Below, one piece after another: positions 1-37,214 of a stretch of 37,214 nucleotides of DNA. Source of the stretch: a virus; the IMG/VR virus record IMGVR_UViG_3300044516_000497, positions 1-37,214 of that record, one strand, 5' to 3'. Position numbers and translations under genes: made by a program. The notes beneath the pieces were generated by a model. The model was not told where the DNA came from. It saw only the letters and a program-made list of their open reading frames with translations, and did no database searches. Within the stretch, counting starts at the first letter, position 1. Every line of letters starts with the position of its first letter.

Positions 1-2
1 TT

Positions 3-629
3 GGTTCCTTTGTCGGGGCGTTGGGAAACATCGGGTATGGGTGGGCCTACCGAGTGCTTAACTCTCAGTACTTCGGAGTACCCCAGCGTCGTAGAAGAGT
101 CTTCGTTGTCGCACATTCTTCAGGAGACAGCAGACGTGCAGCCCAAGTATTATTTGACCCAGAAAGCTTGCGACGGGATACTGCGAAGGCTCAATCAAAA
201 GAAGAAGGTAGATTTTGGAACGGATCAACAGTAACTCAGACATTGGATGCAGTGCTACACAAAGGTCAAATGATGCCGGAGAAGAACCGATTCCCAGTAG
301 TGACGACTGGAGAGTTGTCGTGTTCGCACATGAATGTGACGAAGACGGAAATTGCCCAACATGTAACATTGATTACGCCGAGTGCAGTTGTCCTGGACCG
401 CATCAAGAAGATGAATATGAGTACAGCGAAGACTCTGACGGAATCCTTATTGCCCGTAGGATTGCGGAAGCTAACACCGACTGAATGCGAACGCCTTCAA
501 GGTTTTCCAGACGGATGGACAAACATACATTTAGAGACACCAGACAGCCCTAGATACAAAGCACTAGGGAATTCCATGGCTGTACCAGTCATGCGTTGGA
601 TAGGGGAAAGAATTAATGAACATAGCTAA
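3..629 (+). CDS. C5 cytosine DNA methyltransferase, C-terminal part (5' truncated by window edge)
   Basis: The frame is open from the window edge, so the N-terminal catalytic part (SAM-binding motif I and the PC motif) lies outside. What remains is the C-terminal half of a Dcm-type 5-methylcytosine methyltransferase: GVPQRRRRVF (motif VIII) near the start, a target-recognition stretch containing TLDAV and MPEKNRFP, KLTPTECERLQGFPDGW (motif IX), and YKALGNSMAVPV (motif X). The enzyme would methylate a specific cytosine-containing site, in a phage most likely to evade restriction. It overlaps thyX by 14 bp in a plus-strand unit of DNA precursor genes. The family is certain; the target site is not readable. 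Confidence 0.93.
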   Translation, partial: GSFVGALGNIGYGWAYRVLNSQYFGVPQRRRRVFVVAHSSGDSRRAAQVLFDPESLRRDTAKAQSKEEGRFWNGSTVTQTLDAVLHKGQMMPEKNRFPVVTTGELSCSHMNVTKTEIAQHVTLITPSAVVLDRIKKMNMSTAKTLTESLLPVGLRKLTPTECERLQGFPDGWTNIHLETPDSPRYKALGNSMAVPVMRWIGERINEHS

Positions 630-1260
630 ACTGGTAACAATCACGCCAGACGCAGAAGCACACATCGCCTACTGTGCTCGCGTGTCATCACCCAACCAAG
701 AGAATCCAGAAATCACGCGTCTTCTCAAGTACTGCATCAGCCACAAGCACTGGAGCATATTTGAGATGGCACACATGGTTGTCGAAATAAAGACCTCACG
801 TGCTATTGCTGCTCAGATTCTTAGACATAAGTCGTTTTCATTTCAAGAATTTTCACAAAGATATGCGCCTGTACCATCAGAACCACCACAGGTCATCGGG
901 ATGCAACGCCTTGCTGGCTCACACAACCGCCAATCAAGCTTGCCATTACCAGAGTGGGAAGAACTTACAGACCAGCAACAACTAGTGCTTATTCGGGCAG
1001 ATGACGTAGTTAAAAGTGCGTTCACTGTGTACAACGACTTGTTGCAATTAGGGTTTGCCACAGAGACAGCACGAATGATCTTGCCTTTGGCAACACCAAC
1101 GCGCATGTACATGGCTGGAAACATCCGAGACTGGTTGCACTACGTTGACTTGCGAATGCAAGACGATACACAACTTGAACACAGGCAGATTGCCGGCGAC
1201 ATCAAACTTATCATCGAAGAACAGCTGCCAACAATCTACGCAGCCATGTGGGGGAAATAA
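616..1260 (+). CDS. thyX: Flavin-dependent thymidylate synthase ThyX
   Basis: The 214-residue product converts dUMP to dTMP using FAD, NADPH and methylenetetrahydrofolate. The ThyX signature RHR-X7-S is present at residues 70-80 as RHKSFSFQEFS followed by QRY, with lysine in place of the third arginine. The C-terminal part carries the NIRDWLHYVDLR region, typical of the substrate site. The start has a GGGGAAAG leader inside the end of the methyltransferase gene. Its stop overlaps the dUTPase start (TAATG), so the two dTTP-supply enzymes are probably translationally coupled. Length and motifs fit a complete enzyme. Confidence 0.95.
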   Translation: MNIAKLVTITPDAEAHIAYCARVSSPNQENPEITRLLKYCISHKHWSIFEMAHMVVEIKTSRAIAAQILRHKSFSFQEFSQRYAPVPSEPPQVIGMQRLAGSHNRQSSLPLPEWEELTDQQQLVLIRADDVVKSAFTVYNDLLQLGFATETARMILPLATPTRMYMAGNIRDWLHYVDLRMQDDTQLEHRQIAGDIKLIIEEQLPTIYAAMWGK

Positions 1261-1685
1261 TGAACATCTTTGGATTAATAAACACGGACGAGAATGTATT
1301 CTTGCCAGCACAACAGACAACACGGTCCGCAGGTTACGACCTACGAGCACGTATTACAGAACAAGTGGTCATTCAGCCTGGTCAACGCACACTGATTCCA
1401 ACTGGTGTCTGCCTGACGAACGACATGCCGGATAACTACTTGCTTGCTGTGTGTAGTCGATCTGGCCTTGCAATCAACCACGGAATCTATGTGTTGAACG
1501 CACCAGGCATCATTGACGCTGACTTTGTAGGGCAAGAGATACAAGTCATCTTGGCTAACTGTGGATCTGAACCGGTTTACATCGCACCACGGCTACGCAT
1601 TGCTCAATGTGTACTCTTTGAACACAAAGGCCAAGTAGGAACCAATGAAACGCTACGCCTTGGTGGCTTCGGTAGCACAGGCTAG
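1260..1685 (+). CDS. dut: dUTP diphosphatase (trimeric dUTPase)
   Basis: The 141-residue product hydrolyses dUTP to dUMP and pyrophosphate, feeding ThyX and keeping uracil out of phage DNA. All five trimeric dUTPase motifs are visible in order: SAGYDL, SRSGLA, GIIDADFVGQEI, RIAQCVLF and the C-terminal RLGGFGSTG. I prefer the ATG at 1260, which overlaps the ThyX stop and has a GGGGG leader, over the upstream in-frame start at 1248. The gene is convergent with the phosphoesterase and the two stop codons overlap by 4 bp, leaving no room for a terminator. Confidence 0.96.
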   Translation: MNIFGLINTDENVFLPAQQTTRSAGYDLRARITEQVVIQPGQRTLIPTGVCLTNDMPDNYLLAVCSRSGLAINHGIYVLNAPGIIDADFVGQEIQVILANCGSEPVYIAPRLRIAQCVLFEHKGQVGTNETLRLGGFGSTG

Positions 1686-2572
1686 ATAGTCAGCTCACTG
1701 TGCACTAGGCACTCACGTATATTCTTGTCGTGAAAATCTTCGGCGTGCAACTTTAGTATCATGCCACCTTTTGGTAACGCGCTTCCATCCATGAGCGCTC
1801 CGTAGTTATCTTTACGGCCATGTTCCAATAGGTGGCTTGGTGTTGTGCCTGTGTATGTATCCATGTAAGCACCGGTACGAACAGTCAACACATCCTTCTG
1901 ACAGACTCTATTCTCTGGTTTAAACTTACCCGGATTATAGACAATCTTAGAGTCCCTACCAGCTTGCTTGTTGTGTGTGTGTCCACGCCAGATTGCATCG
2001 ACGCCTTCTAGCCACATCTGAGCACGTGAGAACGTAATAGCGCCTTTTGTTACTGGTGCACCACCACCTGCACCGTGATGGTAGTGGATTACATAATGGC
2101 CAAACTTCTTTCCTAATCCATTGACGTCCATACGAAGGTGTATAAATCCGTGATACCCACCGTAGTTAATCGGCTTTCCGCTTTCCTTTGCAAGCAAGAT
2201 ACACAGGTGCTTCACCGGCTCAATGTGATGGAATCTCGCAACACTATCATCGTGGTTGCCATCACCTATCATCAGGATCCGATCAGCGTAGGGCGCCAGG
2301 ATTTCATATGCCCAGCGGATAGACTCACCAATCATGTCGTCACCAGCAGTGAACATCCGTGGGTGTAAGTTGTTTGCGCGGTAACGCTTCCTATCACCAG
2401 GAAGGATAGCGTCGAACACATCACCATTGATGGCGATCAAAGCGTTCTCAGCTTCCGCACGCTTCAATTCCTTTTCAATTAACTTGTAATCAGTGTGCAA
2501 TGATCCGATGTGTAAATCGGACATCAAAGCAAGATTTAAGACGTTTCCACAGGAGTGCTCGATGACTGTCAT
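1682..2572 (-). CDS. Calcineurin-like metallophosphoesterase
   Basis: The 296-residue protein has the two-metal phosphoesterase motif series: DLHIG (Asp19, His21), GDVFD (Gly50, Asp51), GDGNHDD (around 103-109), the HYHHG histidines in the middle and GHTHNK near 195. The family includes nucleases such as SbcD/Mre11, phosphoprotein phosphatases and cyclic-nucleotide phosphodiesterases. The substrate cannot be told from motifs. Phage members are often near replication genes, so a nuclease role or a role in degrading host signal nucleotides are both possible. It sits after the terminator of the MuF gene and is probably expressed from its own promoter. Confidence 0.88.
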   Translation of the reverse strand: MTVIEHSCGNVLNLALMSDLHIGSLHTDYKLIEKELKRAEAENALIAINGDVFDAILPGDRKRYRANNLHPRMFTAGDDMIGESIRWAYEILAPYADRILMIGDGNHDDSVARFHHIEPVKHLCILLAKESGKPINYGGYHGFIHLRMDVNGLGKKFGHYVIHYHHGAGGGAPVTKGAITFSRAQMWLEGVDAIWRGHTHNKQAGRDSKIVYNPGKFKPENRVCQKDVLTVRTGAYMDTYTGTTPSHLLEHGRKDNYGALMDGSALPKGGMILKLHAEDFHDKNIRECLVHSELTI

Positions 2573-2637
2573 ATTTGATTATTGTCACAGGATTTGGTGT
2601 TTGTAGTAACAACAGTCAAGGGCTAACAGGATGCAAG

Positions 2638-2667
2638 TATATAGACTTGAACCACGCTATAGCACAA
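2638..2667 (-). promoter_or_regulatory. Candidate promoter for the phosphoesterase gene
   Basis: On the minus strand TTGTGC (2667-2662) and TATATA (2643-2638) are separated by 18 bp, upstream of the phosphoesterase ATG at 2572. The -35 box overlaps the T-run of the MuF terminator. Since that terminator separates the two genes, a promoter is expected here, but the -35 is a weak match. Confidence 0.3.
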
Positions 2668-2692
2668 AAAAAGGGCATCCGAAGATACCCTT
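2665..2692 (-). terminator. Intrinsic terminator with UUCG tetraloop
   Basis: On the minus strand a 7-bp stem GGGTATC/GATGCCC (one G-U pair) closes a TTCG tetraloop and is followed directly by seven T residues (2672-2666). It begins about 20 bp after the stop of the MuF-type gene. UUCG loops are a common, very stable terminator form. Confidence 0.88.
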
Positions 2693-2709
2693 AAGGTTGG
2701 ACATGAAGA

Positions 2710-3795
2710 CTAGGGAATGCCTTGCTCGCGCAAGACAGACAACGGAGTAATTCGGATAAGGTGGCCATACTCCGCTGTCTGCTCAATATATATCATTCTC
2801 TCAAGTGGTAGTCCAGCTTCATACATGGCATACCTTCCTGGGCCTAGGATGTCACGTAGGACGGCATCTGGCATCATGCCAATCAACTCATCCCTAGACA
2901 TATAGTCAGGCGGTGCGCCTCCACGAACAGACGCATACTCCATCCAAGTCATAGTGATCGGCACAAGGATACAACGACACCGGGGATGAGATTCAAACTC
3001 ATCGTTAGTAGCGTAGACTTTCCCGTGAAGCGTCAAGCATCCGACACACGTCTTGTTGTCAACGACAGCGACACGGCGATAACCCGTGACTAGCCCAGAG
3101 TTAAGTCTATTGATACTGGTAGCCACACGCCTTGTCGTAGCTTCGATTTCGGTAGTAGATATGTTCTCAAGCGCATTGTCAATGCTGTCTATGTATCCAT
3201 TGATCTTCCTGACCCAGTCTTTTGCATCGAAGTCTTGGCCAGCAAAGTTATCGGTCATCTCACGGAATATGCGAGTAAGCGTATCTGACGATGTGCTCTC
3301 AATAAGGTCTCGAAGGCTTTGTCCACCGTAACTGTTACCAGTAGTAAACTCCTCCTTTGAAGGTCTCCGGATGTTAGGGCTACGAACACGAGCCGGCTTT
3401 GAACCCATGCTAAAGATAATGACGTTTGGGTACATCATCAAGGTAGCAGCAATGGCAGCTTCCTGACCATTCGTGACAATCTCAGTAACCTTAGACACGT
3501 ATTGCTTGTGCTTTTCGTTATCTTGTAGTAACTCAACGATTTCTTGGTAGTAACGTTCAGCCTGGAATGCAGTGACGTCAGGAAGTTGCATCATGGCAAG
3601 GATGTCAATGATACGGTCGTACACATCCACAAACACGTTTGAGATGCGATCCTTCGCTATCCACAGAACTGCGTCTACTTCTTCGCGATAGTAACCAACA
3701 GCATTGTCATACTTGTTGACAGTCTCTTTGACTGCACCGGTGTTGGAGTGATTACACTCATCACCACAAACGTATGCCATCCATCCATCGTCCAT
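2710..3795 (-). CDS. MuF-type minor head protein
   Basis: The protein (361 residues from ATG 3795) ends with a MuF-like C-terminal domain: CVGCLTLHGK, then HPRCRCILVP, the Cys/His pattern of the phage Mu gpF family (minor head proteins that sit with the portal and may be packaged). The long N-terminal part is helical, with no motif I recognise. The ATG at 3795 has an AAGGAG leader nine bases upstream; an in-frame ATG at 3864 lacks one. The gene stands alone with its own terminator, far from the capsid genes, which is unusual. Some MuF proteins carry C-terminal toxins, but little follows the domain here. Confidence 0.75.
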   Translation of the reverse strand: MDDGWMAYVCGDECNHSNTGAVKETVNKYDNAVGYYREEVDAVLWIAKDRISNVFVDVYDRIIDILAMMQLPDVTAFQAERYYQEIVELLQDNEKHKQYVSKVTEIVTNGQEAAIAATLMMYPNVIIFSMGSKPARVRSPNIRRPSKEEFTTGNSYGGQSLRDLIESTSSDTLTRIFREMTDNFAGQDFDAKDWVRKINGYIDSIDNALENISTTEIEATTRRVATSINRLNSGLVTGYRRVAVVDNKTCVGCLTLHGKVYATNDEFESHPRCRCILVPITMTWMEYASVRGGAPPDYMSRDELIGMMPDAVLRDILGPGRYAMYEAGLPLERMIYIEQTAEYGHLIRITPLSVLREQGIP

Positions 3796-3808
3796 AAGAA
3801 CATTCTCC

Positions 3809-3838
3809 TTGCTATACAAGCGCAACCTGTTATAGAAT
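3809..3838 (+). promoter_or_regulatory. Candidate promoter for the 3882-5129 gene group
   Basis: TTGCTA (3809-3814) is followed after 16 bp by TATAGAAT (3831-3838), in the divergent gap between the MuF gene and the plus-strand small genes. Match to sigma70 consensus is moderate. The position, about 45 bp before the first start codon, is suitable. Confidence 0.35.
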
Positions 3839-3881
3839 AGTGTAACGTATTTTGATGCTATCACGGCATATTAGGGGCAAT

Positions 3882-4106
3882 ATGACAGACAAAACTCCAC
3901 GTACTCGCAGGGATTACCTGTGGGCACACCAAGAAATCCTTGCTGGTCGCAAGGTTATGCGCTTTGAAGCTCGTTGGTTTGTACAGATGGTAGACAAGCG
4001 CATGTGTACTTACCGTATTGACGGAGGCAACAACCGAGTATTTATCGGTATTACGACACTAAATTCAGCGGATCTTATGGCCCTTGATTGGGTTACATGC
4101 GAGTAA
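3882..4106 (+). CDS. Small DUF2829-like (Tad2-like) protein
   Basis: A 74-residue protein. The ATG at 3882 is chosen because AGGGG lies five bases upstream; TTG/ATG codons at 3852 and 3855 have no leader. The middle to end resembles the compact DUF2829 family: an ILAGRKVMRFEARW stretch (the usual 'ALK-GK-V-R--W' strand) and a closing DLMALDWV (usual 'DLLAEDW'). Known DUF2829 proteins include Tad2, which sequesters the Thoeris signal molecule. The same pattern recurs in the gene at 4440. The assignment is by eye from two short motifs, so an anti-defence role is inference. Confidence 0.5.
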   Translation: MTDKTPRTRRDYLWAHQEILAGRKVMRFEARWFVQMVDKRMCTYRIDGGNNRVFIGITTLNSADLMALDWVTCE

Positions 4107-4137
4107 AGGTATTTACAAGACAGAGGTAGATTGTTTT

Positions 4138-4440
4138 ATGACAAAGATATTTATACAAGATAACGGGTTTGACTTTCCATCGCATTGGCGGGAGACCTAC
4201 GAAGTCTGCGACGATCGTGGATACGGCGCCAAGGTTGCTGAATATGAGCAAGTCATCATCGGTGCAGTCATCCAAGAGATGCGTAACGTCAAGCATGGCA
4301 CACTGCAGCCAGAAGCACATCACCAGGCAATCCTTGACATGGTTAAGGATCTGATTGAAACAACGGTAGTAGACGAATGGCTGGAGGAGCTTACACAAAT
4401 CCTTAAAGACTTTAATTACGAGATTGCGTACGAAGACTAA
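4138..4440 (+). CDS. Hypothetical protein
   Basis: A 100-residue acidic protein starting MTKIFIQDNGFDFP, with a mostly helical middle (GAVIQEMRNV, ILDMVKDLIETT) and the ending NYEIAYED. I do not recognise a family. The ATG at 4138 has AGAGGTAG upstream; in-frame codons from 4084 overlap the previous gene and lack a leader. It lies between the two DUF2829-like genes, and its stop overlaps the next start (TAATG), so it is co-translated with the HTH-DUF2829 fusion. Confidence 0.65.
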   Translation: MTKIFIQDNGFDFPSHWRETYEVCDDRGYGAKVAEYEQVIIGAVIQEMRNVKHGTLQPEAHHQAILDMVKDLIETTVVDEWLEELTQILKDFNYEIAYED

Positions 4441-4868
4441 TGGATAAACGACGAAAACTAACCCTTGATCAGGTAGATGAAGTGCTTGCAATGGTTGACA
4501 AAGGCATGACGCTAGAATCTGTTGGTAGGGCAATGGGTGTCAGTACTTCGCACGTCCAACGAATGCGAGCAACACACAACAAAGGTGAAGTCAAATCTAA
4601 GCCTACGTCCTTATCCAGCTGCATGAAGTTTATTGCGAAAGGATTTCCGTTCAAGCGTGTTGGCTGGGATAACTACTTCTACTTCTATGACACTGACAAC
4701 TCCTGGTTCATAAAGTATAGGTATGTTAGTGACCACGGGGATGATTACGAAATCATCATGTATACGCTTGACTTGTCCCTGGAGTCATTGATGGCAAAGG
4801 ACTGGGTTGTACTTACATGGGATGCAGTAAGCCATTTTCATGGATGCGACAAAAAGGTAGTTGAATGA
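4440..4868 (+). CDS. HTH protein fused to a DUF2829-like domain
   Basis: A 142-residue protein in two parts. Residues 1-45 form a resolvase/Hin-type helix-turn-helix (LTLDQVDEVLAMVDKG, then ESVGRAMGVSTSHVQRM). After a linker, residues 60-140 resemble DUF2829: MKFIAKGFPFKRVGWDN at the start and LESLMAKDWVVL at the end. If the second part binds a nucleotide signal, as Tad2 does, the protein could be a ligand-responsive DNA-binding regulator; that is inference. The start overlaps the preceding stop. The HTH is clear and the DUF2829 likeness moderate. Confidence 0.6.
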   Translation: MDKRRKLTLDQVDEVLAMVDKGMTLESVGRAMGVSTSHVQRMRATHNKGEVKSKPTSLSSCMKFIAKGFPFKRVGWDNYFYFYDTDNSWFIKYRYVSDHGDDYEIIMYTLDLSLESLMAKDWVVLTWDAVSHFHGCDKKVVE

Positions 4869-4883
4869 CTAGGAAGTATATTT

Positions 4884-5129
4884 ATGATTACTCTATTTAC
4901 GGGCATACTAATTGGCATAGGCATCTGCTATCTAGGTAGTCTGATCTATGACATCGTCAAGTTTTACAACTTCAAGGCTTGGCTACGAATGAAAAATGTA
5001 GACATTGAAAGCATGGACGAAGAAAACATGCGTGCAGCCATGACAGCTTACAACCTACGTAAAGTACCCAACGTCATTGTCGAATTGATTCCAGATCCAG
5101 ACAGCGTAGATGACAAGGAAGTAGAATAG
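4884..5129 (+). CDS. Small single-pass membrane protein
   Basis: An 81-residue protein whose N-terminus is one hydrophobic segment (residues 3-25, LFTGILIGIGICYLGSLIYDI), followed by a basic stretch and an acidic cytoplasmic-type tail ending in DSVDDKEVE. AGGAAG lies about eight bases before the ATG. No family recognised. It is the last gene of the plus-strand group and is followed by the candidate small RNA region. Confidence 0.65.
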   Translation: MITLFTGILIGIGICYLGSLIYDIVKFYNFKAWLRMKNVDIESMDEENMRAAMTAYNLRKVPNVIVELIPDPDSVDDKEVE

Positions 5130-5180
5130 ACACGGAGCCAGCACAATAACTTTGGATTGGTAATTGATAGCTGACTCTAG

Positions 5181-5209
5181 TTGTAAAGAAATCCTTTACA
5201 GCTTATACT
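5181..5209 (+). promoter_or_regulatory. Sigma70-like promoter with embedded palindrome
   Basis: TTGTAA (5181-5186), a 17-bp spacer, then TATACT (5204-5209, five of six to consensus). A perfect inverted repeat TGTAAAG-N5-CTTTACA (5182-5200) covers the -35 box and most of the spacer, the usual place for a repressor operator. No open reading frame follows on this strand; the transcript would be the structured RNA ending at 5329. Confidence 0.5.
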
Positions 5210-5215
5210 TTTAAT

Positions 5216-5329
5216 GGCAGGGAAACCTGACTACGTTTGAACAACAACTGCTCACAAAGAGAAAGACCACTTGGAAGTCATAGCCCCAGATTACTGGACG
5301 AAGCCTATGATCTACAGGTGGTCTTTTTT
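5216..5329 (+). ncRNA. Candidate small structured RNA
   Basis: A transcript from the promoter at 5181-5209 would begin near 5216 and stop at the T-run 5324-5329, giving about 115 nt with no reading frame. It would open with a short hairpin capped by a GNRA tetraloop (CAGG-GAAA-CCTG, 5218-5229), continue with an unpaired A-rich section, and end with a three-tier stem (5265-5323). I recognise no known RNA family. It could be a regulatory RNA or merely an elaborate terminator; the independent promoter favours the former. Confidence 0.4.
5265..5329 (+). terminator. Extended intrinsic terminator between convergent genes
   Basis: Outer stem GACCACTTG (5265-5273) with CAGGTGGTC (5315-5323), middle stem TCATAG/CTATGA (5278-5283, 5305-5310), inner CCAG-ATTA-CTGG (5286-5297), then six T residues. 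On the minus strand the same stem is followed by a looser T-rich run, so it may also stop transcripts of the methyltransferase gene. Confidence 0.8.
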
Positions 5330-5351
5330 GTGGGTGGTTCCATTATGGAAC

Positions 5352-6524
5352 CTACCTTTCTAGAGCGTGCCTTATCCTAGCCTCAGCAATCTTGTAATAT
5401 TGCTCGTCCATCTCGCAGCCAATAAACTCAAACCCATCAAGCATAGCTGCTTTACCAGTAGTCCCGGAGCCCATGAATGGATCCAGTACTGTGCCTCCAG
5501 GCTGTGTTACGAGACGACATAGGTAACCCATCAGATCCACCGGTTTTACTGTAGGGTGGATGTTCCCATGCTCATCTAAGTCGCGATCCTTTTTCCCTGC
5601 CTTAGAACAATAGAAGAAGCGTGCAGCCGAACCCATAGAAGAGTCAGCTTGACCAGAGCGTACATAACCTGTAGGTTTACCGTCGTTATTAAAGTGCCTC
5701 GCACCATCGGTGCGAACCCATGAACCACCTTTAGTATTAGGAAACAGATCAAGCACCTGCTGCGATCCATCATGGATAAAGTTAGCTGGCCATCTACCTA
5801 ACGGGTTAGCAGGGTTAGCGCCACTAAGGTCACTACTATTCTTCCAGCTGTTATCCATAACACCGCCACGCTGACGTATCTGGTCCACACCCTTAGACAG
5901 CTTCTCATAGTCATCCGCATCCATAGGTACACGGCAAGCATCTATATTCATGCCGCCTGTCCCATACTCAAGTACATTCTTAGCAATAGTACCTATCAAA
6001 GGTTTCCGGGCTACTGTGATTGGCTCCAGTGAAGGTTTAAGAGCACTACCCCAGCCTTCCCACTTCTTAGCATCATCTGACTTAGCCTCATACGGAGGCA
6101 CAGGATTACTAGTAAGCTTATTCTCCTGCTCTACATCAGACGCCTGGTAACTACTAGCAGTAGGAATAGCCTTACCACGATTCCCATGACCATGTAACTT
6201 GTCAATCGAGACAGACACATTATGAGACTTAGGAAACCCACTCCCATAAACCCAAGCAATCATGTCCCTAATCTCAAAACCAGCATCCTCGATATTCACA
6301 GCCATACGATGCTGAGTACGAGTGCCAGCAAACGCTAACAAGTAACCACCAGGTTTCAACACCCTCAAACACTCACGCCACACATCAACAGAAGGAACAT
6401 CGTAGTCCCACTTCTTACCCATAAAACTCAAACCATAAGGAGGATCACACACAACACTATCAACACTACAATCCTCCAACAAACCCATCCCATCCAAACA
6501 ATCCCCTAACAACAACCTATACAT
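5352..6524 (-). CDS. Beta-class DNA methyltransferase (N6-adenine or N4-cytosine)
   Basis: A 390-residue protein with catalytic DPPYGLSF at residues 27-34 (motif IV) and SAM-binding LDPFMGSGTTGKAA near residue 350 (motif I). The order is that of class beta N6_N4_Mtase enzymes such as CcrM-like proteins. HPTVKPVDLMGYLCRL just before motif I is also typical. About 200 residues between them form the target-recognition region. No cognate endonuclease is adjacent, so it is an orphan enzyme. Its 5' half is strongly G- over C-biased on the coding strand, unlike neighbours. GGGGAGAT lies before the ATG. Confidence 0.92.
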   Translation of the reverse strand: MYRLLLGDCLDGMGLLEDCSVDSVVCDPPYGLSFMGKKWDYDVPSVDVWRECLRVLKPGGYLLAFAGTRTQHRMAVNIEDAGFEIRDMIAWVYGSGFPKSHNVSVSIDKLHGHGNRGKAIPTASSYQASDVEQENKLTSNPVPPYEAKSDDAKKWEGWGSALKPSLEPITVARKPLIGTIAKNVLEYGTGGMNIDACRVPMDADDYEKLSKGVDQIRQRGGVMDNSWKNSSDLSGANPANPLGRWPANFIHDGSQQVLDLFPNTKGGSWVRTDGARHFNNDGKPTGYVRSGQADSSMGSAARFFYCSKAGKKDRDLDEHGNIHPTVKPVDLMGYLCRLVTQPGGTVLDPFMGSGTTGKAAMLDGFEFIGCEMDEQYYKIAEARIRHALER

Positions 6525-6557
6525 ATATCTCCCCTATACCCATACACATCAACCGAC

Positions 6558-6658
6558 CCTTATACTAATTAGACTATATATATACAAAGAAGTAAGATTT
6601 CATAAGATGTATTTTTTAAACTCTTACTTCTTTGTATATATATTTAAATATATAAGGG
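6558..6658. repeat. Large AT-rich nested inverted repeat
   Basis: Perfect 22-bp arms (6576-6597 and 6622-6643, core ACAAAGAAGTAAGA) flank a 24-bp AT-rich centre. An outer pair CCCTTATA (6558-6565) and TATAAGGG (6651-6658) lies symmetrically outside. Each half contains TTGTAT then TATAAGGG reading outward, so mirror-image promoter-like elements are present. It could be a cruciform, a divergent control site or an origin element; nothing here decides. Confidence 0.75.
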
Positions 6659-6683
6659 ACCCCAAAAGCTACGCAAGATGACA

Positions 6684-6725
6684 AACTGAAAATAGATCCG
6701 ATATACATATCTATTTTTACCAGTT
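6684..6725. repeat. Second inverted repeat
   Basis: AAAATAGAT (6689-6697) and ATCTATTTT (6709-6717) pair perfectly around an 11-bp loop, and AACTG (6684-6688) with CAGTT (6721-6725) extends the stem past a 3-nt bulge. It follows the larger repeat by about 25 bp at the edge of the compositionally different island. Confidence 0.6.
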
Positions 6726-7435
6726 GCCTCAGAGCTTGTGACATAACGACAGGAAGCGAAAGTGAGAAAATTGGTGGGTTACCTATTGCGATCGCGCGAT
6801 TTCGTTTTCGTTAGGGCCCTCTCTTGTGTGACATAGGGAAATCGATGCATAAGTGAAGGAGGCGGGTATTTACCAGATACGGGCATATTCGCGATCCTAT
6901 AAACCGGGTTAGCTGCAGTAAACCTAGAATGCAGCCGTGGAATTATTACGTTATCTGCAGCATGTATAACGGCCGTTAGTGTACAAATTTAATGATTCTC
7001 ATTTGTTACACCTTGACTGTTAGAATTGACGCTACACGCGAGATTCTAGGCATGCAGGGAATACGGGCGGGTGATAGGCATAACGGGCCCGTACGGGCGA
7101 TATAGCGGGCCGTGCAGCTGCATGCAGTCAAGGATACACGCGGGCATTATGTAAACGTGTAGCTGCATCATGTCAAGGATCGCGGGCATGCAGTCCAGGC
7201 GCGAGATCGATAGCTGCACCTGGTGTGAACCTGGATAACAGGTAGCATGCGGGCCGTACCGTATCCAGGTATCACGGGCGGGCATTATCCAGGTATCGCA
7301 TGCATGCCTAAATTAGGCGGGTTATACCGTGATAGCTGCAGCGGGCCAATATTGGCATAACGGGCCGCGTACGGGCCGCTGTGGAGTCAAGGATCGCATA
7401 CCCGGTTACATGCTGCGGAGAATATCGGCAGGCAT

Positions 7436-7466
7436 AAAAATACCCGCGTGGTATGCGCGGGTTTAA
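7436..7466 (-). terminator. Intrinsic terminator of the small-gene operon
   Basis: On the minus strand ACCCGCG (7462-7456) pairs with CGCGGGT (7448-7442) around a 7-nt loop, followed by ATTTTTAT. It begins about 25 bp after the stop of the cysteine-rich small gene, closing the operon that starts at 8526-8555. Confidence 0.82.
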
Positions 7467-7486
7467 GTGTCTGTTAGGATCGCGTG

Positions 7487-7732
7487 CTAAATGTGCAGTA
7501 TCGCACCACGGCCTAAATGTATAAAATGCCCCTGAATTTGCAGGTCTGATTCTACGTTTTCACATTCTCCGCAGCGAGTATCACCACCGATACAATCCCG
7601 GCAGCGAGTAGTATCAATTACTGCAGCTATCGCCGCGGCCCGTGCGATCCTACTATCGCCATTAGGCGTGTATAGGCGTATGTAGCGGCATGAATTGATT
7701 AAGTCTATCGCCCGCTGAATTTCAGTTTTCAT
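7487..7732 (-). CDS. Small cysteine-rich protein
   Basis: An 81-residue protein from ATG 7732 (MKTEIQRAIDL), chosen because TGGAG lies upstream and the start overlaps the preceding membrane-peptide gene by 11 bp. The helical, alanine-rich first half is followed by CRDCIGGDTRCGEC, a four-cysteine arrangement suited to metal binding, and a tail ending GRGAILHI. No family recognised. It is the last gene of a six-gene operon and the only one there with a likely metal site, so it may be the soluble partner of the membrane peptides. Confidence 0.6.
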   Translation of the reverse strand: MKTEIQRAIDLINSCRYIRLYTPNGDSRIARAAAIAAVIDTTRCRDCIGGDTRCGECENVESDLQIQGHFIHLGRGAILHI

Positions 7733-7832
7733 TTCTAGACTCCAGTAATTCGGCAGCATGCCACAATTCATAGAATGCCACCGCGGTAAATACCGCGATA
7801 GCTGCAACGATAGAACAAAGTAGAATGACCAT
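7722..7832 (-). CDS. Tiny membrane peptide (36 aa)
   Basis: A 36-codon frame beginning MVILLCSIVAAIAVFTAVAF: one N-terminal membrane-spanning segment and then a polar tail (ELWHAAELLESRNEN). The ATG at 7832 shares a base with the stop of the preceding gene (TGATG), and the end overlaps the next gene by 11 bp. Such tight coupling on both sides supports it as a real gene despite its size. Function unknown. Confidence 0.6.
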   Translation of the reverse strand: MVILLCSIVAAIAVFTAVAFYELWHAAELLESRNEN

Positions 7833-8077
7833 CAAAATACCTTAATCCATTTACCAGATACGAAATTCCATTTTTCTACCTGAAATGCTGCTAATTCCGT
7901 TATTTGGAATTTGGCATTTTCCAGCAGATCGACAATTCCAGCGGCCCGCATTTGCTGCGTAATATCATCTCTAATTTGCAGTGCATGCGCGAAATTGTTC
8001 GCGTACCCGGTTGCAGCTGGCTGCAGTAGCGGCGAATTCGCGAGATGAATTATCACGTGTATATTCCCTGATTTCAT
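7832..8077 (-). CDS. Hypothetical small protein
   Basis: An 81-residue protein, MKSGNIHVIIHLANSP at the start and ending VEKWNFVSGKWIKVF, with a helical middle (HALQIRDDITQQMRAAGIVDLL). GGGGAAATT immediately precedes the ATG. No membrane segment and no family recognised. Coupled by a TGATG overlap to the downstream membrane peptide. Confidence 0.6.
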   Translation of the reverse strand: MKSGNIHVIIHLANSPLLQPAATGYANNFAHALQIRDDITQQMRAAGIVDLLENAKFQITELAAFQVEKWNFVSGKWIKVF

Positions 8078-8096
8078 AATTTCCCCATTCCCTACC

Positions 8097-8288
8097 TTAA
8101 AGGTATAACAGACCGATTAAATGACGCACGATCAAAACTGCAGCTACAATGCAGCAACCTTGAATACTTGCGATATAGCCGTAGTAGACTGCACGGCCAG
8201 TATTCACCCTGCGGCGAAATACCAGAAATGCAGCTAAAAACAAAGTCTGCTGCATTATTGCAAATGCGATAATTGTATAACCCGTCAT
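8097..8288 (-). CDS. Small membrane protein (63 aa)
   Basis: Two hydrophobic segments (about residues 5-24, IIAFAIMQQTLFLAAFLVF, and 38-60, YIASIQGCCIVAAVLIV) flank a short basic loop RRRVNTGR, which predicts a hairpin with the loop inside. AAGGGGAAAT lies upstream of the ATG. The size and topology resemble small holins, but nothing else here suggests lysis. Function unknown. Confidence 0.62.
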   Translation of the reverse strand: MTGYTIIAFAIMQQTLFLAAFLVFRRRVNTGRAVYYGYIASIQGCCIVAAVLIVRHLIGLLYL

Positions 8289-8302
8289 TTTTGTATTTCC
8301 CC

Positions 8303-8401
8303 TTAACCCGCTAACGTTGCATCGTTAACGACGATCTCATACATGCCCCATATAAATACCGCGATCGCGATACTAGTAAAAATCCAAAGTGCGATTAACA
8401 T
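8303..8401 (-). CDS. Tiny membrane peptide (32 aa)
   Basis: A 32-codon frame, MLIALWIFTSIAIAVFIW followed by GMYEIVVNDATLAG: one membrane segment with a short outside tail. The ATG directly follows the stop of the upstream peptide gene (TAAATG), suggesting coupled translation. It shares the MLI start and general design with the peptide encoded just before it. Function unknown. Confidence 0.55.
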   Translation of the reverse strand: MLIALWIFTSIAIAVFIWGMYEIVVNDATLAG

Positions 8402-8494
8402 TTACTTGGATCCATTCCACGGGCCGTTAGGGCCCGATACTACGCATAACAACGCGAACAAAAACATGCCTACCAGCGAGATAACAATTAACAT
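8402..8494 (-). CDS. Tiny membrane peptide (30 aa), first gene of the operon
   Basis: A 30-codon frame, MLIVISLVGMFLFALLCVV then SGPNGPWNGSK: one membrane segment and a Gly/Pro/Asn-rich tail. It is the first frame after the promoter at 8526-8555, with GGGTGG about eight bases before the ATG. The tight packing with the following peptide supports it. Function unknown. Confidence 0.55.
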   Translation of the reverse strand: MLIVISLVGMFLFALLCVVSGPNGPWNGSK

Positions 8495-8525
8495 TTGATT
8501 TCCACCCTATCCGGTTTGATGTTTA

Positions 8526-8555
8526 GTTATACAGGCATGTATGCGATTATGTCAA
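8526..8555 (-). promoter_or_regulatory. Sigma70-like promoter P2 of the small-gene operon
   Basis: Minus strand TTGACA (8555-8550) and TATAAC (8531-8526) with an 18-bp spacer. The spacer and the bases after the -10 are largely identical to the promoter at 9987-10016. A palindrome (8555-8584) abuts the -35 box upstream, a position suitable for a regulator or for shielding from read-through. Confidence 0.78.
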
Positions 8556-8588
8556 TACATGCAGTTATTATTGACTGCATGTATTTTT
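8555..8588. repeat. Perfect 11-bp inverted repeat abutting promoter P2
   Basis: ATACATGCAGT (8555-8565) and ACTGCATGTAT (8574-8584) surround an 8-nt loop. On the plus strand it is followed by five T residues, like a terminator, but no plus-strand gene precedes it. On the minus strand there is no T-run, so it may be a weak stop for the operon above, an operator, or both. Confidence 0.65.
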
Positions 8589-8622
8589 ACCCGCGTACCA
8601 GGTTGCATGTATCCAGGTGCAG

Positions 8623-9390
8623 CTACACGGTTTTAAGGTGCAGCATTTTCTTTTTCCCTTGACCGTGCGCAGCAAATACAATCACATTTTTACGCGCGTG
8701 CAATTTGCTATCCTGCATGCATAGGCCGCACGCTTGACAATTGGCGGCCCTGCCGGTTTGCTCAGGACACGGTATACCAGTGTATTCCCCGTCAAGTTTA
8801 TATGCGCGATCGTGCGTGTGCTCAGGTATCACGATAGCAGCAGCAAAACCGGCAGCATGCGCGGCCCGTACCTGCTGCATCGTTTCGCACGATCTCAAAA
8901 CCGATATGCGGCCCCAACTATCGCGGCGTGTATCGCGTGCATGCGTGTAAGTCCAGACGCGTACATTTTTGCCCTTGACTGCACCGCGTGCAATGTATCG
9001 ATCTGCAGCTGCAGATAGAATTTGCGCGGCCTTATTTGTACGCGCGTCCCCGACAACGTGCAGCCGCAGATCGCGGCGACCCGTCAAGGTATCGATACCT
9101 GCAGCCTCAATTAATGCGATAGCTGCAGGTGATAGAGTCGCAAATTCTCGCGCGGCCTTATTTAGGCGGGCCGTAGTAAACCCTGCCATTCCGGATTCCG
9201 CGTAACAACCCGCACCCATATGCGGGCATGACGGAGGGCACGAAATTTGTGCAGTCCAGGTGCATGACACGGGCCCAATTTTATCGTTGTCTGATTTTTC
9301 TACTGCAGCGATCAAATCAGACATTTTCGTACCGTTGCGCGGCAGCATGTCAAGCGATCCTGAATTATTGACTGTTGTTAGAGTTTTCAT
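8623..9390 (-). CDS. GP88-like cysteine-rich phage protein
   Basis: 255 residues from ATG 9390 (MKTLTTVNNSGS), preferred over a TTG at 9414 that lacks a leader. Two cysteine clusters stand out: Cys43, then SCPPSCPHMGAGCYAE at 50-65, and near residue 215 CPEQTGRAANCQACGLC, followed by VIVFAAHG. Between them are RLHVVGD and HTHDRAYK segments. This layout resembles the mycobacteriophage gene-product-88 type phage family; the cysteines suggest an iron-sulfur or zinc site. The biochemical role of that family is not established to my knowledge. It is co-transcribed with the orphan gene above. Confidence 0.6.
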   Translation of the reverse strand: MKTLTTVNNSGSLDMLPRNGTKMSDLIAAVEKSDNDKIGPVSCTWTAQISCPPSCPHMGAGCYAESGMAGFTTARLNKAAREFATLSPAAIALIEAAGIDTLTGRRDLRLHVVGDARTNKAAQILSAAADRYIARGAVKGKNVRVWTYTHARDTRRDSWGRISVLRSCETMQQVRAAHAAGFAAAIVIPEHTHDRAYKLDGEYTGIPCPEQTGRAANCQACGLCMQDSKLHARKNVIVFAAHGQGKKKMLHLKTV

Positions 9391-9416
9391 TTTCCTAATT
9401 TCCCCATATACCAAAG

Positions 9417-9959
9417 TTAAGCGTATTCACCAATTACAATTTCCCCGTAATAAACCCGGAATTTCACCCGGTAATTTTCGGTACCGTTAATTGTTATCTG
9501 CAGCTGCATTTCATTGTCGATATGCAAATGTGCAGCGTCAATGCCTAATTCATAGGCGCGATCGCGTACAAATTCATAATCACCATTTTTGATGTATTCA
9601 AATGCTGCATGCATTTCTTCGATCTCGCGTAATTCGAATTCATCGGCTGCGGAGTAGCAAACCGGTTTAACGCTGCAGTTTTCGTGCATTTCATGCAGGA
9701 TCGCGTCAATAGCATTTTTAACCATGCCGAAAATGTATGTGTGATAAGTATTGACATAATCACCGGCACGAAATGCTAACCTTGACGGGCAAATGTATGC
9801 TGCATCGGTGCAGCTGTTAATATACTTAATCGGTGCAGCATATGAAAACCAATTGTCATATACATGTTGCGTCAAGTCTATACCAGTGCACGCGCCGCAC
9901 TTTACTAATTCACCCGCCAATTCTCTAACATCGGCCCGCTCAAAAATTATAGGTTCCAT
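9417..9959 (-). CDS. Orphan protein with a truncated paralogue at 31106-31393
   Basis: A 180-residue protein starting MEPIIFERADVRELAGELV, with YDNWFSYAAPIKYIN, CTDAAYICPSRLA and YVNTYHTYIFGMVKNAIDAIL in the first 95 residues. These are matched closely by a 95-residue protein in the late region. The remaining 85 residues (acidic helical part, then a beta-rich end) are unique. GGAGG precedes the ATG. I recognise no family. It heads the two-gene operon driven by promoter P1. Confidence 0.65.
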   Translation of the reverse strand: MEPIIFERADVRELAGELVKCGACTGIDLTQHVYDNWFSYAAPIKYINSCTDAAYICPSRLAFRAGDYVNTYHTYIFGMVKNAIDAILHEMHENCSVKPVCYSAADEFELREIEEMHAAFEYIKNGDYEFVRDRAYELGIDAAHLHIDNEMQLQITINGTENYRVKFRVYYGEIVIGEYA

Positions 9960-9986
9960 TTAATACCTCCGCTGTTTTGATGCTGC

Positions 9987-10016
9987 GTTATATAGGCATG
10001 TTCGCGAATATGTCAA
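9987..10016 (-). promoter_or_regulatory. Sigma70-like promoter P1 of the orphan/GP88-like operon
   Basis: Minus strand TTGACA (10016-10011), 18-bp spacer, TATAAC (9992-9987), about 30 bp before the orphan start codon. The spacer contains TTCGCGAA. Same boxes and spacer length as P2 at 8526-8555. Confidence 0.8.
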
Positions 10017-10020
10017 GCGA

Positions 10021-10568
10021 GATAGAAAAAATAAGGTTGTTAACAGAATTTGCGCGTGATTTACTCGCGTCATGCATACCTATAAATTGCGGCCGCATAT
10101 CCTAAATTCACGCGTACCCGGTTGCATGCTGCCGGCATTTCTAACCCGCGCGGGCGATCAATATGCGCCGCTACATCTGCAGCTGCACCACGGGCCGCTA
10201 TACCTGCAACCTGGATACCTGCAACCTGGATACCTGGATCGCTGCAGCTGCACCACGGCCCGTTATATCTGCGGCATGTATCGCTGCATTATCGCTGCAG
10301 ATCCCGACAAAAACGGCCTAGGGATCCCAGATAAAAACCCCTCGCGGACGCGCCAGCGCACATGCACGCACACAATGCGACGCAGATGTAGAAGCGATCA
10401 CACATCCCAGCACACACACATACATACACACACACAACACATACACGCCGGGAATGTTTTACGTATCCCTCTGGCCCGCGAGGGAGCTCAGAGCGGCTCC
10501 CGTGTATTGCGATCGTTGCCTATCCTGGCGCCTCGGTTGCTCCCATTCGTCCGTTTTGCAGATATAGA
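10021..10568. other. Non-coding, repeat-rich right flank of the island
   Basis: About 550 bp without a supportable gene. It carries direct repeats (10177-10258), GC-rich palindromic words as in 6780-7435, a CA-rich microsatellite around 10398-10446 and a hairpin GGGAGC...GCTCCC near 10488-10503. The long plus-strand frame from 10072 crosses the microsatellite and a terminator and runs antisense to a real gene, so I treat it as accidental. Confidence 0.6.
10177..10258. repeat. Direct and tandem repeats
   Basis: The 17-mer CTGCAGCTGCACCACGG occurs at 10177-10193 and 10242-10258. Between them the 15-mer TACCTGCAACCTGGA is tandemly repeated at 10201-10215 and 10216-10230, with a partial third unit. 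Their words also occur in the left flank (around 7200-7300). Confidence 0.8.
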
Positions 10569-10608
10569 CAAAAGGAAAAGCACGGCGGGCCAATTGCCTA
10601 CCGTGCTC
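10569..10608 (-). terminator. Intrinsic terminator of the replication operon
   Basis: On the minus strand AGCACGG (10607-10601) pairs with CCGTGCT (10585-10579). A further GGC/GCC pair lies inside, and TTTTCCTTTT follows. It lies about 70 bp after the last gene of the operon (zinc-ribbon protein). Another 7-bp hairpin, GCGTACG/CGTACGC, lies just before it at 10619-10643. Confidence 0.82.
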
Positions 10609-10650
10609 TGTGTGTGTTGCGTACGCTCACTATGTACGTACGCGCGCCTC

Positions 10651-10668
10651 CGTCCGTCCGTCCGTCCC
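10651..10668. repeat. CGTC tetranucleotide repeat, copy 1
   Basis: Four tandem CGTC units followed by CC just beyond the 3' end of the zinc-ribbon gene. A 14-bp identical copy lies on the other side of that gene at 11279-11292. Confidence 0.7.
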
Positions 10669-10676
10669 TTTTCTTT

Positions 10677-11165
10677 TTACTGCTGCATCCAAGTTTCTGC
10701 ATGCTCACAGTTTGCTATGAACCTACTCCATTCAGGCGGACAGGATCTACTAAACAAGGTAGTAACACGTTCACGGCGACCAGCTATTGGTGATTCAGCT
10801 TCCATATCCTCTGGAAGGATGTGCCATGAATCGATGGCCATGTCTGTGATACCGATGTGCTTCTCTTCCAGATTCCCGGTGTTGTCATCGGCGGCCAGAG
10901 TAACCAACCGAGCACGATCAAAGTACATGTACATCGGTGCGCGGCCCGTCGGGATAACAGAGTATCGAACCAGGATGGATCCTGACCACATCTTGCCCAT
11001 TCCACTAAAGAATGTCTCACGACCCGCATCCTGAAGCAACGCCTTGAGCTTCTCGTCATACGTGACAGGTTCTGGGTCACGATGTGGCTGCAATAACATG
11101 CACTCGATACACGTCCCGCTATACAGCTGTGATGCTGGAATTCCGCACTTAGAACACTTTTCCAT
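10677..11165 (-). CDS. Zinc-ribbon hypothetical protein
   Basis: 162 residues from ATG 11165, which has AGAGGG seven bases upstream; the longer frame to 11297 would translate the CGTC repeat. The N-terminus MEKCSKCGIPASQLYSGTC then IEC is a CxxC...CxxC zinc ribbon. The rest (MWSGSILVRYSV, MYMYFDRARLVTLAADD, SWHILPEDME) is unfamiliar. Last gene of the replication operon, separated from the previous gene by 160 bp and bracketed by CGTC repeats, so it may be a later addition. Confidence 0.68.
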   Translation of the reverse strand: MEKCSKCGIPASQLYSGTCIECMLLQPHRDPEPVTYDEKLKALLQDAGRETFFSGMGKMWSGSILVRYSVIPTGRAPMYMYFDRARLVTLAADDNTGNLEEKHIGITDMAIDSWHILPEDMEAESPIAGRRERVTTLFSRSCPPEWSRFIANCEHAETWMQQ

Positions 11166-11278
11166 GTCTATACCCTCTTTTGCGTCAACAAGTGTGACTA
11201 CTAACTGTTTTTGTGTGTGAAGTGGACGTACACGATTTGTGCTCGATATTAGGATATGAGCGTTCCTCACATCGCATA

Positions 11279-11292
11279 CGTCCGTCCGTCCC
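11279..11292. repeat. CGTC tetranucleotide repeat, copy 2
   Basis: The 14 bp CGTCCGTCCGTCCC are identical to 10655-10668. The pair brackets the zinc-ribbon gene and its leader in direct orientation. Confidence 0.65.
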
Positions 11293-11327
11293 GTCAAGAT
11301 AGCTGTTTGCTATACTTTGTGTGTCTT

Positions 11328-11798
11328 TTATTCAGTCCACTTTGGCAAATGGAAAGCATCTTCTTTCCGCCATCGTGTGTACATATCAGTGACGCTACGC
11401 ATCACTTCCTGTTCCTCTGTAAGCTTCCACCAGACGTGTGAGTTTGGATCGTACTCATCTGCGGTGTACATCCAGATGCGCTCAAAGCCGTCGTTGGTTT
11501 CCCGTGAGACAGTGAAGCTGATGGTGTCTACAACACGCGTTCCATAGTTGAGGTGCGTGTCTACCGATACCTGTGTGAAGTGTACGTTTACTTCAACGAG
11601 AGCATTTGTTGCCTCGTACTTACCGACCAGGTACCAACGTGCATTAATACTACACACGTGTTCAGCACCAGTAGTATTCATCTGAATCCAAGCGTCGCTG
11701 ACATACATGTCGTTTGTCTCGCGCTGATCCTTGATGATGTGCGTAAGTGTGCCTTGAATGCTTCCCGACTCTTCCCACATGTCCAGATACTTCTTCAT
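11328..11798 (-). CDS. Hypothetical protein
   Basis: 156 residues from ATG 11798, which is preceded by AGGGGAATAGAG; the frame extends upstream to 11945 only by overlapping the XRE gene. The sequence looks like a soluble beta-rich domain (HVCSINARWYLVGKYEATNA, VVDTISFTVSRET) ending in a charged Trp-rich helix (HVWWKLTEEQEVM). No family recognised. Immediately follows the XRE-type regulator in the operon. Confidence 0.65.
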   Translation of the reverse strand: MKKYLDMWEESGSIQGTLTHIIKDQRETNDMYVSDAWIQMNTTGAEHVCSINARWYLVGKYEATNALVEVNVHFTQVSVDTHLNYGTRVVDTISFTVSRETNDGFERIWMYTADEYDPNSHVWWKLTEEQEVMRSVTDMYTRWRKEDAFHLPKWTE

Positions 11799-11800
11799 CT

Positions 11801-12079
11801 CTATTCCCCTAAACCTTTGTGCTTTGCAATGATATGCGCGGCAGCTGCAATGTCTACATCCTTCAAACCAAACGTTTGAACCAAAGACAGTACTTCTTCC
11901 CCATACTGTGTCTTGATGTTCGCCACTAAGTACATCGCTGCACACTGATCAAACGTGACACCAGTAATCGTAGCGATTTCTCTAATGCGATTATGCGACG
12001 GCATATTCTTGCCGGTTGCATAACGTGAAGTGACAGATGCTTGAATACCAAGTGCAATAGCCAAATCATTGTTCGTCAT
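11801..12079 (-). CDS. XRE/Cro-type helix-turn-helix regulator
   Basis: A 92-residue protein whose first 50 residues form a Cro/CI-type HTH: NDLAIALGIQASVTSRYATG, then NMPSHNRIREIATITGV. The C-terminal helical segment may dimerise. GGAGG precedes the ATG. It lies inside the replication operon, not in a divergent lysogeny switch, so it is more likely a timing regulator of early genes than a prophage repressor. Confidence 0.78.
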   Translation of the reverse strand: MTNNDLAIALGIQASVTSRYATGKNMPSHNRIREIATITGVTFDQCAAMYLVANIKTQYGEEVLSLVQTFGLKDVDIAAAAHIIAKHKGLGE

Positions 12080-12115
12080 ATCTACCTCCTTTAGCGGTAA
12101 CCTAACACGCAGATA

Positions 12116-12550
12116 TTACGATGACGTTTCTAAGATGTCAATACCGTGTATGGATTTCATCAATTTCTTTTTAGTCTTGTACGTCTGTGTCTTAAATCCT
12201 TTGACATCTTCAACTACTGTTTGATCGCCTTGCTGGTAGACAAAGTCAGCTATGTACACACCGTAAAAGATTCCCTGGTGCTCAAGCTTGTACCGTACCT
12301 GTCTTCTGAGATCCGTTATGGCGCCAGCTTTGAGCAGTAGTAGTAGGTCACCAAAGCGTTTGAATTCCATCTTAGAATCAAACATGCCATACTCCACGGA
12401 ATACATGCGTTGGTTGCGATACTTACTCTTTGCCGGTGGTGTACCCGCAAAACCAAAAGCACCGCATGCTTTGCAGTTGAGTACGAATGTACTATGCTGC
12501 GCTTGCTCTGCAATGCCTTCCGCTCCACACTTCTTACAACTTGCCTTCAT
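12116..12550 (-). CDS. DUF1064-type nuclease-fold protein with N-terminal zinc ribbon
   Basis: 144 residues. Residues 1-35 carry CKKCGAEG and CKACGAFG, a zinc ribbon. The remainder matches DUF1064 in pattern: KYRNQRMYSVEYGMFDSKMEFKR, then YGVYIADFVYQQG and VVEDVKGFKT, ending in TKKKLM. The ADF...EDVK arrangement is that of PD-(D/E)xK nucleases, and the family is thought to act as phage resolvase or nuclease. It lies between DNA-binding genes of the replication operon, fitting a role in branched-DNA processing. The nuclease activity is inferred from motifs. Confidence 0.78.
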   Translation of the reverse strand: MKASCKKCGAEGIAEQAQHSTFVLNCKACGAFGFAGTPPAKSKYRNQRMYSVEYGMFDSKMEFKRFGDLLLLLKAGAITDLRRQVRYKLEHQGIFYGVYIADFVYQQGDQTVVEDVKGFKTQTYKTKKKLMKSIHGIDILETSS

Positions 12551-12875
12551 TCATCTCCTCGACGATGGATCCTGTTAGGATGTCTGGCTTTTGCTCTAGC
12601 CACCACTGTAACTCCTCTGGTGCATTTGCTTGCATGTAGGCCCTCACAGACGCCCCGTGGAGCAGGAATATCTTCCCTATGCGCTCACCGGTCAAATGTC
12701 CACGATGTTTGTACACGCGTAAACTCTTTGGATTCATGCGAAGAAAAATGCCGGCGTCCTTGTAAGTCATCAAGTCATCCTGGATGCACAGCTTGACACG
12801 CTTCCGTGCTTCGTCTTGGTATCCGCTGTATTCAGCGAGAGGATCGTACTTTAGTCTTCTTGCTTTCCACTTCAT
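12534..12875 (-). CDS. Helix-turn-helix DNA-binding protein (excisionase-like HTH)
   Basis: 113 residues; the middle (MTYKDAGIFLRMNPKSLRVY, then KHRGHLTGERIGKIFLLHGASVRAYM) is a MerR/HTH_17-type winged helix as in excisionases and small replication regulators. Start overlaps the previous stop by 4 bp (ATGA) and the end overlaps the nuclease start by 17 bp. Likely binds phage DNA in replication or recombination; target unknown. Confidence 0.68.
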   Translation of the reverse strand: MKWKARRLKYDPLAEYSGYQDEARKRVKLCIQDDLMTYKDAGIFLRMNPKSLRVYKHRGHLTGERIGKIFLLHGASVRAYMQANAPEELQWWLEQKPDILTGSIVEEMNEGKL

Positions 12876-13276
12876 GGCATTTTGGTCCCTGCCATCAAGT
12901 CTCTAAACTTCTGGCGGAATTTCTCACGTGCACGTTCGGTCTCTTCCGGATGCGGCTCGATGAACATTGACGCTTCATAGACTCTACGAGCAGCTTCATT
13001 CGCCGCACTATGCTGCGCTGCTATTGTCTCCGCCCAGTCTTCGACTTCTTTCGGTGTAGGTCGAAACTTGCACTCTCTCCGAATCTTCATCTCTAGTTCG
13101 TTCAACCCTTTAGCGTTGTAAGGATCCGCTAAGGAGCGACACGCCTGGGCATAAAGCTTACAGTCTGTCTCATCTATTGTGACTCCCTGATAACGCGCCA
13201 CGATAGGCACTATGCGGTCTACTACGTGCCGTATTGCTTCGACGTCAACACCACTCCGAGTAGCTATCTGTGTCAT
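12872..13276 (-). CDS. Hypothetical replication-accessory protein (possible helicase-loader type)
   Basis: 134 residues, helical and charged. The segment CRSLADPYNAKGLNELEMKI then CKFRPTPKEVEDWAETI has the 'interval of helices followed by F-P-TP-E' shape seen in phage G39P-type helicase loaders and related small proteins. This likeness is weak. Its place directly after the replication initiator, overlapping by 4 bp at both ends, fits such a role. Function is inference. Confidence 0.5.
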   Translation of the reverse strand: MTQIATRSGVDVEAIRHVVDRIVPIVARYQGVTIDETDCKLYAQACRSLADPYNAKGLNELEMKIRRECKFRPTPKEVEDWAETIAAQHSAANEAARRVYEASMFIEPHPEETERAREKFRQKFRDLMAGTKMP

Positions 13277-14094
13277 TTCATTTGCTCCAAAATGTTGTCA
13301 CGGAATTGCAGTGCAATGTCCTGATTTGTTGTCCTCTTCACGTGCTGTGTTGTAGCACTTCCAGTCACCAAAGAATCCCACATTGAAACAAGTACTGTTG
13401 ACTTGTGAGCGTTCTTCAAAACCCATGTATCGGATAGCCCGAAAAACGCCGATATAGAAGACTTTATAGTCTCGTCGGGTGTTTTCCCAATAACGCGCTT
13501 AAAGTGTCCCCCTAGCGCCGCTAGAGAGCCTGTAGGTGCATGTCCGTACTTCTCTGTCCATAGATCTACGAACATCGATACGCAAAGCTTTGGTGTAAGA
13601 GTCTCGGTTGCTACTGCAATCGAGGTATTTGTATTTAAATCTCTTATACATATATCTTTATCTGTATCTATCTTCTTCTTCTTAATTCTTAATTCTATAC
13701 GCGTGGAATCTTCAGCGGACTCCACAACGGATTCCAATGCGGATTCCGCTGCGGAATTGTTGCGGCGTGAAACTAAACTGGCCTTACGAGTACGATCATC
13801 AGCACGTCGTTTTTCGACGTAATCACGGCTCGTTTGCGTGTCCGTATAGCCCACAATTTCGTACTGCCAAGCGTCCGTTTCACGTACCAAATCAGACGCC
13901 AAAACCTCACCAAAGACTGCTTCAGGAACACGCATACAGCTGGTAATTGTCTCGACGTCCATAGAGTCCAGGCGCCCGTCTGTCAAGTGTTCACCTGAAT
14001 AACAAAGGGCGTAGATGTACCAGCGAAATGCATCGCTAGATAACCTACGCACAGCTTTATTCATTGGAAACTTACAATCCAATTTGACCCACAT
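13273..14094 (-). CDS. Phage replication initiator (DnaD/replisome-organiser type)
   Basis: 273 residues from ATG 14094 (AAGGGGAAATT leader; the upstream frame to 14202 has none). The N-terminal domain (MWVKLDCKFPMNKAVRRL, SDAFRWYIYALCYSG, LTDGRLD) is the winged-helix typical of phage replisome organisers, followed by a linker of ESxx repeats and a Lys-rich tract. A C-terminal helical domain follows (SMFVDLWTEKYGHAPTG...LAALGGHFKRVIG). The linker codons form five 12-bp direct repeats next to an AT-rich run, a likely origin. Host helicase recruitment is inferred. Confidence 0.7.
   Translation of the reverse strand: MWVKLDCKFPMNKAVRRLSSDAFRWYIYALCYSGEHLTDGRLDSMDVETITSCMRVPEAVFGEVLASDLVRETDAWQYEIVGYTDTQTSRDYVEKRRADDRTRKASLVSRRNNSAAESALESVVESAEDSTRIELRIKKKKIDTDKDICIRDLNTNTSIAVATETLTPKLCVSMFVDLWTEKYGHAPTGSLAALGGHFKRVIGKTPDETIKSSISAFFGLSDTWVLKNAHKSTVLVSMWDSLVTGSATTQHVKRTTNQDIALQFRDNILEQMK
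13624..13764. other. Candidate replication origin: five 12-bp iterons plus AT-rich segment
   Basis: Five consecutive 12-bp units at 13705-13764 (GGAATCTTCAGC, GGACTCCACAAC, GGATTCCAATGC, GGATTCCGCTGC, GGAATTGTTGCG) are followed on the left by about 75 bp (13626-13700) with only some 20% G+C. Iterons beside an AT-rich unwinding element inside the initiator gene is the arrangement of lambda O and of several siphovirus organiser genes. The repeats also encode ESxx peptide units, so coding repetition is the alternative reading. Confidence 0.5.
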
Positions 14095-14116
14095 AATTTC
14101 CCCTTTGGTAATAATG

Positions 14117-14138
14117 AACCCGGATGTTTCACCGGGTT
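14117..14138 (-). other. Intercistronic hairpin upstream of the initiator gene
   Basis: AACCCGG (14117-14123) pairs with CCGGGTT (14132-14138) around an 8-nt loop in the 50-bp gap before the initiator start. No T-run follows on the minus strand, so it is more likely an mRNA stability or translation element than a terminator. Confidence 0.45.
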
Positions 14139-14144
14139 GATTAT

Positions 14145-14504
14145 CTATCGCATCCGTGCAATGTCTAACATTGCGGATCTCAATACTGTCGTTAGTAGCC
14201 ATCGTGGCTTCTTGCTATCACAAAACGCTTGCAGTTGACTATGTGTAGTCTCTCCAAGGTTGATCTGCAATCGCTCCTCCCTACGAGTGATTGCACGCTT
14301 CTTGACTGGTTGTACGTGTCCGGCGATAAGTAGCTGTGCTGCCTCCCTAGCGAGCGCTGAGATGTACAATCCGCGACGCTCACCTGCCAGCTTTATAAAC
14401 TCCAGCTCGTCCTTACTGAACCTAAGCATGAAAGACCGGTAGCCAATATTTAGCTTTGTCCCTGTACGTGTAGGTTTACGATTATGAAAGGCGTATTCAG
14501 CCAT
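14145..14504 (-). CDS. Ribbon-helix-helix-like DNA-binding protein
   Basis: 119 residues with two segments of strand-helix-helix character: SFMLRFSKDELEFIKLAGER then GLYISALAREAAQLL, and RLQINLGETTHSQLQAFCDS then RWLLTTVLRSAML, joined by a basic linker VKKRAITRREER. Each resembles a ribbon-helix-helix unit of the Arc/MobC kind, so one chain may carry two. It overlaps the preceding gene by 8 bp. A regulator or origin-binding factor is likely; assignment by pattern only. Confidence 0.5.
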   Translation of the reverse strand: MAEYAFHNRKPTRTGTKLNIGYRSFMLRFSKDELEFIKLAGERRGLYISALAREAAQLLIAGHVQPVKKRAITRREERLQINLGETTHSQLQAFCDSKKPRWLLTTVLRSAMLDIARMR

Positions 14505-14769
14505 TAAACTTCTCTAGCTCCTTGTATATACGAAAGGCAAGATGCCTTCGTCCCTCTGACCACTTACGAATGTCATGGTCAAAGTCGATGTGAGAGACAA
14601 AGTCTCCCTTCCATGCAATCTTGATGCGACGCATGTAGTGATCGTAATTGCTTGGTGTCTCATTCATAAGAGTCAAGCCGTCCCAAGTAATGGGACGACT
14701 CCACCGCACAAACGATTGATGCGAATCAAACTCCTCTTTCAGGAAATCGCGTATCACTTGTACTGTCAT
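14497..14769 (-). CDS. Hypothetical protein
   Basis: 90 residues, MTVQVIRDFLKEEFDSHQ at the start, rich in aromatic and charged residues (FVRWSRPITWDGL, DHDIRKWSEGRRHL). No family recognised. It overlaps its neighbours by 4 bp (upstream) and 8 bp (downstream) in the replication operon. Confidence 0.6.
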   Translation of the reverse strand: MTVQVIRDFLKEEFDSHQSFVRWSRPITWDGLTLMNETPSNYDHYMRRIKIAWKGDFVSHIDFDHDIRKWSEGRRHLAFRIYKELEKFNG

Positions 14770-15314
14770 AGTGTTTTGATCGCCATGCTTTCTTCCGCAG
14801 GGATAATCTCGAATGCGTCTGACTCAGCAGGGATATTCTCGATGTCCAGCTTTGAGATAAGGACTTTCTTCGACACAATGACTGCTTCTGGTACGTTTGC
14901 TTCCGCCCAGGCTATTGCTTGCTGGTCATCCTTGATCGCAATGCGAGGATTCTTCTTACGGAATGCAACCGTGCCGTAGACACAACGGTATGTCTTTGTG
15001 CCACGTGCCAAGTTACCTTCGGCGACCATGCGAATCTCATCGTGGTGCTTAAGTTTGTACCAGTCAACGCGATCCTGCAATACACCAATCAGTTTGTTGG
15101 CATTCTCAATGATTGCACCAAGAGCAAGCTTCCTCGCTGCAAGGTCTGTTTCCATGTCCATGAGATTCGCCATGTACTTCTCAAGGTCATAGATGTTTTC
15201 TACCTTTGAGATGTACCGGTTAGACTCTGGAGACATCCCAATAATCTCACCTGTTTCTGCGTCCACTAACCAATCTCCTGAAACCTCTACTTGTTGAATA
15301 CTTTGTTCGTCCAT
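14766..15314 (-). CDS. Gp157/Gam-like recombination-accessory protein
   Basis: 182 residues. After an N-terminal acidic part there is a long helical region (YDLEKYMANLMDMETDLAARKL...ENANKLIGVLQDRVDWYKLKH), then a beta section TYRCVYGTVAFRKKNPRIAI and KKVLISKLDIENIP. This 'coiled coil plus FRKKNP strand' is typical of siphovirus Gp157 and Mu Gam-like proteins, which bind DNA ends or block host nucleases. Two genes downstream of the ERF annealing protein, it completes a recombination module. AAGGGG precedes the ATG. Confidence 0.65.
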   Translation of the reverse strand: MDEQSIQQVEVSGDWLVDAETGEIIGMSPESNRYISKVENIYDLEKYMANLMDMETDLAARKLALGAIIENANKLIGVLQDRVDWYKLKHHDEIRMVAEGNLARGTKTYRCVYGTVAFRKKNPRIAIKDDQQAIAWAEANVPEAVIVSKKVLISKLDIENIPAESDAFEIIPAEESMAIKTL

Positions 15315-15583
15315 TTGATCCCCTTATCATCTTTCCAAGACAGCCTGTCTGCGCTCAGGACAAAGACCACGCCTACGAATTCCCCTGCGTGGTCACATCG
15401 CTGCACGACGACGAAGTCTGTTCCTTCGTACTGATGCCCAACAGTCTTCGCCCAAACAACCTCACCGCGCTGATTGCGATAACAGACGATGGTGTCATCG
15501 TAAATACGGTGCGGCAGTAGTGTAAATGCGCCAACAACAAATCCAAGAATAGAACAAAACAAACTTACGAGGACGTAACTCAT
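15287..15583 (-). CDS. Small membrane-anchored protein
   Basis: 98 residues: an N-terminal membrane segment (MSYVLVSLFCSILGFVVGAF) and a soluble beta-rich part with VVWAKTVGHQYEGTDFVVVQ. No family recognised. Overlaps the ERF gene by 4 bp (ATGA) and the Gp157-like gene by 28 bp. A membrane protein between two recombination genes is unexpected, and its role is unknown. Confidence 0.6.
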   Translation of the reverse strand: MSYVLVSLFCSILGFVVGAFTLLPHRIYDDTIVCYRNQRGEVVWAKTVGHQYEGTDFVVVQRCDHAGEFVGVVFVLSADRLSWKDDKGIKWTNKVFNK

Positions 15584-16242
15584 TTTGCTTCCTGCAACTT
15601 TCTGAGCGCTATTGCGTAGCCTTCGACAGATGGAATAGCTGAACCTGAGTATTGAAGGTAGATTTCCTTCTTGCGGTCCGTTGTAAGATCACCATATTTA
15701 TCTTTGACAGCTACCCAAAACTGCACGCTGACATCCTGTTTAGGTGCTTCGTAACGAGGTGCATGCTGAATCGTGGATGCGTTACCGTCGTCATCATCGT
15801 CCGTTGCAAGGGCAAGTAGACTAGCCAAGGAAAACCTACGAGCGTAGGTCTGAGCAGCTCCAAGTCCGTGTGCATCAAACTTCGCAACAGGGACTATGCT
15901 GATAGATTCTATCCACTGGCCGGATAAATGTATACAACGAGATGCCGCCGTAATCGTGAAAACAGACGTCTCTTGAAACGTCTCGACCACTTCCGCTGTC
16001 TGCTCGTTATTCGCCTTGCGACGCATCGTGACGTTGTGTGTCGCACCTTCCGTTACCGTCTGCGTGATGAAACAACCGTTCCTCACCAGGATTGGACGAA
16101 TGGTGTCAAGGATGGCATCCAGTGATGCATACTTACTCTTGAATGCTGGATTCTTCGAATCCTTTACAATCGCTCTTAACTCATTGTGGATACCAACGAG
16201 CGCCGGTGCGATTTGGTCTAACTGATCGCTTGTTCGCGTCAT
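15580..16242 (-). CDS. erf: ERF-family single-strand annealing protein
   Basis: 220 residues from ATG 16242, which has GGAGG five bases upstream; the ATG at 16254 would lie almost on the predicted transcription start. The ERF signature is clear: NPAFKSKYASLDAILDTIRP near residue 30, and AHGLGAAQTYARRFSLASLL followed by ATDDDDDG near 125-150. ERF proteins anneal complementary strands in phage recombination and in joining genome ends. First gene of the replication/recombination operon. Confidence 0.88.
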   Translation of the reverse strand: MTRTSDQLDQIAPALVGIHNELRAIVKDSKNPAFKSKYASLDAILDTIRPILVRNGCFITQTVTEGATHNVTMRRKANNEQTAEVVETFQETSVFTITAASRCIHLSGQWIESISIVPVAKFDAHGLGAAQTYARRFSLASLLALATDDDDDGNASTIQHAPRYEAPKQDVSVQFWVAVKDKYGDLTTDRKKEIYLQYSGSAIPSVEGYAIALRKLQEAK

Positions 16243-16263
16243 ACTAACCTCCATATTGGAGGC

Positions 16264-16293
16264 ATTATGTCACACGCTATGACGCATTGTCAA
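16264..16293 (-). promoter_or_regulatory. Sigma70-like early promoter of the replication operon
   Basis: Minus strand TTGACA (16293-16288), 18-bp spacer, CATAAT (16269-16264), leaving a leader of about 15 nt with GGAGG before the ERF start. It lies inside the end of the LuxR-type HTH gene. The spacer length equals that of P1 and P2, though its sequence differs. Confidence 0.75.
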
Positions 16294-16519
16294 TATTAAT
16301 GCGTTCTATCCTGATGCGTATTCCAAGCAGCTTTGCTTGTTCATGTCGGTTGTTCGTTCCGAGCGCCTTAGATATCCGGTACATATGCCATTCAAGTGTT
16401 CGTTCACTTTTCTTGAGCACTTTACTCGCACCTTGAAAGCCAAGTTGTGTGACGGCTGCCCACACCCGCTTTTGTTGGCGAGTCAGTTCTTTTTGGGGCT
16501 TGGTCTCTTGGGTATTCAT
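16277..16519 (-). CDS. LuxR-type helix-turn-helix regulator
   Basis: 80 residues from ATG 16519, or 94 if TTG 16561 is used (GGGG leader at that end). The body is a GerE/LuxR C-terminal HTH: LTRQQKRVWAAVTQLGFQGA, SKVLKKSERTLEWHMYRISK, then ALGTNNRHEQAKLLGI. It has no receiver or ligand domain. It lies between the end of the late operon and the early promoter, which overlaps its 3' end, so an early/late switch role is attractive but inferred. A TATTAT box near the start suggests its own promoter. Confidence 0.7.
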   Translation of the reverse strand: MNTQETKPQKELTRQQKRVWAAVTQLGFQGASKVLKKSERTLEWHMYRISKALGTNNRHEQAKLLGIRIRIERINIDNAS

Positions 16520-16572
16520 ATCATTATTGTGTATAATATTTTTGCTACTTAATTTCCCCAATGTCCAGTAGT

Positions 16573-16600
16573 AACCCCGTCACCCCTAAGGCGGGGTTTT
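16573..16600. terminator. Hairpin at the end of the late operon, possibly bidirectional
   Basis: AACCCCG (16573-16579) pairs with CGGGGTT (16592-16598). On the plus strand four T residues follow; on the minus strand it starts a few bases after the stop of the last late gene, with an A-run before it but only two T after. It probably separates the late operon from the HTH gene. Confidence 0.55.
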
Positions 16601-19552
16601 CTATGTCAGGACTACTTCCCACGTAGCACCAAGGTCTGTCGATCTACAAACCTTTTTGGAGCCACTAATGTCGAAGATTGCGTAGAGCATGCCGCCAAGG
16701 TGTGGATCGTAACTTGTGTCAAGGACTTTACCTACTTGCGGAGTAACGCTGTTGATCGTGCAGTTAGCGGCAGTAGTCCAAGTAGCACCTAGGTCTCTAC
16801 TTTTTCTGTACTTGATGTTCCCTGGTGTTGCTGTCGTGCCATCGTCGTAGATGATGATCAACAACCCTCGGTTAGTGTCGCATTCAAAACCAGCTGTTCC
16901 AGCAGTCACAGTAAGTAAGTCTCCTTTAGTTGCGCCGTTGTCTGTGGTGTAACTAAGCGTATAAGATGTCGAACCTTTGATAAGCATAAAGATGAAGTCA
17001 CCGGTGTTGTCAGAGTCGCGAAGCTTCACGATGTTGTCCGATGTTATAACAGTACCGGCTAACCGTTCCGTCAAAGGAGCGTCCTGTAGACGCACGTTTA
17101 TCTTGGTTGCTTTACCAAGCATCAGAAAGCCCTTGGTCTTATATGCTTCAATCGCAGAAAATAATTCTTGTAAAACGTCACGAAACCATGCCCGGTGACG
17201 ATGACTAGTATGTATGGGATTAAGGTTTATACTTTTGGTCACGTAGTCAACGTGATGATTTGCCTCACCGAGTCCATACGGAGCGCCAGTGTAGTATCTA
17301 CCTTCGGCGTCTATTGTCGAATCTGTACCCCGGTTACTGTTGTCGCTGGTGCGTATAAGGTCAACCGTACCAGTAGTAACAATGTCTCCCGCTGTGTCTA
17401 GTAACCCACCGTGTGCTATGCCACGAAGTAGAGACACGCCACCTAAGTAAAGCGCAGAGTCTGAACCGCCATTGATGTCAAACGGATCATATAAGTCTGG
17501 TGGGAAATTCCCATTGATCTTGTCAAACAGTGTTTGCGCGGTAATGTTGCCGGTGACTTTATGTCCGTACGTGAAGTCTGTACCCGTAGTTGCGTTAGGC
17601 GTAAGTAAGGCGCCTCCACCGTACAACCACGTAGCTAGGCCAGTATCGCCATTTAGGTAACAGTCACGAAGCGGTGGCTGTGAAGCGGCGCATGTTCCGC
17701 CACCAGGCTGTGCAACAGATCGAGTCATAACCCAACCAGGATGTCTCACAATGCCGTCGTCAGAAGCGTTTACTTCAGCTGCGAGCTGTGCAACCGTCAA
17801 CATAGACACAGCGTAAGTCGTTACGCCTGTCCCTCCACCAACGGTCATTTGCCAATGCACATCTGACTCTTCTTCGTTCCTACCATCGCGATCGTGTTGC
17901 CAAAATCTGCGTCCGTAGAAGTAAGTAGTTGTTCCTACTTCAGCAACAATAGATGCCGTCTTACGCTCAAATGCAGATGACACTGTGTCAGGAACATAAG
18001 TGGAATCTGTGTTGGTGTACTTTAAAGTCGTAGTACCGATGTGTATTTGACCGCTAGACTTATGTATTCTTCGGCATGAAGTAACACCCCAGAACGCGCT
18101 ATCAACGCTCTCTGAGCCGGCGTACGAGGTGCTAGTAGTATTCTTACGCGGGTACGGATTATCTTTAGAATCCTTGTCAGGTATTGCTGCCAATGAGTGT
18201 GAGTCAGGAGAGCACAAGTCTAACGTAACTGTTGCGTAAGACGTTGTTGCTCCAATAACGTTCCAAGACTTAGTATTGCCATGGTAATCAGTTAGCTCAA
18301 TAACACCTGGTTCGTTAGTGCCACTATTTGCCCTGACTTGTACATCTAAATACCGATATCCAGACATGCCTTCATAAGGTGAAAACAAACGATTGTTACC
18401 TGTACCAGAAATGGTACGGGTCGCACTCTCTGCAACAGACCAACCATTGAAGCGCCATCCTCGGAACAAGACGCGTGTTGTTCCGTTAGTGTTGTCATCT
18501 CCGTTGGTTGTAAGCGACGATCCAGACAAGGCGGCTGATATCCATGCAGGAACGTCGTTTAATGATGTTGTAAGAGTGCCTGTGCCCGCACTCATATCCG
18601 TCAGCGTTGTTGTAGCTGAGTAGTTATTGAACGTGTCGCTACCAGACCAACTTCCTGACGTTGCTGTAACTGTACGAGATCCGCCATCAAAACCAGTAAT
18701 CGGCACCGAGACTGAATCAGGGTAGGCACCGTCCCACGCACGGATGCGGCCAAACATTGAGACGCTACGCGCTAAACATACACTGGTGCTGATTGTCCCA
18801 GAAGCAGACCTATAGATACCAGACACATCGTCAGCTTCCAGACTCAATGACCATTCTGTAGCAGTCTGTATACCTTTCGTTTGGTTATGCGATAAGTCTG
18901 GCACGGTTGTGCCATTTACTTTAATTTGACTTACGCCGAAATTATGCGTCATCGGGCCGGTCACTGCACCAGTAGCACTTAGACTCGCTGTGTAATCTGC
19001 TGTCTGTCTTGTAGACGATACTGTGCTAGTAGCAGTTACTGTGGATCCACCTACAGAAAGACTACATGTAGCTGTACTTCCGACAGTACTTCTCTCATAC
19101 CAAGTGTAGGAAGTTTCTGCTGGGAATCTTGTTGGTGCCGCAGTCGTACTAAATGCTGTTTCTGCAATATCCCAAAGCTTGTCTGTTCCAACACTAGCGC
19201 TAAACGATCCTGCGTACGTTGCAGATGCGTCAACGTAATAAGCCGTAGACGTTCCACTAGCAATAGTTACGGTTGTTGTCTGCGTTGTGCCATGACCATT
19301 ATCAACGACTACGGTAGCCTTTAAATCCCAACCCCATGTAGTTGAGTTTATTGCGTACGCACTAGCAACCACAGTCAACTGACCACTAAAACCTAAATGG
19401 CCACTAAAAGTAAAGTTTGTTCTTTTAAATAATAACTGGTTATCCCAAGTAGGTGGAGCAACTATACCGATTGGATTAATAATAGTGACGGTCACATCTT
19501 GTGTGTGATCCATTGCAAGAGTACTGGTACGCGTACCGTCAAGGTATGGCAT
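16601..19552 (-). CDS. Large tail fibre/receptor-binding protein with BNR (Asp-box) repeats
   Basis: 983 residues, the last gene of the late operon. The first 400 or so residues are Thr/Ser/Gly-rich beta sandwiches, Ig-like in character. The last 140 residues carry Asp-box repeats of the S-x-D-x-G-x-T-W type (SYTTDNGAT, SRDLGATWTT, STDLGATWEV), as in sialidases and other beta-propellers. Such domains bind or cleave glycans on the host surface. Position after the distal tail genes supports a tail-tip or fibre role. Enzyme activity cannot be claimed. Confidence 0.7.
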   Translation of the reverse strand: MPYLDGTRTSTLAMDHTQDVTVTIINPIGIVAPPTWDNQLLFKRTNFTFSGHLGFSGQLTVVASAYAINSTTWGWDLKATVVVDNGHGTTQTTTVTIASGTSTAYYVDASATYAGSFSASVGTDKLWDIAETAFSTTAAPTRFPAETSYTWYERSTVGSTATCSLSVGGSTVTATSTVSSTRQTADYTASLSATGAVTGPMTHNFGVSQIKVNGTTVPDLSHNQTKGIQTATEWSLSLEADDVSGIYRSASGTISTSVCLARSVSMFGRIRAWDGAYPDSVSVPITGFDGGSRTVTATSGSWSGSDTFNNYSATTTLTDMSAGTGTLTTSLNDVPAWISAALSGSSLTTNGDDNTNGTTRVLFRGWRFNGWSVAESATRTISGTGNNRLFSPYEGMSGYRYLDVQVRANSGTNEPGVIELTDYHGNTKSWNVIGATTSYATVTLDLCSPDSHSLAAIPDKDSKDNPYPRKNTTSTSYAGSESVDSAFWGVTSCRRIHKSSGQIHIGTTTLKYTNTDSTYVPDTVSSAFERKTASIVAEVGTTTYFYGRRFWQHDRDGRNEEESDVHWQMTVGGGTGVTTYAVSMLTVAQLAAEVNASDDGIVRHPGWVMTRSVAQPGGGTCAASQPPLRDCYLNGDTGLATWLYGGGALLTPNATTGTDFTYGHKVTGNITAQTLFDKINGNFPPDLYDPFDINGGSDSALYLGGVSLLRGIAHGGLLDTAGDIVTTGTVDLIRTSDNSNRGTDSTIDAEGRYYTGAPYGLGEANHHVDYVTKSINLNPIHTSHRHRAWFRDVLQELFSAIEAYKTKGFLMLGKATKINVRLQDAPLTERLAGTVITSDNIVKLRDSDNTGDFIFMLIKGSTSYTLSYTTDNGATKGDLLTVTAGTAGFECDTNRGLLIIIYDDGTTATPGNIKYRKSRDLGATWTTAANCTINSVTPQVGKVLDTSYDPHLGGMLYAIFDISGSKKVCRSTDLGATWEVVLT

Positions 19553-19800
19553 TACGGTCTAGCCACATCCGGTCCACCAGCCATTGAATAACCGTCAAGG
19601 ATATAAAACGCTCCGTTAGCATCCTGTTGTACGAAATTCCAGTTAGGCGATACATATACGGGAAGTTCATGGAAGGTAGAAACGTTAGCGTTCAATTCCC
19701 GCTCGCTGTTAAAACCAACCGTTCCATTAATCTGACCAGTCATAAAAGATTGACGGCGAAACTCTTGCTGTTGCATGTCTATCTGTGTTCGAATATTCAT
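19552..19800 (-). CDS. Small tail-associated hypothetical protein
   Basis: 82 residues, MNIRTQIDMQQQEFRRQSFM at the start, then NGTVGFNSERELNA and PVYVSPNWNFVQQDANGAFY. No family recognised. It shares its last base with the start of the large fibre gene (TAATG) and may be a connector or chaperone for it. Confidence 0.6.
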   Translation of the reverse strand: MNIRTQIDMQQQEFRRQSFMTGQINGTVGFNSERELNANVSTFHELPVYVSPNWNFVQQDANGAFYILDGYSMAGGPDVARP

Positions 19801-19801
19801 A

Positions 19802-22177
19802 TTAATACACCGTACTCACGTAGTTACTCTCACAGTTATATTCAACCTTCGGTGCAACGACACCACCGCTATCACGGCTGATCACAACCGTACGCCGCTT
19901 CATGTATAGGTCATCGTAATCCGTGTCAACACCATTGACCATTAACATTCGACATCGAGCACCAGGCTGAAACCCATCAACATAGTAGAAAGAGCAAACC
20001 TTTAGTTGGAAGCGTCGTTGAGCCGCTGCATCGTACACACGCCTAGACATCTTTAGGATGTCTTCAGGTTGTATGTAGGGAACAAATATAGGCATTGAAG
20101 TAATGATGCGTCCAAGGTAATCAGGACTATTAGCATCAAATATACTTGCTCTGTTAATTAATGGATTAGCGGCTGGCACTCGTGCCGCGTCATTCTGTGC
20201 AGTCGTTGTCCCAACACCATTTATGTAGTTTGTTTCTGGTGGTGACACAGTAAGTGAATAAACTTTTGGTGATTCACCTACGCAGATTTTATTTAGTGAA
20301 ACATTGTGATCCGCTGGGTTTGGTACAAACTTCCATATCGTTGCGGCATTGTAAGCAGGTTTTGCTTCCAATACCCATTTGTAATTGATTTGATCCCAAC
20401 GTAAACGATATTCAACAAATTGCTTACGAAGTAACATCAACAGCTGGCGGATAATTTTGTCGCCACGATCACCGGTCTTTGTTCCATGTCTCCATGATTG
20501 GCCTCGTGGAGGAACAGGGACAATAGTATTAATTGCATCCGCAGGTAGGTCTATTGTTGGAATCGCGTCGTATCCAGCCGCATTCAATACGTTGTTAATA
20601 GCAGACCCAATATTAGTCCCATCAAATGCTGTGTGTAGGTATTGGTTAACTTCATTGAACCTACCAATTTCACTTGTCAGTTCCCACTCTGCTTCGTAGC
20701 GATATGCAAAGGAATTACCTGCTGCGTTATCTAAGAACACATCACAAGATACTAACCTAGCCCATCCAGTCTGCTGTGTTACCCAAATTGGTGTACCTGC
20801 ATCCGGATCATCTGTACGTTCAATCTTATATGTCGTATCACCACGTTCAACAATAGTTATTTCATTTTGTGCAACGTGTGTTGCTTTTACACGGCCGCCG
20901 CCATATGCCAGGTCGTCATCAAAAAACTCAAGATGACTGTACCTGTTGATTAACACTGGCGTAGTTGCACGCGTCACCCTAAGCTTGTCCCAACGCAGGT
21001 AGACACCGTAAACCATTGGTGTGTAAATAGCGTTTGTTGTAGCCAGTTGAATTTTGTGTCTAAAGAATCTGTCTGTACCGATTGTGTATGTACCAATGTC
21101 TTGGTCCACTAACTCTACAGTAGACGATGTTGCAGCATTTGTTTGGTATGCGCCAGTTGTATGACTGGCTGGTGATGTTGCCGGAATAAATCCTGGGTCA
21201 TATACCTGTGTGAAGAACGAGTAACCAGCTGATCCTTCAGCTGATGTCTTATATCGAATCCTATGTATTGCTGTGTGATAAGTCAGGTTATTAAAGTCAG
21301 GATTAAAACCAATCTCTAACTTACCTGCGTCAACAACGTATGGAACACCAGAGTCTGTACGAAGTGGTACCTGAACAAGTTTTCCTGCAATAGACTTTGA
21401 ATCAGCCGCTGACTTAAAACTCTTTTGTACTGTTGACTTAGTTGTGTGGTTTGTAATCAGTACGCCCATTTGAGGCACTGGAATAATAGACAGCGTTTGC
21501 CATTTACCAGTCATCTCGGTAATAGACCCAATATCAAACGAATCTATTAATGTGGCAGTGGTGTAAATGCCAGAAACTGGATTGTCATACCAATAAACTG
21601 TGCACTTACCTGTGAAGTCTATGTGTATGCCAAGTTTTTCAATCGCAATAAACAAGCAGTTACGATACTTGTTTGTCATGACCTCTCGACTTGCTATCTT
21701 CCAGTTGATAACAAATCCCTCATCCCTCGATGTGTTTGCACCAGTAGCAGTCTGCATACCAATACGAATAGTGTCTAAAGGATATCCAGTAGTAGATATG
21801 TATTGAGGTATGTGAACAGCACCAGTCAATGTTGGCATAGTTTTTGTGCCAAGTGTAGGTGTCTCAGATGCTAGAAACTTACCGTTAAATGCAGGGTCCG
21901 ATGTCTCAACATTCCCATGCCACATCAATTCCCAATATGGTTCATCTCTGGTAATAACAGACTCATCGTACCAATGAGTAGCCGTTGACCATTCTGCGGT
22001 TAAGAAGCTTGGTTTGAGCATTATCATCCCAGTGATAGGCTCTTGCCATACATGCTCAACATTAGTAGGGCGGAAGTACTGCTGGATATTCGTACCAAAC
22101 GGAGACTGTGCAAAACCTGGACGTTGTGTCATCCGGTTTTCTACATCAAAGGTAATGCGCCATTGCGGAATAGGCAT
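19802..22177 (-). CDS. Minor tail protein, baseplate-hub-like
   Basis: 791 residues immediately after the tape measure gene, where distal tail and hub proteins lie in siphoviruses. The first 400 residues look like jelly-roll modules (repeated beta-rich blocks such as WQTLSIIPVPQMGVLI). Residues 400-790 include WELTSEIGRFNEVNQYL, IIRQLLMLLRKQFVEYRLRW and a beta-barrel end with GFQPGARCRMLMVNGV, hub-like in character. No peptidase motif seen. Role by position, not by a specific motif. Confidence 0.6.
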   Translation of the reverse strand: MPIPQWRITFDVENRMTQRPGFAQSPFGTNIQQYFRPTNVEHVWQEPITGMIMLKPSFLTAEWSTATHWYDESVITRDEPYWELMWHGNVETSDPAFNGKFLASETPTLGTKTMPTLTGAVHIPQYISTTGYPLDTIRIGMQTATGANTSRDEGFVINWKIASREVMTNKYRNCLFIAIEKLGIHIDFTGKCTVYWYDNPVSGIYTTATLIDSFDIGSITEMTGKWQTLSIIPVPQMGVLITNHTTKSTVQKSFKSAADSKSIAGKLVQVPLRTDSGVPYVVDAGKLEIGFNPDFNNLTYHTAIHRIRYKTSAEGSAGYSFFTQVYDPGFIPATSPASHTTGAYQTNAATSSTVELVDQDIGTYTIGTDRFFRHKIQLATTNAIYTPMVYGVYLRWDKLRVTRATTPVLINRYSHLEFFDDDLAYGGGRVKATHVAQNEITIVERGDTTYKIERTDDPDAGTPIWVTQQTGWARLVSCDVFLDNAAGNSFAYRYEAEWELTSEIGRFNEVNQYLHTAFDGTNIGSAINNVLNAAGYDAIPTIDLPADAINTIVPVPPRGQSWRHGTKTGDRGDKIIRQLLMLLRKQFVEYRLRWDQINYKWVLEAKPAYNAATIWKFVPNPADHNVSLNKICVGESPKVYSLTVSPPETNYINGVGTTTAQNDAARVPAANPLINRASIFDANSPDYLGRIITSMPIFVPYIQPEDILKMSRRVYDAAAQRRFQLKVCSFYYVDGFQPGARCRMLMVNGVDTDYDDLYMKRRTVVISRDSGGVVAPKVEYNCESNYVSTVY

Positions 22178-24144
22178 TATCCAATACCTACGTTCATCAT
22201 GTTGTTCCTTGACGCCATATACATCTCAAGCTCGATTGCAGAAACAGCACCGGCACCACGTGGACCAGCACCAATAATGCTAGATGCAAGCATAGTCATA
22301 GCCACCGTAGCGTTGTTAAGCGCCTTAGTATTTTCATCAAGTGCTTGATTTTCTATTTTGTTTGGATCAGGTGATGTGAAGAATCCAGCTGCACCACCCA
22401 TAAGAGTTCCAGTAAGCGTACCTACTATGGTTCCAATACCGGGGAACAACGAGCCAATCATTCCACCAAGCATTGCACCACTAGCTGCACCGCTAAGCAT
22501 GTTTTGAATGCGTGTACTTTCAGCCATCAACCTCTTATTGCCAGTATTTTCCTGCTGTTGATTAGCAAGACCTTGTGCGGCAAGAGAACCAGCCACCATC
22601 AAACTACCGCTTAGGACGCTTCCGCCTAACTGCGGATTCATGTTTGTAAAGAAATTTCTGACTCCAGATGTCAATCCACTTACGTTCATTTGCATGCCAA
22701 GTTTGGCTTTTTGCAATGCAGTCATTGCACCCGGTGATGGAGGACCATGCATTTCATTTAGGATGTAATTGCCTTTTGGTCCCATTGTGTGCAGTGCTGT
22801 GAATGCTGGGTTTATCTGCCCCATCATTTGTGCTTGACTACTAAGGAACATTGGGACTGACGGTGCTAAAGCAGCGGCACCAGTAAGAGTAGTTCTTGCT
22901 TGTGCTGCCTGAATACTGCTCGTAAATCCATTAAGGCTTGCGATGAACGCATCAAGACCACTTTTAGCTTGTATAAATGCAGTCTTGAGATAACCGAATG
23001 CGCCAACAATTAACAGTAAGCCAGGTACACCCATACCAGCAGTATTAAGTTTTCCAATCACACCCATTGTGTCAGCAAGTGTGTTCATGAGTCCCAATAC
23101 AGCGTTCAATCCTTTTTCACTAGTGCCCATCAACATGGTCTGTGCACTTTCAGACACACGTTGTCCGACTGATTCTAAATTTGTCCGACCAAGGGCTTTT
23201 GCGCTACCGCCAACACGTCTATCAATTGCATCAAGCAATTCTTGGACGCCTTTGGCGCCTCGCCCACTAAGTCTTGACTGCAAGAACATTGTTGCTTCTT
23301 GGTCATTCCCAAATTTACGACCAGCCATCTCTTCCGCTGTTTGACGAAGAGGAGCACCAGTACGAACAAGTCCAAGCAAAGTATCTGAATCCATCGCTCG
23401 TGGATTCATACGTAACTTAGCAATAAACTCGGACAACTCTGCAAGCTCAGCTACACCACCACCACCAGAAACAGTAGCGTCAGCAAGAGTTGTTATTGTA
23501 GACATCAACTCTTTACCAGGCATACCCATGGCAAGCATCTTGCGACCGATTCCAGCAACATCCTGTGCTCGGAATGGTGTTTGCATCGCAAATTCTTGCA
23601 ACTCACCAGTAATGAAAGCGCCTTGCTTATTGCTTTTTAGCGATGTGCTTATCTGCGATTGTATGCCACCAAGGCTGGCTGCCATTGTGAAACCAGTTGC
23701 TAGGCCAGCAATCTGCCCTATGTCTTTTAGTCCAGCTATTGCACTGTGAATAGCGCCAATAGCATTTAAGATAGGACTTCGGAATCCGATAGCAAAGGAG
23801 CTGCCAACAGACTGACCTACCTGCGTCATGCTTCCTGAGCCGCCACCGGATGCCATTGATCCAGTAGTCTGTCGCAAGTTTTGCCGCATCTGTGCAAGTT
23901 GTTGTGCTTGCTGGCTGTTGGCTGAAGCAAACGCCGCAGCGAATGCGTTTCTTACACCAGTACCAATAGCCGCGTACTGTTGATTGAATGCAGTACTAAG
24001 TGCGGAATTTACAGAGGCTGCCATGCCCGTTCCGAGTCGATTGAACGAGCTTGTGGCCCGGGACATAGCATTGTTCAAAGAAGCTTCGAACTTCGTAACA
24101 TCTACGTCAATAAGGATTTTAATGTCGCCGAGTTCTGTTGCCAC
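22177..24144 (-). CDS. Tail tape measure protein
   Basis: 655 residues from GTG 24144, with AGAGGA upstream. The N-terminus (DIKILIDVDVTKFEASLNNA) and Ala/Ser/Gln-rich helices are typical of tape measures, followed by FAMQTPFRAQDVAGIGRKML, a segment common to many. Glycine-zipper hydrophobic stretches occur near the C-terminus (AMLGGMIGSLFPGIGTIVG). It lies between the chaperone pair and the distal tail genes. At the usual 1.5 angstrom per residue it predicts a tail near 100 nm, with no sheath gene, so a siphovirus tail. Confidence 0.9.
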   Translation of the reverse strand: MATELGDIKILIDVDVTKFEASLNNAMSRATSSFNRLGTGMAASVNSALSTAFNQQYAAIGTGVRNAFAAAFASANSQQAQQLAQMRQNLRQTTGSMASGGGSGSMTQVGQSVGSSFAIGFRSPILNAIGAIHSAIAGLKDIGQIAGLATGFTMAASLGGIQSQISTSLKSNKQGAFITGELQEFAMQTPFRAQDVAGIGRKMLAMGMPGKELMSTITTLADATVSGGGGVAELAELSEFIAKLRMNPRAMDSDTLLGLVRTGAPLRQTAEEMAGRKFGNDQEATMFLQSRLSGRGAKGVQELLDAIDRRVGGSAKALGRTNLESVGQRVSESAQTMLMGTSEKGLNAVLGLMNTLADTMGVIGKLNTAGMGVPGLLLIVGAFGYLKTAFIQAKSGLDAFIASLNGFTSSIQAAQARTTLTGAAALAPSVPMFLSSQAQMMGQINPAFTALHTMGPKGNYILNEMHGPPSPGAMTALQKAKLGMQMNVSGLTSGVRNFFTNMNPQLGGSVLSGSLMVAGSLAAQGLANQQQENTGNKRLMAESTRIQNMLSGAASGAMLGGMIGSLFPGIGTIVGTLTGTLMGGAAGFFTSPDPNKIENQALDENTKALNNATVAMTMLASSIIGAGPRGAGAVSAIELEMYMASRNNMMNVGIG

Positions 24145-24684
24145 TGTATTTATCCTCTTGTTCTTTTTTCATCCGAGTGTACTCTTTTTGTTCAAGTTGC
24201 TCTAACTCAAGCAGATCAAGAACAGCAAAGTATGGAAGGTCTACCTCTAAGGGGTGTCTTCTCCAGTGCTTTGAGCACACTCGGACGAGGAGTTTTTTAG
24301 GTCATTAGGTTTCACCCCACGGACCTGACTCAAACCAGTAAACGTTTCGTTATACGTGTTGAACAAATACTGAAAACAGTCCACGTTGTTCTGTGCAATC
24401 CACGTATAAAAAAGAGCAGTAGGCCATTCTTCAGATGGCAACGGCTTTTCGTGAGCAGTAGCAATAGCGCAGATATCCATAGCCAATGGGAAAGGGATAT
24501 CTGGATAACGCTTTGTAAGCTCCTGAGCATCAATACTAGCTTGGTAGATCTGCGGAACACCAGGTCGTCGCCAAGTAAGGATAACTTTGTCATCGTCATC
24601 CTTACCCAGCCATTCCGTCACATCAACCTCAATAGAAGGACGCTCATATTTCGGAGCGTTTTGTACAATGTCGCCTAATTTCAT
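24119..24684 (-). CDS. Frameshifted tail assembly chaperone (gpGT-type product)
   Basis: A -1 shift on A_AAA_AAC (24298-24292) would extend the chaperone by a second frame of about 57 codons, with LLVRVCSKHWRRHPLEVDLP at its start, then an acidic helix LDLLELEQLEQKEYTRMKKEQ and a stop at 24119. That frame overlaps the tape measure start by 26 bp. A GTGCT-CAA-AGCAC hairpin lies downstream of the slippery site. This is the classic G/GT arrangement of long-tailed phages, in which a minor product binds the tape measure. The frame is strongly protein-like but unproven. Confidence 0.75.
24247..24684 (-). CDS. Tail assembly chaperone (gpG-type)
   Basis: 145 residues (MKLGDIVQNAPKYERPSIEV at the start). 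Size, acidic helical character and position between the tail tube genes and the tape measure match the gpG class. The chaperone coats the tape measure before tube polymerisation and is absent from virions. The end holds the slippery run AAAAAAC, beyond which the zero frame soon stops (ECAQSTGEDTP). Confidence 0.8.
   Translation of the reverse strand: MKLGDIVQNAPKYERPSIEVDVTEWLGKDDDDKVILTWRRPGVPQIYQASIDAQELTKRYPDIPFPLAMDICAIATAHEKPLPSEEWPTALFYTWIAQNNVDCFQYLFNTYNETFTGLSQVRGVKPNDLKNSSSECAQSTGEDTP
24292..24298 (-). promoter_or_regulatory. Programmed -1 ribosomal frameshift site
   Basis: On the minus strand the heptamer A AAA AAC is in the correct phase (zero-frame codons CTA AAA AAC). A short hairpin and a long open -1 frame follow. 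Heptamers of this class promote -1 slippage in bacterial ribosomes. Confidence 0.72.
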
Positions 24685-24702
24685 ATAGCCAGTTTACTAT
24701 AC

Positions 24703-25173
24703 TTACGGAGGTGTTATTGCACCTGTCCAACCAGTTGTATCTGCCATGCCGTCAAGCTCAATGTCTTCAATCAGTGGATTACCTTGGTCAGTACTCATTC
24801 GAAAACTTCGAATAACTCCGACAAAGTCTTGGTAGGTGGCAAGCGCACCGTTGTTTTTGATACGGACGTAGCCAACATAACCAACCGGTGAATACACTGT
24901 GAGGCCACGAATAGCAGAGAGGTTTGATACGTTGTCCGCATTGTAAGTCGTTACCATGCGAAGGCGTACCATCTGTTGCCTATTGAAATAGCGACGCTTG
25001 ATACCTGCTGCACCACCAGCATTGACGGAATCAAACTCGTCGCTATATTCAACAGATCGGCTTACACCGATAATCTGACTATTGGTAGAAAATGTAGGCG
25101 CTGCCCCAGTAGGCGCGTATGGAAGTGCAGATACCCAGATCTGTACAGCCATATCCTCCATAATTAAAGCCAT
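24703..25173 (-). CDS. Tail tube protein, second of a tandem pair
   Basis: 156 residues, starting MALIMEDMAVQIWVSALPYA. It shares about half its residues with the product of the next gene upstream, with a nearly identical block at SDEFDSVNAGGA, GIKRRYFNR and QM, and again MSTDQGNP. Placed between the tail terminator and chaperone genes, the pair are the tail tube candidates. Which one forms the main tube is not clear. Confidence 0.72.
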   Translation of the reverse strand: MALIMEDMAVQIWVSALPYAPTGAAPTFSTNSQIIGVSRSVEYSDEFDSVNAGGAAGIKRRYFNRQQMVRLRMVTTYNADNVSNLSAIRGLTVYSPVGYVGYVRIKNNGALATYQDFVGVIRSFRMSTDQGNPLIEDIELDGMADTTGWTGAITPP

Positions 25174-25175
25174 AG

Positions 25176-25643
25176 TTAAGCTCCTTGACTAACTGAATAA
25201 GATCCCCAGTCAGCCATGAGGTCGATTTCCATCTCCTCAATCTGTGGGTTACCTTGGTCGGTAGACATACTCATGCGACGCATTACACCTTCATAGGTTC
25301 TGGCTGGTGTAAGCGTAGAGTTGTTCTTTACTGCAAGTCTGATGTTGTATAGACCAAGCGTATACGTTGCCAAGGCCTTAGCCTGTGGAAGGTTCAAGAC
25401 GTTGAGTGCGTTGTAAGTAACAACACCACGGATGCGGATCATCTGGTTGCGGTTGAAGTACCGGCGCTTAATACCAGTAGCTCCACCAGCGTTGACTGAA
25501 TCAAATTCATCCGAGATTTCAATTGATCGCGCAACACCCAAATATGAATACGTTGCCGCACCTGTAAAGTTTGGTGCAGTACCGGGAGTATATGCATCAC
25601 CAATTGAAAAGGTGATGCTCATATCCTCAAGAATTAGTGCCAT
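25176..25643 (-). CDS. Tail tube protein, first of a tandem pair
   Basis: 155 residues, starting MALILEDMSITFSIGDAYTP. Paralogue of the downstream gene: same length, same central block (SDEFDSVNAGGA, GIKRRYFNR, QM) and MSTDQGNPQIEEMEID near the end. The genes are two bases apart. Repeated late tail tube genes usually reflect a major tube protein and a variant. Confidence 0.72.
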   Translation of the reverse strand: MALILEDMSITFSIGDAYTPGTAPNFTGAATYSYLGVARSIEISDEFDSVNAGGATGIKRRYFNRNQMIRIRGVVTYNALNVLNLPQAKALATYTLGLYNIRLAVKNNSTLTPARTYEGVMRRMSMSTDQGNPQIEEMEIDLMADWGSYSVSQGA

Positions 25644-25652
25644 CTGTTACTC

Positions 25653-26069
25653 CTATAAGTTACTGACGAATATTCGCCAGGTTCGTCCAACTGTACGCCA
25701 ATATACTTGACCATCACCAACTTCGATTGTAGAGGGAACTACACCCGACGATCGGCATATTACGCGATACCCACTGTACGTCTCGTTTGCATTTATTAAT
25801 GCAGTATCTATCACATCCATTGCGTTGTACATGTTGTCGTCGTCTACTCCAGCAAAACCAACGACCAACACGTGAAATTCAATAAATGCTCCTTGCCTGT
25901 GTCCAGCTTCTAGGTCATATCCACCAATCTCTTCAATGATGACATATGGACTTCTGGCATCCTGAACAGCCAAGTCTTGGTATACACCACTAACAAAATT
26001 CAATACTGTTGTGGCAGCAAGCTTACTATTAATCCACTGCCTTGCTAACCTAGGTTCGTATATGCTCAC
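25653..26069 (-). CDS. Tail terminator/tail completion protein
   Basis: 138 residues. SPYVIIEEIGGYD, then FIEFHVLVVGFAGVDDDNMY and VICRSSGVVPSTIEVGDGQVYW resemble the DUF3168/gpU-type tail terminator fold. The order gp10-like, terminator, tube is standard in HK97-like phages. It overlaps the gp10-like gene by 4 bp. Confidence 0.65.
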   Translation of the reverse strand: MSIYEPRLARQWINSKLAATTVLNFVSGVYQDLAVQDARSPYVIIEEIGGYDLEAGHRQGAFIEFHVLVVGFAGVDDDNMYNAMDVIDTALINANETYSGYRVICRSSGVVPSTIEVGDGQVYWRTVGRTWRIFVSNL

Positions 26070-26446
26070 GGTAGTACCTGCTTGATTGTGTCACGAACAA
26101 TACGTGCCACATTGTCTTTCTGTTCTACCATTGCCTTGGTCAGGAAGGGATTACCCGGATACGCCACGATAGGTGCCTTGTGGCCGTTATGCAGGAAGAT
26201 GGCGTAATGGACGTCATTACCTACCCAGTTTGGTCCATGCGGATCAGCAATGACTTCAGCTACAAACTTACTTACTTTACGCCCACGGATGCTTTGCACA
26301 AGTTTGCCAGATGCTATGTTTGTACCTGCGTGTCGTTTAGCACTCTGGGCTACTTGTTGAGCGGCTGGTCGCAAGCCGGTAGAGACGCCACTCTTTATAC
26401 TGAGTGACACTCCTCTAACGTTGCTTGTGACTGTTACGTATTTCAT
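26066..26446 (-). CDS. HK97 gp10-like tail completion protein
   Basis: 126 residues with the pattern of the HK97-gp10 family: helix AAQQVAQSAKRHAG, GKLVQSIRGR, HYAIFLHNGHKAPIVAYPG and a closing helix NPFLTKAMVEQKDNV. These proteins join the tail terminator region to the connector. The 4-bp overlap with the terminator gene and the conserved order support it. Confidence 0.75.
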   Translation of the reverse strand: MKYVTVTSNVRGVSLSIKSGVSTGLRPAAQQVAQSAKRHAGTNIASGKLVQSIRGRKVSKFVAEVIADPHGPNWVGNDVHYAIFLHNGHKAPIVAYPGNPFLTKAMVEQKDNVARIVRDTIKQVLP

Positions 26447-28408
26447 TTATCCGCTACTTAACTGCACCAGGAATGGACCAAAGGTGGTTGTTACCGTACC
26501 CATTGTACGCTCTACAACGATTCTATATGTACCTGCTGTAGTAACACCTAGTGCTGTCCACGATAGGTTAGGCGTCCATCTAATAACACCACCGTCAGCG
26601 TATGCAACTGTAGGTGTAATGTTATTGACTACCGCTGTACCAGCCTGGTTCCTTACACGCATCACAAGTGTTGATCCACTTACCGATACGCTTCCACCGG
26701 AAGAGTCAATAAGGACAATCTCGATGTTAGGAACAGTAGACAGGAATTGATTGACTTCCGTAATCAATCCTTCCGATGCGTTCTGCCTAATTAGGAACGG
26801 TCCTTGACGAAGCTGAATACGTGATGTGTCTGCACCAGTAGATACCTTGGTGTCTAGGTAGTCACCAAAGGTCCCTGGTGTTGTGTGGTCAACTTTAAAT
26901 TCATCCCATACTAACGTAGGAGTAGAATCAACCACGTTACGAGTCTCGTTAATGACGCCACCAAATTCAGAAGCACTTGTGTAACCAGAGACCGAAGCTC
27001 CCCATACAGCAGTTGCTGTCTGCGCTCCAGTAAGACCACCACTGCTTAATTTGATAGTCATGACTGCACCGTTTGTACCAGATGCGCCTCTGACTACTAC
27101 AGTAACGTCATCTGCTCCTGCCGCTAGTGCGGCATCAGGAAGGTCAAGCCTGTAGACACCCGGCATATTAACTGAATCTACTTCAGCAAAGCCACCAGCA
27201 ATCCATCCTCCAGTAGGTGCTGTTCCGTCAATAACACGTGCTACAAGAGGGATGTCTACGCTTGCTGTGCGTGTGCGGTTGTATCGGGCTGATAGACCGC
27301 TTGTGGAGGCTGTTAGACCTGTAGCACCAAGGTAGAGTTCGATGCTTTGTGATGTGCTTCCGGGAGCGATTGTGATTGTACTAGCGTTCCGCTCGGTTGG
27401 AATGTATGCAGGATTTACAGTAGTTTGGTCTTCAATGATTAGACCTAGTTCCGCGACACGCCCACTTGTCATCGTAAATGCGCCGGATGCAGTAGCCCGA
27501 CTGCAATACTGAAAATCATGCGCTGTAAATGCTGAGTTATCTGACTGAGCCAATAACGTGTAATAGTTCGATTGTTGAGTACCAGCGCAAACTACATAGT
27601 AGTCCCTGTCAGGATATAGCCTTACAGGTGAAGTAAAGTAAAACTCCCCAAGGCGTTGTGTAGCACCCTGATTATTTGGGAGAGAAATAGAACCTATTTC
27701 CGTCAACGTATCATCGTAAATCTTTAAACTACAACCTACAATCGCGGCTGTAAGCCTACTAATAATTCCAGATACATCGTAATACCCAGCACTATTTGCT
27801 GTTAGTCGTATTTTGTTTCCTAGTTGATTTGGGGTTGTTACAATAATCGAAGTAAATGTTGCGTAAGGATAACCATATGTCCTAAGCGCACCACGCATAG
27901 AACAGTAACTTTGCACAGTACCTCCAGTGCTTGTTGATGAACTGTTGTTACCGCCTATTTCACCAATGGTTCCGCTAGTATTTACTGCCATAGTAGACGC
28001 TACTATGCATCTATTTGAACCATTAAAAAGACCAGATTCATTTTTAAAAACTACTGCGTAAGTACCTGCTGATAATGAAATAGGACTAGCAAACGTAAAT
28101 AATTGTAATGATGGCGATGTACTAATTGCTGTACCTGTAAGGTCAACATAAGTTAAAAAAGTCCCATTGTTTACATAACCCTGATTGTCACTACTTTGGG
28201 TTACGCCTTGTATGCCGATGCGTATAGTGCCCGGTGAACCACTACGATACAAATACATCATTACACTAGAAATAGTGTCTGCAACATCTAAAGTTACAAT
28301 ACCGTACGAAGTATCTCCTAGATTATCCCGACCATTAACCGACGGTGAAGGTGCACCAGCACCAGCGCGGAAAATTGCAGGTTGTAATACATATCTAACT
28401 TTAGCCAT
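26447..28408 (-). CDS. Receptor-binding/tail fibre-like protein sharing a module with 28828-30882
   Basis: 653 residues. Residues 1-330 form two beta-sandwich-like repeats (ISSVMMYLYRSGSPGTIRIG; ISLSAGTYAVVFKNESG). From about 338 it carries the module PTERNASTITIAPGSTSQSI, VYRLDLPDAALAAGADDVTV and VVRGASGTNGAV, matching the neighbouring spike. A C-terminal BppU-like domain ends in TTTFGPFLV. It is an adhesin by architecture. Position between head-tail connector genes is unusual. Ligand unknown. Confidence 0.65.
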   Translation of the reverse strand: MAKVRYVLQPAIFRAGAGAPSPSVNGRDNLGDTSYGIVTLDVADTISSVMMYLYRSGSPGTIRIGIQGVTQSSDNQGYVNNGTFLTYVDLTGTAISTSPSLQLFTFASPISLSAGTYAVVFKNESGLFNGSNRCIVASTMAVNTSGTIGEIGGNNSSSTSTGGTVQSYCSMRGALRTYGYPYATFTSIIVTTPNQLGNKIRLTANSAGYYDVSGIISRLTAAIVGCSLKIYDDTLTEIGSISLPNNQGATQRLGEFYFTSPVRLYPDRDYYVVCAGTQQSNYYTLLAQSDNSAFTAHDFQYCSRATASGAFTMTSGRVAELGLIIEDQTTVNPAYIPTERNASTITIAPGSTSQSIELYLGATGLTASTSGLSARYNRTRTASVDIPLVARVIDGTAPTGGWIAGGFAEVDSVNMPGVYRLDLPDAALAAGADDVTVVVRGASGTNGAVMTIKLSSGGLTGAQTATAVWGASVSGYTSASEFGGVINETRNVVDSTPTLVWDEFKVDHTTPGTFGDYLDTKVSTGADTSRIQLRQGPFLIRQNASEGLITEVNQFLSTVPNIEIVLIDSSGGSVSVSGSTLVMRVRNQAGTAVVNNITPTVAYADGGVIRWTPNLSWTALGVTTAGTYRIVVERTMGTVTTTFGPFLVQLSSG

Positions 28409-28652
28409 TTATAGTCACCACGTTAACAGGTTGTAGAGAATCAAGTAGTGCTGTTTTGCCAACCGTCCCATCCTGCATATAAAGAAGCAACAACAACATC
28501 TGAAGTTGACCGGATGTATCTTCAGCCGCCTGTGTGACATCGAACTGTAACGCTTCCATAGACTGGTAGACAACGCCGCCATCATTAAAGAATACAACTA
28601 CGGTTCCATTGTCCTGTACATCTACAGATAACAATGTTTTAGTGGCGGTCAC
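28401..28652 (-). CDS. Small hypothetical protein
   Basis: 83 residues, MTATKTLLSVDVQDNGTVVV at the start, beta-rich then a hydrophobic helix (LQMLLLLLYMQDGTVGKTAL). It overlaps the adjacent genes by 8 and 4 bp in the late operon. No family recognised; many phages carry similar small proteins next to fibres. Confidence 0.6.
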   Translation of the reverse strand: MTATKTLLSVDVQDNGTVVVFFNDGGVVYQSMEALQFDVTQAAEDTSGQLQMLLLLLYMQDGTVGKTALLDSLQPVNVVTING

Positions 28653-28831
28653 TTCTTCACCTTACGCTTATCAATAGCGACCATCGCAAGGTCACGCAAC
28701 TTCTCAAGGTCACCCACACTCATAAAGTCTAGGTTGTCAGCAATCTGACTCAGCAACATAGCCTCACCAAAAGGTATCTTGACTTCAGGAACATTAGTAG
28801 TCTTCTTCAATAACTTACTTAGCCAGCTCAT
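28649..28831 (-). CDS. Small hypothetical protein
   Basis: 60 residues, MSWLSKLLKKTTNVPEVKIP then a helical, acidic/basic part ending DKRKVKK. The start overlaps the spike stop by 4 bp (ATGA), and its end overlaps the next gene likewise. No family recognised. Possibly an accessory to the neighbouring fibres. Confidence 0.55.
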   Translation of the reverse strand: MSWLSKLLKKTTNVPEVKIPFGEAMLLSQIADNLDFMSVGDLEKLRDLAMVAIDKRKVKK

Positions 28832-30882
28832 TGTGCTTGTACCCTTATCTGTAGTGGACCAAATGTTGTCGTAGTACCTGACACTGTTCGATCAATAAAC
28901 AAACGATAGTTACCAACTGGACATCCGATAGCCAAGTAAGTGCCTGGACCTGTCCATCTAACGATTCCACCAGTACCGTATTCTACTGTTGGCGTACCAG
29001 TTTCTACCACAGTACTCGCTACGTCCAAGATACGTAGTCCAAGCGTAGCACCCGTGACAGGAACTGAATTGCCATCACCGTCAGTCAACTGCAACTCAAA
29101 GGAAGGTGTGTCTGTCGTAAACACTTCAATGGTATCTACGGTTTCCGATCCTGTCTGCCGTAAGTCAAACCTACCAACGAACACACGAGTAGAGTTACCG
29201 CTGATCAAGTTGCTGTCAATGTAGTCAGTACCGTTGTGAAGGAGAGCGCCAGAGAGTTCGGATGCAGCTGCTGTTGAATCGACAATCGCGTGGACATTAG
29301 CATGGATGTGGTGCGATGCCCCGACATCCGCAGGACGATTGTCGACCGTAGTTTTTAGAAGTCGTGCGCCCATTGATCCAGCAGTTGTGTACGATGACGC
29401 AACAGCATCAAAGACCGCTGCGGCTGTCTGCGCTGCCGTCAATCCACCACTTGAAAGTGTAACGGTCAAGACTGCTCCATTCGTGCCGCTTGCACCACGC
29501 ACCACGATCGTGACATCAGATGCGCCAGCGGCAAATGCCGCGTTAGGAACATCAAGCCGATACACGCCGGGCACGAGGGAGGAGCTAATCTCTGCGAAGC
29601 CACCAGATGTCCACGCGCCTGTTGGTGTCTGCGTGACCAACGTTATAGCCACCGGAGCCGATTGATTCCTTACGTAGTATGCCGCTAGACCGGAGGTGGA
29701 AAAGGTTAGGCCTGTAGCACCGAGGTAGAGCTCGATGCTTTGTGAGGTTGAGCCGGGAGCGATGGTTATTGCGGAGGCGTTGCGTTCGGTTGGATTGTAT
29801 TGCCCAGGTATAGTTGTACTATAACTATTATATGACCCGATATTTGGTGTCACACCGTCCCAAGTATTGCCATAAAAATCACTAACAGGTGCATTTGTTG
29901 TTGTGCCAGTAGCGTATGAATACAAGCCAGTATTTGTAAACCACTCTCGTTGTTCAATACCCCAGAGTCTTCTTATACCAGTGTTCACTGGATAATATTT
30001 ACCAGTGTATACATTTGTAAGTGTAAACCCGGTAAAGCCAAGTAAAGACCTAACACTGCATGAATCAACAAGTGAATTTGTTCCAACACCACCTGCAACC
30101 CAGAATGGCTGGGTTGACGAAACGCAGTTCCTTATATAAATATCAGACTTAATATTGTTGGTGGAAAAACCAATACCAAAGCAATTTGATATATAAATAC
30201 CAGTTCCTGAATATGTTAAATTTGAACCATTGAATAAAGCTACAACAGATGCACCTAAACAAACAACTCTGTCTATGTACAGGTTGTATACCCAGTTTGA
30301 TGGTGTGCTCCTACCAATTGTTGAATCGTTGTACAGATTTCCATTACCAAAACCTGAAGTAATACATTGTGTTATGTAATAGTTTTTCGTTAAACCAAGC
30401 GATGGTGTATCTGTAGATAAAATACAAGTTTGGTCGTTTGCGGACATACCGAAACAACACTTTGTCCACCGTAATTCAATGCAGTCAGTGGTAGAAAAAA
30501 TATTACTGTTAGCACATTGCTCAAATTCTAAACTGTCAAATCGCAAATAATTTTTTGATGCGAGTGTAAATATGTTAAATGTGCCAGACGGACTGCCTAT
30601 GTCATTACTTAGTCTATTTGTAATCAACACGCGCCCCGGGGTAATGCCAGAAAATTGGCTCGCCGTTGGATTACCGTTAATAAATGTAGGCACTGTGTAT
30701 GTGCCGCCAACAGTAATTGTTGCTGTTTGCCTATAATCACCCGGTGCAATATACAAGGTGTCACCTGAACTAATACCAGACGCTCCAAGAGCCTTGGAAA
30801 CCGTTTGCCAAGCCTGACCAGACGTTGCGCCTAAGCCAGTATTAGAATCACTGCCGTCAGTACGGACATAATATATTGCCAT
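28828..30882 (-). CDS. Tail spike with predicted right-handed beta-helix
   Basis: 684 residues. Residues 1-330 look like a pectate-lyase-type right-handed beta-helix: MAIYYVRTDGSDSNTGL then DTLYIAPGDYR and short repeating strands (FDSLEFEQCANSN, NYYITQCITS, SDIYIRNCVSS). From about 364 comes the shared module (PTERNASAITIAPGSTSQ, VYRLDVPNAAFAAGASDVTI), and the end is BppU-like (VPVTGATLGLRIL, TTTFGPLQI). Such spikes often degrade capsular polysaccharide; activity is inferred from fold pattern only. Confidence 0.7.
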   Translation of the reverse strand: MAIYYVRTDGSDSNTGLGATSGQAWQTVSKALGASGISSGDTLYIAPGDYRQTATITVGGTYTVPTFINGNPTASQFSGITPGRVLITNRLSNDIGSPSGTFNIFTLASKNYLRFDSLEFEQCANSNIFSTTDCIELRWTKCCFGMSANDQTCILSTDTPSLGLTKNYYITQCITSGFGNGNLYNDSTIGRSTPSNWVYNLYIDRVVCLGASVVALFNGSNLTYSGTGIYISNCFGIGFSTNNIKSDIYIRNCVSSTQPFWVAGGVGTNSLVDSCSVRSLLGFTGFTLTNVYTGKYYPVNTGIRRLWGIEQREWFTNTGLYSYATGTTTNAPVSDFYGNTWDGVTPNIGSYNSYSTTIPGQYNPTERNASAITIAPGSTSQSIELYLGATGLTFSTSGLAAYYVRNQSAPVAITLVTQTPTGAWTSGGFAEISSSLVPGVYRLDVPNAAFAAGASDVTIVVRGASGTNGAVLTVTLSSGGLTAAQTAAAVFDAVASSYTTAGSMGARLLKTTVDNRPADVGASHHIHANVHAIVDSTAAASELSGALLHNGTDYIDSNLISGNSTRVFVGRFDLRQTGSETVDTIEVFTTDTPSFELQLTDGDGNSVPVTGATLGLRILDVASTVVETGTPTVEYGTGGIVRWTGPGTYLAIGCPVGNYRLFIDRTVSGTTTTFGPLQIRVQAQ

Positions 30883-31109
30883 TATTCAGCGGTTCCTGAA
30901 AGAATTTCTTCAGCCATAACGTACATAAATTGATTTACAATATTTAGCCTGAACGCCTCATCTTGCTGTACCCACCAAGTAAATACATCAATCCCGTCAG
31001 GCCCAAAGTCAGCAACTTTGACAAAGTCATCATTTAGGATGTCGGCTTTGATGTTGTAGTCTGCTGGGTTTGTAACAAGTGGTGTAACAACTACATTGTT
31101 TAGGTTCAT
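30882..31109 (-). CDS. Small hypothetical protein
   Basis: 75 residues, MNLNNVVVTPLVTNPADYNI at the start, with GIDVFTWWVQQDEAFRLNIV and an acidic end. No family recognised. It overlaps the orphan paralogue by 4 bp and touches the spike start, so it may assist spike folding or attachment. Confidence 0.58.
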   Translation of the reverse strand: MNLNNVVVTPLVTNPADYNIKADILNDDFVKVADFGPDGIDVFTWWVQQDEAFRLNIVNQFMYVMAEEILSGTAE

Positions 31110-31393
31110 TTACTTACCTCCATTGCCTCCAAAATTGTGTCAATCGCTTTTTTCACCAAGTCAAAAAAGTAAGTGTGGTAACGGTTAACATAATCTTCCC
31201 CACCAACTGCCAGATGTGACGGACAGATGTAGGCTGCATCAGTGCAGCCGTTAACATACTCAATCGGTGCGGCATACCACCACCAATTGTCGTATACATA
31301 TTGCACTAAGTCTATGTCAGTGGATGCCCTGTACCTAACTAATTCGCTTGCCAATTCTCTGACATCGGCCCGCTCAAAAATGATATGTTCCAT
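31106..31393 (-). CDS. Truncated paralogue of the island orphan protein
   Basis: 95 residues, closely related over nearly its full length to the first 95 residues of the protein at 9417-9959: FERADVRELA-ELV, YDNW--YAAPI-Y, CTDAAYICPS and YHTY are shared. The C-terminal half of the longer protein is missing. The homology extends upstream of the start codon into a decayed promoter-like segment. Function unknown. Confidence 0.65.
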   Translation of the reverse strand: MEHIIFERADVRELASELVRYRASTDIDLVQYVYDNWWWYAAPIEYVNGCTDAAYICPSHLAVGGEDYVNRYHTYFFDLVKKAIDTILEAMEVSK

Positions 31394-31472
31394 CCGATAC
31401 CTCCACTTTGCTGATGTCCGATTGTAATTCTATAGGCGCGAATCTGTCAATGCGGTAGTTTTGGAGGTTCAT
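31374..31472 (-). CDS. Possible 32-aa peptide
   Basis: A 32-codon frame (MNLQNYRIDRFAPIELQSDI at the start) whose ATG overlaps the stop of the holin-like gene by 4 bp (ATGA) and whose end overlaps the next gene by 20 bp. This coupling is the pattern of neighbouring real genes, but the frame covers a segment homologous to the promoter at 9987, so it may be accidental. Confidence 0.3.
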   Translation of the reverse strand: MNLQNYRIDRFAPIELQSDISKVEVSDGTYHF

Positions 31473-31723
31473 TTGCCCACCTTCAAACTGTTCGCATTCG
31501 TACCCTTGAACGGCATCGTGAGGAACGCCAGCACACTACTCACCGCAGCGGAGACACCAGCCGCTACCGCCTTGCTTCCGTAGAGTGCCAGCACTGCGCC
31601 GAGCTCGCTGATGTCGTGAGCTTCGGATGTCCTGACCCCATCGCCGAAAACGGAAGTGAATGCAGCTGTAAAAGCCACGATCACAACGACCACTAAACGC
31701 TTAATACTGATCTGTAAATTCAT
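31469..31723 (-). CDS. Holin-like membrane protein
   Basis: 84 residues with two membrane segments (RLVVVVIVAFTAAFTSVF and AVAAGVSAAVSSVLAFL) and a basic C-terminus. Third of three consecutive small membrane proteins, overlapping its upstream neighbour by 4 bp. The two-segment design fits class II holins, though no endolysin is nearby. Confidence 0.6.
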   Translation of the reverse strand: MNLQISIKRLVVVVIVAFTAAFTSVFGDGVRTSEAHDISELGAVLALYGSKAVAAGVSAAVSSVLAFLTMPFKGTNANSLKVGK

Positions 31724-31947
31724 CTTGTGTTCATACGCCCTTCGATGTTTGACACTCGGCTCTCAACTTTACCAAGCCGTGTTTCCATCTTTGCTGTATC
31801 TGACTTTATCTCTTGTGTGTCTCTACGCATATGACTTAGCTGTTCATCCATACGGGCAAATCCCATTGCAGCTTGCACGCCTGTCAACAAGATCGGAATC
31901 ATTAACGCCAACACCGCCACAATCAAATGCCAAACTTCAATAGTCAT
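31720..31947 (-). CDS. Membrane-anchored coiled-coil protein (XhlA-like)
   Basis: 75 residues: an N-terminal membrane segment (HLIVAVLALMIPILLTG) and a C-terminal coiled coil (LSHMRRDTQEIKSDTAKM, ETRLGKVESRVSNIEGRM). This is the layout of XhlA/Bhl-type proteins, which cooperate with holins in lysis, here in reversed order. Overlaps both neighbours by 4 bp. Confidence 0.62.
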   Translation of the reverse strand: MTIEVWHLIVAVLALMIPILLTGVQAAMGFARMDEQLSHMRRDTQEIKSDTAKMETRLGKVESRVSNIEGRMNTR

Positions 31948-32279
31948 TGAACGTCCTTCCCCGCCGCCGTGTACCGGGAGAGTATCTGTGTCTCAATATC
32001 TTTACGCAGTTGTGTTTCTACTTCCGTAGTTACATCTCTTTTGAATGCAGGAAGGTTAGCGTCTTGTCGAATAAAGAATGCGATCATCGCCGTAATAACA
32101 GCAGGTACACCTGCTCTCAATGCCTCAATGCTTGCAATACTAGCCACCTTGGCTACATGACCAAACGTGCTGTTATCGCTAATAGGCATGTTTTCCCATG
32201 CCGCATTGAACGCAGGTAGAGCAGAAGCAAAGAAAGCCCCAACAATAACCCACCACAATCTACCGTAGGCGATGTTCAT
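31944..32279 (-). CDS. Holin-like membrane protein
   Basis: 111 residues with two membrane segments (LWWVIVGAFFASALPAF near residue 9, GVPAVITAMIAFFI near residue 60) and a charged C-terminus (FKRDVTTEVETQLRKDIETQ). First of three membrane genes directly after the head-closure gene, overlapping it by 4 bp. Holin role by topology and context. Confidence 0.6.
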   Translation of the reverse strand: MNIAYGRLWWVIVGAFFASALPAFNAAWENMPISDNSTFGHVAKVASIASIEALRAGVPAVITAMIAFFIRQDANLPAFKRDVTTEVETQLRKDIETQILSRYTAAGKDVQ

Positions 32280-32686
32280 GCTTTGCGCCTCTCAGCCTTG
32301 ACGGTAATAAAGATGGCGTCTGTACGACCAGGGTCACTACCAGTAATAAGGTAGTCAACGTCATTGACCCGTAATCTCTCGTACTGTGTAACCTGTGAAT
32401 CAGCAGGAAGGATAATCTCTGCATCGTACAGAGGTTGTGTCTTCTTACCTGCAAACTCTTCGTTACGTGCCTGGCGTGGTAATCGCAAGCGGCAAGGAAA
32501 TGTCTTGTATCCGCCTGGCGCCGGCACAAGTGTAAACTGGACGTTAGCGGATCCTATGCTTGTAGTAGGGCCAGTGTTTACCGGTCGTAGCGCATACGCC
32601 GTGTCAGTAAGCAGTCTAGCTTGCATCTGCACAGCCAAGTACTGAACAGCACGTTTACCCGGTGTAACTGGTATCACGGAACCCAC
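32276..32686 (-). CDS. Head closure/head-tail joining protein
   Basis: 136 residues, beta-rich (VQFTLVPAPGGYKTFPCRL, DAEIILPADSQVTQYERLRV, NDVDYLITGSDPGRTDAIF), ending in a basic tail. The 'dRlrvnd-dYlI' pattern is typical of head-tail joining proteins. Position after the adaptor supports it. It overlaps the adaptor by 13 bp. Confidence 0.65.
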   Translation of the reverse strand: MGSVIPVTPGKRAVQYLAVQMQARLLTDTAYALRPVNTGPTTSIGSANVQFTLVPAPGGYKTFPCRLRLPRQARNEEFAGKKTQPLYDAEIILPADSQVTQYERLRVNDVDYLITGSDPGRTDAIFITVKAERRKA

Positions 32687-33150
32687 ATATCCATGAAGGT
32701 GTTAGACATTCGCACACAGTGTGCATGTCTCTGTTGCAATTCAAGTTGCAACCATTCGTCACTAGTATTGATGTCGTTTACGCACTTCGCAGCCTTTAAT
32801 GTCCATGCTGCCTTTGCCATACCTGACAAGTCGTAGTTGTCAGATGGTGCGTCTCCTTCATCCTGCCAGTAACAAGTATTGTCAGTGACAACATAGCCCA
32901 CCCTGCTTGCTCGCAAGGTAGGCCATGAAGGTTCAGTTGCTCCGGTAATGCCAGATTCTATACAACGGTAAAGTCTGTTACTGGTATTTACACGGATGCG
33001 ATAGTTGCCGTTAAAAGTGGTAGACGCAACCCAGTCGTTAGCAATCTTGTAACGGTTTACCAGCTGGACCAATTCGTCCGGTGATAAGACCGGATCAAGA
33101 TTAGCGTCAGCGTATGTTGTCAACCAGTTGATTGCTTCTATTTGAGTCAC
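32674..33150 (-). CDS. Head-tail adaptor with an inserted beta domain
   Basis: 158 residues. The N- and C-terminal helices (LSPDELVQLVNRYKIANDW; DLSGMAKAAWTLKAAKCVND) are the helical adaptor. Between them is a beta domain, NGNYRIRVNTSNRLYRCIES then TGATEPSWPTL and TDNTCYWQDEG, the 'Y-C...G-T-EP-W...W' type found in many phage surface proteins. The insertion presumably decorates the connector. Confidence 0.7.
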   Translation of the reverse strand: MTQIEAINWLTTYADANLDPVLSPDELVQLVNRYKIANDWVASTTFNGNYRIRVNTSNRLYRCIESGITGATEPSWPTLRASRVGYVVTDNTCYWQDEGDAPSDNYDLSGMAKAAWTLKAAKCVNDINTSDEWLQLELQQRHAHCVRMSNTFMDMWVP

Positions 33151-33164
33151 GTCTACCGCCTAAC

Positions 33165-33611
33165 TTACGATCCGCCGTTGAGGAAGATACCACCTTCGAC
33201 AGTGGTTGCATCCTGTGTCACAGGAACCTGTGTTGCATTCCAGAGTTTTACATCAAGGAAGTCAACAGTAGCGTTCTGTGTTGCACGCGAAGTAACAATA
33301 CGGAAGTAACGCTTCTTTGGCTTGTTAACCTCGAAGAAGATAATCTTGTTATCATCGGTGTCAGCAATAGTAACAGATCCACCAGTAACGTCTGTGAACG
33401 TACTGTTGTCGTCTGACCACTGAAGCTTTGCACTTGTAACAGCACCGGAGACAATTGCTCCAACTGCCATTTCAAAACAAATGTTGTTGAATCCAAGAAC
33501 ATCTGCGCTGTCGCTCGTAATAGCTGTAGAGCCAGCAGCCGCAACGAAGTTTGTACCATCTGGCTTCATGCGGATGTGCTTGATCTCTTTTTGGATTTGG
33601 CGAAGAACCAT
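33165..33611 (-). CDS. Probable capsid-associated (decoration-type) protein
   Basis: 148 residues directly after the major capsid gene. Beta-rich: FNNICFEMAVGAIVSGAVTS, AKLQWSDDNSTFTDVTGGSV, FFEVNKPKKRYFRIVTSRAT. The 'quasi-SD...F.DV...R-R' pattern is common in small proteins next to phage capsid genes. AAGGAT precedes the ATG. Decoration or stabilising role is inferred from position. Confidence 0.6.
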   Translation of the reverse strand: MVLRQIQKEIKHIRMKPDGTNFVAAAGSTAITSDSADVLGFNNICFEMAVGAIVSGAVTSAKLQWSDDNSTFTDVTGGSVTIADTDDNKIIFFEVNKPKKRYFRIVTSRATQNATVDFLDVKLWNATQVPVTQDATTVEGGIFLNGGS

Positions 33612-33630
33612 AATCGTTATCCTTTCATTT

Positions 33631-33650
33631 GGGGAGGTGTTACCCTCCCC
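33631..33650 (-). terminator. Attenuator-like hairpin after the major capsid gene
   Basis: GGGGAGG (33631-33637) pairs perfectly with CCTCCCC (33644-33650) around a 6-nt loop, a few bases after the capsid stop. No T-run follows on the minus strand, so it probably protects the capsid mRNA end or partly stops transcription, raising capsid over downstream genes. Confidence 0.5.
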
Positions 33651-33656
33651 ATTTCA

Positions 33657-34976
33657 CTAAGCAGATACCTTGTGAGCAATCAGCTTCCAGTTCTCTACTG
33701 GGCGTCCACCATGGCGGAATCGTCCAACGAGTCCAACCTTGTTGTTCTCAGCGTAGCGCTCAAGAAGAACCTGGATGGAGAGTCCAAGGCGATTAACCAA
33801 GTAGTAACCAGACCAGTCACCAGAGATGACAGGATATGCGTTGGCTGCTACGTTAGGCATGAGTCCGCTGTACACAACAGGGTAGCCAAGAAGCGTGTCC
33901 ACACGGCTACCAGCAAGACCGGAGTCTTGGTAACCATATGCAAACAGGTATCGAAGCTGTTGGTCTTTGAGTTTGTCAATAGTACGCTTCGTGCTGACAC
34001 GGTTCATAACAACACGGATGTTCTCGTTGTACTGTTCTGGCAGTGTGTCGATAAGATCAATAAGACCGTCGGCAGTCAGTGCAGAAGCAGAACCAGAGTT
34101 GACGATACGTGGTGCATCAGCCGTTCCGATTGCAGTCAGGATACCGAGTGGCTGGTTTACACCGGAACCACTAAGAATCATGCGATCACGCTCAAGAGCG
34201 ATGGTCTCATCAAACTTGTCAGCAATCCATCCCTGAATGTCGATGGCCGAGTCTTCCAGCATGTTGCGGGTGATACGGCTTTTCATCATTCCGGTGTAGA
34301 CATCAATACGAGTCTGACCAAAGAGATCGGAGTCGTCTACAAGTCCTTCATCGGTCGCTGCTTGCTCACCGGTGTACGTGACACGGAAGCCAGTGGAGTA
34401 GATGTCGTTGCTGTCAACATAGTTGACCTTTGGCATCTCAACAGCATCACGGCTGGTAGAAAGCTGAGTAACGAGACCAGCAACACGGGTAGGTGTAGCC
34501 AAGCGGCTAACAACACGGTTGATGATTTCTGGTGTTACAAAGTAACCACCCTGTGGGTCAAGTCCAACTTCTAGGTCTTTACGAGCTGTTGCACCCATAC
34601 CGGTAATACCCTTACGAAGGTATTCATGGAATGCTTGCTTGTAACCATCACTGTTCATGTGTGACCAAACACTCTTGGTAAAGGTACCTTCACCAACTTG
34701 GTTCACTTCCATGGAATTACGGCTACGCTCTACGTCTGCATGACCAGCCTTAGCGTAATGGACGTTTCCAGGGATCTCGTTCGATGGCTCTGCGAACCAC
34801 TTCTTCTCATCCTCTGCCGTCTTGATTGCTTCATACTGTGACTTGGCAACAACGATTGCATCGTTGATCGACTTAACCTTAGCCAGGTCGTCGCCACAGA
34901 AATCAGCCTTACCAAGAATCTGATCGCGTTCTGCCGACTTGGCTTTGATACCATCGACAATCTTGTTAAGATCCAT
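33657..34976 (-). CDS. Major capsid protein, HK97 fold
   Basis: 439 residues. A charged helical N-terminal part of about 110 residues (the delta/scaffold-type domain) precedes the mature fold. The body has HK97 landmarks: GGYFVTPEIINRVVSRL, then TRVAGLVTQLSTSRDAVEMP, a DIQGWIADKFDETIALERDR spine helix, and NQPLGILTAIG. Near the end are LLGYPVVYSG, GDWSGYYLVNRLGLSI and VGLVGRFRHGGR. AAGGAGAG precedes the ATG. The order portal, protease, capsid is standard. Confidence 0.95.
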   Translation of the reverse strand: MDLNKIVDGIKAKSAERDQILGKADFCGDDLAKVKSINDAIVVAKSQYEAIKTAEDEKKWFAEPSNEIPGNVHYAKAGHADVERSRNSMEVNQVGEGTFTKSVWSHMNSDGYKQAFHEYLRKGITGMGATARKDLEVGLDPQGGYFVTPEIINRVVSRLATPTRVAGLVTQLSTSRDAVEMPKVNYVDSNDIYSTGFRVTYTGEQAATDEGLVDDSDLFGQTRIDVYTGMMKSRITRNMLEDSAIDIQGWIADKFDETIALERDRMILSGSGVNQPLGILTAIGTADAPRIVNSGSASALTADGLIDLIDTLPEQYNENIRVVMNRVSTKRTIDKLKDQQLRYLFAYGYQDSGLAGSRVDTLLGYPVVYSGLMPNVAANAYPVISGDWSGYYLVNRLGLSIQVLLERYAENNKVGLVGRFRHGGRPVENWKLIAHKVSA

Positions 34977-34987
34977 TTGATCTCTCC

Positions 34988-36364
34988 TTACTTGATTGAT
35001 AGCTCAAAGATTGTGTTATCTAACTCAGCACTAGCCTTCAGAGCTTCCACCAATGCTGACTGTGATTCGGCTTTCGCGACATCCCGCTGCTTCCAGCCTT
35101 GTGATGCAATTATTTTTGCATCACTCTTCGAGAAACGCCCACTAGTGTGTAGCCACTTCTCAAAATCCCTGACCGTTGTCAAATCCACAGACTTGACTTG
35201 AGCCATAAAGTCATCACCCATCGCATCAATATGCGAGACGAGAACCTTTGCTTTATCGGCAAACTCATCGAGTGCTTCACCGACCATCTCTGGTTCATCT
35301 GGGTTACCAGCAATATACGACATCAGACGACCAAATAAAAGTTGAAGACCGTACAAAGACATCTCGTCGTCAATGCTACCAAGCATTCCGGTGTCTTCTT
35401 CTTCCTCTCCCATTTCGTCTTCAGGAATACCTTCTTGTTCTTCTTCGTCTTCCATTTCGACTTTATGAGACATCTTCTCTTCTTCGTCGTCGTCTTCCAT
35501 GTCGTCTGGATCATATGGACCGTACATAGACTTGTTTTTAAGGATAGTAGTGCGACATCGTTTAGCAAAAGCAAAACCTGGGTCACCGCCCCAAGCATCC
35601 CAAGCAACTCTGCCTGGTGATGGAAAACCGTCTTCACCACTAGAGAATCCCTTGGCCTTCTTATCTACTTCATGCCTAGAGAAGAAACTGTACATACGCA
35701 TGACAGTATCAGCTGAAAGAGATTCACCCTTGACTATCTGATTAGCACGCGCCCAACCAACTGCGGTTGCACCATCGTGTCCATCTTCACGCCAAGCAAT
35801 AGCACGCTTTGCGGCGGCCTTCATAGCAGATGTAGGTTTAAACGTCTTCTCTTCTTTAATCATAGGCTCCATCAACGATTTGACCGGCATAACAGAGTTA
35901 CGTGGTTCAGCTGGACATGGAGTCAGACTTGCTTCAGCGATAGGCCAGGAAAGAATCTGTTTACGATCAGCGCTCTTCTTAGAGTAAGCAACAAGATGAG
36001 GCGCCGCACCACTACTAAGGCCAAGTCTGCCTTCCCTTAGTAGTTGGTTGACCTTAGCCATGTAACGGTTACTGATGTCAATCTGTCCTTCATAGAACAA
36101 GCCGGCATCGTCCATCTTTACCTTGCCGCGACCGATGACTTGATTACCAAAGACCTCTGTAAAACCATGTCCGTAGTAGAGGTTCAAGTCAAACTCATCA
36201 CCACTTTTGAGAGGGCGCCCAAAATCGGTGGCAGCAGTAAAGTATTCGCCAGTCGTGTCATTAGCACTGCCTTGATTATCAAAGCGCACTAAGTAACCTG
36301 AAAAGCGTCCATCGGCAGATGCTTTTACTGCATCGCCAATCCAGCACAAGACTTCGTTATTCAT
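34988..36364 (-). CDS. Prohead protease fused to an accessory domain and acidic scaffold-like tail
   Basis: 458 residues. Residues 1-165 form an S78-type prohead protease (YYGHGF with His66, LGLSSGAAPHLV with Ser117/118, WPIAEASLTPCPAEP). Residues 175-290 hold a domain common in such proteases (WREDGHDGATAVGWARANQI, LSADTVMRMYSFFSRHEVDK, WDAWGGDPGFAFAKR). A stretch rich in Asp and Glu (300-345) and a helical C-terminus resemble scaffold. Overlaps the portal by 4 bp (ATGA). Protease identity is well supported; the scaffold role is inference. Confidence 0.85.
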   Translation of the reverse strand: MNNEVLCWIGDAVKASADGRFSGYLVRFDNQGSANDTTGEYFTAATDFGRPLKSGDEFDLNLYYGHGFTEVFGNQVIGRGKVKMDDAGLFYEGQIDISNRYMAKVNQLLREGRLGLSSGAAPHLVAYSKKSADRKQILSWPIAEASLTPCPAEPRNSVMPVKSLMEPMIKEEKTFKPTSAMKAAAKRAIAWREDGHDGATAVGWARANQIVKGESLSADTVMRMYSFFSRHEVDKKAKGFSSGEDGFPSPGRVAWDAWGGDPGFAFAKRCRTTILKNKSMYGPYDPDDMEDDDEEEKMSHKVEMEDEEEQEGIPEDEMGEEEEDTGMLGSIDDEMSLYGLQLLFGRLMSYIAGNPDEPEMVGEALDEFADKAKVLVSHIDAMGDDFMAQVKSVDLTTVRDFEKWLHTSGRFSKSDAKIIASQGWKQRDVAKAESQSALVEALKASAELDNTIFELSIK

Positions 36365-37214
36365 CTGCTTGATCCACCAACCTTTTCCAAGTCCGAAGGG
36401 GACGGAATGTGTATCTCTTCACTAGCCTGTTGCCTACGTGATATATCCTCACCTCTAGGCTTTGTAGTCGCTAATGATGGGGTAACAACAGGTGCTTCTG
36501 TAGTTGCCAAGTAATCCGTACGAGCATCCACACTTTCAATGTCAGCTTGCATTGCTTCGTGGAAGGACAACTCGCGGCCAACTTCCTCACGTGCTTCGTC
36601 AACAGTAATGATTCCAGCAAGCACATCTGCTCTTGCTTCACGTCTAGAATCAAGGACATCGGACTTAAGCTCAAGGATACCTGACGTATCGTAGAACACC
36701 CATAAGTCTTCGCTGTCTGGGTACGTTCGCAATACCTTACGGGTCAATTCATAAGCAAACATCTTCATGAATGGGAGAATCCCACCACGCCATGACTGCT
36801 TGATAGACTCCTGCTTGTTGTTGAACGTAGCACGCTGAACACCTGTCCAAAGACCAAGCGCCAACGGATCAAGACCAAGCGATGCAGGGATACGTGTCTC
36901 TGGCATAGAACGAACATCGTTCAGCGCCATCTCATCTGGTTTAAATCCAAGTTGGTGCATGTCAAGAGCACCAGGAATAAACCTAGGCTTACCCGGCTCA
37001 CGAGACATCTTCTCTTGCAAGCGACGAGTCATGTTGTCAGCTTGCTCTGGAGTCATTGGGGCAGCCTGTTCGCCACCCTCCATCTTTAGAATCTTAGGAG
37101 TAAAGACCACCGGAGGTACACCACCGGAGGAAGCAAGTCCAGCACTAAAGTCACTATATGAGTTATCTGTAATGATTTCTCTATACAAAGCTGCGAGAGG
37201 TGACACACCCTGTA
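36361..37214 (-). CDS. Portal protein, C-terminal part (5' truncated by window edge)
   Basis: The frame is open to the window end; about 284 residues are visible. Features of HK97-type portals include the SMPETRIPASLGLDPLALGL region and QRATFNNKQESIKQSWRGGI. The clip/crown follows, with TYPDSEDLWVFYDTSGILEL and RADVLAGIITVDEAREEVGR. A Thr/Ser/Pro-rich tail ends it. The gene should be preceded by the terminase beyond the window. The 4-bp overlap with the protease gene shows the late operon continues to the right. Confidence 0.88.
   Translation of the reverse strand, partial: QGVSPLAALYREIITDNSYSDFSAGLASSGGVPPVVFTPKILKMEGGEQAAPMTPEQADNMTRRLQEKMSREPGKPRFIPGALDMHQLGFKPDEMALNDVRSMPETRIPASLGLDPLALGLWTGVQRATFNNKQESIKQSWRGGILPFMKMFAYELTRKVLRTYPDSEDLWVFYDTSGILELKSDVLDSRREARADVLAGIITVDEAREEVGRELSFHEAMQADIESVDARTDYLATTEAPVVTPSLATTKPRGEDISRRQQASEEIHIPSPSDLEKVGGSSR

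Follow-up and report, generated by a model that had tools for sequence, protein, structure and literature searches.

Is a run of six very small genes in an uncultured phage a real operon, and if so, what might it do? The question arises at positions 7436-8588 of the stretch of DNA analyzed here (hereafter the window), a 37.2-kb IMG/VR phage fragment from an uncultured virus of bacteria. The right end of the window carries portal, protease, and capsid genes, and the left end carries recombination, methylation, and nucleotide genes.

Anatomy of the six-gene operon

The minus-strand unit runs from a promoter, P2 (8555-8526), through six ATG-started frames of 30, 32, 63, 81, 36, and 81 aa to an intrinsic terminator (7462-7442). 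All of these elements had been proposed in an earlier note on this DNA, and each was recovered in place: the promoter at exactly those positions as a sigma70-type TTGACA-18-TATAAC with 11 of 12 consensus bases, all six frames, and a terminator hairpin (stem ACCCGCG/CGCGGGT, RNA z-score -3.1) followed by ATTTTT. The frames occupy 975 of 1,008 bases, an ORF coverage that was matched by none of 2,000 dinucleotide resamplings, and the junctions are as tight as had been claimed (i.e., TAAATG, TGATG, and an 11-bp overlap at 7732-7722).

The same note had described four membrane products, and we indeed found hydrophobic segments in four of the six. The orf30 product (8494-8402) has one membrane segment and a C-terminal GPxGPW-like motif, that of orf32 (8401-8303) also has a single segment, that of orf63 (8288-8097) has two segments with an RRRVNTGR loop between them, and that of orf36 (7832-7722) combines one segment with a charged C-terminal tail. 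The remaining two products are soluble, namely orf81a (8077-7832), for which a beta-beta-alpha-beta-beta-beta fold is predicted, and orf81b (7732-7487), whose CxxC-x6-CxxC site (C44-x2-C47-x6-C54-x2-C57) is the paired cysteine motif that had been noticed earlier; all four cysteines are retained in two relatives. The further description of the unit as self-contained holds for its own promoter and terminator, but only in part, since the operon headed by the upstream promoter P1 reads toward it and a consensus scan revealed no minus-strand terminator between the two. Past the terminator, the stretch 7046-7440 is non-coding and contains many recurring short words (CCTTGAC, CCTGGATA, GGCCCG, and TGCAGC).

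Conservation and selection among relatives

Searches based partly on the operon genes and a neighboring gene located the locus in nine IMG/VR contigs, all of them uncultured and probably incomplete records: eight that are non-identical to the window, and L003, which is essentially identical to it (99.99%). Two of the contigs, L018 and L019, are nearly the same across the six-gene operon. The locus always follows the gp88/DUF7227 gene and, wherever the contig reaches, precedes the same DNA methyltransferase gene.

The trio of orf63, orf81a, and orf36 was present in all relatives and thus constitutes the conserved core, whereas the first genes of the operon (30, 32, 31, or 132 aa) are swapped between relatives. 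More specifically, orf32 occurs in the window and in six contigs besides the identical L003 (L007, L008, L010, L011, L018, and L019), and orf30 occurs in the window, L008, L010, and L018/L019. L009 encodes a 132-aa membrane ORF instead of both, and L008 has an additional 31-aa membrane ORF. The last gene, orf81b, was found in the window, L009, and L018/L019.

For each of the six frames, one or more pairs of relatives show purifying selection. As pairwise counts on very short frames, quoted for the best informative pairs with uncorrected p-values, the pN/pS ratios are 0.09 for orf81a (p = 1.4e-6), 0.13 for orf81b (p = 2e-15, pair L009/L019), 0.15 for orf63 (p = 6e-6, with 0.12-0.15 across close pairs), down to 0.20 for orf32 (p = 4e-7), and 0.42 for orf30 (p = 0.001). 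The best pair for orf36 yielded 0.18 (p = 0.013) and several other pairs were not significant, which points to weaker selection on this frame. The earlier note had named disrupted frames or a lack of purifying selection in related phages as evidence that would speak against it, and our comparison of the relatives turned up neither.

The gene junctions are also conserved, along with the promoter, leader, and terminator. In each of the eight sequences compared, orf36 starts no more than 2 nt from where orf81a stops, a spacing that suggests translational coupling of the two genes.

Promoters, leader, and inverted repeat

P2 is conserved in all eight sequences compared and belongs to a family-specific promoter pattern, although a consensus scan that requires T as the final base of the -10 box passes over it (TATAAC). 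Directly past this box lies the leader CATCAAAC (8521-8514), invariant in eight of eight sequences. Matches to 11 of 12 consensus bases occur in the window only at P2 and at two further sites: P1 (10016-9987, minus strand), a sister of P2 that stands upstream of orf180-DUF7227 and is conserved in relatives, and P3 (31450), a third copy, which stands ahead of a short paralogue (95 aa) of orf180. Judged by their consensus match, P1 and P2 probably rank in the top three of this phage's sigma70-type promoters for strength. The paralogue itself (31106-31450, matching the N-terminal 95 aa of orf180) is located under its own P3 promoter in the late region, near holin-like genes.

An inverted repeat with 12-bp perfect arms (AATACATGCAGT/ACTGCATGTATT, 8554-8585) overlaps the P2 -35 box, and an A-run (8588-8584) lies beside its left arm. 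Among the eight sequences, seven have a perfect repeat of 9-14 bp and an A-run abutting or straddling the -35 box, and L015 has a repeat of 7 bp. The sequence of the repeat varies between phages and its pairing is retained. Read on the plus strand, it is intrinsic-terminator-like (RNA z-score of -6.2 in the window and of -6.2 to -1.5 overall), so that it may be a plus-strand terminator-like hairpin or, conceivably, an operator. A small putative HTH-type regulator is encoded at 12079-11852, with a promoter (TTGACA-17-TAATAT, 12141) conserved in all seven records; the idea that the P2 repeat is its operator was dropped, as the regulator's promoter bears a different repeat-like sequence in relatives (compared by eye). 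At the position of the operon terminator, the relatives compared also have a hairpin followed by a T-run.

A two-operon island with its own nucleotide signature

The six-gene operon forms the second half of an island with two promoters, i.e., P1-orf180-DUF7227 followed by P2 and the six genes. Within the P1 operon, the first gene, orf180 (9959-9417, minus strand), has no family match and a pN/pS of 0.15, and the second (9390-8623, minus strand) encodes a 255-aa protein of the DUF7227/GP88 family (PF23872, 1.8e-23; PF17338, 2.6e-6).

The minus-strand operons of the island (~7046-10340) share a dinucleotide signature unlike that of the rest of the phage, with a delta* of 0.24, a value that in other segments of 3.3 kb does not exceed 0.093. 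AG/CT is depleted (rho of 0.66 vs 0.96) and GAAG/CTTC was found once, while CGCG, GGCC, TGCA, and CTGCAG are enriched, and the island is also rich in GCATGC. In each of the seven large records, the island has this signature and sits at the same place (mean island-to-island distance of 0.066). Some of these phages have diverged so far that their synonymous sites are nearly saturated, and a signature shared over such distances has either been maintained or been renewed repeatedly. A cyanobacterial origin of this composition was unsupported by the few sequences compared, among which Pseudanabaena phage Pam1 was the nearest (distance of 0.16) and a Synechococcus phage and Synechocystis pSYSA were far. 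One might go further and postulate that the island is a dedicated early-expression segment, that its signature has been actively maintained over long divergence, and that its six microproteins assemble into a single membrane complex unlike any described so far; we regard this as improbable.

Several features were observed in the flanks. The stretch 10340-10700 is rich in GGAC and TG/CA repeats and, on the minus strand, has a strong terminator hairpin (~10607-10570), apparently the end of an upstream operon. Between the six-gene operon and the methyltransferase gene, an inverted repeat with arms of ~21 bp (6572-6645) persists in seven sequences, four of its pairs showing compensatory changes; its Rfam hits were chance miRNA matches only. 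A tiny ORF at 6616-6744 encodes a lipobox-like LSSC, and relatives have a similar stretch (MSQ...LSSCV) with differing ends; it could encode a peptide or belong to a leader RNA.

Homology and structure searches

Searches of Pfam, PHROGs, NCBIfam, and PADLOC gave no credible match for any of the six products, in agreement with the earlier remark that nothing here matches known lysis, exclusion, or anti-defense cassettes by sequence. The PADLOC defense profiles gave no match at E 0.1, and the annotated superinfection-exclusion families in PHROGs and Pfam gave none at E up to 1. Profiles of orf32, orf36, orf63, and orf81a searched against PDB sequences found no credible solved structure, and nothing exceeded the gathering scores of Rfam. 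Outside the lineage, no credible relative was found in GenBank phages (tblastn with orf81a and orf63), in plasmids (tblastn with orf81a), in bacterial-genome contigs (orf81a alignment and promoter pattern searches), or among 74 loci that were searched with operon profiles and that, with few exceptions, surround distant DUF7227 genes. The DUF7227 gene was found in many phages without the six-gene operon travelling along, and literature searches found no description of the operon. Across these collections, then, the operon appears restricted to one narrow phage lineage. The earlier proposal of an undescribed system stands insofar as this is a conserved operon absent from the searched libraries; it needs amending in that the operon is one half of a two-operon island, exchanges its first genes between relatives, and belongs to a single narrow lineage.

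AlphaFold2 models indicate confident folds for orf81a (pLDDT 86.6, pTM 0.76) and orf81b (pLDDT 81.4), and no confident structural relative was found for either. The orf81a model resembles small uncharacterized phage proteins with a Foldseek probability of up to 1.00, but with an E of 0.03 and a TM of ~0.6. Its likeness to the ERH, Cas2, and AcrIF9 folds is weak (Z of 4-5.6, within the tool's stated background). Neither resemblance was read as a pointer to function, and the search with orf81b returned nothing over Z 3.2. Known takeover, exclusion, and anti-defense proteins thus showed no sequence match and no confident fold match to the operon products.

What the operon may do

We postulate, with a probability of roughly 40%, that the six genes serve to modify the host early in infection, through an action at the cell membrane. 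Once the phage DNA is inside, P1 and P2 would be used by host RNA polymerase (an early timing that we deduce from the promoter type), and P2 would give rise to a single mRNA from which translational coupling would yield four inner-membrane micropeptides and the soluble orf81a and orf81b. The micropeptides would insert into the cytoplasmic membrane, where they may alter membrane-bound host functions together with orf81a, the conserved soluble partner whose gene lies among theirs; candidate effects are host takeover, blocking the DNA entry of competing phages, or disabling a membrane-linked defense. This proposal draws on the conserved order of and purifying selection on the six frames, on the hydrophobic segments in four of the six products, and on a sigma70-type P2 with an invariant leader in a window where 11/12 matches are confined to P1, P2, and P3. 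Variable first genes beside a constant trio would also fit an adapting set of host-interaction genes. The restriction of the operon to one lineage makes some other, lineage-specific role just as possible.

In anatomy, the operon resembles early takeover modules, such as that of SPO1, in which 26 clustered and mostly small genes with the promoters and ribosome sites of highly expressed genes act on host processes (PMC6873191). Our small genes are clustered too and have strong promoters and ribosome sites; the likeness is one of anatomy, and most of the products here, in contrast, are predicted membrane peptides. T4 Imm is, by topology, a membrane protein. The small T4 proteins Imm and Sp bring about superinfection exclusion: acting at the envelope, they block the entry of DNA (PMC11436027). 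The operon products are also small phage proteins that may act at the envelope, but they have no PHROG or Pfam match and come from six genes that include soluble partners.

Holins and antiholins are typically small membrane proteins with one or two segments, and holin-antiholin-spanin cassettes, like our operon, place very small proteins of this kind in one operon. The orf63 product or the single-segment peptides could therefore be holin, antiholin, or spanin partners encoded away from the endolysin gene, and lysis genes in these phages are scattered, with a CHAP endolysin encoded far from the operon in relatives. We nevertheless consider auxiliary lysis genes unlikely: no endolysin lies in or beside the operon, its products match no lysis-family profile in PHROGs, Pfam, or NCBIfam (holin families being very diverse), and two conserved soluble products would be left unexplained. 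The late region (31469-32279) encodes other membrane proteins that look holin-like from their hydrophobic segments, though none matched a family. With the CHAP endolysin and these genes located elsewhere, the operon is probably not the main lysis cassette and would be free for another role. Tiny subunits of respiratory and photosynthetic complexes are comparable in size to the single-segment peptides and also span the membrane once, so that the peptides might mimic them and adjust such complexes during infection. For the CHAP endolysin and the capsid protein, the best GenBank matches come from cyanophages, which would suit this idea; the best terminase match is not a cyanophage, which speaks against it, and neither Pfam and NCBIfam nor the PDB-sequence searches with orf32, orf36, and orf63 profiles gave a credible match. 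We consider such bioenergetic tuning very improbable.

The operon might also have come from elsewhere, as a moron-like cassette that this lineage carries as a passenger and that is useful mainly outside the lytic cycle. Phage morons, too, have their own promoter and terminator and an unusual composition, and the nucleotide signature here is strikingly different. A recent passenger, however, is expected to be patchy and ameliorating, and morons are sporadic, whereas this multigene operon, under long-term selection, keeps its site and signature in every relative found (partly via the operon genes and their neighbor), even near synonymous saturation. In addition, a search of seven records for tyrosine and serine integrases, run with positive controls, found none. 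A passenger origin is accordingly as doubtful, in our estimate, as an auxiliary role in lysis.

Significance

Tiny phage membrane proteins are mostly unannotated, as their reality cannot be demonstrated from single genomes. Here, the evidence from conservation, selection, promoter, and terminator agrees, and it delivers six protein families without known relatives as a compact, testable set. The stable compositional boundary of the island is also unusual: why should a single segment of a phage genome follow nucleotide rules that differ from those elsewhere in the genome?
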